Shown piece by piece: positions 1-64,000 of a stretch of DNA of 64,000 nucleotides; position 1 is the first letter of the stretch, and the number at the start of each line of letters is the position of its first letter. The DNA comes from Myxococcota bacterium. Its GTDB lineage: Bacteria > Myxococcota_A > Bradymonadia > UBA7976 > UBA1532. The position numbers and the translations under genes were made by a program. Where the stretch lies: NCBI GenBank assembly GCA_963169045.1, contig CAUJDF010000091.1, positions 124,001 to 188,000 on the forward strand. Reading direction: 5' to 3'. The notes beneath the pieces are model-generated. The model worked only from the letters and a program-made list of their open reading frames with translations. It ran no database searches and was not told the DNA's origin.

Positions 1-620
1 GCGGCGGCTGGGCGGCGCCCCAGCAGACCGTCGGCGCCGGCGGGGGCGGCGGCCACGCCGCGGCGGGCGGCGCGGGCGTCGCGTGCGGCGCCGACGACCG
101 CAACTACACGGTGTGGGACTCGAACGACGACGTGCCGCGGCCCATCGCCGCCCCGCCGGCGCGGTTCTCCGCGGGCGGCCCGGCGAACGGCGTCGCCGAC
201 TTCGCCGATTTTTCGCCGGGTTCCGGTGGCGGTAGCGGCGGCAACAACTACGACGGCGGCCCCAACGGCGTGGGCGGCGCGGGCGGCGCGGGCGGCGGCG
301 CGATCCGCGTCGTCGCCGGCGAGATCCTCGTGCAGGGCGAGATCCGCGCCGGCGGCGGCGCAGGCGAGCCGGGCCAGGCCGGCCAGTACGTCGGCGGCGG
401 CGGCGGCGGCGCGGGCGGCTCCATCTACCTCGTCGCGCCGGCGGTCGTCGTCGAGGGCGCGCTCCGGGCGCCGGGGGGAGCGGGCGCGGCGGGCACGAAC
501 GGGAGCGTCGGCGGTGCCGGCTCGCCGGGTCGCGTCCGCGTCGACGCGGCGGTGTTCGAGCCTCTCGGCGCCATCGATCCCGCGCCCGGCCTGGTGGGGG
601 TCCTGCCCTGCGATCGCTGA
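1..620 (+). CDS. C-terminal part of a Gly-rich protein (5' end outside the window)
   Basis: The reading frame is open from base 3 and ends at a TGA at 618-620, so the start lies upstream of the window. The visible 205 residues are built of Gly/Ala stretches alternating with short hydrophobic beta segments such as AIRVVAGEILVQGEIRAGGG and GSIYLVAPAVVVEGALRAPG. This alternation (Gly-rich loop, then a strand ending in an Arg/Val pair) is common in secreted repetitive proteins of myxobacteria and planctomycetes and suggests a stacked beta solenoid, which is inference. Two cysteines are seen, one near the 5' edge and one in the final residues. No enzymatic motif is visible and I do not assign a function. 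Twenty bases separate its stop from the next gene on the same strand. Confidence 0.75.
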   Translation, partial: GGWAAPQQTVGAGGGGGHAAAGGAGVACGADDRNYTVWDSNDDVPRPIAAPPARFSAGGPANGVADFADFSPGSGGGSGGNNYDGGPNGVGGAGGAGGGAIRVVAGEILVQGEIRAGGGAGEPGQAGQYVGGGGGGAGGSIYLVAPAVVVEGALRAPGGAGAAGTNGSVGGAGSPGRVRVDAAVFEPLGAIDPAPGLVGVLPCDR

Positions 621-640
621 ACGCGTGTATGCTCCGCGCC

Positions 641-2137
641 ATGAAGCGCATCGTCTGCTGGATGGGGCTGGGTCTTGCGGCCTGCGGCGGGGGTGCCTCC
701 GACGAGGCGCCGCCCGACGCGGACGCGGGCGCGCCGGCGCCGCGCGCGCCGACGGTCGTGCCCGGCGAGGTCGAGCCCATCGTGCTCGGCGTGTTCGCGG
801 CGGCCCGCGACGACGTGTGGTTCGTCGGCGGCGGGCAGGGGGCCCATGGTGGCCTGCTCGCGCACTTCGACGGGGTGGCCCTGCGGCGCGTGTCGGCGCC
901 GCCCGGCGGGCCGCTGTGGTGGATCTGGGGCGCCGACGCGAGCCGGCTCTGGGCCGTGGGTGAGCAGGGCCGCGTGCTCGCCCGCCGCGGTGAGGCGTGG
1001 GTGCCCGAGACCACCGGCCTCGACCCGGCGGCGCGCCTCTGGGGCGTGTGGGGCAGCGGCCCCGGCGATCTGTGGGCCGTCGGCGGATCGCTCGTGTTCG
1101 GCGGGCCCAAGGGGCTCGTCCTGCGCTCCACCGGCGACGGCACCTGGACGCGCCTCGAGGATCCGGCCCTGCCGGCCGACGCCAACCTGTTCAAGGTCTG
1201 GGGCAGCGGCCCGGACGACGTCTTCCTCGTCGGCGAGGCCGGCGTGACCCTCCGCTGGGACGGCAAGGCCCTGCGCCGCGTCGATGCGCCGTTCCCCGAC
1301 CAGCTCTTCACGGTGCATGGCCGCCCCGGCGGCCCGGTGCTGGCCGTCGGCGGCAACGCGGTCGGGCGCGCGGTGCGCTGGGAGAGCGGACGCTGGGTGG
1401 ACGACGCGCCGCCCCCGTCGGCGCCCTTCAACGGGGTGTGGGTCCGCGACGACGGCTCGGCCGTCGTCACCGGCGCCGACAGCACGATCCTCGAGCGGTC
1501 CGCGGCGGGGGCCTGGTCCCGGGTGCGCGTCGAGGGCGCCGACCGCATGACGGCCCGGATGACGTTCCACGCGGTCTCGGCGGCGGACGACCTCTGGGCC
1601 GTCGGCGGCGACCTGAACGTCGGCGCGCCGGGGGTCATCGTCACCGATCGGCGGCCGCTGCCGTCGCTCGACATCGGACCGGCGCCGGTGCCCGACGCCG
1701 GCGCGTCCACGCCGGACGCCGGGCCGGTGGACGCGGCCGTCGGCGACGCGCGGCCGGCGGACGCGGCGCTCGCCGACGCCGCCCCCGCGGACGCGACGCC
1801 GGTGGCCGACGGGACGCCTGTGGACGGCGGTCCCGTCCGGGATGCCGCGCCCTCGGACGCCGCCCCCGTCGACGCGACGCTCCCGGACATGGCCCCGCCC
1901 GACGTGGGCCCGCCGGCGGCGGGGCCGGGCGAGCCCTGCCCGATGGGCCTCTGCCAGGGCGACCTCCAGTGTATGCCGATCGCCTGGGACGGCTGGCAGC
2001 TGCGCTGCACCGAGCCCTGCGACGACGCGTCCGCGTGCGGCGCCTACGGGGCGGGCGCGTGTTGCGCGGCGCCGGGCCCGCAGCTCGTCCAGCGGCACTG
2101 CATCCCGCTCTTCGCCTATCCCGGCGGCTGCCCCTGA
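641..2137 (+). CDS. Predicted surface lipoprotein with beta-propeller repeats and Cys-rich C-terminus
   Basis: The start at 641 gives MKRIVCWMGLGLAACGGG, a short lipoprotein signal with the lipidated cysteine at residue 15; an in-frame ATG at 629 adds four residues and would push the signal inward. The protein has 498 residues. Residues 50-335 contain repeated blades with motifs like VWGSGPGDLWAVGG, LWAVGEQGRVL and VWGSGPDDVFLVGE, the pattern of large secreted propeller proteins in myxobacteria. Residues 350-425 are a low-complexity Pro/Asp/Ala linker, followed by about 75 residues with eight or more cysteines, probably disulfide-bonded. The role is unknown; a binding or scaffold function on the outer membrane is inference. 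Its 3' end overlaps the convergent exporter gene by 22 bases. Confidence 0.85.
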   Translation: MKRIVCWMGLGLAACGGGASDEAPPDADAGAPAPRAPTVVPGEVEPIVLGVFAAARDDVWFVGGGQGAHGGLLAHFDGVALRRVSAPPGGPLWWIWGADASRLWAVGEQGRVLARRGEAWVPETTGLDPAARLWGVWGSGPGDLWAVGGSLVFGGPKGLVLRSTGDGTWTRLEDPALPADANLFKVWGSGPDDVFLVGEAGVTLRWDGKALRRVDAPFPDQLFTVHGRPGGPVLAVGGNAVGRAVRWESGRWVDDAPPPSAPFNGVWVRDDGSAVVTGADSTILERSAAGAWSRVRVEGADRMTARMTFHAVSAADDLWAVGGDLNVGAPGVIVTDRRPLPSLDIGPAPVPDAGASTPDAGPVDAAVGDARPADAALADAAPADATPVADGTPVDGGPVRDAAPSDAAPVDATLPDMAPPDVGPPAAGPGEPCPMGLCQGDLQCMPIAWDGWQLRCTEPCDDASACGAYGAGACCAAPGPQLVQRHCIPLFAYPGGCP

Positions 2138-3480
2138 GCCGCGGCGGCCGCGGGCGCCGGACGTCCCGGCAGCGCCAGCGCCGCGCCCCACGCCAGGACG
2201 AGCGCCCCGCCGAACACCCACAACGACGTGACGTGCGCCGCCGTCTGCGCCGCCGCCGGCGCGTCGGCGTCGAGGCGCCCGAGCACGGCGATCCCGGCCA
2301 CGCCGCCGAGGTAACGCAGCGTCGAGATCGCGCCGCCCGCCGCGCCGCCCTGGGCCCGCGGCACCGCGCCCATCGCCGCCGCCTGTGACGGCGCGTTCGC
2401 CAGGCCGAAGCCCGCGCCCAGCAGGACGAGCCACGGCGCGGCCTCGATCGGCGCGCGCATCGCGGCGAGCCCGACCCCCAGCCCCGCGAGGCCGCCGAGC
2501 GACAGCGACGTCCCCGCGAGCGTCGTCACGCGCGCGCCGAGGCGGTCCGCGAGCCGCCCGCCGAGCGCCGACAGCACGACCATCGCGCCCATCATCACGA
2601 GCAGCGTCCGCCCCATCGCCGCGGACGTCGCGCCGTGAAGTCGTTGAAAGTACAGGGGAAGCTGGAAGAGGAGCGCGTACATCGCCAGGTTCTGCAGCGC
2701 GACGATCGCCGCGCCCGCCGAGAACGCGGACTGCCGGAACAGGCGCAGGTCGACGACCGGCGCGGGGGCCCGCCGCTCCCACATGCCGAACGTCAGCAGC
2801 AGGGCGGCGCCGCCGGCGAGCAGCGGCCATCGGGCGGCCTGCGCCTTGAGGCCGACGACGAGGGCGACCAGCCCCGCGGTGAGCAGCAGGGTGCCCGCCC
2901 AGTCGAAGCGCGGCGCCGGCCCCGCCTCCGCCCGCCGCGCCGGGAACCGCGCCAGGAACGCCGATGCGGCCACGAGCGGCAGCGCGGCGAGGAAGACCGC
3001 GCGCCAGCCGAACACGCCGACGAGGGCGCCGCCGAGCAGCGGCCCCACCGCCGCCGCCGCCGACATCGCCGCGCCGAAGCCCCCGAACGCCCGCCCGCGC
3101 AGCGCCGGCGGCACCTCGCTGCGCAGCACCGCGAAGGCGCACGGCACGACGAGCGCGCCGCCGGCGGCCATCAGCACGCGCGCGGCGATGAGCGCGGGCA
3201 GCGACGCCACCGCTGTCCCCAACAGTGACCCTGCCGCCAGCAGGCCCTGGCCGAGGCGCAGGGCCCGCCCATGGCCGTAAAGGTCGCCGATGCGGCCCCC
3301 GGGGCTCTGGCCCACGATGCCGACGAGCAGGTAGCTCGTGACGAGCCACTGCGTGAGGTCGGCCGGATCGCGCCCGAGCGCGCGGCCCAGGTCGTCGAGC
3401 GCGACGGCCATCATGGTGGATCCGAGGGGGGCGACGACGGCGGCGAGGCCGAGGGCGGTGATCAGGCGACCCGGGCTCAA
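2116..3480 (-). CDS. DHA2-family (EmrB/QacA-like) MFS exporter
   Basis: A 454-residue membrane protein with about 14 hydrophobic segments, including the two extra central helices (near residues 200-250) that separate the DHA2 drug:H+ antiporters from 12-helix MFS proteins. Motif A is seen as GGRIGDLYGHGRALRLG near residue 62, and the antiporter motif C as GPLLGGALVGVFGWRAVF near residue 143. I chose the TTG at 3480 because it overlaps the upstream stop as TTGA and has GGAG five bases before it; a GTG at 3510 would add ten polar residues. It is the last gene of a three-gene operon behind a split phosphotransferase-like enzyme, which suggests export of a compound that this enzyme makes or modifies. 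The substrate cannot be told from sequence. Confidence 0.85.
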   Translation of the reverse strand: MSPGRLITALGLAAVVAPLGSTMMAVALDDLGRALGRDPADLTQWLVTSYLLVGIVGQSPGGRIGDLYGHGRALRLGQGLLAAGSLLGTAVASLPALIAARVLMAAGGALVVPCAFAVLRSEVPPALRGRAFGGFGAAMSAAAAVGPLLGGALVGVFGWRAVFLAALPLVAASAFLARFPARRAEAGPAPRFDWAGTLLLTAGLVALVVGLKAQAARWPLLAGGAALLLTFGMWERRAPAPVVDLRLFRQSAFSAGAAIVALQNLAMYALLFQLPLYFQRLHGATSAAMGRTLLVMMGAMVVLSALGGRLADRLGARVTTLAGTSLSLGGLAGLGVGLAAMRAPIEAAPWLVLLGAGFGLANAPSQAAAMGAVPRAQGGAAGGAISTLRYLGGVAGIAVLGRLDADAPAAAQTAAHVTSLWVFGGALVLAWGAALALPGRPAPAAAAAQGQPPG

Positions 3481-4292
3481 CGACGCTCCAGCGTGGTGAT
3501 CGGGCGGCACTGTAACAGGAAGAGCTCGTCGCCGCGGAACGCGAACTCGAGGTCGCGGGCCGCGCCGAAGACGCGCTCGCAGTCGAGCGCCAGCGCGTGC
3601 AGGCGCGCGAGGCGGCGTGCGTCGAGGCAGGGCGCGAGGGCGAGGTGTGCGGGGACCGCCTCCTCGCGCGTGCGGCCGCCGGGGGCGCAGCGGATGGCCA
3701 GGTCCTTGTCGCCGGCGATGACTTCGAGGACCTCGCCCTCGGGTGTCAAGCGATATCGGTCGGGGGTGACGAGGCCGGCGACGACCGCCTCGCCGAGGCC
3801 CCAGGTCGCCTCGATGACGAAGGCGTGCGCGCCGGTGATCGGGTCGCGCGTGAACACCACGCCGGCGCACTCGGCGTCGACGAGGCGCTGCACGACGACC
3901 GCCATCTGCGGCGCGGCGCAAAGGCCGAGGCGGCGCCGGTAGGCGAGCGCCGCCGGCGCGGAGGCCGAGGCATACACCTCGCGCACGGCGTCGAGCAGCG
4001 CTTCGGGGTCGGTGACGTGCAGCCGTGTGGCGTGCTGACCGGCGAACGCGGCGCCGGCGCCGTCCTCGCCGACGCAGGAGGAGCGGACCGCGGCGGGCCC
4101 GGCGAGGCGGCCGTACGTCTCGAGGAGGGCCGCGCGCGCCGCGTCGTGGCCGGCGACGACGCGCTCCACGACGGCGGGGGCCAGCGCGAACCCGCCGGGC
4201 ACCGGCAGACCCGCGCGAAGAGCCGCCGCCAGCGCCGTCGCCTTGCCGCCGTACACCGGGTCGATCGCGGCGTGCAGCGCGACCGGCGTCAC
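3477..4292 (-). CDS. Stand-alone PEP-synthase/PPDK-type ATP-grasp subunit
   Basis: The 271 residues match the ATP-binding N-terminal part of phosphoenolpyruvate synthase, pyruvate phosphate dikinase and rifampicin phosphotransferase. Visible landmarks in order are VYGGKATALAAALRAGLPVP near residue 13, AVRSSCVGEDGAGAAFAG near 68, a Mg/ATP region with AGVVFTRDPITG near 148, EATWGLGEAVVAGLVTPDRY, and the closing FLLQCRPITT at the C-terminus. The family uses this domain to split ATP and pass a phosphoryl group to a mobile His domain, which is absent here but present in the gene just upstream. The ATG overlaps the upstream stop (ATGA at 4289-4292), so the two halves are probably made in equal amounts and form one enzyme. 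It is shorter than the usual ~320-residue domain. Confidence 0.85.
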   Translation of the reverse strand: MTPVALHAAIDPVYGGKATALAAALRAGLPVPGGFALAPAVVERVVAGHDAARAALLETYGRLAGPAAVRSSCVGEDGAGAAFAGQHATRLHVTDPEALLDAVREVYASASAPAALAYRRRLGLCAAPQMAVVVQRLVDAECAGVVFTRDPITGAHAFVIEATWGLGEAVVAGLVTPDRYRLTPEGEVLEVIAGDKDLAIRCAPGGRTREEAVPAHLALAPCLDARRLARLHALALDCERVFGAARDLEFAFRGDELFLLQCRPITTLERR

Positions 4293-5980
4293 GCGAGCAC
4301 CGTCACTTCGCCGGAGCCGCCGTCGACGCGCACCCGGGCGCCGTCGCGGATGACCTTCGTGCCCTCCGTCGTGCCCACCACCCCGGGGATGCCGTACTCG
4401 CGCGCCACGATCGCCGCGTGGCAGAGCTGGCCGCCGCGGTCGGTCACGAGGCCGCCGAGCAGCGGCAACACGACGTTGAACGTGGGCGACGTGGCCCGCG
4501 TGACGAGCACGTCGCCCGGCTCGATGCGCCCGAAGTCGTGCTCGCCGACCACGACGCGCGCCGTGCCCTCATAGGTGCCGGGGCTCACCGGCAGGCCGCG
4601 CACCGTCGTCGCCGAGACCTTCGCCGGCGGCTCGTCGAACAGCGCCGACAGGAAGACGTGCGTGGCGCGGTCCGCGCGGCGTGCGTGCGCCGGCAGCCAC
4701 GCCGTCGGCGGGGGCGGCGAGGGGGGCGCGCCGAGCCATCGCGGCGCGTCGGCCGTGGTCACCGTGCGGCGCCACTCGGCGCGCTCGCGCAGCTCGGCCG
4801 CCGTCGGCCCGCCGCGCCCGACGAGCAGCGCCTTCAGCTCGTCGAGATCGGCGTCCACGGCCAGCGCCGCGTCGTCGAGGCGGCCGCGCGCGACGAGGCG
4901 CCCGCCCGCGTCGAGCAGCGCCCGCCGCGTCAGGCCGAGCGCGAAGGACTCGGAGTAGAAGCCGCGCTCGTCGCGCAGTCGGTTGACGAAGCGCGCCTCC
5001 TCGAGCAGCGCGTCGAACGTGGCGCGGTGGGCCGCGGGCACGGCGTCCCGCACGCCGGCCACGCGCGCCGCCGTCGTGTCGGAAGCGGGCTTCGCGCCCG
5101 CCAGCGTGGCGCGGATCGCCTTGATCATGACCGCCGGCATCTCGAGCGTGAACGGATCGCACACGTCGTAGCCGAGCGCGCGGTAGCCGATGAGGTCGAC
5201 ATAGGCGCGCATGGCCGCGCCGGCCTCGCCGGGCGCCGTGAGCAACGCGGGCACGGCCTCGCCGGGCGGCAGGTCCAGCAGCGCCGTCGACGCGACGTCG
5301 TCGCGCAGGGCCGCCGCCAGCCGCTCGAGCTCGCCGGCGCCGATGCCCACCGAGATCTTCGACGAGCCGCGCACGCACTGGAGCAGGTCGGACACCGGCA
5401 GGTTCGTCCACTCGCGCGCATGGGCGAGGAAGTCGCCCATGGGCAGGCTGCAGTCGATCGTGAAGTGGTGGTGCTGCTCGACCATCCGCACGAGGTGCTC
5501 GAAGCAGGCGTCGAGGTGCCCGACGAGGGCCGCGTCGTCGAGCGCGGCGGGGTCGACGGCCTGCAGCGCCTTGTGCGCGCGGAGGGCCGACGGCTTGACC
5601 TCCGCGTCCCACCGCGAAAGCTCCGACCGCCAGCGCCGCTCGGCCATCGCCTGCGCCGACGTGCGCAGCCGTCGGCGGATGCCCGGGTGGAGCCGCGTCA
5701 GGAGCTGGAGCACGATCTTCGGCGGCGGCTTCACCGCGTCCGGCGGCGCGCCGAACGGCACCGCCCGCATGTAGGTGACGCCGTGCACGAAGGCCGGCAC
5801 GAGGTGGTCGAGCATCAGCCCGTACTTCGCGGTGCTGACCGAGAACCCCTTCGCGAAGCCCTTCACGCACGCGGCCTGGAAGAGGCGCGTCGCCGGGCGC
5901 GGGAAGTGTGTGCCCTCGATCTCCCACGCCCCCGGACCGGGCGCCGCGAACGCGCGCCCCTTGACCACCGTGCTCTGCAT
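4289..5980 (-). CDS. PEP-utilising mobile (His) domain protein, rifampicin-phosphotransferase-like substrate half
   Basis: A 563-residue protein. Its C-terminal ~90 residues are the swivelling phosphohistidine domain of PEP-utilising enzymes: VSPGTYEGTARVV, then LVTDRGGQLCHAAIVAREYG, with the expected phospho-acceptor at His521. The first ~430 residues are helical and resemble the central substrate region of rifampicin-phosphotransferase/PPS-like proteins rather than the TIM barrel of true PEP synthase; that comparison is from memory and less sure. Its ATP-grasp partner is encoded by the next gene, in the reverse of the usual ATP-grasp, substrate, His order. GGAGGGG lies upstream of the ATG. 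It is divergent from the tandem nucleotidyltransferases with 89 bases between. The substrate is unknown; an antibiotic or another small molecule is possible. Confidence 0.8.
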   Translation of the reverse strand: MQSTVVKGRAFAAPGPGAWEIEGTHFPRPATRLFQAACVKGFAKGFSVSTAKYGLMLDHLVPAFVHGVTYMRAVPFGAPPDAVKPPPKIVLQLLTRLHPGIRRRLRTSAQAMAERRWRSELSRWDAEVKPSALRAHKALQAVDPAALDDAALVGHLDACFEHLVRMVEQHHHFTIDCSLPMGDFLAHAREWTNLPVSDLLQCVRGSSKISVGIGAGELERLAAALRDDVASTALLDLPPGEAVPALLTAPGEAGAAMRAYVDLIGYRALGYDVCDPFTLEMPAVMIKAIRATLAGAKPASDTTAARVAGVRDAVPAAHRATFDALLEEARFVNRLRDERGFYSESFALGLTRRALLDAGGRLVARGRLDDAALAVDADLDELKALLVGRGGPTAAELRERAEWRRTVTTADAPRWLGAPPSPPPPTAWLPAHARRADRATHVFLSALFDEPPAKVSATTVRGLPVSPGTYEGTARVVVGEHDFGRIEPGDVLVTRATSPTFNVVLPLLGGLVTDRGGQLCHAAIVAREYGIPGVVGTTEGTKVIRDGARVRVDGGSGEVTVLA

Positions 5981-6069
5981 GCCCCACCCCTCCGCCAGTG
6001 ACGTCCAGGACCCATACGCCGCACATCATCGGCCGGATCACTCCGTCATTTGAAGTAGGCTGTTTGGCG

Positions 6070-6978
6070 ATGGAGCCCCGAATCCTCTACGAGACCGTCC
6101 ACGGGAGCCGCGCCTACGGCCTCGCGCGCGCCGGGTCCGACATCGACCACAAGGGGATCGTCGCCGGCCCGCCGGCCTGGTACTTCGGCTTCCGGCCGGC
6201 GCCGGAGCAGATCGAGACCGGGCCGGACCGCGTCCTGTTCGAGCTGCGCAAGTTCGTGCGGCTGGCGGCCAGCGGCAACCCGACGCTGCTCGAGGTGCTG
6301 TTCACCGATCCGGCGGACCACGTCGTCGTCGCCCCGGGCGGGGCGCGCCTGCTGGCCGAGCGCGACGCCTTCCTGTCGCGGCGCGTGGCCGAGAGCTTCG
6401 GCGGCTACGCGCTGGCGCAGCTCAAGCGCATCCGCACGCACCGGCGGTGGCTGCTGTCGCCGCCGGAGCGCCCGCCGACGCGCGCGGAGTACGGGCTGCC
6501 CGAGCAGGCGACGCTGCCGCGCGACCAGATCGGCGCCGCGGAGACGCTGCTCGAGCACGGCGAGGTGGATCTGCCGCCGAACTTCCTCGGACTGCTCGAG
6601 CGCGAGCGGCGCTATCGCGGCGCGAAGAAGCACTGGACCCAGTACCAGAAGTGGCTGCGCTCGCGGAACCCGCAGCGCGCCGCCCTCGAGGCCCGCTTCG
6701 GCTACGACACCAAGCACGCGCTCCACCTGGTGCGGTTGCTGCGCATGGGCGTGGAGATCCTCGAGCGCGGCGAGGTTCGCGTGCGGCGTCCCGATCGCGA
6801 GGAGCTCCTGGCCATCCGCGACGGCGCGTGGACCTACGACGAGCTGATGTCGCGGGCCCTCGCGCTCGGTGAGCGGGTGCGCGCGGCGGCGGCGACGTCG
6901 CCGTTGCCCGCCGAGCCGGACGAGGCGAAGCTCGATGCCCTCTGCATCGACATCCTGAGCGCGGAGGTCCGCCCGTGA
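6070..6978 (+). CDS. RlaP/YcgL-type nucleotidyltransferase (first of a pair)
   Basis: The 302 residues begin MEPRILYETVHGSRAYG. The N-terminus carries the polymerase-beta-like nucleotidyltransferase signature GSRAYGLARAGSDIDHKGI, with the metal-binding D-x-D pair in SDID. A later stretch, ELRKFVRLAASGNPTLLEVL, is typical of the RlaP (PF10127, Bacillus YcgL) family that has been linked by context to RNA repair. I chose 6070 over the longer frame from 5998 because homologous members begin just before this signature and the added residues look random. The next gene starts inside its stop (GTGA at 6975-6978). It probably transfers a nucleotide to RNA or a small molecule; no RNA ligase, RtcB or archease is nearby, so the substrate is unknown. 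Confidence 0.85.
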   Translation: MEPRILYETVHGSRAYGLARAGSDIDHKGIVAGPPAWYFGFRPAPEQIETGPDRVLFELRKFVRLAASGNPTLLEVLFTDPADHVVVAPGGARLLAERDAFLSRRVAESFGGYALAQLKRIRTHRRWLLSPPERPPTRAEYGLPEQATLPRDQIGAAETLLEHGEVDLPPNFLGLLERERRYRGAKKHWTQYQKWLRSRNPQRAALEARFGYDTKHALHLVRLLRMGVEILERGEVRVRRPDREELLAIRDGAWTYDELMSRALALGERVRAAAATSPLPAEPDEAKLDALCIDILSAEVRP

Positions 6979-7745
6979 CCGAACCCGATCTCGCGCTGGC
7001 GCGGCGCTTCCTTGCCGCCGAGCCGCCGCCCGGCCGTCTGTTGCTGTGCGCCGTCACCGGCAGCCACGCCTATGGCTTCCCGTCGCCCGACAGCGACCTC
7101 GACCTGAAGGGCGTGCACCTCACGCCGACGCGGGCGCTGCTGGGCCTCGACGACCCGGAGCCGACCCACGACCGCCTCACCGTCTTCGAGGAGGTCGAGT
7201 GCGATCTGACGACGAACGAGGCGAGGGCGGCGCTCCGTCTGTTGCTCGGCGGCAACGGCAACGTGCTCGAGCGGATCTGGTCGCCCTACCAGATGGTCGA
7301 GGGCCCCGACCTCGAGGCCTGGCGGCGTCTCGCCGCGGGGGCTCTCTCCAAACGATTCTTCAAGCATTACGGGGGGTACTTCGGCGGCATGTGCCGGCAG
7401 CACGCGCAGGATCCGCGCGCGAAGTCGCTGCTCTACACCTACCGCGTCGCGCTCACCGGCGCCCACCTGCTGCGGACGGGTGAGTGCGAGATGGACCTGC
7501 GCTGTCTGGCGCCGCGGTATGGCTTCTCCGAGGCGCTCGAGCTGGTCGCGCGCAAGCAGGCGTCCGCCGAGAAGAGCGCGCTCCCCGCCGACGAGGACGC
7601 GCGCCATCGCGCCAACTGGACGAAGCTCGAGGGGTTGCTGCAGCGCGCGCGAGACGAGTCGGCGCTGCCGGAGCACCCCGCAAACGCCGCCGCGTGCGAG
7701 GCGTGGCTCGTCGGGGCGCGCCTGCGCGATTTGTCGATCTGTTAA
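6975..7745 (+). CDS. RlaP/YcgL-type nucleotidyltransferase (second of a pair)
   Basis: A 256-residue paralogue-like neighbour of the preceding gene. It carries GSHAYGFPSPDSDLDLKGV near residue 33, with the catalytic D-x-D, followed by ECDLTTNEARAALRLLLGGN, the family's third acidic site and helix. The second half is helical with many charged residues, like other RlaP proteins. The GTG start at 6975 overlaps the previous stop as GTGA, so the pair is very probably translationally coupled and may form a heterodimer. The sequences differ widely outside the motifs, so this is not a recent duplication. Its TAA overlaps the stop of the convergent lipoprotein gene in the palindrome TTAA at 7742-7745. 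Confidence 0.85.
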   Translation: MTEPDLALARRFLAAEPPPGRLLLCAVTGSHAYGFPSPDSDLDLKGVHLTPTRALLGLDDPEPTHDRLTVFEEVECDLTTNEARAALRLLLGGNGNVLERIWSPYQMVEGPDLEAWRRLAAGALSKRFFKHYGGYFGGMCRQHAQDPRAKSLLYTYRVALTGAHLLRTGECEMDLRCLAPRYGFSEALELVARKQASAEKSALPADEDARHRANWTKLEGLLQRARDESALPEHPANAAACEAWLVGARLRDLSIC

Positions 7746-10372
7746 CGCTTCGTGCCCTGCACGTTGAAGCTCTGATTCGTGCAGTCGCTCAACCCGCACT
7801 GCGCCCCGGCGAACGTGACGCTGAAGGTGGCCGTCCAGCGGGTGCGCTCCGGGTTCGTGAAGCGGCCCTGCAGTCGGTAGGTCTCGCTGCAGCCGCCGGG
7901 GATGGTGCCGCGGACGTCGAAGTTGCCGTCGTTCGGCGCCGGCGCCTGGGTCATCGGCGGCGGCGGCGAGCCGGGCGCGGTCACGGTCAGCTGTCCGCCC
8001 GCGCTCAGGAACGAGAGCTGGGCGAAGTCGATCGTGACGACGGGGAAGCCGAAGAACGCGTCGCGGCACTGGTAGGCGACGCGGTTGGTGTCATAGACGC
8101 CCGAGTAGTTCGTGGGATCGCCGCCGCCGGTGCGCCGGCAGTCGTTGCCGCAGTCGGCGTCGCCCCGCTCGCACTCCTCGCCGGCGCCGACGTCGACGTA
8201 GCGGTCGCCGCAGATGCTCGGGCCGCACACGCCGGTGAGACAGATGCCGCGCGGCATCGGCGCGCACACGGTGCCGTCGGGCGGCGCCGCGCCGGCCTGG
8301 CATCCGCGGGCGGGGTCGCAGAACTCCTCGCCGTCGCAGACGGCGCCGTTGGCGCAGCGGGCGTGGTCGGGCAGGTGCGTGACCTGCTGGCGCTGCTCGT
8401 CGCAGGCGTCGACCGTACAGGCGACGCCGTCGTCGAGGCGCGGCGGCGGGCCCGGCTGGCAGCCGCGCGCGGCGTCGCACACCTCGGCGCCGTTGCAGAA
8501 CACGCGGTCGTCGCAACGCGCGGGATCGGGCCGGTGCACGACCCGGTCGTTGGCCTCGTCGCACTCGTCGGCGGTGCAGCCCACGCCGTCGTCGAGGGCC
8601 GGCGGGGCGCCCGGACGGCAACCGCGCTGGGCGTCGCACGTCTCGGCGCCGTTGCAGAACAGGCCGTCGTCGCAGCGCGCGTGCACCGGCTCGTGGACGA
8701 CGAGCCCCGTCTGGTCGTCGCAGCGGTCGGCGGTGCAGTCGATGCCGTCGTCGAGGCCGGGCGCCACGCCGGCCACGCAGCCCCGCTGCGGATCGCACGT
8801 CTCGCGTCCGTTGCACGCGCGGCGATCGTCGCACGCGCCGTCGTTCGGGACGTGCTCGATGCGCCCCGTCTCCGGGTCGCACGCGTCGATCGTGCAGCCG
8901 ACGCCGTCGTCGAGGTCCGGCGCGCGGCCCGGCTGGCATCCGCCGCGGCCGTCGCACGTCTCGGCGCCGTTGCAGACGTTCCCGTCGTCGCAGCGCGCGT
9001 CCTCGGCGTCGTGCACGACGCGGTCTGAGGCCTCGTCGCAACGGTCGGCGGTGCACGTCACGCCGTCGTCGAGGGCGGGCGGCGCGCCCGGCTGGCAGTC
9101 GCGCTCGGGGTCGCACGTCTCGCGCCCGTTGCAGAACAGATCGTCGTCGCAGGCCTCGTCGGCGGGCCGGTGCACGACGCGGCGGTCCACCTCGCTGCAC
9201 GCGTCGACGGTGCAGCCGACGCCGTCGCTCAGCGCGGGCGGCTCCCCGGGCCGGCAGTCCTCGACGGGGTGACAGACCTCCTCGCCGTTGCAGAACAGAC
9301 CGTCGTCGCACCGGGCGTCGTCGGGCGTGTGTTCGACGAAGTCCAGGTCCTCGTCGCAGCGATCGACGGTGCAGGCGACGCCGTCGCTGAGAACGGGCGG
9401 CTCGCCGGGCTCGCAGCCGCGCTGCGGGTGGCAGACCTCGTCGCCGTTGCAGAACAGACCGTCGGCGCAGCGCGCGGGCGAGGGCTGGTGCAGGACGGCG
9501 GCGCGCGCGTCGCTGCAGACGTCGACGGTGCAGGCCACGGCGTCGTCCACCGGCGGCGGCTCGCCGGGCACGCACACGCCGGAGCCCACGTCGCACCGCT
9601 CGACGCCGTTGCAGAAGGAGGCGTCGTCGCAGTCGTCGTCGCGCTGGCACGGCGGGCGGTCCGCGCAGCCGCGGACGACGTCGCACAGCTCGGTCTCGAT
9701 GCACCGACGGTGCAGCGGCAGGTGCTCGCAGCTGGCGGTGTCCTCGACGCAGACGTCGAGCGTGCAGTCGACGGCGTCGTCGCAGTCCATCGCCGGTCCG
9801 GGGGCGCAGCGGCCCTCGAGACACACCTCGGCGCCGTTGCACACGAGGCCGTCGTCGCACTCGGCGTCGGCCGCGCAGCGCCGCACGCGGAAGCAGCCCG
9901 CCTTGCGGTCGCACTCGCTGCCTTCGGGGCACAGCCCGTCGTCGGGCTCGTTGCGGCAGACGTCGGCGTCCTCGTCGCACACCTCGCGCGTGCAGGCGAC
10001 GTCGTCCTCGCACGGGCCGACCGGGCTGGCATAGCAGCGGCCGGCGGCGCACCGCTCGGCGCCGTTGCAGAACGTGCCGTCGTCGCAGTCGACGTCATCG
10101 CGGCAGCCGACGAAGGCGTCGGGCGCGCGCGCGTCGGGCGCCGCGCCGTCGGGGCCGTCCGCGTCGTCCGTCCGCGCGTCGAGGTCGGCGGCGTCCGCCG
10201 TCCAGACCATCGGACCGTCGCCGCCGGCGTCGGCGGGCCGCGCGTCGAACGAGGGGCCGTCGCCGACGGGCCGCGCGTCGCCCGTCACGAGCGGATCATC
10301 GGCTGCGGTGCCGCCGTCGCCGCACCCCCACGCCCACCCCAGCGCCAGCCACGCCGCCAGCCCCGTCCGCAT
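7742..10372 (-). CDS. Large lipoprotein with about ten 53-residue Cys-rich repeats
   Basis: Starting at 10372, the 876-residue product begins MRTGLAAWLALGWAWGCGDG, a lipoprotein signal with the modified cysteine at 17. An Asp/Ala/Pro linker follows to residue 89. Residues 90-710 hold ten full and one partial repeats of about 53 residues with the pattern CDDGLFCNGAETCD, then CQPG, then DDGVGCTVDACDE, then VVH; each has six or more cysteines. The last ~130 residues are a separate beta-rich domain ending in FNVQGTKR that contains a few cysteines. The repeats look like disulfide-stabilised extracellular modules widespread in myxobacteria, with no known activity. An upstream ATG at 10561 in the same frame lies inside the divergent DUF971 gene and is unlikely to be used. 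Confidence 0.85.
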   Translation of the reverse strand: MRTGLAAWLALGWAWGCGDGGTAADDPLVTGDARPVGDGPSFDARPADAGGDGPMVWTADAADLDARTDDADGPDGAAPDARAPDAFVGCRDDVDCDDGTFCNGAERCAAGRCYASPVGPCEDDVACTREVCDEDADVCRNEPDDGLCPEGSECDRKAGCFRVRRCAADAECDDGLVCNGAEVCLEGRCAPGPAMDCDDAVDCTLDVCVEDTASCEHLPLHRRCIETELCDVVRGCADRPPCQRDDDCDDASFCNGVERCDVGSGVCVPGEPPPVDDAVACTVDVCSDARAAVLHQPSPARCADGLFCNGDEVCHPQRGCEPGEPPVLSDGVACTVDRCDEDLDFVEHTPDDARCDDGLFCNGEEVCHPVEDCRPGEPPALSDGVGCTVDACSEVDRRVVHRPADEACDDDLFCNGRETCDPERDCQPGAPPALDDGVTCTADRCDEASDRVVHDAEDARCDDGNVCNGAETCDGRGGCQPGRAPDLDDGVGCTIDACDPETGRIEHVPNDGACDDRRACNGRETCDPQRGCVAGVAPGLDDGIDCTADRCDDQTGLVVHEPVHARCDDGLFCNGAETCDAQRGCRPGAPPALDDGVGCTADECDEANDRVVHRPDPARCDDRVFCNGAEVCDAARGCQPGPPPRLDDGVACTVDACDEQRQQVTHLPDHARCANGAVCDGEEFCDPARGCQAGAAPPDGTVCAPMPRGICLTGVCGPSICGDRYVDVGAGEECERGDADCGNDCRRTGGGDPTNYSGVYDTNRVAYQCRDAFFGFPVVTIDFAQLSFLSAGGQLTVTAPGSPPPPMTQAPAPNDGNFDVRGTIPGGCSETYRLQGRFTNPERTRWTATFSVTFAGAQCGLSDCTNQSFNVQGTKR

Positions 10373-10451
10373 CGCCACCACCCCCGCCGATCGACCCATG
10401 GTGCGCGGCCGCGGAGCTCGCCCGCAAGTCTCGAAAGGAGAGGAGGCGAGC

Positions 10452-10757
10452 ATGACTGACTGGCGCGAGGCGCTGCCGCTGAACATCGAGCGCATCTGTA
10501 TCGAGCGAGGCGCGGTCCGCGTGGCCTTCAGCGACGGCCACGAGGGCCGCTTCGAGGGCAAGTGGCTGCGCGACCACTGCCCGTGCGGCCTCTGCCGGCG
10601 CGTCGGACCGCCCGTCCGTGCCCCGGCGCCGTCGAAGATGGTGCCGGGCTGGGACGCGGCGCTGCACGTGCGCTGGGCGGACCCGAACGGGCCGCACGAG
10701 AGCCGCTACGCGGCGGAGTGGCTGCGCGCGCGCTGTCCCTGCTGTCAGCCCGCGTAG
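10452..10757 (+). CDS. DUF971 / gamma-butyrobetaine-hydroxylase-like N-terminal domain protein
   Basis: A 101-residue protein beginning MTDWREALPLNIERICIERG. It contains FSDGHEGRFEGKWLRDHCPC, the hallmark of the GBBH-like N-terminal (DUF971, PF06155) fold, which in longer proteins binds zinc and precedes an oxygenase domain. Here it stands alone, as in many bacteria. A pair of cysteine clusters (HCPCGLC near residue 40 and RCPCCQPA at the very end) could hold a metal. AGGAGG lies nine bases before the ATG and fixes this start. The gene is divergent from the 876-residue lipoprotein and its last 13 bases overlap the convergent kinase-like gene. Stand-alone DUF971 proteins have been linked to iron-sulfur cluster metabolism, but a role here is unproven. 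Confidence 0.85.
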   Translation: MTDWREALPLNIERICIERGAVRVAFSDGHEGRFEGKWLRDHCPCGLCRRVGPPVRAPAPSKMVPGWDAALHVRWADPNGPHESRYAAEWLRARCPCCQPA

Positions 10758-11599
10758 CGGCGGACGATCGCGAAGGCCTGCCGGCCGTAGCCGCCGCCGA
10801 ACAGGTGGAAGTGGTTGAGCAGGTGGTAGAGCGAGTAGAGCGGCAGCCGCTCGCGCCAGCCGGGCTGGAGCGGCCGCTCGGCGTCGTAGGCCTGGAACAC
10901 GCGGTCCGAGAAGCCCCCGAACAGCACCATCATGCCGAGCTCGGCCTCGCGGTGGCCGAAGTAGGCGGCCGGATCGACGAGCGCCGGCAGGCCGTCGGGC
11001 GCGACGTGCAGGTTCCCGCTCCACAGGTCGCCGTGGATCAGGGCCGGCGGCTCGGCCTCGCCGAGCAGGTCGTCGAGGCGCGCGAGCAGCCGCTCGCCGG
11101 CGCGGCGGTCCTGCGGGTCGACGCCGCGGGTTCGGGCGGCGAGGTCGAGCTGGAAGCCGAGGCGCCGCTCGCGCCAGAAGTCGGGCCAGCGCGGCATCCA
11201 GCCGTTGGGCTGCGGGGTCGTCCCACAGTAACCGTCGACGCCGAAACCGAACGCGGGCGCCGTGTTCGCGTGCAACCGCGCGAGACCGCGGCCGAGGCGC
11301 TCGTTGAAGTCGGCCACTGGCGAGCCCGGCGGCAGGTACTCGAGGACGAGGACGGCCTCCGTCGCGCCGAGCACCCGGGGGACGACGAGCGCCCCGGTGC
11401 GCAGCGCGCGCAACCCCTCGGCCTCGCTGGGGAAGAGGCCGGGCGGCGGCGACCGGTTCCACTTGACGAAGAGCGGGCCTTCGGGGGTGTCGGCGACGGC
11501 GGCCTCGTTGATGCAGCCGCCGCCGACGCGCCGGAGCCCGCGGACGGTCACGGGGCGGCCGAGCGCCGCCGCGATCGCCGCGGTGATCTCCGCGCTCAC
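10745..11599 (-). CDS. Fructosamine-3-kinase family protein
   Basis: The 284 residues have the aminoglycoside-phosphotransferase-like fold of fructosamine kinases: a Gly-rich N-terminal GGGCINEAAV, the lysine of PLFVKWNRS, EYLPPGS, LARLHANTAPAFGF, the Brenner-type catalytic HGDLWSGNLH near residue 187, and the metal site LVDPAAYFGHREAELGMM. The family phosphorylates ketosamines on glycated proteins, causing deglycation, with some members acting on free sugars. The GTG start overlaps the stop of the upstream lipoprotein gene (GTGA at 11596-11599), so the two are translationally coupled, an unusual pairing. It converges with the DUF971 gene with 13 bases shared. Confidence 0.88.
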   Translation of the reverse strand: MSAEITAAIAAALGRPVTVRGLRRVGGGCINEAAVADTPEGPLFVKWNRSPPPGLFPSEAEGLRALRTGALVVPRVLGATEAVLVLEYLPPGSPVADFNERLGRGLARLHANTAPAFGFGVDGYCGTTPQPNGWMPRWPDFWRERRLGFQLDLAARTRGVDPQDRRAGERLLARLDDLLGEAEPPALIHGDLWSGNLHVAPDGLPALVDPAAYFGHREAELGMMVLFGGFSDRVFQAYDAERPLQPGWRERLPLYSLYHLLNHFHLFGGGYGRQAFAIVRRYAG

Positions 11600-13005
11600 G
11601 GCGCCCGGACGCAGAAGCCGGGCTGCGCCCCGAGCTGCACGCAGAGGCCGCCCGGCTGGCAGGGGATGCGGTGGGCCTCGTTGGGCTCCATCGCGTCCTG
11701 CGGGTTGGTGCGGGCGCACGTGCAGAGGGTGCGCGAGCCGTCGAGCGGATCGGCGATGCAGGCGCCGCCGGGCGCGCACACACCGAGGCTCGGCGCCGCA
11801 GGGTCTGCGGCTTCGCCTCCATCGCAGCGCTGGTCGTCGCGAAAACACTGTCCCGTCGCGGGGTTGCAGCGGTGCCCGTCGCCGCAGTCCGCGTCGGCGA
11901 CGCAGGCGGGCGCGCCGCCGGGCCCCTCGCAGCGCGCCTCGGCGGCGTCGCAGGCGGCGCCCGTCTGGCAGGCGAGGCGCGCGCACGGGTCGAGGACGCA
12001 GGCGCCGCCGTCGCAGCGCTCGTTCGCGGCGCACTCCACGTCGGCGCGGCACGCCATGCACGCGCCCTCGACGCAGAAGGGTCGGCCCGCCTCGCGGCAG
12101 TCGAGGTCGGTGCGGCACTCGACGCCGTCGGGGAGGGCGACGCACTCGCCGGCCTCGTCGCAGAGCGCGCCGTCCGGGCAGGGGAAGCCGGGCCCGCACG
12201 CGAGGCACATGCCCGTCAGGAAGTTGCACACCGGGCGGTCGCCGCCGCACCCGCCGCAGTTGTCGCAGAAGCCGGCGTTCGGCACGCACAGGCCGAGATC
12301 GCAGCGGAAGCCGTCGGGGCAGCCGCCGTCGTCGTCACATCCGGGCAGGCAGCTGCGGCCGAGGCCCAGGGGGCGGCAGCCGAGCCCCTGCTCGCAGTCG
12401 TCGTCGGTGCCGCAGGCGCCGCAGCGGCGCACGCGCGGATCGCACGTCCCCGTGTCGAGGTTGCAGCGGCGGTCCTCGGCGCAGGGGCGCACGGCGCAAG
12501 CGTCGCAGCGGAAGCCGGCGGGCAGGCACTGGCCGAAGACGCAGCGGTAGCCGGGATCGCAGGCGCCGTCGGCGCCACAGGTCGCGGTGCAGAAACCGCC
12601 GCCGAGCAGCGTGGAGCACTGCGCGCCGGGGCCGGACGCGGCGCAGTCGCCGGGGGCCGCGCAGGGCGTGCACGGGGAGCCGGCGGGGGCCGCGTCCGGG
12701 GGCGGGGCGGCGTCGGGCGTCGCCGCGTCGGGGAGGGCGGCGTCGGGTGTGGCGCCATCGGGGACGGCAGCGTCGGGCGCGGCGGCGTCGGGGCTCGCCG
12801 CGTCGGGTGGGGCGGCGTCCGGCACGCGCGCGTCGGGGAGGGCGGCGTCGGGCATGGCGGCGTCGGGGCTCGCCGCGTCGGGCCGCGCGCCGTCGGGCGT
12901 CGCCGCGTCGGCCACCGGCGCCGCCCCGCCGCCCCCGCCGCCGTCGTCGCACCCCGCCACGACGAGCGCCGCCAGCCACATCCACCGTCCGAAGCGTCCC
13001 CGCAT
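11596..13005 (-). CDS. Cys-rich lipoprotein with xPDAA-repeat stalk
   Basis: A 469-residue protein beginning MRGRFGRWMWLAALVVAGCDD with the lipidated cysteine at 19. Residues 31-107 are about 14 pentapeptides of the form xPDAA, likely an extended stalk. The rest carries roughly 50 cysteines in short motifs such as CDNCGG, CGACGTDDDC and CPDGFRCDLGLC, resembling EGF-like or dickkopf-like disulfide modules in other myxobacterial lipoproteins. CxxC pairs are common but no CxxCH heme site is seen. No enzyme domain is visible. A TATGAT hexamer 27 bases before the ATG (13032-13037) may be its -10 box. It is the first gene of a two-gene unit with the fructosamine-kinase-like gene. Confidence 0.88.
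   Translation of the reverse strand: MRGRFGRWMWLAALVVAGCDDGGGGGGAAPVADAATPDGARPDAASPDAAMPDAALPDARVPDAAPPDAASPDAAAPDAAVPDGATPDAALPDAATPDAAPPPDAAPAGSPCTPCAAPGDCAASGPGAQCSTLLGGGFCTATCGADGACDPGYRCVFGQCLPAGFRCDACAVRPCAEDRRCNLDTGTCDPRVRRCGACGTDDDCEQGLGCRPLGLGRSCLPGCDDDGGCPDGFRCDLGLCVPNAGFCDNCGGCGGDRPVCNFLTGMCLACGPGFPCPDGALCDEAGECVALPDGVECRTDLDCREAGRPFCVEGACMACRADVECAANERCDGGACVLDPCARLACQTGAACDAAEARCEGPGGAPACVADADCGDGHRCNPATGQCFRDDQRCDGGEAADPAAPSLGVCAPGGACIADPLDGSRTLCTCARTNPQDAMEPNEAHRIPCQPGGLCVQLGAQPGFCVRAP
12684..12915 (-). repeat. In-frame xPDAA codon repeat
   Basis: About 14 tandem 15-base units encode the pentapeptide xPDAA in the stalk of the Cys-rich lipoprotein. Units differ at single bases and are purged of frameshifts, so copy number could vary without breaking the gene. 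It is a protein-coding repeat, not a CRISPR or attachment site. Confidence 0.8.
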
Positions 13006-13031
13006 GGTCTCTCCCTCCGCCAGTCGCGCGC

Positions 13032-13037
13032 ATCATA
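13032..13037 (-). promoter_or_regulatory. Possible -10 box for the Cys-rich lipoprotein gene
   Basis: Read on the minus strand the hexamer is TATGAT, one base from the sigma-70 consensus and AT-rich against a very GC-rich background. It sits 27 bases before the ATG at 13005. I could not find a convincing -35 box, so the call rests on the hexamer and its position in the 184-base divergent intergenic region. Confidence 0.35.
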
Positions 13038-13189
13038 GAGCGACTCGGGCGCCGTTCGTCCCCGCGATTGACGGGCGCCTCGCGCGGACGGCACGGCGCG
13101 CCGCGGCGGCCCCGGCGAGCGCGACGCGCCACGCGGCGCGAACCGGACGCGTGTTCCGTGTTACAAACGCGCGAATCCGGAGGGCTGTG

Positions 13190-15862
13190 ATGGCGCGCAG
13201 GACGTGGGGTCTGGGGATCGCCGCGGCGCTGGCCGTGGGTCTGGCGGCGTGCGGGGACGGTGGCGGCGGCGACGACGACGACGGCGCGCCGGCGCCCGAC
13301 GCGGGGCTGGAGGCGGACGCGGCGCCCCCCGGCCCCGACATGGGACCGGACCTCGACGGCGCCCCGACGCCCGACGCCGCCACCGACGCCGACGCGACCC
13401 GGCCCGACGTCGCGACCTCGGACGCGCGCGTCCCAATCCGGCCCGACGAGCTGCCCCTCGAGGGCCCCGAGGACCTGCCCGGGCCGCCCGACCTCGCGTC
13501 GCCCGTCCCCGCCGGCCGCGCCCGCGCCGGCCGCATCGACGACGAGGGCGAGCGCCTCCGCGGCCCCGAGGCGTACTGTCGCGTGGGCGACCTCCGCCTC
13601 GACAACGCGGTGATCAGCGTCTGCATCGAGGCGGAGTCGGCCACCGGCCAGCTCACCAGCTCGGGCGGCTCGATCATCGACGCCCACCGCGCCGACCGCC
13701 CGGGCACCGACCGGCTCGCCCAGATCACCGTGGCGCCCGGCTTCGGCGAGGTCACGGTGGAGCGCGTAGGCGTCGTGCGCGACGGTGGCGACGGCGGGCC
13801 GGCGGTCGTGCGCGTCGTCGGCCACGCTTCCGGCATGCAGTTCGTCCAGTCGTATCTGCCCGGCGGCCTCGTGCCGTTCCCGGCGAAGGTGACGACCGAG
13901 TACCGCCTCGCGCCCGACAGCGACACCGTCGAGGTGCTCTCGTGGCTCGAGGCCGACGGCGAGCGCGGCGGCTCGATCTACCTGGCGGACCTCGTCTACC
14001 TCGGCGACCAGCTCCGGGGCATCGTGCCCGGCTCGCCCGAAGGCCCGCCGCCGGCCGGCAGCTTCCCGTTCATCGGCGGCGAGGGTCCGCAGGTCAGCTA
14101 CGCCTGGCTCGACGGGCGCGGCGCGATCGACCTGTTCAACATCCCGATCTCCGACGCGCCGTTTGCGATGGCCCGGCAGGACAACATCCGGCTCGAGCCC
14201 GGCGACGTGGCGCTCGTCCGCCGCGCGCTGCGCGTCGGGACGGGCGACGCCGAGAGCCTGCGGCGCCCCGGCGAGGCGGCCCGGCCGGTCGCGGTGAGCG
14301 GGCCGCCGGGCGCGCGCGTGGATGTGCGCGACGGCGCCGGCCTCGCCGCGACGACCGTGGTGCTCGACGGCGAGGGCCGCGGCACGGTGCGGCTCGAGGC
14401 GGGCGCGTACCGCGCGCAGGTCGTCGGCTGGGCGGGCGGCGTCGCGCCGCCGGCGGAGTTCGCGGTCGGTGAAGGCGAGGCGGAGGTGACGGTGACGGCG
14501 CCGGCGCCGGCCCGGGTCCGCTGGCACGTGCGCGATCCGCAGGACCGCCCGCTCGGGGCGCGCTTGCGCCTGACCGGCCCCGACGAGATCACCGTGTTCG
14601 TCGTCGGCGACGCCGAGGCGCTCGTCCCCGCCGGCGAGTGGATCGCCACCACCACCCGCGGCTGGCACTTCACCGCCGACGAACGACCGCTGAGCCTCGA
14701 GGCCGGCGGCGAGGCCGAGGCCACGATCACGCTGGAGGAGGTCATCGCCACCCCGGGCTGGGCCTCCGGCGAGTTCCACCAGCACGCCGGCCCCAGCCTC
14801 GACAGCACGGTCACCGTCGAGGACCGCGTGCTCGGCAACGTCGCCGAGGGCGTCTCGTTCATGACGCCGAGCGACCACGAGATGCTCTACGACTACAAGG
14901 GCCTGGTGCAGCGGATGGGCCTCTCGGACCGTATCGGCGTGCCGATCACCGGCCAGGAGATCTCGCCGCGGATCACGCACATCGGCGCGTACGGCATGCC
15001 GATCGATCCGTACGCCGGCGCCAACGGCGCGTTGCCGCTGGCGGGCAAGGTGGACGGGCGCTGGAAGGCGTTCACGGTCCCCGAGCTCGTGGCGGAGGCC
15101 CGGCGCCGCGGGGCGAAGGTCATCCAGATGAACCACCCGCGCGCCGACGCCGGCTTCTTCGAGCACACCGGCTACACCGCCGACCGCGACGTCGCCACCC
15201 TCGACCCGACGCGCTTCACCCGCGACTTCAACACCGTCGAGGTGTTCAACGAGAAGCACTTCGCCTGTCAGGTGATGCGCGACTGGCTGGGGCTCCTCAA
15301 CCAGGGGCTGCGCGTCACCGGCGTCGGCAACTCCGACACGCACAGCGTCAGCCAGGTGCCCGGCTACCCGCGGAACTATCTGCCGACCGCGGCCCAGGAC
15401 GCCACGCGCATCACCGAGGAAGAGGTGGCCACCGCGCTGCGCAACGGCGCGGTGACGGTGGGCGGCGGCGCCTTCCTCGACCTGCCCGACGGGCCGCTGC
15501 CCGGCGCCGAGGTGCGTGTCGAGGGCGGCGTGCTGCGGGTGCGCGTGCGCGTGCAGACCCCGCCGTACACCCGGGTGAACCGGCTCATCGCGTTCCACAA
15601 CGGCCGCGCCGTCATCGACCGCACCTGGGACCGGCCCGCCACGGACCTCGTCGACTTCGACGAGACGATCGACGTGCCGATCGACGGCGACGGTCCGTTG
15701 GTCTTCTACGCCGAGGGCGACGGCGGCGTGCGCTTCGTGCGGCCGAGCCAGCCGACGTTCGCGTTCGCCAACCCGCTGTGGGCCGACGTCGACGGCGGCG
15801 GCGTGACGGCGGTGGGTCCCGGCCCGATCGCTCTGCCCGACGGCCTCGAGCTCTGTCGTTAG
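13190..15862 (+). CDS. PHP-domain (CehA/McbA-like) metal-dependent hydrolase lipoprotein
   Basis: The 890-residue product starts MARRTWGLGIAAALAVGLAACGDG with the lipidated cysteine at 21, then an Asp/Pro/Ala linker to about residue 85. Residues 90-390 are a beta-rich domain of unknown type, and 400-520 look like carboxypeptidase-regulatory-like strands. From about 525 it has the PHP metal centre of the CehA/McbA family: GEFHQHAG, TPSDHEML, IQMNHPRADAG, and GVGNSDTHS near residue 713. Family members hydrolyse esters or carbamates, but most are uncharacterised; the substrate here cannot be inferred. Being membrane-anchored outside the cytoplasm, it may process an external compound. It stands alone, divergent from the Cys-rich lipoprotein. 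Confidence 0.85.
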   Translation: MARRTWGLGIAAALAVGLAACGDGGGGDDDDGAPAPDAGLEADAAPPGPDMGPDLDGAPTPDAATDADATRPDVATSDARVPIRPDELPLEGPEDLPGPPDLASPVPAGRARAGRIDDEGERLRGPEAYCRVGDLRLDNAVISVCIEAESATGQLTSSGGSIIDAHRADRPGTDRLAQITVAPGFGEVTVERVGVVRDGGDGGPAVVRVVGHASGMQFVQSYLPGGLVPFPAKVTTEYRLAPDSDTVEVLSWLEADGERGGSIYLADLVYLGDQLRGIVPGSPEGPPPAGSFPFIGGEGPQVSYAWLDGRGAIDLFNIPISDAPFAMARQDNIRLEPGDVALVRRALRVGTGDAESLRRPGEAARPVAVSGPPGARVDVRDGAGLAATTVVLDGEGRGTVRLEAGAYRAQVVGWAGGVAPPAEFAVGEGEAEVTVTAPAPARVRWHVRDPQDRPLGARLRLTGPDEITVFVVGDAEALVPAGEWIATTTRGWHFTADERPLSLEAGGEAEATITLEEVIATPGWASGEFHQHAGPSLDSTVTVEDRVLGNVAEGVSFMTPSDHEMLYDYKGLVQRMGLSDRIGVPITGQEISPRITHIGAYGMPIDPYAGANGALPLAGKVDGRWKAFTVPELVAEARRRGAKVIQMNHPRADAGFFEHTGYTADRDVATLDPTRFTRDFNTVEVFNEKHFACQVMRDWLGLLNQGLRVTGVGNSDTHSVSQVPGYPRNYLPTAAQDATRITEEEVATALRNGAVTVGGGAFLDLPDGPLPGAEVRVEGGVLRVRVRVQTPPYTRVNRLIAFHNGRAVIDRTWDRPATDLVDFDETIDVPIDGDGPLVFYAEGDGGVRFVRPSQPTFAFANPLWADVDGGGVTAVGPGPIALPDGLELCR

Positions 15863-15906
15863 GCGCGAGTTTCGCCATTTCGGCGTCGACGAGGCCGAGC
15901 AACGAG

Positions 15907-16656
15907 TCAGAACGCGTCCTTGAGGCGGCGGAGCGCGGTCAGCGTCTCCACCGCGCCCCGCGTCCCCAGCCTCGCCTGTACCGCCGGGACGTCGACGCGC
16001 AGGAACGGGTTGTACGTCCGCTCCTCCGCGAGGGTCGTCGGCACGGTCGGCAGCCCTGCTGCCCGCCGCGCCTCCGCCCAGGCCAGCTTCGCCCGCGCCA
16101 CCGCGTTGTCGGGCTCGATCGTGAGCGCGAACTGCAGGTTGCGCACGGTGTACTCGTGCCCGCAGAAGACGCGGGTCTCCGGAGGCAGGGCCCCGTAGAC
16201 GCCGGAGAGGACGTGGTGCATCTGCGCGGCGTCGCCCTCGAACCGGCGGCCGCAGCCGGCGACGAAGAGCGTGTCGCCACAGAAGAGGGCGTCGCCGCCG
16301 ACGAAGGCCACGTGACCCCGCGTGTGGCCGGGCACGGCCAGCGTCCGGAGGCGCAGGGCGCCGATCGCGATCTCGTCGCCGTCGCCGACCGCCCGGGTGA
16401 GCGCGGGGATGCGGTCGGCGTCGACGGCGCTGCCCACCACCTCGAGGCCCGGCCAGCGCTCCGCCAGCGCGGCGTTGCCGCCGCTGTGGTCGGGGTGGTG
16501 GTGCGTGCACAGCAGGTGGGTGACGCGCACGCCCGCCGCCGCGGCGGCCACCGTGTCCGGCTCGGCCGGATCGACGACCGCCCCGGTCCCGCTCTCGGGA
16601 TCGACGACCAGGTACGCGTAGTTGTCCTTCCGGATGGGCACCACGTCGATCCGCAT
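15907..16656 (-). CDS. gloB: Hydroxyacylglutathione hydrolase (glyoxalase II)
   Basis: The 249-residue metallo-beta-lactamase-fold enzyme has THHHPDHSGG at 51-60 (metal ligands His52, His54, Asp56, His57), then VPGHTRGH, LFCGDTLFVAGCGRRFEG, and CGHEYTVRNLQFA. The C-terminal stretch TVPTTLAEERTYNPFLRV is the extra glyoxalase II region that binds the glutathione thioester, separating it from general MBL hydrolases. It would hydrolyse S-D-lactoylglutathione to D-lactate and glutathione in methylglyoxal detoxification. No glyoxalase I gene is in the window. It stands 44 bases from the convergent PHP lipoprotein gene. Confidence 0.92.
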   Translation of the reverse strand: MRIDVVPIRKDNYAYLVVDPESGTGAVVDPAEPDTVAAAAAGVRVTHLLCTHHHPDHSGGNAALAERWPGLEVVGSAVDADRIPALTRAVGDGDEIAIGALRLRTLAVPGHTRGHVAFVGGDALFCGDTLFVAGCGRRFEGDAAQMHHVLSGVYGALPPETRVFCGHEYTVRNLQFALTIEPDNAVARAKLAWAEARRAAGLPTVPTTLAEERTYNPFLRVDVPAVQARLGTRGAVETLTALRRLKDAF

Positions 16657-16724
16657 GCGATCTCCAGGTTGCCCCCGAGGGGGACTTCGGGCATGCTGCC
16701 GCGTCTCGAAACGAGGAGCACACC

Positions 16725-16865
16725 ATGAGCACCAAGACGAACCGCCGCAAGACCGCGCGTCGCAAGGCCGCCGCCAAGCACAAGAACCTCATGCGCGTGT
16801 CGCTGATGCAGAAGAAGGTCAAGAAGAAGGCCAACGGCCGCCTGACCCCCTCCGGCCAGTGGTGA
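16725..16865 (+). CDS. Very basic 46-residue protein of unknown function
   Basis: A short open frame with ACGAGGAGCACACC before its ATG encodes 46 residues beginning MSTKTNRRKTARRKAAAKHK and ending LTPSGQW. About 19 of 46 residues are Lys, Arg or His and there are no Asp, Glu or Cys, so the product almost certainly binds RNA or DNA. The composition resembles small basic ribosome-associated proteins and histone-H1-like tails, but I do not recognise a family. It is divergent from gloB with 68 bases between. A UUCG hairpin (16940-16953) lies about 75 bases downstream and could end the transcript. The clean ribosome site and the composition argue for a real gene. Confidence 0.65.
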   Translation: MSTKTNRRKTARRKAAAKHKNLMRVSLMQKKVKKKANGRLTPSGQW

Positions 16866-16939
16866 CCGGGCGCCCCTGACCTCCCTCCTCAGGCAACCTG
16901 CCCCACTTCGTGGCGCATCGCGACGTCCCGGCCCTCCCT

Positions 16940-16953
16940 GAGGCTTCGGCCTC
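16940..16953 (+). terminator. UUCG-tetraloop hairpin downstream of the basic-protein gene
   Basis: GAGGC, TTCG, GCCTC form a perfect five-pair stem with the very stable UUCG loop. A T-containing stretch (GGTTTGTCCTTTG) begins about eight bases later. It may act as a weak terminator for the basic-protein gene or as structure in the leader of the next gene, whose ATG is 49 bases away. Confidence 0.4.
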
Positions 16954-17001
16954 CGGCGTGGTTTGTCCTTTGCATTCGCGCCCTTCCGAAAGGAGGGTGC
17001 C

Positions 17002-17424
17002 ATGCCACGCACCGCCAGAGCCGCCCTGGCACTCCTGGCCTGTCTGCTCCTCGCGCCGGCGTTCGCCGCGGCCCAGGAGGCGAGCCTGGGCGAGCGCATC
17101 GACGCCTACTCGGTCATTCTGCAGCGCTACCAGCAGCAGCCGAACGCCGCCGAGCTGACCGAAGAGATCGGGCTCATGCGCTCCTGGATCTCCGAGGCGC
17201 AGGGGCTCGCCGCCCGTGACCGCGAAGAGGCCGCCGAGCGCGTCCTCGACCGCGTCCAGGCCCAGAGCGAGCTGATCGACGCCCTCGGCGGACGCGCCGA
17301 GGCCGTCGCCAGCCAGAAGCAGACCGCCGCGCGCGTGCAGAGCCTCCAGCGCGACCTGATGAAGGTTCGTGAGGAGGTCACCCGCCTCGAGCAGCGGCGC
17401 AACGACCTGCAGAGAGGGACGTGA
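17002..17424 (+). CDS. Small periplasmic coiled-coil protein
   Basis: The 140-residue product begins MPRTARAALALLACLLLAP and has a Sec signal peptide, with likely cleavage after AFAAAQ near residue 25. The mature part is almost entirely helical with heptad-like spacing, ending LMKVREEVTRLEQRRNDLQ. GAAAGGAGGGTGCC before the ATG fixes this start over an in-frame ATG 13 codons earlier. Only one base separates its stop from the OmpA-like gene, so both are one transcript and may act together at the peptidoglycan. No enzymatic motif is seen. A DUF4398-like helical role is possible but not shown. Confidence 0.8.
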   Translation: MPRTARAALALLACLLLAPAFAAAQEASLGERIDAYSVILQRYQQQPNAAELTEEIGLMRSWISEAQGLAARDREEAAERVLDRVQAQSELIDALGGRAEAVASQKQTAARVQSLQRDLMKVREEVTRLEQRRNDLQRGT

Positions 17425-17425
17425 C

Positions 17426-18637
17426 ATGCGGAGGCCGACCCGAACCCAACGCGGGCGCCCGGCGGCGTGGCTGGCCGCGGCGCTGCTCTGCGCGTGCGCC
17501 GGCGCGACGCCGCCGACGGCCGAGATGCGCCACTTCCAGACGCTCCAGCAGCAGGCCGACATGGCCCTGGTGGAGGCGCGCTATCCCGAGTTGGTGGACC
17601 AGGCGAACCGTCGATTCGCGATGGCCGAGGAGGCCAACGAGGACGACGACGCCGAGGCGCGCCGGCATCACATCCACATCGCGCTGGCGCGGCTGCGCAC
17701 GGCGATCGCGCTGAGCGAGCAGCAGGACGCGCTACAGGCCAATGGCTCCGACGAGAGCCGCGCGATGATGCTCGAGCAGCAGCTCGCGCAGGTGCGGGCG
17801 CAGCGCGACGAGCTCCAGACCGCGGTGGCGCGCATCGAGCGCATCAACGACCTCGAGGGGCGCCTCGCGCGCATGGAGCTCGAGGGCGAGCAGCGCGTGG
17901 CTGCCGACCGCGCCCGGCAGGCGCTCGACGAGGCGATGGCGGCGCTGAACGAGGCGGAGCGGCTCGACGCCGACCGCTATGCGTTGCAGCCGATGCGCGA
18001 GGCGCGGCGCGCGTTCGAGCAGGCCACGACCGCCCACGAGAACGGCCGCTACGAGGACGCGGTGGCGCTGGCCGGGACGGCGGGCGCGCAGGCACGCGCG
18101 GCGGCGGAGCAGGCGCGGCCCGAGTTCGAGACGGCGCAGCAGCGCGCGCGCATCGACCAGCAGATCGCCGAGGTGTTCGACGCCGCCACGCAGATTCCGA
18201 CGGTGGCGCCGCGCATCACCGAGGAGGGGGTCGTGCTGTCGCTGCGCGAGCTGTTCGCGGTCGGCGCGTCGCAGGTCAGCGATCCGCGCGCGCCGGTCCT
18301 CGAGCGGGTGGCCGCGCTGGCGAAGCGCTACGACGCGCTGCCGATCGTCATCGAGGGCCACACCGACAGCACCGGCTCTCCGACGACGAACCTCAACCTG
18401 AGCCAGGCGCGCGCGAGCGCGGTCATGGACCGCCTCGCGGCGCTCGGCGTACCGCGCGATCGCATGGTGGCGGTGGGGCGTGGCTCGGAGGAGCCCATCG
18501 CGACCAACGAGACGGCGGTGGGCCGCGCGCAGAATCGGCGCGTCGACGTGGTGTTCGGCCGCCAGCCGCTCGAGCAGGGCCCGGCGGCGAGCCAGGCGGC
18601 GCCGATCGCGGGACCGGAGACGACGGCGAGGCAGTAG
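17426..18637 (+). CDS. OmpA-family lipoprotein with helical DUF4398-like region
   Basis: The 403 residues begin MRRPTRTQRGRPAAWLAAAL and a lipobox LCAC puts the lipidated cysteine at 24. Residues 35-260 are long helices rich in Ala, Gln and Glu, resembling the DUF4398 domain often found before OmpA. The C-terminal 120 residues are an OmpA peptidoglycan-binding domain: IVIEGHTDSTGSPTTNLNLS, QARASAVMDRLAALGV and AQNRRVDVVF. Such proteins tie the outer membrane to the cell wall. Unlike the surface lipoproteins in this window, it has no acidic residues right after the lipid cysteine, which fits periplasmic retention. It follows the coiled-coil gene by one base. Confidence 0.88.
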   Translation: MRRPTRTQRGRPAAWLAAALLCACAGATPPTAEMRHFQTLQQQADMALVEARYPELVDQANRRFAMAEEANEDDDAEARRHHIHIALARLRTAIALSEQQDALQANGSDESRAMMLEQQLAQVRAQRDELQTAVARIERINDLEGRLARMELEGEQRVAADRARQALDEAMAALNEAERLDADRYALQPMREARRAFEQATTAHENGRYEDAVALAGTAGAQARAAAEQARPEFETAQQRARIDQQIAEVFDAATQIPTVAPRITEEGVVLSLRELFAVGASQVSDPRAPVLERVAALAKRYDALPIVIEGHTDSTGSPTTNLNLSQARASAVMDRLAALGVPRDRMVAVGRGSEEPIATNETAVGRAQNRRVDVVFGRQPLEQGPAASQAAPIAGPETTARQ

Positions 18638-18647
18638 GGCGGGGGGA

Positions 18648-18664
18648 GGGGGGCGCGGCCCCCC
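18648..18664. terminator. GC hairpin between two convergent genes
   Basis: GGGGGGC and GCCCCCC form a seven-pair stem with loop GCG in the 47-base gap between the OmpA-like gene and the convergent PPC lipoprotein gene. There is no T tract, so if it terminates transcription it does so by pausing or with Rho. Confidence 0.35.
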
Positions 18665-18684
18665 GAGGGGCGCCGCGGCGGGCC

Positions 18685-21600
18685 TCAGAGGTCGATCGCC
18701 GGCCACTCCTGCTGCGCGTCGATGACCTGCGAACACCGACCGCCCGGGCTCGCGTCGAGGTCGGTGCGGACCACGTGCAGCTGGTAGTCGAGGCGCGCGT
18801 CACCGAACGGCTCGCCATCCTCGAGGAAGTCGTTCGTGTTGCGCACGCGGACGTACAGGCGGCGGAGCGAGTCGCCGCCGCGCAGGTTGAGGCACTGGCC
18901 GTTGATCTGCGCGAACGACGAGCGACCGAGGCGACCGGTGGCCTCATCATGCACCTCGAGGACGGCGCTGCCGTCGACGAGGGCCTGGAAGGTGATCGCC
19001 ACGGTCTTGTCCTCGCCGGCGTCGACGTCGATCGCGTACCAGTCGTCGTCCGGACCGGCCTGGCACAACCACGCGTCGCACAGGCGGCGGTTGCCGCCGC
19101 CGAGGAAGGTCGCGGTGACGATGCCGTCGTTGGCCTCGTCGCGCTCGCGCCAATCGGCGCCGCACGCGCCGTTCGGTGTGACGGTGACCGTCAGATCGTA
19201 GGCGTTCTCCTGCTCGCGGTCGCTGTGCACACGGACCCAGTAATCGCCGGCCGGGACGCCGTCCGACTTCGGGCGGTCGAGGATCTCGGGCGCGAAGTCG
19301 CTCGAGGCCTCGTTCAACGCCGGCTGGCAGCGGCCGTTGATGCACTGGCCGCCGGGCGGGATGCCGCCGGCGCCCGGCTGGGCGCACTGCGCGCTCACCT
19401 GGCACGCCTCGCCCTGGCCGAAGTCGCGGTACAGGTCGACGTCGAGGTCGCCGTTCTCGCCCGCGAAGTCGACGCTGACGCAGATCCGCGAGTCGTCGTT
19501 CGCCACGTCGAAGCGGTACCAGTCGCGGTCGGGACCGTCGGCGTTGCAGACGTAGCCGTTCGAGAACTGGTAGCGCTCGGCGCCTGCCGCGATCGACATG
19601 AGCTCGGTGGCGTCGGTCGACTCGTCGTTGCGCTCGGCGCCCGGGGCGGTCTCGGCGACGTCGATGCCGCAGCCTTCGGCGGCCACATCGCTTCGCACGA
19701 ACAGCGTATAGGCGCCGCTGGCGAGGCCCACGCCGTCGATCCGGAGGCAGACCCGCTCGTCGGCCGCGAGCGCGAGCGTGGCGCGATCGCCGTCGAGCGC
19801 ACCGGGACGGCCGCGCTCGACGCCGCGCGCATCGGTGAACTCCAGCGTCGCCTGGCCGATGAAGTCGTCGGCACCCTCGACCCAGGCCTGCAGCTGGTCG
19901 TTGGCCTGCGCGTCGAGGCAGAAGAAGTCCTCGTCGTTCGGGCACAGCGTGAGGTCGAGCGGGACCTCGAGGTCGCGGCCGGTGACGAGGCGGCCGCCCA
20001 TGCCGAGGCCCTGCAGCCCGGCGAGGTCGGTGGCCTCGCCGACGGCGTTGTCCGGCTCGGAGGCGTCGTCCATGCAGCGCTCCGGGTCGCGGGTGACGCG
20101 GATCGTCAGCGAGTAGCGGCCGAGCGACGCGCCGTCGTCGCCGCGGACGCGCAGGAACCAGTTCTCGTCGGCGAAGTTGAACGACTTGGGCGCCAACTGG
20201 ACGGTGTGCGCCGTCGTCCCGTCGCCGCGGCGCTCGGCGGCGGCGACGATGTCCGGGTTGTTGAGGCCGCCGCCCGCCTGCAGCGTCGAGCCGGCGTACA
20301 GCTCGACGACCAGCGTGTCGCTGTCGACGGTCGTCACGAGGGCGACATCCAGGCCGTCGCCGATGTCGGCGTCCCAGCGGAACCAGTCCTGGTCGTCGCG
20401 GCACACCGTGCCGTTGAAGTTGACGCCCTGCCCGACGGCCACCTCGGTCGCGCGGTCACGGACGTCGTCGCCACCGCCGAACTCGCGCTCGTCGGGGAAG
20501 CAGGCGCCCTCGGCGCCCCGCGGATCCACCGCGGTCAGCCGCAGGTCGTAGCGCACGAAGGTGATGCCGGCCGCGCCGCGGACCTCGATGAAGTAGTCGG
20601 CGGCGGGCAGCTCCTGGCCGATCTCCGGGAACTCGATCACCTCGGGGGCGCCGAGCGTGGCCGCCGAGGCCAGCTCGTCGCCGTTGGCGTTGTAGAGGAA
20701 GAGGTCGAGGTTGCCGTCGGCCTGCATGAACGAGAGCTGCACCTGGACGCGCTCGCCGACGTTCAGGTGGAAGCCGTAGAAGTCGGGCGCGCCGTCGCAC
20801 AGGATGCGGCCCTGGACCGCGCCGGTGCGCACGCCCTCGTTCTGGGCCTGCAGCTCGATGTCCACCGCGTTCTCGCGGCTGTCGTTGCGCGGCGTGCCCT
20901 GGGGGAATACGTCGTCGCGGCAGAGGCCCTCCTCGCACTGGCCGGTGGCGAAGTCGCAGCCCTCGAGCGCGCCGCAGACCTCGTGGGCGTCACAGCGCGG
21001 GCGGCAGGCGCGGAGGCTGTCGTCGCAGTACTCGTCCGGTTCGCACGCGTCGGGCGCGTTCGGATCGCAGGCCACGCCGACGCAGATGCGGGCCTCCTCG
21101 CTGCACATGCCGTCGGGGCAGTCGGCGGGGCGGTCCGGGCTGCATCCGTCGCGGCACACACCGGCGCCGGTGTCGCAGTACATGCCGGCGGGGCAGTCGA
21201 GATCTTCCGCGCAGGGCTGATCCTCGCACGTGTGCTTGCCGGGATCGCAGATCTCGCCAGGGTTCGGGCAGTTGTCGGGCGGACCGACGCGGCAGCCGAT
21301 CTCGCAGCGGCCGTCCGCATTGCAGAAGCGGTCGGCGTCGCACTCCGCGTCGCTGGCGCACTGCGCGCCGCAGGGCTCGGTGTCGCAGCTGATGGCATTG
21401 GCGAGCGCCGTGCCGTCGCAGGCGCCGGCGACGGTCAGGCTGCAGGCGTTGTCGGCGGAGCAGCAGACCTGCAGCGGCTCGCAGGTGTTGCTCTCGGGAT
21501 TGCAGCGCTGCGCCCGGCCGTCCTGCGAGAAGCCGCAGTCGGCGTCCTCGATGCAGTCGACGTCGCCGCAGGTGCCGTCCTCGCGGCAGATCTGGCCGTC

Positions 21601-21993
21601 GGCGCAGTCGTCGTTGCTCTCGCACGGCGGCGTGATGCACTGGTGGTCGGGGTTGCACTCCTGGCCGCCGGTGCAGTTGTCGGGCTCCTGCCGACAGCCG
21701 ATGGTGCACTCGCCGACGAGCGCGTCCTGCGGGAGGTTGCAGTACTGGTTGTCCGGGCACTCGGTGTCGGTCAGGCACTCCTCACCGGGGGGCTGGCCGC
21801 CCTCGCCGCCGGCGCCGCCGCCGCCCTGGCCGCCAGCGCCGCCGCCGCCCATGGCGCCGCTGCCGCCCATGCCACCGGCGGCGCCACTGCCGCCGGCGCC
21901 GCCGCCGGACGAGGAGTCGTCGCAGCCGGCGACCCAGATGGCGGCCGCGAACACCGCGGCCGCGCGCCAAACGAGAATCGAAGTATTCTTCAC
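18685..21993 (-). CDS. Cys-rich lipoprotein with tandem PPC-like domains
   Basis: The 1102-residue product starts MKNTSILVWRAAAVFAAAIW with VAGCDD, giving a lipid cysteine at 24, and a Gly-rich linker to about residue 68. Residues 70-370 hold around 40 cysteines in short EGF-like motifs (DDCADGQICREDGTCG, CSPDRPADCPDGMC). Residues 380-1090 contain about five beta-sandwich PPC (pre-peptidase C-terminal) domains, each recognisable by a D-W-Y/F pattern such as CDGAPDFYGFHLNVGERV, CRDDQDWFRWDADIGDG, GPDRDWYRFDVANDD and GPDDDWYAIDVDAGEDK. PPC domains fold secreted proteins and are usually not catalytic. It is the last of three large minus-strand surface genes, 40 bases after the PKD/propeller gene. 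Confidence 0.85.
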   Translation of the reverse strand: MKNTSILVWRAAAVFAAAIWVAGCDDSSSGGGAGGSGAAGGMGGSGAMGGGGAGGQGGGGAGGEGGQPPGEECLTDTECPDNQYCNLPQDALVGECTIGCRQEPDNCTGGQECNPDHQCITPPCESNDDCADGQICREDGTCGDVDCIEDADCGFSQDGRAQRCNPESNTCEPLQVCCSADNACSLTVAGACDGTALANAISCDTEPCGAQCASDAECDADRFCNADGRCEIGCRVGPPDNCPNPGEICDPGKHTCEDQPCAEDLDCPAGMYCDTGAGVCRDGCSPDRPADCPDGMCSEEARICVGVACDPNAPDACEPDEYCDDSLRACRPRCDAHEVCGALEGCDFATGQCEEGLCRDDVFPQGTPRNDSRENAVDIELQAQNEGVRTGAVQGRILCDGAPDFYGFHLNVGERVQVQLSFMQADGNLDLFLYNANGDELASAATLGAPEVIEFPEIGQELPAADYFIEVRGAAGITFVRYDLRLTAVDPRGAEGACFPDEREFGGGDDVRDRATEVAVGQGVNFNGTVCRDDQDWFRWDADIGDGLDVALVTTVDSDTLVVELYAGSTLQAGGGLNNPDIVAAAERRGDGTTAHTVQLAPKSFNFADENWFLRVRGDDGASLGRYSLTIRVTRDPERCMDDASEPDNAVGEATDLAGLQGLGMGGRLVTGRDLEVPLDLTLCPNDEDFFCLDAQANDQLQAWVEGADDFIGQATLEFTDARGVERGRPGALDGDRATLALAADERVCLRIDGVGLASGAYTLFVRSDVAAEGCGIDVAETAPGAERNDESTDATELMSIAAGAERYQFSNGYVCNADGPDRDWYRFDVANDDSRICVSVDFAGENGDLDVDLYRDFGQGEACQVSAQCAQPGAGGIPPGGQCINGRCQPALNEASSDFAPEILDRPKSDGVPAGDYWVRVHSDREQENAYDLTVTVTPNGACGADWRERDEANDGIVTATFLGGGNRRLCDAWLCQAGPDDDWYAIDVDAGEDKTVAITFQALVDGSAVLEVHDEATGRLGRSSFAQINGQCLNLRGGDSLRRLYVRVRNTNDFLEDGEPFGDARLDYQLHVVRTDLDASPGGRCSQVIDAQQEWPAIDL

Positions 21994-22033
21994 CGTTCCC
22001 CCCGGATCGGAGTGAGGCGTCTCATTTCAGTTG

Positions 22034-25000
22034 CTATTCGAGCGCGATGAACGCGGCCATGCGTCGCACGCGGCTGCCCGGCGCGCCGAGCTGACGGCTC
22101 AGCATCTCACCGGCGAGGTTCGCGATCTCTTCGGCGGTCGCCACGATGAGACCGCCGCCCGGCCGGATGCGCGGATCGAGCAGCGTCACCGCCGTCCCGG
22201 CGAGCTCGGCGCGGACGGTCTTCTGGCCGTCGACGCCGACGCGCACCAGGCCGCCGCGGGTCGCCGCCCACAGTGTGTCACCGCTGGCGGACAGATCCAG
22301 CGCGCCGAAGTCGAGCGAGGTGCTCGCAGGCTCGATGTCGCCGCCGCCGGCCAGCTCGGCCATGTTGATGCGCACCAGTCGCCGGGTCTTGGCATCGGAG
22401 ACGGCGATCACCTCGCCGTCGACGGTCTGGGAAGGCACGGCGACGATGCGCTGCGGGCGTCCGCCGAGGCGGTGTCGCGCCACGATGACGTCTCGTCCGC
22501 CCGGGACGGCCTCCGGATCGATGAGCGCGACGTCGCCGCTGCGCTGCGCGACGACGGCGATGCGGGCGCCGGCGTCCTCGCCGCCGAATCCGTCGGGCAG
22601 CCAGACGAGGTCGACCACGCCCTTGAGCGGCGCCAGCGAGGCGCGGGCCACGACCTTCATGCGGACGGGATCGATCTGGACAATCTCATCGGTGCTGCCG
22701 ACGACGGCCCACACATGGCCGTCGCCCCACGCGACCGCCGACGTCAACGCGCCGGTGGGGATGTTGCGCACGCGCCGCGCCTCACCGCGGGTGCGGACGA
22801 CGGCGACCGTGCCGCTGCCGGGGGAGGCGACGAAGAGCCAGCCGCCGTCGGGGCTGACGGTCGCGCCGCCGGCGCCCACGCCGATCTCGATCTCGCGGCG
22901 CGGGGTGAACGTCTCGATCTGACGCACGCCGTCGTAGCCGTACTCGTACAGGGTCACGACGCCGCGGCTGCCGGTGCCGCCGACGGCGGCCAGCAGCGGC
23001 GTGCCGGCTTCGGTGATCGTGATCGGCACGTCGATGGCGCGGCTCGTCGTCGACACCGCCTGGGCGCTGACGCGGACGCTGTAGCGACCCGCTGCGGTGA
23101 AGCTCGGCGTCCAGCGGATGGTTACGGTGCGCTGCGTCGCCGCGTCGGGTCCGGCGGACACCTCGGCGGCGGCCCCGGGGGGCAGGTTGCTGGCGAAGAC
23201 CTGGACCAGCTCGTCGCTCGTGTTCTCGTCGAGGGCGGCTGCGGCGACGGTGACCTCGATCGTGAGCGGCTCGCCCTCGGCGCCGGTGACGCTGCGCGGC
23301 GCCGTGATCCGAGGCGCGGCGCGATTGACGGAGATGTGCAGCCTCGCCTCGGCGGTCCCGCCGTCGCCGTCGTCGACCGTGGCGACGATGTCGAACTCGC
23401 CGCGCTCGGCGTAGGTGTGCTCGACGACCTCGCCCTGCCGCGGGTCGCTGCCATCGCCCATGTCCCACGTGACGCGGGCCGGATCGCCGACGGCGTCGAT
23501 CACCTCGGCGCGGAACGTGGCGGGCACGCCCTGCTCGACGTTCACGTCGTCGGCGACGATCTCGATGCGCGGCGCCACGTTCTCGACGAGAACAGGGATC
23601 TCGGTGGACGCCTCCGATCCGTCGGAGTCGGTCACGGTGACGCGCACGCGCCACGTGCCCTGGTCGGGGAAGGCATGGGCGACGCGCGCCTCGGGGCCCT
23701 CGACGGGCTCGCTGCCGTCACCGAAGTTCCAGCGATAGCTGACGATCGGATCGCTCGGCGCGCCGGGCGTGCTGGCGCTGGCGTCGAGCTGGACCGGGAC
23801 GCCCTCGTCACCGGACTCGCGGTCGGCGGCATACTCGACGGCGACCTGCGCCTGCGGCACGACGTCGGCGATGTTGATCGTCTGCTCGAAGACCTCCGAG
23901 CGGGAGTCCTCGTCCTCGACGTACAGGCGCACCGTCAAGATGCCCTGCCCCCGGAAGACGTGGCCGGTGATCGGCGTGTCGGCATCGACGCGCACCTCGG
24001 GCGTGCCGTCGCCGAAGTTCCAGACGTAGGCGCTGATCGGGTCGGCCTCGCCACCGGCGAAGCTCTCGCTGGCGTCGAAGAAGATCTCCTCGCCCTCGGT
24101 GCCGAGGCGCGGGCCGACGAAGTGCGCGGTCGGCTCGAGGTCGGCCACGGTGATGTCGAAGCAGTCGCGGACCTCGGAGTCGGGGTCTCTCACGGTGAGG
24201 CAGACCTCGTACTCGCCCTGCTCGTCGTAGGTGTAGCGGGGGTTGCGCAGGAATCGGCCCTCCTCCCGGGCGCCGGCCGGTCCGAACTCCCAGAGGAAGC
24301 TCTCGATGGGGTCGCTGACGGCGCCGGGGCTGGTGTTGCCGGCGCTGAAGGTCACCGGGGTGCCCTCGACGAGGTTCGCGGCGTTCAAGGCGACGATGTC
24401 CGAGATCACCGGCTCGACGTCGCCGATGACGACCACGGCGGTGTCCTCGCAGCTCGAGTCGGGATCCTCGACCCGCAGGCGGATGATGTACTCGCCCTGC
24501 TGGCCCCAGGTGCGGAAGGGCCGCGCGAGATCGGGGGCCCGCTGCGGGAACTGGCCGTCGCCGAAGTCCCAGTCCCACGCGCGGATGGGATCGCTCGCGT
24601 GCCCCGACGCGGAGCCGCTGCCGTCGAGCTGAATCTGCTCGCCCTGGGTGGCCTGGTACGGGCCGCCGGCGTCGCACGTCGGGTCGACGTCCTCGACGAC
24701 GACGACGGCGCTGTCGAACTCGACGCCCCCGTTCCCGGCCCGCGTTCGCAGGAAGATGAAGTGCTCGCCGTCGCCGACGCTGCTGTCGAAGACGGTCGTC
24801 GGACCATCGCCCTCGTCGGCATCGAAGAAGCCGTCCGAGTTGAGGTCCCAGCCCCACTCGACGATGCCACCGAGCTCCGGCGGGGCGAAGCTCGCGGACC
24901 CGTCGATCTCGATGAGCTCGCCCTGGACGCCGGCATACGGTCCCCCGGCGTCGGCGACCGGTCGGCGCAGGATCGTGAAGCGACGGCTCGCGACGAGCTG

Positions 25001-25852
25001 CTGGCCGCCGCACGCCTGCATGCGGACGGTCAGGGTGTAGTCGCCGGGGGTGGTGAGCTCCTCGCCGGCGAAGTACGCCTCCGGCGCCGCCCCGTTCAGC
25101 GACAGCTCGGCCGACTCCGAGATGATGCAGTTCGTGGGGCCCTCCGGGCGGTAGATCGGATTCGCGCGACTCACACGCGCGCCCTCGTCCACGTTGTCGA
25201 TGCGGATGGAGAGGCTGCCCGGCGCCGGCGCCCGCTGCGTCTCGTAGACGACCTCCTGCGCGTTGCCGCAGTTGTCCTCGACGCGGACCCGCCGCTGGGC
25301 CTGGCATCCCTCGTCGACCAGCCGCTCCTCGACCGTCGGGTTGGCGTCGAGGTCGTCCTCGACCTCGTAGGCGGCCGGGGGCGGACCCGCGGGGATGCAG
25401 GTCCCGAATCGGTCGAGCGCGTCGTTCGCGAAGGTGACCCGCGGATAGTGTCGATCGAGCTTGAATGCGACCGAGGCCGTCCGTTCGGCACCGTCGGCCG
25501 TGGCGACCACGCGGACCGTACGCCGGGCGCCGTCGAGGATCACATCCGAGCGGATCGCGAAGAGATCGGTCTCCTCCGGCACGCCAGCGGCGGCCGGCTG
25601 GAATACGCCCTCGTCGACCGGGGCGCCGTCCACCTCGAAGCGCAGCGTGATGGGGTGACCGTGGGGCTCCGACAGGCGCAGACGGAGCGGAACGTCGCGG
25701 GGGAGGGCGGCGTCCCCGCCGCCGGGCACGGTGACGAACACGTCAGCAGCATTGCCGACGCAGGTGTCCGGGAGCGGCGAGAGGATCTCGACGACGGGTT
25801 GGGCTGCGCCGACCGCAGGGACCAGGCAGACAAGGAGCACCAGGCGCTTCAT
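22034..25852 (-). CDS. Secreted PKD-domain protein with C-terminal beta-propeller
   Basis: Starting at the ATG at 25852 (an adjacent ATG at 25855 is an alternative), the 1272 residues open with MKRLVLLVCLVPAVGAAQ, a Sec signal with cleavage near 18. Residues 300-820 contain about six PKD domains, seen in DAGGPYQATQGEQIQLDGSG, AWDWDFGDGQ, YVWNFGDGTP and SYRWNFGDGSEPV. An Ig/cadherin-like domain follows (VTGAEGEPLTIEVTV), then about 320 residues of propeller blades with VSPDGGWLFVASPGSGTVAV and VIAVSDAKTRRLVRINMAEL. The two parts suggest an adhesion stalk and a ligand-binding head, which is inference. A 31-base element upstream is shared with the next giant gene. Confidence 0.85.
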   Translation of the reverse strand: MKRLVLLVCLVPAVGAAQPVVEILSPLPDTCVGNAADVFVTVPGGGDAALPRDVPLRLRLSEPHGHPITLRFEVDGAPVDEGVFQPAAAGVPEETDLFAIRSDVILDGARRTVRVVATADGAERTASVAFKLDRHYPRVTFANDALDRFGTCIPAGPPPAAYEVEDDLDANPTVEERLVDEGCQAQRRVRVEDNCGNAQEVVYETQRAPAPGSLSIRIDNVDEGARVSRANPIYRPEGPTNCIISESAELSLNGAAPEAYFAGEELTTPGDYTLTVRMQACGGQQLVASRRFTILRRPVADAGGPYAGVQGELIEIDGSASFAPPELGGIVEWGWDLNSDGFFDADEGDGPTTVFDSSVGDGEHFIFLRTRAGNGGVEFDSAVVVVEDVDPTCDAGGPYQATQGEQIQLDGSGSASGHASDPIRAWDWDFGDGQFPQRAPDLARPFRTWGQQGEYIIRLRVEDPDSSCEDTAVVVIGDVEPVISDIVALNAANLVEGTPVTFSAGNTSPGAVSDPIESFLWEFGPAGAREEGRFLRNPRYTYDEQGEYEVCLTVRDPDSEVRDCFDITVADLEPTAHFVGPRLGTEGEEIFFDASESFAGGEADPISAYVWNFGDGTPEVRVDADTPITGHVFRGQGILTVRLYVEDEDSRSEVFEQTINIADVVPQAQVAVEYAADRESGDEGVPVQLDASASTPGAPSDPIVSYRWNFGDGSEPVEGPEARVAHAFPDQGTWRVRVTVTDSDGSEASTEIPVLVENVAPRIEIVADDVNVEQGVPATFRAEVIDAVGDPARVTWDMGDGSDPRQGEVVEHTYAERGEFDIVATVDDGDGGTAEARLHISVNRAAPRITAPRSVTGAEGEPLTIEVTVAAAALDENTSDELVQVFASNLPPGAAAEVSAGPDAATQRTVTIRWTPSFTAAGRYSVRVSAQAVSTTSRAIDVPITITEAGTPLLAAVGGTGSRGVVTLYEYGYDGVRQIETFTPRREIEIGVGAGGATVSPDGGWLFVASPGSGTVAVVRTRGEARRVRNIPTGALTSAVAWGDGHVWAVVGSTDEIVQIDPVRMKVVARASLAPLKGVVDLVWLPDGFGGEDAGARIAVVAQRSGDVALIDPEAVPGGRDVIVARHRLGGRPQRIVAVPSQTVDGEVIAVSDAKTRRLVRINMAELAGGGDIEPASTSLDFGALDLSASGDTLWAATRGGLVRVGVDGQKTVRAELAGTAVTLLDPRIRPGGGLIVATAEEIANLAGEMLSRQLGAPGSRVRRMAAFIALE

Positions 25853-25892
25853 CATCGACGTCGCCTCGACGGAAGGATTGCCGTCCAAAGCC

Positions 25893-25923
25893 TAACCGGC
25901 CTCTACGGTCCGATCCAAGCCCG
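25893..25923 (-). promoter_or_regulatory. Shared 31-base upstream element, copy A
   Basis: Read on the minus strand it contains CGGGCTTG, GATC, TAGAGG and CCGG with almost the same spacing as a second copy at 33848-33878. It lies 41 bases before the PKD/propeller start codon, within a 154-base gap. The blocks agree at most of the 31 positions although flanking DNA does not. It could be an operator or the promoter of a non-sigma-70 factor. Confidence 0.55.
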
Positions 25924-26006
25924 TGTCACTGGAATGTTCGGTCTTGTGTGGAATGTAAGGCGACGGGGGCGGGCGCGGCGCCGAGGCGCCGCGCCGGAGG
26001 GCCGGG

Positions 26007-29000
26007 TCAGGGGTTCTGGTTGTCGTTCACGCAGATGTCGGGGAACTCGTACGGCGCGTTCTCGCCGGAGAAGGCGGGGACGAGGCAGTCGTTGTACGTA
26101 CGGATGAGCAGGCAGCGCTGATCGGGGTGCGCGTAGAAGTTGAGCGCAGCCTCGTTGCGCTGGGCCTCGACGTGGGCGAGGCCCTCGGCCTGCTTGCGGC
26201 GGGCGTTGATGGCGACCGCGGTGTTGACGCCGCAGGCGAACTCGACGCGGAGGAGCGACAGCTCGATGCGGAACTTGACCGCGCTGACGAGACAGGCCTG
26301 CCACTGGCGCGTCCAGGCGCCGGCCTCGGCGACGTCGTTCAGACTGCCGACGAGATCCATCGCCTTCAGCTCGAGGTCGAGCGCGTCGCGGTCGTTGATG
26401 CACTGACCCTCCTGGCAGACGATCCCGATGCGCTGCCGCATCAGGTTCCGAATCTCGGCCAGGGTGGCCTTCGCCGACTGCACCTCGGCCCGGGCGGGGC
26501 CGAGGTCGTCGGCCTGGGCGCCGGCGCCGAGGTAGGCGGTCATCTGCGCGTCGATGCCGTTCATCGCCACGTTGAGCGCGTCGTTGTCCTCGTTGGCGGC
26601 GAGCACGCGCTGCACGATGTCGGGGTTGTTCGCGTCGAGCTCGTACGGCCCGCCGGTGGTGCACGGATCGATCGAGTTGGCGAGGTAGAAGTAGGCGTTC
26701 ACGGCATTCGCGTAGAGGCCGCGCATCGCCAGCGGGTTGTTGCCGTTCACGTCGCGCTCGAAGTTGGCGCCGTCGAAGGCGGCCTGGACCAGCGCCAGGA
26801 ACTGGTCGGCGCGCACGATCTGCGGGTCGTCGGCAGACACCAGCTCGTCGGTGACGACGATGCGCTGCCGCATGCGGGTCGTCTCGCGCACCATCTGACG
26901 CGAGATGGCCCACAGCAGGTCGGAGAAGCGGCCGTTCTCGGACTGGGCGAAGGCGATCGCGAGCGTGATCTGGTCGAGGGCGACGAAGCTGTTGCCGCGG
27001 TAGCCGTGGCGCTCGCCCCAGCGGCCGCGGGCGATCCAGTCCTCGATGCGCAGCGGGCTGCCGGGCAGGTCGAGCTCGTCGATGACGTCGCGCTCGCCGG
27101 CCTGGGTCTGGCGCACGTTGTTCACGCGGACCTGGGTCTCGGCGAGCAGCTCGTCGAGGGTGATCTCGCGGACCCGCACGTTGATCGACTGCACCGAGGA
27201 AGAATCCCCGTCGCTGACGCGAACGGTGATGACGTAGTCGCCCGCGTCGCGGAAGCGATGGCGCAGCGTGCTGGCGTTCTGCCCGGCGGCGATGGGGGCC
27301 GCGTTGAGGTCGTTGCCGAGGTACCACTGGTAGTTGGTGATCGGATCGGCGGGCGCGCCGGGCGTGGCCCGGGCGGTGAAGGTCATCTCGGCGAGCTCAT
27401 GGGGATCGACCGGCGCATCGACGCCCGCGATCTGGGGGTCGACGTCGGTGACCTCGACGCGCACGGTGGCATCGACCTCGTTGTCCTCGTCCCTCACGAC
27501 GAGGCGCACGTTGTAGACGCCATTGGTCGCCCACGTGTGCTGCGGCCGCGTCAGGTTGGCGCCGGCGCTGCTCGGCGTGCCGTCGGCCCAGTGCCACGTG
27601 TACAACGCGATCGGGTCAGCGGCGTGCCCGGCGCGAGAGCCGGAGCCGTCGAGCTGGAGCGCGACGCCCTGGGCGACGGTGTAAGGCCCGCCCGGGTTCG
27701 CGACGGGACTGACGTCGTTGACGACGACGCGGAACGGCACCGTGTGACTCGCGTTCAGCGAGTCGGTGACGCGAAGGGCGCCGTTGAACGTGCCGTTGTT
27801 GTCGGTGGGGAAGTTGACGGTCGCGCCCTGGGCGTCGAAGGTGCCGTCTCCCGTGAAGTCCCACTCGTAGTTCGCGATGCGGTCCGCCTGCTCGGGCGGA
27901 CGAGAGTCACTGCCGTCGAGCTGCAATCCGGCGCCCTCGTTGACGACGTACTGGCCACCGTTGCCGTTCGGGTGATTCGCGGTGATCGGCACGCCGACCG
28001 GGGGCGCGTTGACCGTGAAGTTGCGCTGGATGTTCTGCGCCGGCACGCCCACGCCGCCGCAGGGCTGCAGCGTCAGGCGCAGGGAGTGGTTGCCGGACTC
28101 GACGATCGGGGTGTTCGCCTCGTACACGCCCGCGGCCTGACCGGTCCTCTGGAGAGTGGCCTGAACGTTGCCGGCCACGCAGCCCGCGGGCGCGTTGACG
28201 ACCCAGCTCATCGCCGTGTTCAGCGGGACGAGCTGACCCTCGTTGGCCCCGTTGATCGTGACGTCGAGCGGCTGACCGACCATGTAGGGGGTCTCGCGCA
28301 CCCGGACGTTGTTGCAGCGATCCCGGGCGGTCACGACCAGCACGCGCTGGCAGGCGTTCTGGTTCGTGGCGGTCTGCACCTGCGGATTCAGGTCGATCGC
28401 GTCCGTGACCACGACCTGCGGCTGGGGGACGGCGTTCGGGTTGTAGCACTGATTGGCCAGGTTGTTGACGACGATGTCCGGCGGCGTCCTGTCGAAGGTC
28501 AGTCGACCGCCGGCGTTGACCACGTTGGAGGCGCCGCCGGCCTCGAAGCGCAACTGCAGGTCGAGCGACCCCTGCGGCAGGTTCGCGCCGGGGACGACGA
28601 TCTGGCCGTTGACGGGCTGGCCGTTGGCAAGGCTCGGCACCACGGTCTGACCGACCACGACACCGGCGATCAGCGCCACGACGGTCACCTGCCGCGGACC
28701 GGCGGGGTCCGTGAGCCGGAAGGTCACGGGGAAGTCGCCGGCGCCCTGGCACTGCTCGGGCGCCGCGCGCGGCGAGAGGATCTCGCCGGTCGGCGCGACG
28801 ACGTTGCGGACCTCGATCGTGGTCTCGGCCGGCAGCGAGTAGACGCCGGCGCCGTCGCGGACGCGCACCCGGACGACATACGTCAGGCCGATCTGCCACA
28901 ACGGGTTCGAGTAGTTCAGCTGCGCGCCGAACTGGTTGAGGTCGCCGAAGGTGCCGTCGTTGTTGAGGTCCCACTCGTAACGGTCGATCGCGTCGCAGGG

Positions 29001-32000
29001 CGCGTTCGGATCGCGCGAACCGCGAGCGTCGAGCGCGACCGCCGCGAACCCGCCACCGGGGAGCGGGCCGGTGAAGTACGGGCCGCCGGCGCTCGCGACG
29101 GGCGCGACGTTGTCGAACTCGATGGTAACGACCGCGTTGTCGATCGACGTGCGGCCCGTCCGGTCGGTGACGCGCAGGCGCGCCGTGTACTGACCGTTGC
29201 CGACGACGGCGCGGGTGTGGCGCTGGCCGGAGGTCTCGAAGGTGCCGTCGCCGTCGAAGTCCCAGTCCCAGGCGACGATGTCGAAGCCCGGCGAAGGACC
29301 GTCGGTCCGGCTCTGAGCGCCGTCGAAGACGACCTGGGCGTTGCAGCCGGCGCGGTTGGGCGTCGCGGTGGCGACCGCCTGGGGACCGCTGACGACGCGG
29401 AAGGCCACGTTGCTCGTGGTGGTGACGCCGAAGCGGTCGCGGACCCGCAGCGCGACCGAGTAGTTGCCGGCCTGGCGCATGTTCGCGGGGAGCTGCGCCC
29501 AGGTCACGGCCTGCTGCCCGTTGTTGTCGGAGCCGAACTCGAAGGAGCCGTCGTTGTTGAAGTCCCAGTCGTAGCGGACGATGCGATCGCCGCACGCCGC
29601 GTTGGGATCGCTCGAGCCGCGGCCGTCGAGCGTGACGTTCTCACCGACGGCGATCGCATACGGGCCACCCGGGTTGGACACCGGCGCCTGGTTGCCCTGG
29701 TCCACCACCATCGCGATCGTCGTCGTGCCGGAGTTGCCGATGCTGTCCGTGACGCGCAGGCCGACCTGCACCGGCACGCCGAAGGTGAACTGGTTGAACG
29801 TGTGGTTGATCACCTCCCCGTTGGCGTCGTCATACTGCGTGTCGCCGTCGAGGTCCCACTGCCACTGGCGGACGTCGATGTCCGGGTGCGGGTGATCCGA
29901 GCGGGCGCCGCTGAACGTGACCGCCTGACCGCAGGCAGCCGGCGAAGGGTTCGCGCTGGCGAGCGCGACCGGGTCGCGGGCGTAGACGTTGAGCGGCGCG
30001 GTGTCGCGGTTCGTCAGACCCTGGCTGTCCTCGACCTCGAGGAGGACCGTGTAGTTGCCGGGCGCGACGATCCCCGCCTCGGCCAGCTCCTGCGCGGTGA
30101 GCGACAGCGTCGCCTCCTGCTTGTCGCCGTTGGGATCGGCCAGCTCGTGGTCGAAGTCGGCGTTCGGCGCCGTGTAGTTCAGGTCCCAGCGATAGAAGGC
30201 CAAGAAGTCGCCGAACTCCGCCGAGTCCGGGTCGCTCGACTGCCGCGCGTCGAGGGTCACGCCCTGTCCGAGCAGGATGTGGTAGCCGCGCTCCGGCGGG
30301 TCCGTGGGATCCGCGTCGGCGGTCGGCAGCGTCGGCGGCACGTTGTAGTTCACGCGGTAGCGCGTGCTGTTGGTGCGCCCCTGGTCGTCGGTGACCTGCA
30401 GGCGGACGTGCGTCTCGGGGATGTTGTCCGGTCGCGGGATGGGGTTGAAGACCTTCCGGAACTCGACGAACGGCTCGTTCTGGACCTCGTAGGTCCCGTT
30501 GTCGTCGAGATCCCAGTCGTAGCGCACCACACGTTGGCCAGGCACCGGCGAGCTGGACTCGCGGCCGTCGAGTGTCGGATTCGAGAGGCCGGAGGCGAGG
30601 TTGATCGGCGCGGGATTCGGGTTCTGGACCACGACCGCCACCGGGTTGGCCCGGAAGATCGTGATCGTGAAGTTGACGGTCGAGGTCGCGCCGAACTCGT
30701 CGGTCACCCGCAGCGTGACGGTGTTGGCCGGCAGGCCGGTGTCGCGGTCCGCCGGCCAGCGCAGGGTGCTGAGGACCGCCCAGGGGATGTTGGGCTGGGC
30801 GCCCACGGCGTCGATGCCCGCCTGGCCGAACTGGCCGTTGCCGTTGATGTCCCACTCATAGCTGACGATGCTGTCGCCGCAGTTGGCGTTGGGGTCGAGC
30901 GACAGTCGACCGTCGAGCGTGAGGGCGTCGCCCTCGAGGACCACGTAGTTGGCCTGGGAGGTGCGCGCCACCGGCGCCTGGTTGCCCTGGTCGACGACGA
31001 CCTGCATGTCGCTCGTCGCCGAGCGGTCGAGGTCGTCGGTCACCTTCAGGCGCACGTTGTAGGTGCCGTACTGGTCGAAGGCATACACGAACTGCGGCGA
31101 GGGCCCGCCACCTTCGAAGGTGCCGTCGCGGTTGACGTCCCACTCGTACGACCGGATCGAGCGGTTCGGGTTCGGGTGGAAGGACTGGGCGCCGTTGAAC
31201 GTGACGTTCTGGCGGCACGCGGCCGGATTCGGGTTGGCGGTGGCGTTGGCGACCGGGTTGACGGGGTAGATCGTCAGGGTCGTCTGCGCGATCGCCTCGA
31301 GATTGGCGTGATCGCGCGCCCGGATCCGGATGGTCACCGGCTGGCCGATCGGCAGGCCGGCGAGGCTGGCCCAGGGTACCTCCGTCGACGCGGCCGCGGC
31401 GACGCCGTCGGCGAAGTCACCGTCGCCGTCGATGTCCCAGGCGACCGTGAGCGCCTTGCCGCACGCCTGGTTCGCGTCGGTCGCGTTGCCGAGGAGCCGG
31501 AGCGGCTGTCCCTGCTCGAGGACGTAGGGGCCGCCGTGCGCCACCGCCGGCGCGACGTTCGCCGCCTCGTTGACCTGAACGGCGACGGTCACCTGGTGCT
31601 TCTGGTGGACGCTGTCCTCGACCTCGAGCGTCGCCGTGTAGTTGCCGGCGCGCTGATAGCGGTAGGTGAAGGACTGACCGCTCTCGAGCGTGGCGAAGTC
31701 GACGGGCGCGTTCGCGACGTTCCACCAGAGGCCGTTGTTCGAGTCGACGTCCCAGCGGAAGTTGTCGATATCGGTGTTCGCGTTCGGGTGGAACGAAGCG
31801 CCGTGCGAGAAGGTCACGAGGCCGTTGTTGCCGCCGGCGCAACCCTCGACGACGACGGGGGGCTCGACGGCGCCGATGGCGACCGGCTTCGGGTTGAAGA
31901 GGCTCGGCGTCATCACCAGGCCGGCCTGCGCGGAGCTGAAGAGGCCGGGCGAGTGGTTGCAGGTCACCTGGCTGCCTTCGCAGAAGGTGTCGAACACGCG

Positions 32001-33773
32001 ACCGAAGCGCGTGTAGTCGTTCAGGGCGCGGTCCTGCGCGCGGACGTAGTAGGTCGTGAACTGCTTCACCCAGTCGTGGTTGCCGACGAACTCGATCTCG
32101 GGCGTGCCCGTGCGGTAGCCCTTCTGGTGCGAGTACATGCCGTACGAGTTGCCGCAGCGGAGCCCGGTGTTGTAGACCCCGGCGGAGTTGCCGCACAGAT
32201 AGCTGCCGCGCTGGAACAGGCGGTCCTGATACACGCCGGACTGGTGCTGCTGCGCCCAGTTGTTCGCCGTGAAGGTCAGATAGTCGTTGTAGGCCTTCCG
32301 CAGACGGCCCTTCGTGTAGTTGAACGACGTGTAGCCGGGGAAGGCCACGTTGCCGTCGTTCACGTCGAAGTTCTGAAGGCCGATCCAGCGGGCCGCCACG
32401 ATCGCGCCGCCGGTGAGCTGGAAGTTGTGGGCGGCTGTGCTGGATCGGTACGCGGCGCCGCCGTTGCCGCGCTGGTTCTTCACCAGGTTGTCGGCGATGC
32501 GGTACTTGTGCCGGTTGTTGACGATGACGCCGTGCTGGCGCCCCGCGGTCTCGGCGGCGTCGAGGGCGATGTAGGCCCACTGGGAGGTGGAGGCGTCGGA
32601 GTCGCCCAGGCCGCCGGGACCGTTGAAGGCGGTATAGAGCCAGCCGCCGTTCGCGTCCCCGCCGTCGATCTGCTGGTAGCCGAGGTAGTCCACCATCTGC
32701 TGGACGAAGTACTCCCACGTGTACGACGCGTTGTTGGCGAACGTGCCGACCTGCACGCGGGTGCCGGCGAGGGCCGGCGTCATGGTGGAGAGGCCGGCGG
32801 TGAGGATGCCCTGGTAGTACACGTTGTTGGAGCTCAGGACGTAGGCGCCCCGCTGGTCGCGCGCCATGTGGACGCACGCGGGACGCCCGAAGCCGCAGGT
32901 GTTGTCCTCGTCGGCGGCAGCGACGGCCACGGTCCCGGACCCGCGCCGGAGGATGCCGTTCACGAGGCGGATCGTGGTCTCGGCATAGGGGTCGGCGTGC
33001 CAGCGCGCATTGTTCTTGTCGTGCCAGCCGGCGGGCGCGTTGCCCACGAGCGTGCCGGGCGGGTAGGCCGGGAGGTGGCCGTTGATCGTGAAGAGCCACG
33101 CGGCGAGCGAACCGACGGCCGTGCGCTCGTTGTCGCTGTCGGCGCCGTGGTTGTTCGCGGGCAGGCCGGTGGTGTCGCGGACCTTCAAGAGGCCGTGCAG
33201 CCCGGAGGTGCCGGCGCCGCCGCGGCCGCCGATCCAGCGGTGCATGTACCACATGGATTCCTGGGCCGACATCTGGCCGAGGATCGCCACCTGCTCCGGC
33301 GTCCATTGGGTGACGTCGGCGGTGTTCGGCGACCAGTTGTAGACGTAGAGGCGGAAGGTGCCGAACGCGGTCGGCGCCCCCCCGGCCGGGCAGCCCGACA
33401 CGCCGGTGACCTTGACGTTGATCGGCAGCAACATGTCGTGGTCGACCTGCGGCACGCTGAACGTGCGGCCGATGTCATAGACCGACCCGTCTTCGACCGT
33501 CACCGAGCCGACAACCCCGCCGTTGAGGTCGATGAGCTCGGCGGCTTCGAAGTCGTTGTCGCGGTCGACGTCCCACCACACGTTGTATTGGGTGCACGTC
33601 GCGTTGCGGATGATCGCCTTGAGCGTGATCGGCGCCCCCTCGTGCGCCGGGTGCGGCAGCGATGGATTCTCCTGCGCGAACGGCACCACGAGGACCTGGT
33701 TGTTCTGGGCGGCTGCGACGCTCGGGAGTGCGCAGAGGCCCAGTAGTAGGAATAGGAGGTGTCGCACGCTCAT
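26007..33773 (-). CDS. Giant 2588-residue secreted protein: toroid-like N-terminus, about 13 PKD domains, helical C-terminus
   Basis: The start at 33773 gives MSVRHLLFLLLGLCALPSVA with cleavage near AAAQ; the longer frame from 33842 adds 23 unlikely residues. Residues 150-640 are helical with repeated W/Y-G segments (SLAAWLFTINGHLPAYP, GGWLYTAFNGPGGLGDSD), resembling an alpha/alpha toroid. From about 660 to 2150 come roughly 13 PKD domains with the recurrent signatures GGPYAIAVGENVTLDGRG, SDPNAACGDRIVRYDWDFNN and TARLRVTDRTG, interrupted near 1640-1850 by an Ig-like segment. The last ~350 residues are helical with five or more cysteines and end ICVNDNQNP. It looks like a secreted adhesin or scaffold. 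No catalytic motif is certain. It is the first of three minus-strand surface genes. Confidence 0.8.
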   Translation of the reverse strand: MSVRHLLFLLLGLCALPSVAAAQNNQVLVVPFAQENPSLPHPAHEGAPITLKAIIRNATCTQYNVWWDVDRDNDFEAAELIDLNGGVVGSVTVEDGSVYDIGRTFSVPQVDHDMLLPINVKVTGVSGCPAGGAPTAFGTFRLYVYNWSPNTADVTQWTPEQVAILGQMSAQESMWYMHRWIGGRGGAGTSGLHGLLKVRDTTGLPANNHGADSDNERTAVGSLAAWLFTINGHLPAYPPGTLVGNAPAGWHDKNNARWHADPYAETTIRLVNGILRRGSGTVAVAAADEDNTCGFGRPACVHMARDQRGAYVLSSNNVYYQGILTAGLSTMTPALAGTRVQVGTFANNASYTWEYFVQQMVDYLGYQQIDGGDANGGWLYTAFNGPGGLGDSDASTSQWAYIALDAAETAGRQHGVIVNNRHKYRIADNLVKNQRGNGGAAYRSSTAAHNFQLTGGAIVAARWIGLQNFDVNDGNVAFPGYTSFNYTKGRLRKAYNDYLTFTANNWAQQHQSGVYQDRLFQRGSYLCGNSAGVYNTGLRCGNSYGMYSHQKGYRTGTPEIEFVGNHDWVKQFTTYYVRAQDRALNDYTRFGRVFDTFCEGSQVTCNHSPGLFSSAQAGLVMTPSLFNPKPVAIGAVEPPVVVEGCAGGNNGLVTFSHGASFHPNANTDIDNFRWDVDSNNGLWWNVANAPVDFATLESGQSFTYRYQRAGNYTATLEVEDSVHQKHQVTVAVQVNEAANVAPAVAHGGPYVLEQGQPLRLLGNATDANQACGKALTVAWDIDGDGDFADGVAAAASTEVPWASLAGLPIGQPVTIRIRARDHANLEAIAQTTLTIYPVNPVANATANPNPAACRQNVTFNGAQSFHPNPNRSIRSYEWDVNRDGTFEGGGPSPQFVYAFDQYGTYNVRLKVTDDLDRSATSDMQVVVDQGNQAPVARTSQANYVVLEGDALTLDGRLSLDPNANCGDSIVSYEWDINGNGQFGQAGIDAVGAQPNIPWAVLSTLRWPADRDTGLPANTVTLRVTDEFGATSTVNFTITIFRANPVAVVVQNPNPAPINLASGLSNPTLDGRESSSPVPGQRVVRYDWDLDDNGTYEVQNEPFVEFRKVFNPIPRPDNIPETHVRLQVTDDQGRTNSTRYRVNYNVPPTLPTADADPTDPPERGYHILLGQGVTLDARQSSDPDSAEFGDFLAFYRWDLNYTAPNADFDHELADPNGDKQEATLSLTAQELAEAGIVAPGNYTVLLEVEDSQGLTNRDTAPLNVYARDPVALASANPSPAACGQAVTFSGARSDHPHPDIDVRQWQWDLDGDTQYDDANGEVINHTFNQFTFGVPVQVGLRVTDSIGNSGTTTIAMVVDQGNQAPVSNPGGPYAIAVGENVTLDGRGSSDPNAACGDRIVRYDWDFNNDGSFEFGSDNNGQQAVTWAQLPANMRQAGNYSVALRVRDRFGVTTTSNVAFRVVSGPQAVATATPNRAGCNAQVVFDGAQSRTDGPSPGFDIVAWDWDFDGDGTFETSGQRHTRAVVGNGQYTARLRVTDRTGRTSIDNAVVTIEFDNVAPVASAGGPYFTGPLPGGGFAAVALDARGSRDPNAPCDAIDRYEWDLNNDGTFGDLNQFGAQLNYSNPLWQIGLTYVVRVRVRDGAGVYSLPAETTIEVRNVVAPTGEILSPRAAPEQCQGAGDFPVTFRLTDPAGPRQVTVVALIAGVVVGQTVVPSLANGQPVNGQIVVPGANLPQGSLDLQLRFEAGGASNVVNAGGRLTFDRTPPDIVVNNLANQCYNPNAVPQPQVVVTDAIDLNPQVQTATNQNACQRVLVVTARDRCNNVRVRETPYMVGQPLDVTINGANEGQLVPLNTAMSWVVNAPAGCVAGNVQATLQRTGQAAGVYEANTPIVESGNHSLRLTLQPCGGVGVPAQNIQRNFTVNAPPVGVPITANHPNGNGGQYVVNEGAGLQLDGSDSRPPEQADRIANYEWDFTGDGTFDAQGATVNFPTDNNGTFNGALRVTDSLNASHTVPFRVVVNDVSPVANPGGPYTVAQGVALQLDGSGSRAGHAADPIALYTWHWADGTPSSAGANLTRPQHTWATNGVYNVRLVVRDEDNEVDATVRVEVTDVDPQIAGVDAPVDPHELAEMTFTARATPGAPADPITNYQWYLGNDLNAAPIAAGQNASTLRHRFRDAGDYVITVRVSDGDSSSVQSINVRVREITLDELLAETQVRVNNVRQTQAGERDVIDELDLPGSPLRIEDWIARGRWGERHGYRGNSFVALDQITLAIAFAQSENGRFSDLLWAISRQMVRETTRMRQRIVVTDELVSADDPQIVRADQFLALVQAAFDGANFERDVNGNNPLAMRGLYANAVNAYFYLANSIDPCTTGGPYELDANNPDIVQRVLAANEDNDALNVAMNGIDAQMTAYLGAGAQADDLGPARAEVQSAKATLAEIRNLMRQRIGIVCQEGQCINDRDALDLELKAMDLVGSLNDVAEAGAWTRQWQACLVSAVKFRIELSLLRVEFACGVNTAVAINARRKQAEGLAHVEAQRNEAALNFYAHPDQRCLLIRTYNDCLVPAFSGENAPYEFPDICVNDNQNP

Positions 33774-33847
33774 CGTCGATCCCCGCTTTGAGGAGGAAGG
33801 TACCGGGAACACGGGTCTCCACAGAGCAGACCACGCAGTCACGACGG

Positions 33848-33878
33848 TAGCCGGACCTCTATGTGAGGATCAAGCCCG
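33848..33878 (-). promoter_or_regulatory. Shared 31-base upstream element, copy B
   Basis: Second copy of the element described at 25893-25923: CGGGCTTG, GATC, TAGAGG, CCGG. It lies 75 bases before the giant PKD gene's ATG, in a 264-base intergenic region divergent from a PPC lipoprotein gene. No other start in the window has a copy that I could find by eye. Confidence 0.55.
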
Positions 33879-34037
33879 ATTGAAAAAGTGCACGACCCTC
33901 CGGCGGGGCGGGAGCCCGTGCGCTCCGCCGGCACGGGACTCGGGGCGGGTCCGCGATCGTTCGGGTTGGAGTTGCGGCGGGTCGGGGACGTTCCGTAGCA
34001 TCCGACCGACCAGTCCCTGGGGTGTGAGGGAAGCGTG

Positions 34038-36926
34038 ATGCGGACGATCCGAGGCCTCCGCGGCGGAGCCTTCGTTCTCGTGCTCGGCCTGACGGCGTGC
34101 GGTGGCGAGGGCAGCGGCGACGACGACGCGCCGCCGCCGGCCGACGCGGGCCCCGACGCCGGCGGGGCCGGCGGCGAGGGCGGGCAGGGCGGCGCCGGCG
34201 GGGCGGGCGGCGAGGGGGGCGGCGGAGCCGGCGGCGCCGGCGGTCGGGGCGGCGACGGGGGCGCCGGTGGCGGTCCGGTGACCTGCGACCGCGGCGTGCC
34301 GGACGAAGACGGCGCGACCTGCGTCCACATGCTCCCGTGCGGCGAGGACGCCCACTGTCTCGAAGGGACGTATTGCGAGGGCGGCGCCTGCGTCGACGGC
34401 TGCGACGGCAACGACGACTGCGCCGAGCCCGGCCGGGGGTTCTGCTCGCCTTCGGGTCGTTGCGGCGCTTGCGGGACGGACGACGACTGCTTCGGCGGCG
34501 CCGCCTGCGATCCGCAGACGCTCGATTGCACCGAGCCGGCGGCCTGTACCGACAGCCGCGCCTGCGCGGAGGGCCGCGAGTGCGTCGACGGCGCCTGCGC
34601 CGACGCGTTCGACTGCAACGACGACGCGGCGGCCTGCGCTGGCCAGACCTGCCTCGAGAGCGGCGAGTGCGCGCCGGCGATCGACCGCTGCGCGACCGAC
34701 GACGAGTGCGCCATCGGCGAATACTGCCTCGAGCAGCAGGGCGGCGGCCGCTGCGGCCACTGCCGCAACGACGGCGACTGCGCCGAGGGTCAGACCTGCG
34801 TGCCCGCCGCCGCCGGCAACACCTGCGCCGAGCCGGACGTCTGCAGCGCCGACGACCAGTGCCTCGGCGCGCGCGCCTGCGCCGGCGGCGCCTGCGCCGC
34901 GCCGGCCTGCGACGACGACGGGCTCGAGCCCAACGACGCCCGGGACGCGCCGCGCGACATCGAGGGCGGCGTCACCTACCGTGGCCTGTCGAGCTGCAAC
35001 CCCGACTGGTACCGCTTCACGCTGCCCGCCGGTACGCTGGCGTCGATCGTCGTGCGCCAGGCCTCGCGCGAGGCCGACCTGACGTTGCGGCTGCTCGACG
35101 ACCAGGGCCGCGAGCTCGGCGCCTCCGACACCGGCCGCCTCACCGAGGCGCTCACCGCCGGTCCGTTCGGCAGCGAGCGCGCGCTCCTCGTCGGCGTCGT
35201 CCAGAAGGGGCCGGCGAGCGCCGTCGACTATGCGCTCGAGGTGCGCTACGCCGCCGAGGGCGACGCCTGCGCGGACGACGCGCGCGAGGGCGGCGCCGGC
35301 GACGACACCCGCGAGGCCGCGCCCGTCCTGCGCAACCCGGGCGAGCCGGCCCTCGGCGCCTCCCTGGCGGGCCGCATCTGCCCGATGGACGCCGACTTCG
35401 TCTGCTTCTGGGCCGACGCCGGCGATCGCATCAAGGTCGACGGCGAGGTGACCGCCGGCCCCGACTCGCTCGCCGTCGAGCTGCTCAACCCGGCCGGCGA
35501 CGTGGTGACGCCGAACGGGAGCATCCGCCGCGGCCAGTCGCGGCCGGCCTTCGGTCCGCAGAACGCGGCCGCCGGACGCTACTGCCTGCGGATCTCCTCC
35601 GAGGGCGTCGAGCCCGGCGCGTACCGCCTCGAGGTGAAGGTCGTGCCGCGCGCCGTCGAGACGTTCTGCACCGCCGGCGCGAACCTGCCGCTCGCCCAGG
35701 GGCGGGCGACGATCCGCGCCTCGCTGCCGGCGAACGACCTCTTCCGCCCGCTGTGCGCGCCGGGCGCCGACGGCGGCGAGGTCGCCTACAGGGTGAACGT
35801 CGCCGAGCCGAACCAGCTGCTGATCGCGCGCGTCTCGGGCCAGCCCGGCGGCACGCTCGGCGATCCCGCCGTCAGCATCCGTCGCGACTGCGAGACGGCC
35901 ACGTCCGAGATCGCGTGCGGCGACGACGGCGCCGATCCCGACGCGCCGCTCTTCGTGCGGACGAACCCCGCCGAGGCGCGGGTCGCGGTCGCGAACCCGG
36001 GCGAGTACACGATCCTCGTCGACGGCACGAACGTCGGCGCCCGCGCCGAGTTCCAGCTCGACGTCGAGACCCGGCCGCTCGCCGTCGCGCCGCGCAACGA
36101 CGCGTGCGACGCGGCCGAGCCGATCCAGCTCGCGAACGGCGCCGCCGAGGTGCAGGTCAACCTCGACCAGGCGCGCGACGATGTGCAGGGCGGCTGCCTC
36201 GCCGCGGGCGGCCCGGACGCGGTCTACGCGATCCACCTGGAACGCCCCGGTCGTGTCACGGTGCAGGTGCGCGGAATTCCTGCAGATTTTCCCGTGGGCG
36301 CCTACCTGCAGCGCGCCTGCGGCGACGGGACCATGGCGGCGGCGTGCGGCGTCGGCTTCGACGTCCCCGGCGTGCCCGCCGGCGACTACCTGCTCGTGAT
36401 CGAGGGCATCGGCCCCAATGCGCGCGGCCGCGTGACGGCGCAGGTGGCGGTCGAGTCGCAGGGCGAGCGGCCCGAGAACGACGTGTGCGCCTCGGCGCAG
36501 GTGCTCGATCCCGCCGGCGGCGTGCTCGACGGCGACACGCGCGGCGCGGCAGACGACTACGCGCTCGCCGACGGCAACCGCTGCACCGACGCCAACTCGA
36601 TCGGCGGCGACACCGTCTACAGCCTCGCGGTGCGCCGCGGCGAGCGCGTGGCGATCGCCGCCACGCCCGAGGGCGGCTGGGACCTCTCGCTCTATGTCGT
36701 GCGCGACTGCGCGACGTTCCAGCAGTCCTGCTTCGCGGGACACGACGGCGCGTTGACGGAGCGCGTGGCCTTCACGCCCCCCGCCGACGAGACCGTGTTC
36801 GTCGTGGTCGACGGCTCAAGTGGCGAGGCCGGCGCCTACCGCCTGGAGTGGGGGCCGCCCGCCTGCGGCGCCGACGCCGACTGCGGCGCCGCCCGCTGCC
36901 TCGACGGCTTCTGCGTCGATGAATAG
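34038..36926 (+). CDS. Gly-linker lipoprotein with Cys-rich and PPC-like domains
   Basis: The 962 residues begin MRTIRGLRGGAFVLVLGLTA with the lipid cysteine at 21 followed by a Gly/Glu/Asp linker to about residue 80; a GTG one codon upstream is an alternative start. Residues 85-300 hold some 35 cysteines in motifs like CGACGTDDDCFGGAACD and CRNDGDCAEGQTC. About five PPC-like beta domains follow, with SSCNPDWYRFTLPAGTL, CPMDADFVCFWADAGDR, YAIHLERPGRVTVQVRG and SLAVRRGERVAIAATPEGG. It resembles the 1102-residue lipoprotein at 18685-21993 in domain order, so the two are probably paralogous in design. Its stop is overlapped by the next gene by eight bases. Confidence 0.87.
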   Translation: MRTIRGLRGGAFVLVLGLTACGGEGSGDDDAPPPADAGPDAGGAGGEGGQGGAGGAGGEGGGGAGGAGGRGGDGGAGGGPVTCDRGVPDEDGATCVHMLPCGEDAHCLEGTYCEGGACVDGCDGNDDCAEPGRGFCSPSGRCGACGTDDDCFGGAACDPQTLDCTEPAACTDSRACAEGRECVDGACADAFDCNDDAAACAGQTCLESGECAPAIDRCATDDECAIGEYCLEQQGGGRCGHCRNDGDCAEGQTCVPAAAGNTCAEPDVCSADDQCLGARACAGGACAAPACDDDGLEPNDARDAPRDIEGGVTYRGLSSCNPDWYRFTLPAGTLASIVVRQASREADLTLRLLDDQGRELGASDTGRLTEALTAGPFGSERALLVGVVQKGPASAVDYALEVRYAAEGDACADDAREGGAGDDTREAAPVLRNPGEPALGASLAGRICPMDADFVCFWADAGDRIKVDGEVTAGPDSLAVELLNPAGDVVTPNGSIRRGQSRPAFGPQNAAAGRYCLRISSEGVEPGAYRLEVKVVPRAVETFCTAGANLPLAQGRATIRASLPANDLFRPLCAPGADGGEVAYRVNVAEPNQLLIARVSGQPGGTLGDPAVSIRRDCETATSEIACGDDGADPDAPLFVRTNPAEARVAVANPGEYTILVDGTNVGARAEFQLDVETRPLAVAPRNDACDAAEPIQLANGAAEVQVNLDQARDDVQGGCLAAGGPDAVYAIHLERPGRVTVQVRGIPADFPVGAYLQRACGDGTMAAACGVGFDVPGVPAGDYLLVIEGIGPNARGRVTAQVAVESQGERPENDVCASAQVLDPAGGVLDGDTRGAADDYALADGNRCTDANSIGGDTVYSLAVRRGERVAIAATPEGGWDLSLYVVRDCATFQQSCFAGHDGALTERVAFTPPADETVFVVVDGSSGEAGAYRLEWGPPACGADADCGAARCLDGFCVDE

Positions 36927-37569
36927 AGCGCTCGTCGCGGTCGGCGTCGCGGCGCTCGTCGCGGTCGGCGTCTGGTGGGCGACGCGCGCCCCGGAGACGC
37001 AGCCGTCATCGGCGCCTGCCCGGAGCGACGCCGCGCCCGCCGCCACCCAGGTCCGGCCGCTCGAGCCGATTCGCGGGGACGCGAGCGCGCCCGTCGCCGA
37101 CGCCGGGCCCATCGCCGACGCGGCGCCCACCGTCGAGAGCCTGGGGCTGACAGGCGTCCTCGGCCAGCCGGTCGAGCTCGCGGCGCCTTACGTTCGGACG
37201 TTGCCGGTCTGGCGAGTCGTGCGCGAGCGCGATCCGCCGATCTTCGAGAACCACCGCAAGGTGCGGGTGACGCTGCAGGTCGCCGACGGGCGCGTCATCG
37301 GGGCCCGCGCCACGTTCCCCCCCGACGCCCTCAGCGCGGACGTGCCGCCCATCGGCGAGGTCGTGATCGGCGGGCTCGCGCTGCTGCCCGGCGGCCCCTT
37401 GATGGAGCGCCTCGACGAGAACTCGCCGATCGACGTGTCCGGCGTCATCGAGTCGGAGCGCGGTGGCACGTTCTACTGGCGGGGCAAGCTGCGCGACGGC
37501 CTCGGCGACCAGCCCCGCGGCCCCGAGTGGTTCGAGATCCGCCCCACGCCGTTCGGCGCCGCCGAGTAG
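36919..37569 (+). CDS. Small membrane-anchored protein of unknown function
   Basis: The 216 residues begin MNRALVAVGVAALVAVGVWW, a single N-terminal hydrophobic helix that could be an uncleaved anchor or signal. A Pro/Ala/Asp linker to about residue 75 leads into a beta-rich domain with WRVVRERDPPIFENHRKVRV, VTLQVADGRVIGARATF and GGTFYWRGKLRDGLG. There are no cysteines and no recognised motifs. Its start codon lies eight bases inside the preceding lipoprotein gene, so the two are translationally coupled and probably work together, perhaps with this protein on the inner side of the outer membrane. I do not recognise the family. Confidence 0.75.
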   Translation: MNRALVAVGVAALVAVGVWWATRAPETQPSSAPARSDAAPAATQVRPLEPIRGDASAPVADAGPIADAAPTVESLGLTGVLGQPVELAAPYVRTLPVWRVVRERDPPIFENHRKVRVTLQVADGRVIGARATFPPDALSADVPPIGEVVIGGLALLPGGPLMERLDENSPIDVSGVIESERGGTFYWRGKLRDGLGDQPRGPEWFEIRPTPFGAAE

Positions 37570-37573
37570 GCGC

Positions 37574-40369
37574 TCACCCCTGGACGACGGACCGGGCGCG
37601 CGACAGGCGGGTGCGCGGCCGGGCCTCGCCTTCGCCGTCGACGTCGACGCCGAGCCAGACCACGTTGGGCAGGGGCGCGGGGAGGCGCTGCCGCAGGCCG
37701 AGCTGCACCTCGAACGCGCCCTTGTCGACGTCGACCCCGTCGAGGGTCTCCGTCCAGACGGGGGCGTTCGCGCCCTCCTCGGTGTAGAGGGCGAACGTCA
37801 TCGGCACGCGGCCCGACCAGATCTCGGGGCCCTCGAGCAGCACGGCCTCGAAGCGGAGCGCCGCCGGTGGCGGGCCGAGCGGTGCGGCGGGCGCGGCGGC
37901 CGCCTCGGGCACGTCGGCGCCCTGCGCCGGCGGACCGGCCTCTTCGAGGTCGACCGCGTCGACGTGCTCGTCGCCCTCGTCGGACGCCTCGGCGCCGCCG
38001 CCGAACAGCTTGCTGCGCAGGCGCGAGAGCAGGCCGCCGCCCTTCGGCTTGTCGAAGCGGCTCTTCTGCGGCCGGGCCGGCGCCTTCTCCTCCTCGGGCG
38101 GGGGCTCCTCGACGACCTCCTCCTTCACCGGGGCGATCTGCTCGAGCACCTGCAGCAGATCGAAGGCGTCGGCCTCGGTCCAGTCGGGATCGTGCGGCGA
38201 GCGCGGCAGCTTCGGCTCGCCGTAGGGCAGGCCCTTGACGGCGCCCCACAAGCGCGCCGCCACGTCCTTCACCCCGCCCCTGGCGTGCTGGGACGCGCCG
38301 TAGATGAGCTTGCGCGCGTTGCGGTGGTTGAGGTGGTAGAGCACCTCGAGCGCCGCCAGCTGCAGCCCCTGGTCGTCCTTGAACGGCTTGAACTTGGCGA
38401 CGAGCGCCGCCTCGTCGCTGGCGACGCTGCCGAGCATCGCGTTGAAGAACGCGAAGTACCGCTCGTGGTCGATGCGCGCGAGGTTGAGCGCCAGCGCGCG
38501 CTTCTCGCCGTCGGTCATGTGCGAGACCGGCGTCTGGCGCAGGTGGTTGACGAGGTAGAGGCCGAGCTTGCGGTCGGCGCTCCAGCCGATGCGCTCCATG
38601 ACCTGGACGCGGACGTCGGGGTCCTTGTCCTTGAGGTGGGCCAGCAGGATGCGGCGCAGGTCCTCGGTGTCGTCGAACGGCATCGTCCGCACGACCGAGC
38701 CGCGGACCGTCGCGTTCGGGTGCGCGCTGATCTTCTGGAGGAAGAGCAGCGCGTCGTTGTCCATGCCGGGCAGCAGCGAGACGATCGCCTCGACGAGCGG
38801 CGACTCGATCTCGCTTCGGCCCCAGAAGTACACGTCGTCGCCGAGGATGTGGCGCGACAGCGCCTGGCGGGCCGAGGGCGGCAGCGGGCCGGCCTCCATC
38901 AGCGTCGAGACGACGCGCATCAGGCCGGCGGCCCGCTCGTCGGCGGCCTTGATGCCGTGGGCCTGGGCCAGCGTCTCCTTGAGGGCGGCGCCGGTGTTGT
39001 CCTCGTCCTTGGCGACGAGCAGCGCATCGAGCGCCGACGCGTACGCCTGGCCCACGTCGGCCGTCTTGCACGCGCGCGCGGCGGCGAGGGCCTCGGACGC
39101 CGCGGCGCGGGCGTCGTCGTCGCGGCCGGCGGCGGCCAGCGTGCGCGTGGCCGCCGCCAGCGCGCGCGCCCGATAGAACGCCTCGGGGATCTTCCGCGCC
39201 TCGCGCAGGCCCTCGAGCGGGTCCATCGAGGCGAGCGTCTTCTCGTCGAAGCTGGCGCCGAGGTGGGCCGCCTGCAGGAAGTCGATGTCGCCGCCGACCA
39301 TCGAAATGCGCGAGAAGAACTCCTTGCCGCGCACCTTGCGGACCATGTCGAGGGCGCGCGCGAGGCGGGCCAGCTCGGACTCGCCGTCCTGGTCGGCGTC
39401 CTCGACCTGGGCGAGGAAGTCCTCGTCGGCGCTGGCCGCGTCCGGCGCGGGCGGCGGCTCCTCCTCGTGCACGGCGCCGCCGAGCGCGCGCTCGCGCTCC
39501 ACCTGCCGCAGGACGAGCTGGTACTCGTCGAACAGGCTGCGCGTGACGGTGAGGAGCGGCGTCTCGTCGAAGCGCGCCAGCAGGATCGAGACGACGTCGA
39601 GCTCCGGCGGGGCCTCGAGCGCCTCGTGCATCTCGGGCGCGTACAGCAGCAGCTGCCGCATCGCCTTCGCCTTGATGGCGTCGCCGCGCGTCCGCACGTA
39701 CTCGCGCCCGGAGAGCACGGGATCGGCGCCGCGGCGACGCATCTCGCGGGCGAGGCGCGCGTAGAAGAGCTTGACCTCCCACGAGACGGGGACGCGCCGG
39801 CCGATCTCGTCGGCGTAGAACAGGCAGTCGACGTTCGGGAAGTGGCCGCGGTCGAGCGCCTTGCGGAACTTGACCTCCTCCTCGGCGGCCGAGTCGCTGA
39901 TGCGCTCGCTCATCAGCTTGCAGAAACGCAGGAGCTCGGCGGCGTCGATCGTCGTCAGCAGCCGGACGGCGAGCAGGTTGCGGTGCTCGAAGGTCGCGGC
40001 GGCGCGGTTGATCATGGCCATCATGCCGTACTTGCGGCGGACGACCTTGAGCGCGTTGCGGGGATCGAGGAAGGCGTCGGTGCCCTCGCGCGCGACGAGC
40101 AGCTCCTGCAACGAGATGGGCTGCTCGTGGTACTCGATCGCCCAGACGTCCTCGACGCCGGTGGACAGCAGGTTGACGAACGTGATGCTCTGGCGCGCGC
40201 CGAACACCGACTTCATCAACGGGAAGACGTTCTCCCGCTCGGCGGCGGCCTCGGGGTGCTCCGGGATCCACGTCTTGAGGAGGCTGACGCCGGCCTTGCG
40301 GAGCTCCGCCTTCTCCTTCGCTTCCTCGGAGCGCCAGTCGTCGGCGCCGGTGAGGATGTCCGTCGACAT
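37574..40369 (-). CDS. HEAT-repeat protein with C-terminal tail-fibre-type beta module
   Basis: The 931 residues start MSTDILTGADDWRSEEAKEK. Residues 30-330 are helical with no clear family. Residues 380-740 form HEAT-like helical pairs (ISAHPNATVRGSVVRTMP, LKDKDPDVRVQVMERIGW, LAALEVLYHLNHRNARKL). A Pro/Glu-rich linker follows, and the last ~90 residues hold a beta module of the style DGVDVDKGAFEVQLGLRQRL then VVWLGVDVDGEGEARPRTRL, familiar from secreted and tail-fibre-like proteins. No signal peptide is seen, so it is probably cytoplasmic. It is divergent from a kynureninase-like gene with only 21 bases between start codons. Confidence 0.78.
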   Translation of the reverse strand: MSTDILTGADDWRSEEAKEKAELRKAGVSLLKTWIPEHPEAAAERENVFPLMKSVFGARQSITFVNLLSTGVEDVWAIEYHEQPISLQELLVAREGTDAFLDPRNALKVVRRKYGMMAMINRAAATFEHRNLLAVRLLTTIDAAELLRFCKLMSERISDSAAEEEVKFRKALDRGHFPNVDCLFYADEIGRRVPVSWEVKLFYARLAREMRRRGADPVLSGREYVRTRGDAIKAKAMRQLLLYAPEMHEALEAPPELDVVSILLARFDETPLLTVTRSLFDEYQLVLRQVERERALGGAVHEEEPPPAPDAASADEDFLAQVEDADQDGESELARLARALDMVRKVRGKEFFSRISMVGGDIDFLQAAHLGASFDEKTLASMDPLEGLREARKIPEAFYRARALAAATRTLAAAGRDDDARAAASEALAAARACKTADVGQAYASALDALLVAKDEDNTGAALKETLAQAHGIKAADERAAGLMRVVSTLMEAGPLPPSARQALSRHILGDDVYFWGRSEIESPLVEAIVSLLPGMDNDALLFLQKISAHPNATVRGSVVRTMPFDDTEDLRRILLAHLKDKDPDVRVQVMERIGWSADRKLGLYLVNHLRQTPVSHMTDGEKRALALNLARIDHERYFAFFNAMLGSVASDEAALVAKFKPFKDDQGLQLAALEVLYHLNHRNARKLIYGASQHARGGVKDVAARLWGAVKGLPYGEPKLPRSPHDPDWTEADAFDLLQVLEQIAPVKEEVVEEPPPEEEKAPARPQKSRFDKPKGGGLLSRLRSKLFGGGAEASDEGDEHVDAVDLEEAGPPAQGADVPEAAAAPAAPLGPPPAALRFEAVLLEGPEIWSGRVPMTFALYTEEGANAPVWTETLDGVDVDKGAFEVQLGLRQRLPAPLPNVVWLGVDVDGEGEARPRTRLSRARSVVQG

Positions 40370-40390
40370 CGTCGCTCCCCCGGGAGGGCC
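40370..40390. promoter_or_regulatory. Shared palindromic ribosome-binding region between divergent starts
   Basis: CTCCCCCGGGAG lies between two start codons that face away from each other. On the plus strand GGGAGGG serves the kynureninase-like ATG at 40391; on the minus strand GGGGGAG serves the HEAT-protein ATG at 40369. The region is too short to hold two promoters, so each gene's promoter must lie inside the other's coding sequence. Confidence 0.7.
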
Positions 40391-41530
40391 ATGAAATCCC
40401 ACTATACTGCATTTGTCCGCCCCGGCCGCATTCTGCTCACGGGGCACTCCCACCAGGCGTGGCCCGACGCGGCGCGCGACGGCCAGCTCGAGGCGTTCGA
40501 GGACGCGGCGGCCTGCGTCGACGACAAGTGGGCGCGGGCGGGGGAGGCGGCGAACGCGGTGCGCGCGGCGGTGGCGGCGCGGATCGGCGGTCGCGCCGAG
40601 GACGTGGCGCTCGCGGGCAGCACCCACGAGCTCGTGACGCGCTTCCTCTCGGCGCTCGACTGGACGCGCCGGCGCCACCTCGTGACCACCGCCGGCGAAT
40701 TCCACAGCATGGCGCGCCAGCTCGACCGCCTCGCCGAGGCCGGCGTCGAGGTCACGCGCGTGGCCGTCGATCCGCTCGACACGCTGGCGGACCGCCTCGC
40801 CGCCGCGGTGCGCGACGACACGGCGGCGCTGCTCGCCTCGACCGTGCTCTTCCGCACGTCGGCGGTGGTCCCCGGCCTCGAGATGACGGTGCGGACGGCG
40901 CGCGCCGCCGGTGCCGAGGTGCTGCTCGACGCGTACCACGCCTTCAACGTGCTTCCGTTTCGGATCGAGGACTTCGGGGCCGACGTGTTCGTGACCGCCG
41001 GCGGCTACAAGTACGCGCAGTGGGGCGAGGGGAACTGCTGGCTGCACGTGCCGGCAGGCTGCGCGCTGCGCCCCGTCTACACCGGATGGTTCGCCGACTA
41101 CGCGGCGCTCGGCGCCCGCCGGGAGGGCGCGGTGGGTTACGGCCCGTCCGGCGCCGAGCGCTTCGCCGGCAGCACCTACGACCCGACGAGCCACTACCGC
41201 GCCCGCGCGGTCATCCGCTTCTTCGACGCCCAGGATCTGACGGTCGAGCGGCTGCGGGCGATCTCGCTGCGGCAGACGGCGCGTCTCCGGTCGAGCCTGG
41301 CGCACCTCGACTTCGCCACGCCGGACGGCGACGCGGGGCGCGGCGGCTTCCTCGCGATCCGCCTGCCCGACGCCGCGGGCGCCGTGGCGCGCCTGCGCGC
41401 GCGCGGTGTCTTCACCGACGCCCGCGACGGCCTCCTGCGCCTCGGGCCGGCCCCCTATCTCGACGACGACGACCTGGACGCGGCCGCCCGGCACGTCGCC
41501 GAGATTGCGGCGGAATCGCGGCAGGGATAG
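40391..41530 (+). CDS. Kynureninase-like PLP enzyme (class V aminotransferase fold)
   Basis: The 379 residues begin MKSHYTAFVRPGRILLTGHS. LLTGHSHQAWPDAARDG, the FHSMARQLDRLAEAGVEV region, EVLLDAYHAFNVLPF (PLP-pairing Asp180, with His183) and TAGGYKYAQWGEG (Lys207 in the Schiff-base position) follow the kynureninase order. Kynureninases cleave kynurenine to anthranilate and alanine; related enzymes act on other amino acids, so the exact substrate is not certain. No other tryptophan-degradation gene is in the window. It shares a 21-base start region with a divergent HEAT gene and is followed after 35 bases by a second HEAT gene. Confidence 0.8.
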   Translation: MKSHYTAFVRPGRILLTGHSHQAWPDAARDGQLEAFEDAAACVDDKWARAGEAANAVRAAVAARIGGRAEDVALAGSTHELVTRFLSALDWTRRRHLVTTAGEFHSMARQLDRLAEAGVEVTRVAVDPLDTLADRLAAAVRDDTAALLASTVLFRTSAVVPGLEMTVRTARAAGAEVLLDAYHAFNVLPFRIEDFGADVFVTAGGYKYAQWGEGNCWLHVPAGCALRPVYTGWFADYAALGARREGAVGYGPSGAERFAGSTYDPTSHYRARAVIRFFDAQDLTVERLRAISLRQTARLRSSLAHLDFATPDGDAGRGGFLAIRLPDAAGAVARLRARGVFTDARDGLLRLGPAPYLDDDDLDAAARHVAEIAAESRQG

Positions 41531-41565
41531 AAAGATACAGAAGGACCGTACTCGCGGAGCGCACC

Positions 41566-44292
41566 GTGGCCGAAGCGCCGGGCAAACCGGGACCGAACGA
41601 GGAGGGCCTCGGCAAGAAGATCCGAGACGTCCTCAAGCTCCTGCGCGACGCCGTGCTGCAGGCCACCGAGCCCGAGGCGCTCCAGAAGACCATCGCCGAC
41701 ATCGCCCGCCTGCTGCGCGCCGCCACCGCCGAGCACGGCGACGTCGAGCTCGCGATCTCGACCAACCGCATCACCGTCGGCGACGACGTCGCCTACAAGT
41801 CCGACGCGCGCGAGGGCAACATCGCCTTCGATCTGTTCCGGCAGGGCCTGCGTCGCCTGTCCTTCAAGCCCGGCGTGACCGACGAGGAGGCCGACGTCTT
41901 CGTGCGGCGGTTCCTCGACTGCCGCGCGGCGGAGGCCCAGGACGAGGACTTCGTCGCCACCCTGTGGCGGGAGGAGCTGCCCTCGGTGAAGTACGTCGCC
42001 ATCGACGGGTTCACCGAGAAGATCTTCATGTCCGACGAGCGCTTCGTGCGCTCGTTCCGCGCGGTGATCGACGACGTCATGCCCGGCCTCGTCGAGATGT
42101 CCGAGGAGGACGTCGGCGACCGCGAGCCGCGCAAGGGCGCGATCCGGGACGACGCCTCTGTCCTCGCCCGCGTCGACGACGCGATGCGCGACTTCGCGGG
42201 CACCCTCGAGGTGGCCGCCGTCGAGGTGCAGGGCCGCTTCCACGTCTTCGGCAGCGTCGCCGCGAGCGGCGAGCACCTGCTGCAGCTGCTCGGCCGCATC
42301 GCCGTCAAGCACCCGTCGCCGCTGCCGGGGGAGGAGCTGGTCGAGGCCATCGTCGCCGTGCTGGCGCTCATGCTGCGCGACAAGGCGTGGAGCGCCTTCG
42401 CCGACGCCTCGCGGACGCTCTTGACGCTGGCGGACGCCGCCGACGACTTCCCCGAGGCGGTGCGGCCGGCGCTGAAGGCGGTGCGCCGCGCCGCCGTCGG
42501 CCGCGAGGTGGTGCAGGCGCTCGCGTCGCACCTCGATCCCGAGAAGACCGACTTCACGGCCTGGGCGCGCTGGCACCTCGTGAAGGCGGGCGAGATCACC
42601 GCGCCCGACCTGCTCAAGCTGATCAACGTCGTCGAGTGGCCGCCGGGCGTCGACTTCCTCAAGGACCTGCTGCGCCGGCAGGGCACCTCGTCGCTCGATC
42701 CGTGGGCGGAGCGGCTGAAGGACGACGACCCGCAGGTCGTGCTGGAGGTGCTCGACGTCATCTTGAGCAGCGAGCTCGGCGCGCAGGCGCGGCCGCTGCT
42801 GATCGAGACGCTGCGCAACCCGGCGCCCGAGGTGCGGGCGCGCGCCGTCGACGGCCTGAGCGGCGCCTACGACCTGCAGCTGCGCGAGGCGCTGCTGCCG
42901 CTGCTGCGCGATCCGGCGGCGACGGTCCGCCGCAGCGTGCTCGAGCGCTTCGCCGGCGCCAACGACCGCTCGGTGGCGCCCTACGTCGCCAACACCGTCA
43001 AGTCGCCCGACTTCGAGCTCTTCGACGAGGACGAGCAGCGCGCCTACTTCGAGGCGCTGGCGCGGCTCGGCGGCGAGCGCTTCCTCGACGTGTTCCGCGC
43101 GCGCCTGCGGCTCGAGGGCGGCGCCAACAAGCTGGCCAAGCTGCTCAAGCGCGCCACCGACGCCGTGCACGACGATCCGGTGCGGCGCGCGGCGATCTCC
43201 GGCCTGGCGACGATGAACGTGCCGGCGGCGCTGGCGCTCGTGCGCGAGGTGCGCGACCGCGCCGACCACGACCTCGCCGCGCACTGTGAGGTGGCGCTCC
43301 GGCTGGCGCAGCGCGGCGGGTCCGAGCCGCGGCAGGCGGGCGCCGCGACGGCGGGCGACAAGCCGAAGGGCGCGACGAAGCCCGCGGCGATCGACGACAT
43401 CGAGGCCGGCCGCGAGCGCATGGGCGACCGGCGGCTGTTCGAGCCCGCGATGCTCAAGGTCACGCCGCCGCCGCGCCCCAAGCCGCGCCCGGTGGACGTG
43501 GCGGTGGCCGTCGCCGCGCCGGCGGCCGCGCCGGTCGCCGCGCCGGTCGAGTCGGTGCCGCTGAGCGAGCTGCCGTTGCTCGGCGAGGGCGAGGTCTTCT
43601 TGCCGACCGACGAGCGCCGGCTGAAGGCGGAGCCGTCGATCAGCACGGGCCCGAAGTTCCGCCTGACGAGCCCGCGCGCGACGCTCGTCGGCGTTCCGCA
43701 GGCGGACGCGCCCCAAGTCGAGCTCGTCGCCGCGCCGACGCCGTTGCCGTCGCGTCCGGCGCGCATCGTCGAGCGGGCGGCGATCCCGACGGCGGGCGCC
43801 GACTACACGCACAACCCCGAAGCGAGCCTCGAGGACCTGCTCTCGAGCTACCTCACCGACGTCGACGAGCTCGTGACCGAGACGCCGCCCCGCGGCGACG
43901 ACGAGGAGGACGACGATCCCCGCGTCGACGCGTCCGCCCTCGGGCGCGGCCGATCGCGCATCGAGGCGTTCGCCCTCGGGGACGAGCCGCCGATCGTCGA
44001 CGTGTCGGCGGAGGAGCTGCTCCTCGAGGAGCTGCCCCCGCTCGAGCCGCCGCCCCTCGAGCCGCCGCCGCTGCCGCGCGCCGCGACGCCGCCGCCGGCT
44101 CCGCGCCCGCAGACCGGCGCGCTGCCCCCGCTGTCGACGCCACCGCCCCGGCCGCCCGCGGCGCCGCCGGCCCCCCCCGCGGCGGCGCCTCCGCCCGCGG
44201 CGCCGCCGGCCCCCGCCGCGGCGGCACCGGCGAACACGGAGGACGTCGACGATCTGCTCAAGGCCTTCCTCGATCTCGACCTGGGAGAGTGA
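41566..44292 (+). CDS. HEAT-repeat protein with Pro-rich tail
   Basis: The GTG at 41566 has GGAG seven bases before it and gives 908 residues beginning MAEAPGKPGPNEEGLGKKIR. Residues 60-118 form a small mixed module (ISTNRITVGDDVAYKSDARE, then FRQGLRRLSFKPGVT). Residues 200-560 are HEAT-like helical repeats (RNPAPEVRARAVDGLSGAYD, RDPAATVRRSVLERFAGAND). A long Pro/Ala/Glu tail from about 600 is disordered and ends VDDLLKAFLDLDLGE, a possible short helix for binding a partner. No signal peptide is present. The next gene starts three bases after its stop. The layout suggests a scaffold; no activity is assigned. Confidence 0.82.
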   Translation: MAEAPGKPGPNEEGLGKKIRDVLKLLRDAVLQATEPEALQKTIADIARLLRAATAEHGDVELAISTNRITVGDDVAYKSDAREGNIAFDLFRQGLRRLSFKPGVTDEEADVFVRRFLDCRAAEAQDEDFVATLWREELPSVKYVAIDGFTEKIFMSDERFVRSFRAVIDDVMPGLVEMSEEDVGDREPRKGAIRDDASVLARVDDAMRDFAGTLEVAAVEVQGRFHVFGSVAASGEHLLQLLGRIAVKHPSPLPGEELVEAIVAVLALMLRDKAWSAFADASRTLLTLADAADDFPEAVRPALKAVRRAAVGREVVQALASHLDPEKTDFTAWARWHLVKAGEITAPDLLKLINVVEWPPGVDFLKDLLRRQGTSSLDPWAERLKDDDPQVVLEVLDVILSSELGAQARPLLIETLRNPAPEVRARAVDGLSGAYDLQLREALLPLLRDPAATVRRSVLERFAGANDRSVAPYVANTVKSPDFELFDEDEQRAYFEALARLGGERFLDVFRARLRLEGGANKLAKLLKRATDAVHDDPVRRAAISGLATMNVPAALALVREVRDRADHDLAAHCEVALRLAQRGGSEPRQAGAATAGDKPKGATKPAAIDDIEAGRERMGDRRLFEPAMLKVTPPPRPKPRPVDVAVAVAAPAAAPVAAPVESVPLSELPLLGEGEVFLPTDERRLKAEPSISTGPKFRLTSPRATLVGVPQADAPQVELVAAPTPLPSRPARIVERAAIPTAGADYTHNPEASLEDLLSSYLTDVDELVTETPPRGDDEEDDDPRVDASALGRGRSRIEAFALGDEPPIVDVSAEELLLEELPPLEPPPLEPPPLPRAATPPPAPRPQTGALPPLSTPPPRPPAAPPAPPAAAPPPAAPPAPAAAAPANTEDVDDLLKAFLDLDLGE

Positions 44293-44295
44293 CGC

Positions 44296-45777
44296 GTGCA
44301 GGCCGGCGCCAAGAAGGAAGATCTCCACGCGCGCATCCAGGGCGCGGGACGCAACCTGATCGTCTACGTCTTCTCGCTGCTGAAGACGGGCGAGATCCAC
44401 GACCTCAACAACGAGGCCTACATCCGGCCATGCGACAAGCTGGCCGAGTCCCTCGACGTCCTGTTGAAGATCGAGCGGCAGGCGATCACCGTCGTCGTGC
44501 ACGAAGGCATCGCCCAGGTGAACAGCCACGCCCTGTGGCTCGACCAGAACACCGTCGAGCAGGCCCAGGAGCTCGAAGGCCAGCTCGCGCGTCGCGAGGC
44601 GGGCGGCATCATCTTCAGCGCGATGCCGACGCAGGACGAGATGCGTCGGTTTTTCTTTCATTTCGCGCGGTTCCGTGCTCCGGCCGACGCGAAGGACCAG
44701 ATGACGGCGCTGCAGGCGCACCTCGTCCAGGACGGCATCCAGAACCTGAAGCTCGCGCCGCAGCCGCTCCGCCTCGAGGGCGTCGGCGTCGGCGTGCGCG
44801 GCGTGGCCTCGCTGTGGCACTACGCGAAGGGCGCCGCCGGCATGGAGGAGATCCTGTCGAAGGCGCCGCCGGACGTGAAGTCGGCGCGCCGCATCGGTCA
44901 GGAGCTCGTCGACGCGCTCGCCACCGAGCAAGACCTGGTCTGCGCGCTGCCGCTCCTCGGCACGCACGCCGACACGCCGGCGCGCCGCGCGGTCGACGTG
45001 GCCGTGCTCGTCGGCGCCACCGCCCGCGGCCTCGGCCTGTCGGCGATCCGCTGCGCCGACCTCGCCAGCGCGGCGCTGCTCGCCGACGCCGCCGGCGTCT
45101 ACGAGAACCCCGATCCGGCCGAGTTCACGGTGCCCGAGCTCGCCGGCGTGCTCGCGGTGCGGCAGCTGCTCGAGGCCAGCAAGCTGACGGGGGAGCACCT
45201 GCGCCGCGTCGTCGTCGGCGTCGAGCACGCGCTCGGACCGTCGAAGGCCGGCCCGCCCTACCTCGTCGCCGCGCCGCGCCTGTCGATCGACGGCCAGCTC
45301 GTCGCGCTCGCCGAGGCGTGGCTCGACCTCGTGCGCGGCACGGACCAGCGGCCGGCGATCACGCCGCTCGAAGCGGGCCTCTCGCTGCTCAAGGATCCGC
45401 CGCGACAGGTCGACGCCAACCTCGCGCGCGTCTTCGTGGCGTCGATCGGCCTGCTCCCGGTCGGCACCGTCGTCCAGCTGCAGAACGAGGACGTCGGTGT
45501 GGTCTCCGAGGTGGACCACCTGCGCGGCCGCACGGTCTACAACGCCGATCCCGCGCCGGTCCTGCGGCCACGCAGGATCGTCGTCGAGCGCATGCGCACG
45601 CCCCAGGGCAAGGCCGTCCCCGAGCGCAAGGCGCGCGTCGTGCTCGGCGAGGAGTCGCCCGACGGTGGCGCGTGGACGGTGCGCCGCACGCTCGATCCGG
45701 CCCCCTGGCGCGACCTGGTCATCCGTGGTCTGATCCGCAGGCCGTCCACCGTCGCCGCGCAGATGGGCCTCCGATGA
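44296..45777 (+). CDS. Degenerate HD-GYP-family protein
   Basis: The 493 residues (GTG start, GGGAG upstream) end in a region that follows HD-GYP phosphodiesterases: near 224 HADTPARRAVDVAVLVGATA replaces the usual H-D...T...H-S-xx-V pattern; AALLADAAGVYE at 260 stands where A-L-L-H-D-I-G is expected; and near 433 VASIGLLPVGTVVQLQNEDV matches the closing PVGT-V-L motif. The metal ligands of an active HD domain are missing, so it is probably a binding or regulatory protein rather than a c-di-GMP phosphodiesterase. Residues 62-125 resemble the N-terminal module of the preceding HEAT protein. YqgE begins inside its stop (ATGA). Confidence 0.75.
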   Translation: MQAGAKKEDLHARIQGAGRNLIVYVFSLLKTGEIHDLNNEAYIRPCDKLAESLDVLLKIERQAITVVVHEGIAQVNSHALWLDQNTVEQAQELEGQLARREAGGIIFSAMPTQDEMRRFFFHFARFRAPADAKDQMTALQAHLVQDGIQNLKLAPQPLRLEGVGVGVRGVASLWHYAKGAAGMEEILSKAPPDVKSARRIGQELVDALATEQDLVCALPLLGTHADTPARRAVDVAVLVGATARGLGLSAIRCADLASAALLADAAGVYENPDPAEFTVPELAGVLAVRQLLEASKLTGEHLRRVVVGVEHALGPSKAGPPYLVAAPRLSIDGQLVALAEAWLDLVRGTDQRPAITPLEAGLSLLKDPPRQVDANLARVFVASIGLLPVGTVVQLQNEDVGVVSEVDHLRGRTVYNADPAPVLRPRRIVVERMRTPQGKAVPERKARVVLGEESPDGGAWTVRRTLDPAPWRDLVIRGLIRRPSTVAAQMGLR

Positions 45778-46328
45778 AGTTCACCACCGCTCCGGGCATC
45801 CTGATCGCCATGCCGTCGCTGCACGATCCGAACTTCGTGCGCTCCGTCGTCGTGATGATCGACCACACCCCCGAGGGCGCGGTCGGCCTGGTGGTGAACC
45901 AGCCGATGCCGCACACGTGCGCGGACATCACGCGCGAGCTGGGCGTCGCGTGGTCGGGGCCGGCCGACGCGCACCTGCGCCGCGGCGGGCCCGTCGAGCC
46001 GCAGTCGCTCTGGATGCTGCACGACGACGGCTGGGGCTTCGACGAGACGACCCGCGTCGCGTCGGGCATCGCCGTGAGCCGCAGCCGCGAGGCGCTCGAG
46101 CGCATGTGCGGCGGCGAGGAGCGCCACCTCCTGCTGTTCGTCGGCTGCGCGAGCTGGGGCCCCGGCCAGCTCGACGCCGAGATCGCCACCGGCGCCTGGA
46201 TCACGAGCGACGTCGCGGCGCCGATGGTCTTCGACTGGCCGCCCCACGAGATCTGGGAGCGCGCCCTCCGCCGGATGGGCATCGATCCCGCGCACCTCGT
46301 CGAGTCCGAGCGCGGCAGCATTCATTGA
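45774..46328 (+). CDS. yqgE: YqgE/AlgH family protein
   Basis: The 184 residues show the family pattern: GILIAMPSLHDPNFVRSVVV, the VGLVVNQPM segment, HLRRGGPVEPQSLWMLH and LLLFVGCASWGPGQLDAEIA. AlgH/YqgE proteins are cytoplasmic, of unsettled function, and have been linked to alginate regulation and RNA or nucleotide metabolism. The start overlaps the preceding stop as ATGA at 45774-45777, so it is translationally coupled to the degenerate HD-GYP gene, which suggests a shared process. Confidence 0.93.
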   Translation: MKFTTAPGILIAMPSLHDPNFVRSVVVMIDHTPEGAVGLVVNQPMPHTCADITRELGVAWSGPADAHLRRGGPVEPQSLWMLHDDGWGFDETTRVASGIAVSRSREALERMCGGEERHLLLFVGCASWGPGQLDAEIATGAWITSDVAAPMVFDWPPHEIWERALRRMGIDPAHLVESERGSIH

Positions 46329-46340
46329 CGCCCGGCGCGC

Positions 46341-46958
46341 TCAGTCGCGCCGCCAGAGGCCCCACGCGACGCCCGCCGCCACGCCCGCCAGCACCGGCAC
46401 GAGGGCGTGCCAGAGCAACACGTGCGACGCCGTCTCGAGGCGGCAGTGCAGCTGCAAGGGCACGACGGCGACGAGGCCGGCGCCGACCCCGAGCAGGAGG
46501 CCGGTGGGCGCGTGGCGGCGCAGCAGCCCCCGACCGAGCAACGCGGCGGCGAGCGCGAGGGCCGCCGCGAGCAGGCCGCCGCTGCCCAGGCATGCCATCC
46601 CGTGCCGCCAGAAGCCTTCGGCGGTCGCCCGCCCGTCCGCCTGGACGAACGGCACGAGCAGACCCGGCGTGACGAGGAGCGCGGCGGCGACTACGGCCCG
46701 CAGCCTGCGCCCGGCCGGCACCCGCAGCCCCAGCGCCAGCGCGAGCAGCGCCACGCCGCCCGCGAGCAGGGCCGCGAGCGCGCCCCACGCCACCGGCGCC
46801 CGCGACGCCGGCTCGAGCGCCACGAGGGCGGCCACCGGCGCCGCCGCCGCCGACGCGAGCGCCCACCACGCGCGGCGCCGGCGTCTCGCCAGTGCGCGCA
46901 GGTCGCCCTCCACGGTCGCGCGCAGCGCCGGCGGCGGGGCGAGCTCGTCGTTCACCAC
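46341..46958 (-). CDS. NrsF-like (DUF1109) anti-sigma factor, multi-pass
   Basis: The 205-residue protein has about six hydrophobic segments from residue 30 on and the late HC...SHVLLWHALVPVLAG signature of DUF1109/NrsF-type membrane anti-sigma factors. It starts with a GTG right after the TAG of the ECF sigma gene (46958/46959); a second GTG follows immediately and either may be used. By family, it would hold the sigma factor at the membrane until an envelope or metal signal arrives. Tight coupling with the sigma gene supports this. Confidence 0.8.
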   Translation of the reverse strand: MVNDELAPPPALRATVEGDLRALARRRRRAWWALASAAAAPVAALVALEPASRAPVAWGALAALLAGGVALLALALGLRVPAGRRLRAVVAAALLVTPGLLVPFVQADGRATAEGFWRHGMACLGSGGLLAAALALAAALLGRGLLRRHAPTGLLLGVGAGLVAVVPLQLHCRLETASHVLLWHALVPVLAGVAAGVAWGLWRRD

Positions 46959-47537
46959 CTACTCCCGTGGCCGGCCGAGCACGCCGGCGAGGGCCGCCCG
47001 CAGCCGCTCGTAGCCGCGATGGGCGCGCACGCGCGCGGCGCCCTCCTGAATGCCGAGCGCCTCCGCCACCTGCGCGAGCGGGACGCCGTCCAGCTTGTGC
47101 ATCGCGACGACGGCGCGCTGGCCCTCGGGCAGATCGGCGACCGCCGCGCGCACCGCGGCCACGAGCGCGGACGCGTCCCCGTCGTCGTCGGCGGGCGGCG
47201 GGGGCGGCTCGGGCAGCTCCCCTTCGCGGGTGAGCCGGTCGGTGGCCGCCCCGCGGCGGCGCAGCGCGTCGATCGACAGCCGCCGCGCGATGGTGAGCAC
47301 CCACGGACCGACGGGCGCGCCGGGCCGGTAGCGATGCCGCGCGTGGTGCACGCGCAGGAACGTCTCCTGGGTGAGGTCCGAGGCGAGCTGCGGATCGCCG
47401 ACCCAGCGGCGCTGGCACGCCTGCACGACGGGCGCGAGCGCGCGCCAGACCTCGTCGAACGCGCGCGCGTCGCCGTCGGCGTAGCGCTCCATCGCGTCGG
47501 CGAGGCGGCGGTCCCCATGCGCGGACGATACGGGCAT
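46959..47537 (-). CDS. ECF RNA polymerase sigma factor
   Basis: The 192 residues contain sigma region 2 (QLASDLTQETFLRVHHARHR and GPWVLTIARRLSIDALRRRG) and region 4 (PEGQRAVVAMHKLDGVPLAQ and VAEALGIQEGAARVRAHRGY), joined by an acidic/proline linker of about 35 residues. It is followed with no gap by the DUF1109/NrsF-like anti-sigma gene and preceded by a PilZ gene 25 bases upstream on the same strand. The group and target promoters are unknown. Confidence 0.9.
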   Translation of the reverse strand: MPVSSAHGDRRLADAMERYADGDARAFDEVWRALAPVVQACQRRWVGDPQLASDLTQETFLRVHHARHRYRPGAPVGPWVLTIARRLSIDALRRRGAATDRLTREGELPEPPPPPADDDGDASALVAAVRAAVADLPEGQRAVVAMHKLDGVPLAQVAEALGIQEGAARVRAHRGYERLRAALAGVLGRPRE

Positions 47538-47562
47538 GCGGGCCGTACGTTACCACCGGTGC

Positions 47563-48303
47563 TCAGCAGAAGGGCGCGTGCGCGTCCTCGTCGTCGACCG
47601 CCTCGACGATCTCGAAGGGCTCCGCGTCCTCGTCGTCGCCGGCGAGCGCGCGCTGCACGCGGTCGGCGAGCTCGTCGGACCACGAGACGAACTGCAGCCC
47701 CACGCGGAACCACGCGTCGCGCGCGACCACCGAGCGCACCTGCGCGGGGAGGCGCACCTTGCCGTCGCCGAAGTCGAGGTGCGCGGTGAGCACGCCGCCG
47801 ATCTCGAGGCCGGCGTCGCTGGGCACGGTCACGCCGAGGCCGCCGAGCGACACGTCGATGGCGCGCGCGGCGAGCAGCCCCTCGTCGGTCTCGAGCGTCA
47901 CGTCCGCGCCGAGCGCGCCGGCGAGGCGAGGCTGCTGGCGGCCGGGGTGCATCACCACCTCCCGCGGCTCGAACAGCCGAGCCACGACGCCGTCCGGCGT
48001 CAGCACGACGGCGCCGACCACCGCGCGGAAGCCGAAGAACTCGAGACCTCGCTGGTCGCTGACGGCCACGCGCTCGCCGGCGGCGACGGGCGACTGGCGG
48101 CCGGTGAAGCGCAGCCCGAAGGGGTGCACCACCTCGGCGACGAGCACCGCGCCCCCGTCGGTCGCCACGACGACCTCGCGCTCGCGGATCGCCTCGATCG
48201 CCCGGCGGATCGCCTTGGGATCGCGGGCGATCTCGGCGCCCCGGAGCTGGGTGAGGAAAGGGTCGAAGGATTCCGTCTGGTGCTGTAGGGCGACGCGCGA
48301 CAC
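47563..48303 (-). CDS. PilZ-domain protein (probable c-di-GMP receptor)
   Basis: I chose the GTG at 48303 because GGAGGT lies nine bases upstream; an in-frame GTG at 48336 would add 11 residues. The 246 residues have an N-terminal beta domain (AVLVAEVVHPFGLRFTGRQS), like the YcgR N-terminal region, and a C-terminal PilZ domain starting with R-QQP-R (an RxxxR motif) and DVSLGGLGV (the D-x-S-x-x-G motif). Both c-di-GMP-binding motifs are intact. It is the first gene of a minus-strand group with the ECF sigma and anti-sigma genes, which could connect second-messenger state to transcription, although co-regulation is inference. Confidence 0.82.
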   Translation of the reverse strand: MSRVALQHQTESFDPFLTQLRGAEIARDPKAIRRAIEAIREREVVVATDGGAVLVAEVVHPFGLRFTGRQSPVAAGERVAVSDQRGLEFFGFRAVVGAVVLTPDGVVARLFEPREVVMHPGRQQPRLAGALGADVTLETDEGLLAARAIDVSLGGLGVTVPSDAGLEIGGVLTAHLDFGDGKVRLPAQVRSVVARDAWFRVGLQFVSWSDELADRVQRALAGDDEDAEPFEIVEAVDDEDAHAPFC

Positions 48304-48448
48304 GGCGGGGTGACCTCCGGTGGAAAGTGCCTCCACGAACGGAGTGACCCAGGGGTCGCCTGAGGGGTGGGTCGGCCCCGACCACCCACCGGGTCTTGCG
48401 CCGGTCGGCCCGGTCCCCTACAAGCCCGGGGTCCATCGGGGAGCAGCC

Positions 48449-49630
48449 ATGGCGCGCACCTGGGTCGAGGTCGACACCGCGGCGCTGGCCGCCAACATCC
48501 GCACCTTCCGCCGCCTCGTCGGGCCCGGCGTGCTGCTCGCGCCCACGGTCAAGGCGAACGCCTACGGTCACGGGCTCGCGATCGCCGCCCGCGCCTTCCT
48601 CGAAGGGGGCGCCGACTGGCTGTGCGTCGACTCGATCGACGAGGCCCGCGCCCTGCGCGCCGCTGGCGTCGACGCGCCGATCTACGTCTTCGGCTACGTG
48701 CCGCTCGACGATCTCGCCGAAGCGGCCGCCCTCGGCCTGCGCCTCGTCGTCTACAACCGCGAGACCGTGGCCCGCCTGGCCGCGCTCGGCGTCGCCGTCA
48801 AGCTCCACCTCAAGATCGAGACCGGCAACTACCGGCAGGGCGTCCACGGCGACGAGGCCCGCGCCATCGCCGCCGCCATCGCCGCCGCGCCCGGCCTCGA
48901 GCTCGAGGGCGCCTCGAGCCACTTCGCCAACATCGAGGACACGACGGACCACGGCTACGCCCGCCTGCAGCTCGCCCGCTTCGAGGCCGAGGTCGCCGCG
49001 CTGCGTGCCGCCGGTCACGCCGTCCCCGTCCGGCACCTGTCCAACAGCGCCGCCGCCCTGCTCTGGCCGGAGCGCGCCTTCGAGATGGCGCGCCTCGGCA
49101 TCGCCAGCTACGGCCTGTGGCCCTCGCGTGAGACGATGGTCGCCGCCTACCTCGTGGGCCGTCGCGACATCCGCCTGCGGCCAGCGCTCACCTGGAAGAC
49201 CCGCGTCGCGCAATTGAAGGACGTGCCCGAGGGCGCGAGCATTGGCTACGGCTGCACGTTCATCACCACGCATCCCACACGCATCGCCGTCCTGCCCGTC
49301 GGCTACTACGACGGCTACGACCGCGGCGTGAGCAACCTCGGGCACGTGCTGATCCGCGGCCGCCGCGCGCCCGTCCGCGGCCGCGTCTGCATGAACATGC
49401 TCATGGTCGACGTGACCGACGTGCCCGGCGCGGCGCTCGAGGACGAGGCGGTGCTGCTCGGCCCACAGGGCGAGGCGGAGATCACCGCCGACGCGCTCGC
49501 GGGGTGGGCGGGCACGATCAGCTACGAGGTGGTGGCGCGCCTCGGGCAGCACCTGCCGCGGGTGGCCGTGCAACGTCCCGAAACAGAAGGGTTTTCCGAC
49601 CGTGTCTACCGCGCGCCCCGCGTGAACTGA
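48449..49630 (+). CDS. alr: Alanine racemase
   Basis: The 393 residues begin MARTWVEVDTAALAANIRTF. The PLP lysine is Lys35 in APTVKANAYGHG, followed by HLKIETGNYRQG, the region around VRHLSNSAAALLWPE, the catalytic tyrosine in GASIGYGCTFITT, VLPVGYYDGYDRGVSNLGHV and RGRVCMNMLMVDVTDVPG. It makes D-alanine for peptidoglycan. The GGGGAG before the ATG at 48449 selects this start over a longer frame from 48320. Its stop (TGA) directly abuts the stop of the convergent kinase gene. Confidence 0.95.
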   Translation: MARTWVEVDTAALAANIRTFRRLVGPGVLLAPTVKANAYGHGLAIAARAFLEGGADWLCVDSIDEARALRAAGVDAPIYVFGYVPLDDLAEAAALGLRLVVYNRETVARLAALGVAVKLHLKIETGNYRQGVHGDEARAIAAAIAAAPGLELEGASSHFANIEDTTDHGYARLQLARFEAEVAALRAAGHAVPVRHLSNSAAALLWPERAFEMARLGIASYGLWPSRETMVAAYLVGRRDIRLRPALTWKTRVAQLKDVPEGASIGYGCTFITTHPTRIAVLPVGYYDGYDRGVSNLGHVLIRGRRAPVRGRVCMNMLMVDVTDVPGAALEDEAVLLGPQGEAEITADALAGWAGTISYEVVARLGQHLPRVAVQRPETEGFSDRVYRAPRVN

Positions 49631-52042
49631 TCACGGGCGCCGCAGCGCGGCCAGATCGAGCGCCAGGCGGAAGCCGAGGTCCGCCGCCGAGCGGTCCATC
49701 TTCTGGAACGTCCGCCGCGCGAGGTGGCACCCCGGCCGCTCCGAAAGGAAGCCGCCGCCCTTCACCGCCCGCCGGCGCGCGTCGCGCGGGTGCTCCGTCG
49801 CCGTCCACTCGCGGACGCCGCCGGCGAGGTCGCGCACGCCGAAGGGGCTCTCGTCGTCGGGGTTGCCCACGGGGCTCGGCGCGCCGCCCTCGGGGCTCTC
49901 GCCGCAGCGACACAGCGTCGGCTCCCAGACGTCGCCCCACGGATACGACCGCGCGTCGGCGCCGCGGGCGGCGCGCTCCCACTCCCACTCGGTCGGCAGC
50001 CGCCAGGGCAGGCCGTCGCGCTCCGCCCGCCACGCGCAGTAGGTGAGCGCGTCGAGCGCCGACACGCCCGTGATCGGGTTGCGCCCGTGCTCGTCGGGGT
50101 GGAACCGCCCGTCGCTGCCCGGCTTCCACCGCGCCTGCCCGTCGCGGGGCACGTGGTTGCGCGCGCGGATGGGGTCGCGCTGCGCGAGGTCGTCGAGGAA
50201 CGCGCGGTACTCGTCGACCGTCACCGGCTCGCGCGCCAGCACGAACGCCCCGGCGCGCGCCCGCGCCCGCGGCGGCCCGAGGGCGGCGTCGCGCGCGCCC
50301 GTCCAGAACAGCCCGCCCGACACGACGACGCAGCCCTCGGGCACCGCCTCCCGCGGCACGAGTGCCGCCTGGATCTCGGCCACCTCCTGCCGCCCGACCT
50401 GCACCGGCAGGCGCAGCGGCTCGTAGCCGTCGGCCTCGAGCAACAGCAGGTAGCTGCCCATCGCCAGGGGGTCGAGCGCGAGGGGCGTCTGGCCACAGAC
50501 CTGCGGCGAGGCCGGCTCGAGCCGCGGACCGCGCGCCTCGTGGCGGAAGAGCGTCACGCGCGCCCCCGGCGGCTCCGAGGCCACCGTGAGCGCCCCGTCG
50601 CCCACCAGGGCCGTCTGGAGCGCGCCGTCCGGGTCGTGCTGCCCGGCCAGGGCCGCAAACACCCGCATGGCGTCGGCGTCGCCCTGCCGCTCCGCTTCGA
50701 GGAACCGGTACCAGTACAGGTCGCGCAGCCCCTCGTGGGCGTCCTTGTCCTCGGGGGCCTCGCCGAGGATCTGCTGGAACTTCGCCGCCGCGACTTCGAA
50801 CTCGCGGGCGACCTCGTCCTCGAGCGCCTCGACCTGGCGCCGGTCGCTCCACAACCGCTCGACGAGCGCCGGCGGATCGGAGGGCAGTCGCAGCGACTCG
50901 GCCTCGGCGAGCTCGCGGGCCGCCCGTCGGCGCCGTCGGGCCGTGTCCTTGAAGACCTGGGCGATCCGCTGGGCCTCCCGCAGCGCCTTCGCCTGCACTC
51001 GAAAGCGGTGCAGCGACGTGCGCCCGCCCGCGAGGTAGGCCTCGATCTCGTCGCGCAGGTCGCTGGCGCTGGCGTAGCGGTCCTCCTGCTCGCGGGCGAG
51101 GCAGCGCAGCACGACCGCGTCGAGCTCGGGCGGGACGTCGTGGTGGGGCGCGACCGCGCTCGGCGGCTGGACGGGCTCCTGGCGCACGCGCCGCAGCACC
51201 TCGGCCGCCGTGCCGGGCCCGTGGGGCGTCCGCAGCGTGAGGAGCTCGTAGAGGATGGCGCCGAGCGAGTAGATGTCGGATCGCGCGTTCAGCGCGTCCA
51301 CGAGGCCCATCGCCTGCTCGGGGCTCATGTAGCTGGGCGTCCCGGCGATGTCGCCGACCCGCGTGCGGAACGGCGCCTCGTCGGGGCGCCCGCCCACGAC
51401 CGGGTTCTGCACGTCGGCGCGGAGGATCTTGGCCAGGCCCCAGTCCATGACGAAGACCTCGCCGAACTCGCCGAGCATGATGTTCTCGGGCTTGAGGTCC
51501 CGGTGGATCACGCCGCGGCTGTGCGCGTAGGCGACGGCCATGCATGCCTGGATGAACAGGTTCAGCAGGCGCACACGGTTGAAGCGCCGCACGACGTCGG
51601 GGCGTCCCGCCCGCAGGCCGTCGAGGATCTGGCCCAGCGTGCGCCCTTCGACGAGCTGCATCGTGAAGTAGGGCGCGTTCCCGGCGTCGACGTCGATCGA
51701 GTAGACCGCGACGATGCTCGGGTGCATGAGCTGCGCGGTGATGCGCGCTTCGTCGAGGAAGCGCGCGGCCGCGTTGGGCACGCCGCTGTCCGGCGCCAGC
51801 GCCTTGAGCGCCACGAGGCGCTGCAGCGCCAGGTCGCGCACCACCCGGACCACGCCCATCGTGCCGCGGCCCAGGTCGCGCACGGGCTCGTAGCGCTTGT
51901 CCTCGGCGGGGAGCGAAATCGGCAGGCCTTGATCGACGGCCGCCCAGGGGCTCTCCACGTCGCCGGCGATGACCGCGGTGCCACCGGCCGCGGCGGCGGC
52001 GGGCGTCTCGTCGACGTGGGGGGGGAGCTTCTCGCGCGACAT
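49631..52042 (-). CDS. Ser/Thr protein kinase fused to PEGA and formylglycine-enzyme-like domains
   Basis: The 803 residues hold, in order: a protein kinase (51-340; GRGTMGVV loop, Lys80, catalytic HRDLKPEN with Asp182, metal-binding DWG at 200-202 in place of [14 protein letters not shown]); helical linkers to about 460; a PEGA domain ([20 protein letters not shown]); and an FGE-sulfatase-type domain ([54 protein letters not shown]). No membrane helix is seen, so it is probably cytoplasmic, unlike many kinases with external sensors. The FGE-type domain lacks obvious catalytic cysteines and may bind ligands. Confidence 0.9.
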
Positions 52043-52144
52043 GAGTCCCGAACCTTAGCAGGCTCGCCCGTGGCGCGCCTCATCGGCCGGACGCGGAGGC
52101 CTCGGCGCTGGACCCGGACGCGCCGAGACCGCATCATCCGCCCG

Positions 52145-53944
52145 ATGTCCCGCTTCCTGCTGCTGCACCGCGCCGAGGCGGTCACGGTCGAGCGCCTCAC
52201 CCGGGACGTGGCGCCGGTCGCCGCCATCCTCGGCCTCGACCCGTACGTCACCCGGCTGCGCCTCCTCGGCACCGGCGTGCAGCCGCTCCTGATCGACCTC
52301 GACCGCGCCAACCTCGAGGACCGCGCCGCGCGCCTGCGCCGGCTCGGCATGCGCGCCGTCGTCTACGATCCGTCGGGCGAACGGCGCCTGAAACCCGTGC
52401 GAATCCGCGGCATTACGCCCTCGGGTGACGGCCTGCGCCTCACCGGCCTCGAGGGCGCCGACGCCGGGCGCATCGGCCCCGACGACCGCCTGCTCGTCGT
52501 CCCGATCGGCCTGCGGCAGCCCCACGACTTCCTGCGCGGGCGGCCCCACCCGGAGAGCATCGGCGGCGACACGCGCTTCGACATCCTCACCGCCGACGGC
52601 CGCTGGTTCAGCATCCGCCCCGCCGGCTTCAACTTCGGCACGCTCGGCCCCGACCGCAGCCCCTCCACCGCGGTCAACCTCAAATCCATCCTCGATCTGT
52701 TCCAGGACCGGGCCGGAAGCGTCCTGTTCCACGTCGGTTGCCCGGTCAACTTCGGCCGGCCGATGGAGGCCGCGGACCGCGAGTTCTACACGCTCCGCGC
52801 GGGCGCCGCCTGGCAGGCCGGCTGCCTCGAAGGCCCCGAGCCCGCGGCCGACGGCGACCCCTCCAACCTCGGGGCGATGCTCGTCGACGGCGACACCGCG
52901 GTGCTGACCGCCGTGCCGCTGCGCCGCCGCGCCATCGGCTGGACGGCCAGCCTCTCGCCGCGCGTCCCCACGGAGCGCCTGTGGATCGGCGGCTGGGCGG
53001 TGATGTTCGTCGTCGGCGCGCTCGGCCGGATGGCCGGCGGCCTGCCCCTCCGCGCGATGACCGGGGGGGGGCTGGCCGTCGGCGCGGTGCTGTGCGCCGT
53101 CTTCGGGACGCGCCAGCTGCGCAAGTACCACCGCGTCGCCGACACGCCGCGGGCGCGCGTCCGCTCGGTCGCCATGGGCCCCGCCGAGCTCTCCGGCGTC
53201 GTCGACGTCGAGTCGCCGGTGCCGGCGCCGTACTCGCGCACGCTGTGCGCCTGGTACCAGTTCCGCCTCGAGCGCTGGGACGCGACGGCCGGGCCCGCGG
53301 GGCGCGGGACGGGCGCCTTCCTGACCAGCGCTCTCATCGCGGCCGCCAACCGCGACGGGCACTACGCCGAGCGGGGTGGGGGATGGCGCCTCGTGCACGA
53401 GGGCGACAGCGCCGATCTCTCGTTCTGGCTCAAGGACGACACCGGCCGCATTCGCGTCGAGCCCGCCGGCGCCGAGCTGCACATCGGATCGGTCCAGACG
53501 TTCCACGTCGAGTCCCACGGCACGCGGTACCGCGTCACCGAGCGCGTCCTGCCCATCGGGGCGCCGGTCTACGCGCTCGGCAACGTGCAGCGCGCCGAGG
53601 TCGGGCCGGACCGCGAACGCGAGGTGGTGGAGGCGCTCCGCCGCCTGAAGGCCGATCCGCAGGCCATGTCGCGCTACGACGTCGACGGCAACGGCCGCAT
53701 CGACGACGCGGAGTGGGAGGCGGCCCGCACCGCGGTGCGCGCGCAGGTCGAGGCGCGCCTGGCTGCGCGCACGCGCGAGGACACGGTGTTCATCGGGCGC
53801 GGCGGCCCCGGCGAGCCCTTCCTCTTGAGCGACCGCGACGAAGTCTGGCTCACGCGCCGCCTGCGCTGGTTCGCGCGCTTCGGGCTCGGCGCGGCCATCC
53901 CCGCCGCCATGTGGGCGGCCCACGTGCTGTTCGGAGGAGGCTGA
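52145..53944 (+). CDS. Membrane GIDE-domain protein with an EF-hand
   Basis: The 599 residues begin MSRFLLLHRAEAVTVERLTR. The first ~270 residues are soluble and of no known family. Two helices (near 280-325) precede a GIDE domain (DTPRARVRSVAMGPAELSG, then SFWLKDDTGRIRVEPAGAEL), as in the eukaryotic MULAN/MUL1 protein and bacterial relatives. A perfect EF-hand loop (DVDGNGRIDDAE, 512-523) follows and a last helix anchors the C-terminus. No RING cysteine/histidine set is seen, so it is not expected to be a ubiquitin ligase. LemA begins six bases after its stop, the frequent bacterial partner of GIDE proteins. Confidence 0.82.
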   Translation: MSRFLLLHRAEAVTVERLTRDVAPVAAILGLDPYVTRLRLLGTGVQPLLIDLDRANLEDRAARLRRLGMRAVVYDPSGERRLKPVRIRGITPSGDGLRLTGLEGADAGRIGPDDRLLVVPIGLRQPHDFLRGRPHPESIGGDTRFDILTADGRWFSIRPAGFNFGTLGPDRSPSTAVNLKSILDLFQDRAGSVLFHVGCPVNFGRPMEAADREFYTLRAGAAWQAGCLEGPEPAADGDPSNLGAMLVDGDTAVLTAVPLRRRAIGWTASLSPRVPTERLWIGGWAVMFVVGALGRMAGGLPLRAMTGGGLAVGAVLCAVFGTRQLRKYHRVADTPRARVRSVAMGPAELSGVVDVESPVPAPYSRTLCAWYQFRLERWDATAGPAGRGTGAFLTSALIAAANRDGHYAERGGGWRLVHEGDSADLSFWLKDDTGRIRVEPAGAELHIGSVQTFHVESHGTRYRVTERVLPIGAPVYALGNVQRAEVGPDREREVVEALRRLKADPQAMSRYDVDGNGRIDDAEWEAARTAVRAQVEARLAARTREDTVFIGRGGPGEPFLLSDRDEVWLTRRLRWFARFGLGAAIPAAMWAAHVLFGGG

Positions 53945-53950
53945 CGCGCG

Positions 53951-54574
53951 ATGTTCTGGCTGGTGGGCGTGGGCTCGGTCGTGACCGTCGGCGCGCTGTG
54001 GGCGGTGGCGCTGCACAACGGCCTCGTGCACCTGCGCAACGACATCGACCGCGCGTGGGCGAACGTCGACGTGCTGCTGCTGCAGCGCGCCGACGAGATC
54101 CCGAACCTCGTCGCGGTGTGCCGCGGCTACGCGGCCCACGAGCGGGGGGTCATCGACGCGGTGCTGCGGGCCCGCGACGCGCTGCGCGCTGCCGCCGGAC
54201 CGGTCGGGCGCGGCGCCGCCCAGGAGGCCCTCAACGGCGCGCTGCTGCAGGTCTTCGGCCTCGCCGAGGCGTATCCGGCGCTGCGGGCCGACGCGGTGTA
54301 CGCGAACCTGATGCGCCGCATCAGCGCGCTCGAGGACGAGATCGCCGACCGCCGCGAGCTCTACAACGCCTGCGTCGCCCGCTACAACACGCGCCTCGGT
54401 CAGATCCCCGATCTGTGGATCGCGCGCTTCGGCGGCCAGCAGCCGCGCCCCCTCTTTACCGCCGCCGCGCGCGCCCTCCCGTCGATCGCCTCCGCCGGCG
54501 CGCTGTCGCCGCCATCCCGCGCCGCCGGCGTGTCGCCGCGACCCGACCCCGCGCGCCGGCCGTCCCGCCGCTGA
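53951..54574 (+). CDS. lemA: LemA family membrane protein
   Basis: The 207 residues start MFWLVGVGSVVTVGALWAVA, one N-terminal helix, then the LemA hallmark DIDRAWANVDVLLLQRADEI and PNLVAVCRGYAAHERGV. The remainder is helical (LMRRISALEDEIADRRELYN, ARYNTRLGQIPD). LemA proteins have an external N-terminus and a long helical bundle of unknown activity. The last ~40 residues are Pro/Arg/Ser-rich and look disordered. It follows the GIDE gene by six bases, presumably one transcript. Confidence 0.92.
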   Translation: MFWLVGVGSVVTVGALWAVALHNGLVHLRNDIDRAWANVDVLLLQRADEIPNLVAVCRGYAAHERGVIDAVLRARDALRAAAGPVGRGAAQEALNGALLQVFGLAEAYPALRADAVYANLMRRISALEDEIADRRELYNACVARYNTRLGQIPDLWIARFGGQQPRPLFTAAARALPSIASAGALSPPSRAAGVSPRPDPARRPSRR

Positions 54575-54645
54575 AGCGCTGGGAGACGCCAATCCTCTTG
54601 CGCTCTACGGGTCGCATTTGGGAAGAAGGGGACGCGTTTCTCAGC

Positions 54646-54659
54646 AACCCCGGGGGGTT
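54646..54659 (+). promoter_or_regulatory. Inverted repeat that covers the ribosome-binding site
   Basis: AACCCC, GG, GGGGTT form a six-pair arm with a two-base centre, ending five bases before the ATG at 54664. The right arm contains the only G-rich ribosome-binding sequence of the gene, so if the mRNA folds the site is hidden. The tiny loop means the actual stem would be shorter. Confidence 0.45.
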
Positions 54660-54663
54660 CTCG

Positions 54664-57600
54664 ATGAGGGAGTCGATCAGAAGGCTCGCCGTGCTGTGTA
54701 CCGTCGCGCTGGCCGCATGGGGCTGCGACGACGGCAGCACCGCCGAAGGCGCCGGCGGCGCCGGCGGTCAGGGCGGTCAGGGCGGTCAGGGCGGCGGCGG
54801 CGAAGGCGGCGAAGGCGGCGCCGGCGGCGCCGGCGGCGAAGGCGGCGCCGGTGGCGAAGGCGGCGCCGGTGGCGAAGGCGGCGCCGGTGGCGAAGGCGGC
54901 GCCGGCGGCGAAGGCGGCGCGGGTGGCCAGGGCGGCGCCGGTGGCGAAGGCGGCGCCGGCGGCGGGCCCCCGCCCCCGAACGACTGCGAGGGCTACTGCG
55001 ACCTGATGGCCGAGAACTGCGGCGACGTGTTCGCCGATCGCGCCGCGTGCCTCGCCACGTGCGCCGAGTTCCCGGCGACGGGCACGGTGGGCGACACCGA
55101 CGGCAACACCCTGCAGTGCCGCATCTACCATGCCGACGCCGCCTCGTCCGAGGCCGCGCTGCACTGCCCGCACGCCGCGCCCGAGGGCGGCGGTGTGTGC
55201 GGCGACTACTGCGAGGTCTACTGCGACCTCATGGCCGACAACTGCCCGCAGTCGTACGCCGACCGCGACACGTGCCTGACGGCCTGCGGCGAGTTCCCGA
55301 CCGACGGCTCGGTCGGCGCCGCCGACGGCGACAGCGTCCAGTGCCGCATCTACCACGCCGGCGCGCCCGCGGCGGGCGACGCGGCGACGCACTGCCCGCA
55401 CGCCGGCCCCAGCGGCGGCGGCGTCTGCGGCTCGTGGTGCGACCTCTACTGCGACCTGATGGAAGAGAACTGCGCCGGCTCGTACCCGTCGCGCGACGAC
55501 TGCATCAACACCTGCATCCTCTTCCCGCAGGACGCGCCCGAGGGCGACGCCGAGGGCAACTCGGTGCAGTGCCGCATCTACCACGCCGGCGTCGCCGCGA
55601 CCGACGCCGCCACGCACTGCCCGCACGCCGGACTGTCCGGCGGCGGCGTGTGCGGCAGCTACTGCGACACGTACTGCGGCTTCATCATGCAGACCTGCGA
55701 CGGCGTCTTCGCCGACGAGGCCGCCTGCGTCGCCGAGTGCGAGCAGCTGCCGCAGGGCGATGAGCCCATCGCCTTCGACGGCGACTCGGTGCAGTGCCGC
55801 ATCTACCACGCGTCGTACCCGGCGATCGGCGACGCGGCCACGCACTGCGCGCACGCCACGCCGAGCGGCGGGTCCGTCTGCGGCTCCTACTGCGAGGTCT
55901 ACTGCGAGCGCATGGGCCGCAACTGCCCGGCCAGCTTCGCCGACAACGCGACCTGCATGCAGTTCTGCGAGCAGTACCCCAACGACGCCGCGCCCGGCGC
56001 CGTCGACGGCGACTCGGTGCAGTGCCGCATCTACCACGCCTCGGTGCCCGCGTCGCAGGACGCCGCGGCGCACTGCCCGCACGCCGGCCTGACCGGCGGC
56101 GGCACCTGCGGCGACTACTGCGAGGTCTACTGCAACAACGTCTTCGACAACTGCAACGCCGGCCGCCAGCAGCTGTACCCCGACCGCGACACCTGCCTGT
56201 CGGCCTGCCAGGCGTTCCCGACGGACGGCATCGACGGCGCGATCGACGGCAACAGCGTCCAGTGCCGCATCTACCACTCGTCGGTGCCGGCCACCGGCGA
56301 GGGCGCCGCGACCCACTGCCCGCACGCCAGCGCCGACGGCGGCGCCGTGTGCGGCGACACGTGCTCGTCCTACTGCGACCAGATCGCCACGCACTGCCCC
56401 GAGACCTACGCCGATCGCGAGGAGTGCATGCGCGCCTGCGACGCGCTGCCGCAGGACGGCGCGTGGAACGACGCCGACGAGAACACCGTGCAGTGCCGCA
56501 CCAACGCCGCGTACCTCTCCTCGGTGCTCGGCGCGGACGGGGCCTGCGAGTCCGCGGGCACCAGCGGCGGCGACCTCTGCGGCAGCTACTGCCAGGTCTA
56601 CTGCGACCTCATGGAGACGCACTGCCCCGACGTCTACGCGACGCCGCAGGCCTGCACGATCGCCTGCCGCGGCTTGTCCGACGAGGGCGCCGACGGCGAC
56701 CTGGTGGGCGACTCGGTGCAGTGCCGCATCTACCACGCGTCGTTCCCGGCGGCCTCGTTCCCCGCCGACCACTGCCCGCACGCGGCGGCCGACGGCGGCG
56801 GCGTCTGCGTCGAGCAGGCGGAGCCCACGGCCTGTGAGCAGTACTGCAACGCCATCGAGGCGAACTGCGCCGGTCTCTACCCCGACCGCGACGCGTGCCT
56901 CGAGACCTGCGCCCTGTTCCCGGCTGACGGCGAGCCCGGCGACACCGAGGGCAACTCGGTCCAGTGCCGCCTGTACCACGCCGGCGCCGCCGCCGAGAGC
57001 GCCGAGCTGCACTGCCCGCACGCCAGCGCCAACGGCGGCGGGGTGTGCGGCGACTACTGCGAGAATTACTGCCACATCGCCATGCAGACCTGCGAAGGCA
57101 TCTACCCGGACGCCGACGCCTGCCGGCTCGACTGCGAGCAGTTCCCGACCGACGGCGCCTTCAACGACGTCAGCGGCGACTCGGTGCAGTGCCGCACCTA
57201 CCACGCCACGTTCCCGGCGCTGGCCGAGGGCGGCGCCGTGACGCATTGCCCGCACGCCGGCACGAGCGGCGGGGGCGTGTGCGGCGACTACTGCGAGGTC
57301 TATTGCGGCCGCATGGAGGCCAACTGCGGCGATCGCTTCGCCGATCGCGACGAGTGCCTGGCGACGTGCGCGCAGTTCCCGACGAACGGCGATACGCGCG
57401 CGCTCGAAGGCGACTCGGTGCAGTGCCGCATCTACCACGCCGGCAGCCCGGCGTTCCTCGAGCCGGCGACGCACTGCCCGCACGCCGGCCAGGACGGCGG
57501 CGTCGTCTGCGGCGCCCTCTGCGACGTCTACTGCGGCCTCGTGATGCGCAACTGCACCGACGACAACGCGCTGTATGCCGACGACGCGGAGTGCCGCGCG

Positions 57601-57759
57601 GCGTGCGCGCAGTTCCCGACGAACGGCGAGGACGGCGCGGTCGACGGCGACAGCGTCCAGTGCCGCATCTACCACGCGTCGGTCGCGGCGACGATGGGCG
57701 CGATCTCCCACTGCCCCCACGCCTCGCCGGCCGGCGGCGGCATCTGCGTCGAGCAGTAG
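54664..57759 (+). CDS. Surface lipoprotein with 12 Cys/His-rich repeats
   Basis: The 1031 residues begin MRESIRRLAVLCTVALAAWG with lipid cysteine 21, then a Gly/Glu linker to about 105. Twelve repeats of about 75-80 residues follow. Each has the order YC, a C-C helix-like pair (NC...ACLATC), GDSVQCRIYHA, HCPHA, and GGGVCG-xYC, about eight cysteines and three histidines. Repeat 7 has lost the CRIYHA and HCPHA parts, and repeat 8 ends CVEQAEP. No catalytic domain is present. The conserved Cys and His pairs could bind metal, but disulfides alone would also explain them. A hairpin terminator lies ten bases downstream. Confidence 0.88.
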   Translation: MRESIRRLAVLCTVALAAWGCDDGSTAEGAGGAGGQGGQGGQGGGGEGGEGGAGGAGGEGGAGGEGGAGGEGGAGGEGGAGGEGGAGGQGGAGGEGGAGGGPPPPNDCEGYCDLMAENCGDVFADRAACLATCAEFPATGTVGDTDGNTLQCRIYHADAASSEAALHCPHAAPEGGGVCGDYCEVYCDLMADNCPQSYADRDTCLTACGEFPTDGSVGAADGDSVQCRIYHAGAPAAGDAATHCPHAGPSGGGVCGSWCDLYCDLMEENCAGSYPSRDDCINTCILFPQDAPEGDAEGNSVQCRIYHAGVAATDAATHCPHAGLSGGGVCGSYCDTYCGFIMQTCDGVFADEAACVAECEQLPQGDEPIAFDGDSVQCRIYHASYPAIGDAATHCAHATPSGGSVCGSYCEVYCERMGRNCPASFADNATCMQFCEQYPNDAAPGAVDGDSVQCRIYHASVPASQDAAAHCPHAGLTGGGTCGDYCEVYCNNVFDNCNAGRQQLYPDRDTCLSACQAFPTDGIDGAIDGNSVQCRIYHSSVPATGEGAATHCPHASADGGAVCGDTCSSYCDQIATHCPETYADREECMRACDALPQDGAWNDADENTVQCRTNAAYLSSVLGADGACESAGTSGGDLCGSYCQVYCDLMETHCPDVYATPQACTIACRGLSDEGADGDLVGDSVQCRIYHASFPAASFPADHCPHAAADGGGVCVEQAEPTACEQYCNAIEANCAGLYPDRDACLETCALFPADGEPGDTEGNSVQCRLYHAGAAAESAELHCPHASANGGGVCGDYCENYCHIAMQTCEGIYPDADACRLDCEQFPTDGAFNDVSGDSVQCRTYHATFPALAEGGAVTHCPHAGTSGGGVCGDYCEVYCGRMEANCGDRFADRDECLATCAQFPTNGDTRALEGDSVQCRIYHAGSPAFLEPATHCPHAGQDGGVVCGALCDVYCGLVMRNCTDDNALYADDAECRAACAQFPTNGEDGAVDGDSVQCRIYHASVAATMGAISHCPHASPAGGGICVEQ
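54751..54965 (+). repeat. In-frame Gly-Ala-Gly-Gly-Glu codon repeat
   Basis: An 18-base unit, GGCGCCGGTGGCGAAGGC and close variants, is repeated in tandem and encodes the GAGGEG stalk of the 12-repeat lipoprotein. Three adjacent copies are identical, which suggests recent slippage or expansion. All units are multiples of three bases. Confidence 0.8.
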
Positions 57760-57767
57760 AGACGAAA

Positions 57768-57802
57768 GAGGGCGTCCGGGCCTGACCCGGACGCCCTCGT
57801 TT
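57768..57802. terminator. Bidirectional Rho-independent terminator
   Basis: GAGGGCGTCCGGG (57768-57780) pairs perfectly with 57786-57798 around a CCTGA loop. Plus-strand T residues follow (57800-57802) and AAA precedes the stem, giving U residues on the minus strand too. It lies between the convergent 12-repeat lipoprotein gene and the ABC-F gene and can serve both. Confidence 0.85.
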
Positions 57803-57828
57803 CCCGCCCCGCTCCGGCCTTCGCCGCG

Positions 57829-59445
57829 TTACCAGCCCTGCTTCTTGTAGGCGTGCGCGCCGGTGAGGAACTCGCCGGCCGCGAACTGCTGCGGCGACAG
57901 CTCGCGGATACCTTCCTTGGACATTTCGAGGATGCGCGTCGCCACCTGCATGACCATCTGGCGGTCGTGGGTGACGAACAGCACCGTGCCCTCGTACTTG
58001 TCGAGCGCCTCGGTGAGCGAGCGGATCGACTCGAGATCGAGGTGGTTCGTCGGCTCGTCCATCACGAGCACGTTCGGCTTCTGCAGCATCAGCTTCGCGA
58101 GGATGAGGCGCACCGTCTCGCCGCCGGACAGCACCTTCGTCGCCTTGAACGGCTCGTCTTTCGTGAAGAGCAAACGCCCGAAAAGGCTGCGGATTTCCTC
58201 TTCCTTCACCTTGACGTCGAACTGGCGCAGCCAGTCGTAGGCCGTCTTGTCGGACTTCTCGATGACCTCGTGGTGGTCCTGCGGCATGTAGCCGACGCTG
58301 GCCTCGTAGCCCCACTCGCTCTTGCCGTCGTCGGGCCGCAGCTCGCCCATGAACAGACGCAGCAGCGACGTCTTGCCGATGCCGTTCGGACCGAGGATGG
58401 CGACCTTGTCGCCGCGGAAGACGTTGAGATCGAAGCCGTCGCAGATCGAGGCGTGCTCGAACTGTTTCGACAGGTCCTCGACCGCGAGCACCTGCTTGCC
58501 GCTCGGCCGCGCCGGCTCGAACCGGATGAACGGCCGCGCGATGTTCGACCGCTTCAGGTCGGAGAGCGCCTGCTTCTCCTTCTCGAGCTGCTTCTCGCGC
58601 GACTTGGCCTGGCTGGCGCGCGACCCGGCGCGGAACCGCTGCAGGAAGTCGTTGAGCGACTCGATCTTCTTCTGCTTGGCGGCGTTCTGCAGCTCGAGGC
58701 TCGTGCGCGCCTCGGCCTTCACGTGGACCATGTCGTCGTAGTTGCCGGGGTAGACGATGATCGTCTCGTAATCGAGGTCGGCGATCTTCGTGCAGACCTC
58801 GTTGAGGAAGTGTCGGTCGTGGCTGATCACCACGAGGCAGCCCGCGTAGTCCTGCAGGAAGCCCTCGAGCCAGCGGATGCTGGCGATGTCGAGCGCGTTG
58901 GTGGGCTCGTCGAGCAGCAGCGCCTCGGGGCCGCCGAACAGCGCCTGGGCGAGCAGCACGCGCACCTTGTTGCCGCCGGTCAGCTCCGACATCGGCCGCG
59001 CGTGGGCCTCGAGCTCGATGCCGAGGCCCTCGAGCAGCTCCTGCGCCTGCGAGTCGGCCATGTAGCCGTCCTCTTCGGCGATCACCATCTCGAGCTCGCC
59101 GAGCTTCATGCCCTCCTCGTCGGTGAGGGTGTCGCCCTTCGCGAGCAGCTCGTCCTTCTCCTTGAGCGCCCTCCACAGCCGCGGATTGCCCATCAGCACC
59201 ACGTCGACGACGCGGTCGTTCTCGAAGCGGTAGTGGTCCTGGCGGAGGATGCCCATGCGGCGCGGGCGATAGACCGAACCCGAGGTCGGCTCCTGCTCGC
59301 CCGTCACGATCTTCATGAAGGTGGACTTGCCGCTGCCGTTCGGACCCGTGAGACCGTAGCGCTCGCCGGCGTTGAACGTGACGTTGACGTTCTCGAACAG
59401 CACGCGCGCGCCGTAGCGCATCGTGACTTCATTGACCGTGATCAT
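57829..59445 (-). CDS. ybiT: ABC-F ATPase, YbiT type
   Basis: The 538 residues start MITVNEVTMRYGARVLFENV. Two ATPase domains carry Walker A motifs GPNGSGKST and GPNGIGKTS, signatures LTGGNKVR and LSGGETVR, and Walker B with LLDEPTNALD and VMDEPTNHLD, joined by a charged linker. Lines such as YGLTGPNGSGKSTFMKI and ADLDYETIIVYPGNYDDM match the YbiT branch. ABC-F proteins act on the ribosome (E-site region) and need no membrane partner. No transmembrane domain is present. The ATG follows GGGGGGAT; a longer frame to 59838 is an artefact of the nhaA strand. Confidence 0.93.
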   Translation of the reverse strand: MITVNEVTMRYGARVLFENVNVTFNAGERYGLTGPNGSGKSTFMKIVTGEQEPTSGSVYRPRRMGILRQDHYRFENDRVVDVVLMGNPRLWRALKEKDELLAKGDTLTDEEGMKLGELEMVIAEEDGYMADSQAQELLEGLGIELEAHARPMSELTGGNKVRVLLAQALFGGPEALLLDEPTNALDIASIRWLEGFLQDYAGCLVVISHDRHFLNEVCTKIADLDYETIIVYPGNYDDMVHVKAEARTSLELQNAAKQKKIESLNDFLQRFRAGSRASQAKSREKQLEKEKQALSDLKRSNIARPFIRFEPARPSGKQVLAVEDLSKQFEHASICDGFDLNVFRGDKVAILGPNGIGKTSLLRLFMGELRPDDGKSEWGYEASVGYMPQDHHEVIEKSDKTAYDWLRQFDVKVKEEEIRSLFGRLLFTKDEPFKATKVLSGGETVRLILAKLMLQKPNVLVMDEPTNHLDLESIRSLTEALDKYEGTVLFVTHDRQMVMQVATRILEMSKEGIRELSPQQFAAGEFLTGAHAYKKQGW

Positions 59446-59545
59446 CGGGGGGATCCTCGCGGGGGCGGGTGAAAAAGGCGCGGAAACATAGCAGAACCGG
59501 CGGGGGAGCGCACTAGACTGCGCGCGCATCGTCGAAAGGCAAGGG

Positions 59546-60715
59546 ATGCGGGGCGCGATCCGGTTTCTGCTCGAGAACTCGCTCTTCCTGGTCGTCGGCG
59601 CCGTCGGCGGCCTGCTCTGGGCCAACCTCGACCACGCCTCGTACGCGCGCCTCGTGCACCTCGAGCTGTTCCGCCTCGGCGACCACCTCATCGACGTGCA
59701 CTTCCTCGTCAACGACCTCCTCATGGCCCTCTTCTTCGCCATGGCCGGCAAGGAGGTCTGGGAGGCCACGTTCCCGGGCGGCTCCCTCCACGAGCCGCGC
59801 CAGGCGGCCACCCCGCTCATCGCCACCCTCGGGGGCATGGCCGGACCGGCGCTCGTCTACCTCGCCGGCGCCGCCGCCCTCGGCCGGCTGGGCGACCTCG
59901 GCAACGGCTGGGCGGTCCCCACCGCCACCGACATCGCCTTCAGCTACATGGTGGCCCGCGTGGTCTTCGGCGCCGGCCACCCGGCCATCCCGTTCCTCTT
60001 GCTGCTGGCCATCGCCGACGACGCGCTCGGCCTCGTCGTCCTCGCCGTCTTCTACCCGACGGGCGAAGTGCAGCCGCTCTGGCTGCTGATGCCGGTGGCC
60101 GGCGTCGCCCTGGCGCTGCTCTTGCGCCGCCTGCGCGTCGGCAGCTTCTGGCCCTACCTGATCGGACCCGGCGCGCTCTCGTGGATGGGCTTCCTGCTGG
60201 CCGGCCTGCACCCCGCGCTCGGGCTGTTGCCGATCATTCCCACCATGCCCCACGCCCACATCGACACCGGCCTCTTCGACTGGACCGCCCTCGACAAGGA
60301 CGACACGCTCGCCGCGTTCGAGCACTGGTTCAGGAACCCGGTCCAGCTCATCCTCGGCGTCTTCGGCCTGCTCAATGCGGGGGTGGTGCTCGGCGCCGTC
60401 GGCGAGCCGACGTGGCTCGTCCTGACGGCGCTCGTCGTCGGCAAGCCGCTCGGCATCTTCACCCTCGGCCTGCTCGCCGCGCGCGTTTTCGGCTTCGGCC
60501 TGCCCGCCGGCATGCGCCTGCGCGACCTGTTCGTGCTCGGCTGCGCGGCGGGCATCGGCTTCACGGTGGCGCTCTTCGTCGCCACCGTCGCGTTCCCCGC
60601 CGGCGCCGTGCAGGACGCCGCCAAGATGGGCGCCCTCGGCTCGCTCGTCTCGACCTTCGTCGCGATCGCCGCCGGCCTCGCGCTGCGCGTCGAGAAGGTG
60701 CGCGCCGTTCGCTGA
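59546..60715 (+). CDS. nhaA: Na+/H+ antiporter NhaA
   Basis: The 389 residues form 11-12 hydrophobic segments. Key family sites are seen: WAVPTATDIAFSYMVARVVF at 122-141, the ion-binding pair IADDALGL (Asp158/Asp159), and VGKPLGIFTLGLLAARVF with the lysine of the late helix. NhaA exports Na+ (or Li+) in exchange for two protons and controls pH and salt. It is divergent from the ABC-F gene with a 100-base gap. The loop near 245-265 (HIDTGLFDWTALDKDDTLAA) is longer and more polar than usual. Confidence 0.93.
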   Translation: MRGAIRFLLENSLFLVVGAVGGLLWANLDHASYARLVHLELFRLGDHLIDVHFLVNDLLMALFFAMAGKEVWEATFPGGSLHEPRQAATPLIATLGGMAGPALVYLAGAAALGRLGDLGNGWAVPTATDIAFSYMVARVVFGAGHPAIPFLLLLAIADDALGLVVLAVFYPTGEVQPLWLLMPVAGVALALLLRRLRVGSFWPYLIGPGALSWMGFLLAGLHPALGLLPIIPTMPHAHIDTGLFDWTALDKDDTLAAFEHWFRNPVQLILGVFGLLNAGVVLGAVGEPTWLVLTALVVGKPLGIFTLGLLAARVFGFGLPAGMRLRDLFVLGCAAGIGFTVALFVATVAFPAGAVQDAAKMGALGSLVSTFVAIAAGLALRVEKVRAVR

Positions 60716-60718
60716 ACC

Positions 60719-60759
60719 TGTGTTCAGTCAGCCATCGTGGCATCCGATGACTGAACACA
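60719..60759. repeat. Perfect 12-base inverted repeat between nhaA and a convergent gene
   Basis: TGTGTTCAGTCA and TGACTGAACACA are exact inverse complements separated by 17 bases; inside lies a second small hairpin GCCA-TCG-TGGC. It is AT-rich compared with the surroundings. No T tract follows. It may be a terminator for the two convergent genes or a protein-binding site. Confidence 0.6.
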
Positions 60760-60762
60760 TGG

Positions 60763-61053
60763 TCAGCTGAGTGCCACCCGCCACACCAGGACCAGCCAGA
60801 TCGCCAGGCAGGCGGCGCCGACGACCCACGTGAGCGGATCGACGGCCAGCGCGCGGCGCAGGCGCAGCAAGGCGGCGCGGTCCGCCGCCTCCTCGGGCGT
60901 CGGCGGCGGGGCAGCCTCGGGCGGCGCCTCGGGGACCGGCAGCGCGAACACGAGGGCGCGCGCGCGGCGGAAGTCGCCGGCGGCGTAGGCCGCGTCGGCC
61001 TCGACGAGCGCCGGATTCACGGGGGGAGGGACTTCTTCGGCTTCGCTGGACAC
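60763..61053 (-). CDS. Small tail-anchored protein of unknown function
   Basis: The GTG at 61053 gives 96 residues beginning MSSEAEEVPPPVNPALVEAD; a TTG at 61089 extends the frame but looks non-coding. A helical TPR-like half (ADAAYAAGDFRRARALVFAL) is followed by a Pro/Ala/Glu segment and one C-terminal hydrophobic helix (PLTWVVGAACLAIWLVLVWR), so it is probably anchored by its tail. No clear ribosome site is seen. It is divergent from the outer-membrane barrel gene. Confidence 0.55.
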   Translation of the reverse strand: MSSEAEEVPPPVNPALVEADAAYAAGDFRRARALVFALPVPEAPPEAAPPPTPEEAADRAALLRLRRALAVDPLTWVVGAACLAIWLVLVWRVALS

Positions 61054-61135
61054 GCGCCGCGTATAGCACGCCGCCGCCGCCGCCGGCAACGCGGGCCCGG
61101 GTGGGGCCTCGAGGACACATCACGTAAATAGAAGC

Positions 61136-61151
61136 ATTCGAGACGTCGAAT
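61136..61151. promoter_or_regulatory. Short inverted repeat upstream of the outer-membrane protein gene
   Basis: ATTCGA, GACG, TCGAAT are six-base arms with a four-base spacer, 34 bases before the ATG at 61186 and just after a TAAATA hexamer (61125-61130) that could be a -10 box. The position fits an operator at or near the transcription start. The evidence is only the symmetry and place. Confidence 0.35.
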
Positions 61152-61185
61152 CTTCCAGGTGTCGGAACCAACGCGGGAAGCGACG

Positions 61186-61764
61186 ATGCGCAAGTGGATG
61201 CTGGGAGCGGTCCTCGGGGGGGTGACGTTGACGGCCGGACAGGCCGCCGCCGACAGCAACAGCTGGGTGACGATGGGTGTCGGCGCTCAGTACAGCTTCG
61301 TCTCTTCCGGCGTCTCGGAGAACCCGAACGCGGCGGGCCACCAATACGGGCTCGTCAGTCGGCTCAAGTTGCTGCGCTTCCTCGGCGTCGAGGGCGTGGC
61401 GCAGCTCGACCAGGACCCCAAGACACAGGAGGAACGCCACCTGTCGCCGCGCTACCAGCTGGCGGCGATGCTCAATCTCGTGCCGACGGACTACTTCAAC
61501 TTGTTCCTGGCGGCCGGGACGGGCGCCTACGAAGCGGGCGACCTGTTCGACCTGAACGGCCGATCCACCAGTTTCCACGGGGGCCCCGGGCTCGAGGTGT
61601 ACTTCGGGGACCACGTCGCCGTGGGCGGCGACGTCCGGTTCCGGATGCCCGGCCCCCACTACCTGAAGGAGGCGGTCAAGCGAGAGCTCGCCCCCGAGCC
61701 GGTCGAGGACATGGTCGGCCTGCAGGTCTGGCAGGCGAACTTCACCGTCAGCTACTACCTGTAG
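61186..61764 (+). CDS. Outer-membrane beta-barrel protein
   Basis: The 192 residues start MRKWMLGAVLGGVTLTAGQA with cleavage near AAADS. The mature part alternates polar and hydrophobic residues, with barrel-like strands (WVTMGVGAQYSFVSSGVSEN, YGLVSRLKLLRFLGVEGVAQ, YFNLFLAAGTGAYEAGDLFD, VAVGGDVRFRMPGPHYL) and ends with an aromatic-rich FTVSYYL, typical of barrels recognised by BAM. It is short, about eight strands, like small porins or OmpX-like proteins. The gene stands alone; a strong terminator follows at 61882-61920. Confidence 0.78.
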   Translation: MRKWMLGAVLGGVTLTAGQAAADSNSWVTMGVGAQYSFVSSGVSENPNAAGHQYGLVSRLKLLRFLGVEGVAQLDQDPKTQEERHLSPRYQLAAMLNLVPTDYFNLFLAAGTGAYEAGDLFDLNGRSTSFHGGPGLEVYFGDHVAVGGDVRFRMPGPHYLKEAVKRELAPEPVEDMVGLQVWQANFTVSYYL

Positions 61765-61820
61765 GTAGGAGGAGGGCCATCGAGGAGCGGATCACCGAAG
61801 GCGACTGCCCAGAGCGAGAA

Positions 61821-61881
61821 TCCTCGGGAGCCCCACGGGGGGCGGGCCTTGCGTGTGTGGCCCGTCCCGCCGTCCCGAGGA
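61821..61881 (+). ncRNA. Structured RNA segment ahead of a strong terminator (candidate sRNA or 3' UTR)
   Basis: TCCTCGGGA (61821-61829) pairs with TCCCGAGGA (61873-61881). Inside, GGCGGGCC pairs with GGCCCGTC with one G-T wobble around a TTGCGTGTGT loop. The element sits 56 bases after the barrel gene's stop and directly before the terminator. It may be a stable 3' UTR or a separate small RNA processed from it. No reading frame explains it. Confidence 0.4.
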
Positions 61882-61920
61882 AGGGCGCGGCCACCCCCTG
61901 GCCGCGCCCTTTTTGTTTTT
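61882..61920 (+). terminator. Rho-independent terminator
   Basis: AGGGCGCGGCCA (61882-61893) pairs perfectly with 61899-61910 around CCCCC, and a run TTTTTGTTTTT begins at 61910. It ends the transcript of the outer-membrane barrel gene and any RNA from the structured segment before it. Confidence 0.92.
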
Positions 61921-62096
61921 CCACCCGTTCCCACCCCCCGTTTCCACCGGCCGCGCGGCGCGACCACGCCCGGGTCGGACATCACCCGGTGTGCCACCCG
62001 ATCACCAACCGATAGTGGCAAGAGACGCTCGGACACACAATCCGTAGGCAGCTCGCCGCCCCCGAGGACGCCGTGAAAAAAGGGCATTCATGGGCG
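61921..62096. other. Intergenic stretch between the terminator and the mraZ promoter
   Basis: The whole gap from 61765 to 62174 is gene-free. Besides the structured segment, terminator and mraZ promoter, bases 61921-62096 show no coding frame with a ribosome site and no clear repeat. An A-run (GTGAAAAAAGGG near 62085) just before the promoter may act as an upstream element. Confidence 0.4.
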
Positions 62097-62124
62097 TTGA
62101 CTCCGCCCCATCCCCGACTAGGAT
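62097..62124 (+). promoter_or_regulatory. Probable sigma-70-type promoter of the dcw cluster
   Basis: TTGACT (62097-62102, one base from the -35 consensus) and TAGGAT (62119-62124, -10-like) are spaced by 16 bases, 50 bases before the mraZ ATG. TGGGC overlaps the -35 region. Confidence 0.6.
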
Positions 62125-62132
62125 GAACCGCG

Positions 62133-62157
62133 TGGGAAGTCGTGTGATCGATTCCCA
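62133..62157 (+). promoter_or_regulatory. Possible MraZ operator: inverted TGGGAA/TTCCCA pair
   Basis: TGGGAA at 62133-62138 and TTCCCA at 62152-62157 form an inverted pair with 13 bases between, inside the mraZ leader. MraZ of E. coli binds several TGGGN repeats upstream of its gene and represses it. Here the arrangement is inverted, not direct, so autoregulation is a hypothesis. Confidence 0.35.
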
Positions 62158-62174
62158 TCACCACGAAGGCGGCA

Positions 62175-62654
62175 ATGTCGGACGAGGCGGCGGGTCGGGT
62201 CGTCCCCCATCCTGATCTGGAGGGGCAGTACGACCACACGATCGACGAGAAGGGGCGTGTCAGCGTCCCCGCGGAGTTCCGCGCCGCCCTCGGCCTGCAG
62301 GAGGGGGACGAGGTGGTGGTCACCCGCCACATCAACGAGCAGTGCCTGCGCGTCTACCGCCCCGACGCGTGGGAGGCCTTCAAGGCGCGGGTCGACGCGA
62401 TGGAGAACACCGTCGTGGCGACCGCCGTGCGCAAGGTGGTCTGCGGCAGCGCCCGCCGCATGAAGCTCGACCGTCTCGGCCGCGTCTCGCTGCCCGTCGT
62501 CCTGCGCCAGTTCGCCGCGCTCCAGGCCGACTGCTTCGTGATGGGGCAGCGCGACTGCATCGTCATCTGGGACCAGCTTCTCTGGAACGCGAAGCACGGC
62601 CCCGACGCCTTCGCCAACCTCGACGCCTCGGCGCTCAGCGCGATCAACCTGTGA
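62175..62654 (+). CDS. mraZ: Transcriptional regulator MraZ
   Basis: The 159 residues hold two AbrB-like halves: GQYDHTIDEKGRVSVPAEFR in the first and MKLDRLGRVSLPVVLRQFAA in the second, both with the D-x-x-G-R-V-S-x-P motif. MraZ opens the division and cell-wall (dcw) cluster and regulates it by binding its own upstream DNA. Its stop overlaps the rsmH start by one base (TGATG at 62652-62656). AAGGCGG precedes the ATG. Confidence 0.96.
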   Translation: MSDEAAGRVVPHPDLEGQYDHTIDEKGRVSVPAEFRAALGLQEGDEVVVTRHINEQCLRVYRPDAWEAFKARVDAMENTVVATAVRKVVCGSARRMKLDRLGRVSLPVVLRQFAALQADCFVMGQRDCIVIWDQLLWNAKHGPDAFANLDASALSAINL

Positions 62655-63622
62655 TGCAGCGCACGCCCCACATCCCCGTCCTCCGGGACGCCACGCTGCG
62701 CCTCGCCGCCGTGCGCGAGGGCGCGCTGTGGGTGGACTGCACGCTCGGCTTCGGCGGCCACGCCGAGGCGCTGCTCGAGGCGGGGGCGCGCGTGATCGGC
62801 ATCGACCAGGATCCGCAGGCCGCGGCGGCCGCTCGCGAGCGCCTGGGCCGCTTCGGCGAGCGCTTCGCCCACGTGCGCGGCAACTTCCGCGACGTGCGGG
62901 CGCTGCTCGGCGGGGTCGGCGTCGGCGCCGTGGACGGGCTGCTCGCCGATCTCGGCGTCTCCTCGTGGCAGCTCGACCGGCCCGAGCGTGGCTTCTCGTT
63001 CCAGGCCGCCGGGCCCGTCGACATGCGCATGGATCCCGACGCCGCGCGCACGGCGTTCGCGCTCGTCCGCGACCTCTCGGCCGAGGAGCTCGCGCACCTC
63101 ATCCAGCGTTACGGCGAGGAGCCCTTCGCGCGGCCGATCGCGCGCGCGCTGCGCGCCTGGTCCGAGGGCGAGGGCCCCCACGACACCGTGACGCTCGCCG
63201 CCGCCGTCGTGCGGGCGCTCCCGCGCAAGGTCGCGGCGACGAGCCGCATCCACCCGGCGACGCGCACCTTCCAGGCGCTGCGCATGGCGGTGAACGACGA
63301 GCTGGGCGCGCTCGAGGCGCTGCTGGCCGACGCGCCGGCGCTCCTGCGCGTCGGCGGGCGCATCCTCGTCATCAGCTTCCACTCGCTCGAGGACCGCATC
63401 GTCAAGCAGACCTTCGCCGGCTGGGCGGGCAAGCGCACGGCGCCACCGCCGCGCCGGGGGCTGCCGCCCGCGGTGGAGCCGGCGCCGCCCGCGTTCGAGC
63501 TCCTCACGCCGAAGCCGGTCGTGGCCGACGAGGCCGAGACGCGCGAGAACCCGCGCGCCCGCAGCGCGAAGCTGCGCGCCGTGCGCAAGATCGCCCCCCT
63601 CGGCCTGGAGAGCGCCGCGTGA
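62654..63622 (+). CDS. rsmH: 16S rRNA (cytosine(1402)-N(4))-methyltransferase RsmH
   Basis: The 322 residues include HIPVLRDATLRLA, VDCTLGFGGHAEALLEAGAR, VIGIDQDPQAAAAARERLGR (SAM site), LADLGVSSWQLDRPERGFSF, SRIHPATRTFQALRMAVNDE, ILVISFHSLEDRIVKQTF and the C-terminal NPRARSAKLRAVRKI, all standard for RsmH (MraW). It methylates C1402 of 16S rRNA. The ATG overlaps the mraZ stop by one base; ftsL begins inside its own stop (GTGA). Confidence 0.97.
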   Translation: MQRTPHIPVLRDATLRLAAVREGALWVDCTLGFGGHAEALLEAGARVIGIDQDPQAAAAARERLGRFGERFAHVRGNFRDVRALLGGVGVGAVDGLLADLGVSSWQLDRPERGFSFQAAGPVDMRMDPDAARTAFALVRDLSAEELAHLIQRYGEEPFARPIARALRAWSEGEGPHDTVTLAAAVVRALPRKVAATSRIHPATRTFQALRMAVNDELGALEALLADAPALLRVGGRILVISFHSLEDRIVKQTFAGWAGKRTAPPPRRGLPPAVEPAPPAFELLTPKPVVADEAETRENPRARSAKLRAVRKIAPLGLESAA

Positions 63623-63921
63623 GGTTCGCGATCCTCATGCTGCTGACGGCGGCCGCGCTCGTGGTCGTGTTCACGCGGGTCGTCGCGTCGCGGCACCGCA
63701 ACGTGTCGCTCGGCTACGAGATCGCCCAGGCGACCAACGAGCAGCGCCGCCTCGAGGAGGAGCTCAAGAAGCTCCGCATCGATCGCGCCGCGCTCCTCGA
63801 TCCGGCGCGCCTCGAGCCGGTGGCCGTCAAGCACGGCTACCGGGTGCCGACGCCCGCCGAGGTCGTCGCCGTGCACGAGGTCCCCGCGGCCCCTGCGGAG
63901 GCGCTCCATGGCGCGCCGTAA
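63619..63921 (+). CDS. ftsL: FtsL-like cell-division protein
   Basis: The 100 residues (GTG start, overlapping the rsmH stop as GTGA) have a single N-terminal membrane helix (RFAILMLLTAAALVVVFTRV) and a short leucine-zipper-like coiled coil (NEQRRLEEELKKLRIDRAAL), then PVAVKHGYRVPTPAEVVAVH. Length and position between rsmH and ftsI fit FtsL, which forms a complex with FtsB and FtsQ at the septum. FtsL sequences diverge fast, so the name rests largely on context. Confidence 0.85.
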   Translation: MRFAILMLLTAAALVVVFTRVVASRHRNVSLGYEIAQATNEQRRLEEELKKLRIDRAALLDPARLEPVAVKHGYRVPTPAEVVAVHEVPAAPAEALHGAP

Positions 63922-64000
63922 CGTCTTCCGCGCGCCGGACGCCACCGAGGTGGGGCCGCGCCGCGGCCGCGTCCGCTTCGTGCTGGTGATGATCGTGCTG
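63908..64000 (+). CDS. ftsI: N-terminus of FtsI/PBP3 (continues past the window)
   Basis: The ATG at 63908 lies 14 bases inside the ftsL gene and the frame runs open to the window edge (31 codons): MARRNVFRAPDATEVGPRRG, then RVRFVLVMIVL, the start of a membrane helix after a basic cytoplasmic tail. The order mraZ, rsmH, ftsL is followed by ftsI in dcw clusters, so it is very probably the septal transpeptidase. No catalytic motif is inside the window. Confidence 0.75.
   Translation, partial: MARRNVFRAPDATEVGPRRGRVRFVLVMIVL

Follow-up and report, generated by a model that had tools for sequence, protein, structure and literature searches.

A HEAT-repeat protein (C) and a degenerate HD-GYP protein (D), encoded next to each other in the bacterial DNA analysed here, form a two-gene unit that is kept across the phylum Myxococcota; the core of the locus is this pair and not the set of five genes in which it stands. 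We searched 284 Myxococcota genomes with a profile of D, and the loci used to count pairing were picked by D alone. The profile found matches in 166 of the 284 genomes, of which the weaker ones may be ordinary HD-GYP proteins. At 59 of the 61 D-selected loci with sufficient DNA, C lies directly upstream of D on the same strand. One of the two exceptions involves a gene truncated at a contig edge (L106); in the other (L191), C and D are fused in a single reading frame of 1182 codons, an arrangement seen in one genome. Among the 150 D matches listed, at least 114, from 86 genomes, are preceded on the same strand, at a distance of 1.6-3.2 kb, by sequence that encodes the N-terminal domain of C, and several of the unpaired matches are near contig ends. 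Adjacency and fusion show that the two genes are functionally linked, which is a statement about function and not about stoichiometry. Because the adjacency is phylum-wide, a fusion exists and the N-terminal domains of the two proteins are homologous (see below), C and the catalytically dead HD-GYP protein D are very probably partners. A search of the open full-text literature, with subscription journals and preprints outside its scope, returned no paper on a HEAT/HD-GYP pair in Myxococcota; what it returned instead were HD-GYP reviews and work on cyclic dinucleotides in Myxococcus (PMC8177086, PMC8844925).

The pair belongs to a locus at positions 37574-46328 of the window, that is, of the whole 64,000-nucleotide stretch that was analysed (Table 1). 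The source assembly comprises 9.0 Mb in 109 contigs. Five open reading frames are present, A on the minus strand followed by B, C, D and E on the plus strand. The start codons of A and B are divergent and only 21 bases apart; because they stand back to back at this distance, there is no room for promoters between them. B and C are separated by 35 bases, and D and E overlap in the sequence ATGA. C begins with a GTG codon that has GGAG directly upstream, and D begins 3 bases 3' of the C stop codon, with GGGAGAG located within the end of C. A scan of the locus for sigma-70 promoters and terminators gave no signal above that of shuffled sequences. Related metagenome-assembled genomes keep these genes at 44-65% identity, and the reading frames are therefore not products of chance. 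Thus, the five genes, their order and the ATGA overlap given in a preliminary description of this DNA are confirmed by the list of open reading frames, by Pfam and by conservation.

Table 1. Positions of the five genes and of the features of C and D within the window.
Feature	Position	Strand	Evidence or remark
A, second HEAT protein	37574-40369	-	Pfam HEAT_2 below cut-off; profile match to C
B, kynureninase-like PLP enzyme	40391-41530	+	KYNU_C, Aminotran_5
C, HEAT-repeat protein, 908 aa	41566-44292	+	HEAT_2, 1.7e-7
N-terminal alpha/beta domain of C	41620-42012	+	HHalign against D family
First tail-motif copy of C, SLEDLLSSYL	43825-43854	+	
Second tail-motif copy of C, DDLLKAFL	44248-44271	+	14 residues from C terminus
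D, degenerate HD-GYP protein, 493 aa	44296-45777	+	Family profile, intact relatives, alignment
N-terminal domain of D	44338-44685	+	Most conserved part of D
HD-GYP-derived region of D	44866-45453	+	
Former ligand codon of D, H to R	44986-44988	+	
Former ligand codons of D, HD to AD	45082-45087	+	
Former ligand codons of D, HH to HA	45226-45231	+	
D-column ligand codon of D protein	45325-45327	+	Variable among orthologs
E, YqgE/AlgH	45774-46328	+	DUF179

By profile comparison, the N-terminal domains of C and D are homologous. The shared region spans the first 110-140 residues of both proteins, and HHalign aligned the two domain families over 104 columns with an E value of 7.7e-13 and a probability of 97.8. 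The relationship was also recovered when the comparison was restricted to members of the class (1.4e-10) or to members from outside it (2.8e-13). Control comparisons gave 0.27-0.33 with reversed sequences, and 0.27-0.37 over the reversed and HD-region controls together. Small subfamily alignments gave E values of 1e-3 to 6e-2; the homology is visible when families are pooled. In the AlphaFold2 (AF2) model of C the domain has the order a-a-b-b-b-a-b-a, and because the corresponding model of D is poor, it is sequence profiles that carry the shared fold. No Pfam family covers the domain in any C or D protein that was tested, and in this sense it is uncatalogued. We also considered whether the N terminus of A belongs to the same family, but this was unsupported (HHalign E value of approximately 1e-3, probability of approximately 20%). 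Taken with the adjacency of the genes and the one fusion, the homologous domains argue for a heteromer of C and D.

D on its own has no match in Pfam or NCBIfam. Its family profile, in contrast, matches HD-GYP chains of the PDB at 3e-7 to 2e-4, and members of the family from outside the class match Pfam HD_5 at 2e-23 and 9e-27, over the cut-off. When the low-confidence AF2 model of D (pLDDT 57, with the N-terminal domain mostly below 50) was searched with Foldseek, Bd1817 ranked first (6e-4), followed by PA4781, with PmGH and DvhD also at the top. The family profile, the members that match HD_5 and the Foldseek ranking thus show that D is derived from an HD-GYP protein. The metal-ligand motif of such proteins is H...HD...HH...D (PMC8177086). 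In the D protein of the window, R, AD and HA take the place of H, HD and HH in the ligand columns, and the GYP loop is absent, with GPSKAGPPYLV following the HH position. The alignment, in which the ligand residues are lost, agrees with the prediction in the preliminary description that D is a catalytically dead HD-GYP protein. Four relatives of D (L178, L179, L180 and L212) have intact H, HD, HH and D together with the GYP loop. Of the 67 family members in which the four ligand sets were scored, 11 have all of them, 18 have none and the others are intermediate. The full ligand set needs at least four changes on the tree; because this is a quick tree with long branches, both the placement of the clade of the window D and the number of independent losses are rough.

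C exceeds the Pfam cut-off for HEAT_2, with 31.9 bits against 27.7. Its residues 1-585 were modelled as an alpha-solenoid (AF2, pLDDT 70.7), and in Foldseek the model matches alphaRep, importin and the PP2A scaffold. The tail of C is rich in proline and alanine, disordered, and contains the motif [DES][DE][LV]Lxx[YF][LV] one to three times, where shuffled tails give an expectation of at most 0.002 per tail. In the window C and in four orthologs (L141, L143, L145 and L146), one copy lies 13-14 residues before the C terminus, and the same placement recurs in the distant f7 partners L122 and L126, which are only ca. 24% identical. The motif is absent from the f6 partners and from the f1-paralog (second-pair) partners, which rules it out as the function of the module in general. 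At five checked loci (L185, L187, L188, L190 and L193), an intact Pkinase domain (E values of 1e-36 to 1e-40) precedes C in the same frame. These fusions occur in one clade and lie upstream of D, and the D proteins encoded there are likewise degenerate.

The remaining three genes of the locus were characterized in the same manner. A reaches 20.3 bits with HEAT_2, below the Pfam cut-off of 27.7 (E value of 7e-4), and its HEAT part gives a profile match to that of C at 2.8e-12. It is restricted to the family and has an unusual C-terminal domain at residues 838-931. Judged from its sequence, B belongs to the fold-type-I PLP enzymes, with kynureninase as the nearest relative: both KYNU_C (8.8e-10) and Aminotran_5 are over the Pfam cut-offs, kynureninase structure 1qz9 is matched at 2.3e-10, and the cofactor residues D180, Y206, K207, W233, T262 and R350 are kept in 12 of 12 relatives. 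No kynureninase equivalog model of NCBIfam matches B, and the cysteine-desulfurase-type matches are far under the cut-off. E is clearly assigned to DUF179/AlgH (140 bits against a cut-off of 27, E value of 6.8e-41). An anti-phage defence system was considered and rejected, as PADLOC gave no match for A, C, D or E; B matches only DndA/SspA, through the general cysteine-desulfurase fold.

The preliminary description raised the possibility of a regulatory complex and called for a comparison of gene neighbourhoods across the Myxococcota. We searched for the D, A, B and YqgE families in 58 related genomes and then compared the neighbourhoods. That all five genes make up one complex or pathway has some backing from gene order, which is whole in G003 and G010 and consistent across contig breaks in G005 and G011. 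C, D and E occur together in every family genome that has a D of the window type and enough contig, and E follows D in 10 of 10 such genomes, but not elsewhere. However, G002 and G009 have no B at the locus, G008 and G012 carry A and B elsewhere, and G006 lacks A. In a sister family B directly precedes YqgE without C or D (L117 and L118), and in the rest of the phylum neither a PLP gene nor YqgE adjoins the C-D units. Moreover, the nearby genes w16, w17 and alanine racemase, for which no link to the locus is plausible, are kept about as often as A, B and E, and family-level gene order is therefore background. A five-gene operon or complex as a conserved unit was rejected because synteny breaks both in the family and in the phylum, and we regard a joint role of all five as very improbable. 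Thus, the order of C and D is conserved phylum-wide and that of the five genes is not; of the proposed complex, the likely partnership of C and D stands, while synteny gives no support for the participation of all five. A, B and E are neighbours, linked to the pair only within one family, and not demonstrated parts.

Several other readings of D itself have to be weighed. The loss of its active site might be taken to mean that D is decaying and functionless, but we give this almost no credence. Eight orthologs of D are full length, at 51-62% identity and with more than 100 invariant residues, and the overlap of D with E is kept. The strongest constraint falls on the N-terminal domain, with a mean pairwise identity of 0.69 and 51 of 116 columns invariant; the C-terminal part and the linker LAPQPLxLEGVGxGVRGV are constrained too. 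This conservation contradicts decay. Catalytically dead second-messenger enzymes are known to serve as receptors, and D, with its HD-GYP fold, could on this model use the old pocket to bind a metal, c-di-GMP or cGAMP and thereby switch a complex of the two HEAT scaffolds, in line with the ligand-binding dead HD-GYP protein and the HEAT scaffolds of the preliminary description. A PilZ gene at 47563-48303, 1.2 kb downstream, might be counted in favour of a receptor, but its proximity says little because synteny in the family keeps unrelated genes too. Few columns of D are less conserved than the former ligand columns, whose pairwise identities among orthologs are 0.07-0.39 against a mean of 0.58, with no consistent substitute; the window lineage has not kept the GYP loop either. 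Because these columns are hypervariable, the former pocket is under no visible selection, and ligand binding at that site is disfavoured; we consider a receptor of this kind unlikely. A ligand site on D outside the old pocket is possible. It has about as little probability, in our judgement, that D regulates, or acts as a decoy for, the D protein of another C-D pair of this genome, in which HD is retained (L121, contig 58), instead of serving as a scaffold subunit of its own complex. This pair is found in nearly all family genomes, and its D keeps H, HD and D, without HH. However, with the HH pair lost the second D may not be an active HD-GYP protein, and the two D types fall in different deep clades of the tree and do not result from a recent duplication.

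The reading that we prefer, with a confidence somewhat above even, is that C binds D through their shared N-terminal domains, giving a scaffold complex without catalytic function. The two proteins would be co-translated as halves of a conserved Myxococcota module and would associate through the homologous alpha/beta domains, the scaffold being the HEAT solenoid of C. D would act as an HD-GYP-type phosphodiesterase of cyclic dinucleotides in sister lineages and probably did so in the ancestor; in the lineage of the window the catalytic residues are lost and the metal site has drifted. What would keep D in place is a role as structural or allosteric subunit, for which the complex requires both its fold and its N-terminal domain, and the disordered tail of C may recruit a putative client through the short docking motif DDLLxxYL. 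More tentatively, and with a probability that we place a little under even, the module might be a phylum-wide two-subunit hub in which an HD-GYP protein dimerises via the N-terminal domain with a HEAT protein, itself with or without a Ser/Thr kinase, the enzyme subunit repeatedly becomes structural, and DDLLxxYL serves as a docking peptide. Hydrolysis of a cyclic dinucleotide may persist in some relatives of D, and at other loci a kinase is built into the partner. HD-GYP proteins have been studied as enzymes. In several lineages D has lost its active site and kept its HEAT neighbour, which offers a natural experiment on non-catalytic roles of the HD-GYP fold, in which one specific partner, C, can be named for a degenerate member. 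The pair is also a candidate for a signalling module in the Myxococcota, whose behaviour is known to be complex.

The solenoid of C invites comparison with the A subunit of PP2A, which is likewise an alpha-solenoid scaffold; a HEAT scaffold that holds a phosphohydrolase would be the same idea, although this is an analogy only, as the Foldseek similarity is generic for HEAT repeats. The kinase domain fused to C at five loci, and lacking in the window C, is of the kind found in the Hanks-type Ser/Thr kinases of Myxococcota. Among HD-GYP proteins, the best Foldseek match of D is the unconventional Bd1817 of Bdellovibrio (3tm8), which is inactive on c-di-GMP, retains two bound irons and lacks only the tyrosine of GYP and the last aspartate (PMC8177086). 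Bd1817 thus keeps metal binding, whereas D has lost all of the ligands examined; and in the parts of the Bd1817 literature that we consulted, no HEAT partner is described for it, unlike for D. By profile and structure comparison, the HD-GYP fold is common to the D family and to PmGH (4mcw), PA4781 (4r8z), V-cGAP3 (5z7c) and PmxA of Myxococcus xanthus. Some relatives of D keep the whole ligand motif and the GYP loop of the HD-GYP phosphodiesterases, and the D protein of the window does not. What sets the D family apart from these phosphodiesterases is an N-terminal domain of its own and a near-obligate HEAT neighbour.

In two loci of the sister family, L117 and L118, in which C and D are missing from this position, the kynureninase-like gene (B in the window) directly precedes YqgE (E). 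This suggests that B–E is an older adjacency, and that the C–D core unit was either inserted there or lost from there. On the other side of YqgE lie genes for an NrsF-like protein, an ECF sigma factor and a PilZ protein; the NrsF/ECF pair is again present near the locus in L112.

Features discussed in this section
Feature	Coordinates	Strand	Remarks
C-terminal domain of A (residues 838-931)	37574-37858	-	~95 residues
A/B intergenic start region	40369-40391	divergent	start codons 21 bases apart
NrsF-like protein, ECF sigma factor, PilZ gene	46341-48303	-	adjoin YqgE
L121, the genome's second HEAT/HD-GYP pair	G000 contig 58, about 378000-382400		

The Shine-Dalgarno-like sequences of A and B overlap each other, and the close, divergent spacing of the two start codons means that the promoters must sit within the coding region of the opposite gene. 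The corresponding gap in L113 is ~90 bases.

HEAT/HD-GYP pairs like L121 are followed in seven loci by a conserved third gene (about 290-330 aa). In L185, L187, L188, L190 and L193, a Hanks-type kinase is fused with the N-domain and the HEAT partner, and the fused gene sits upstream of a degenerate HD-GYP.

The C-terminal domain of A (VPMTFALYTEEG...VWTETLDGV...WLGVDVDG) recurs, at 30-49% identity, in ~10 further copies elsewhere in the same genome and in many relatives. We take it to be reminiscent of a domain from surface-type proteins, an unusual ending for a HEAT protein.
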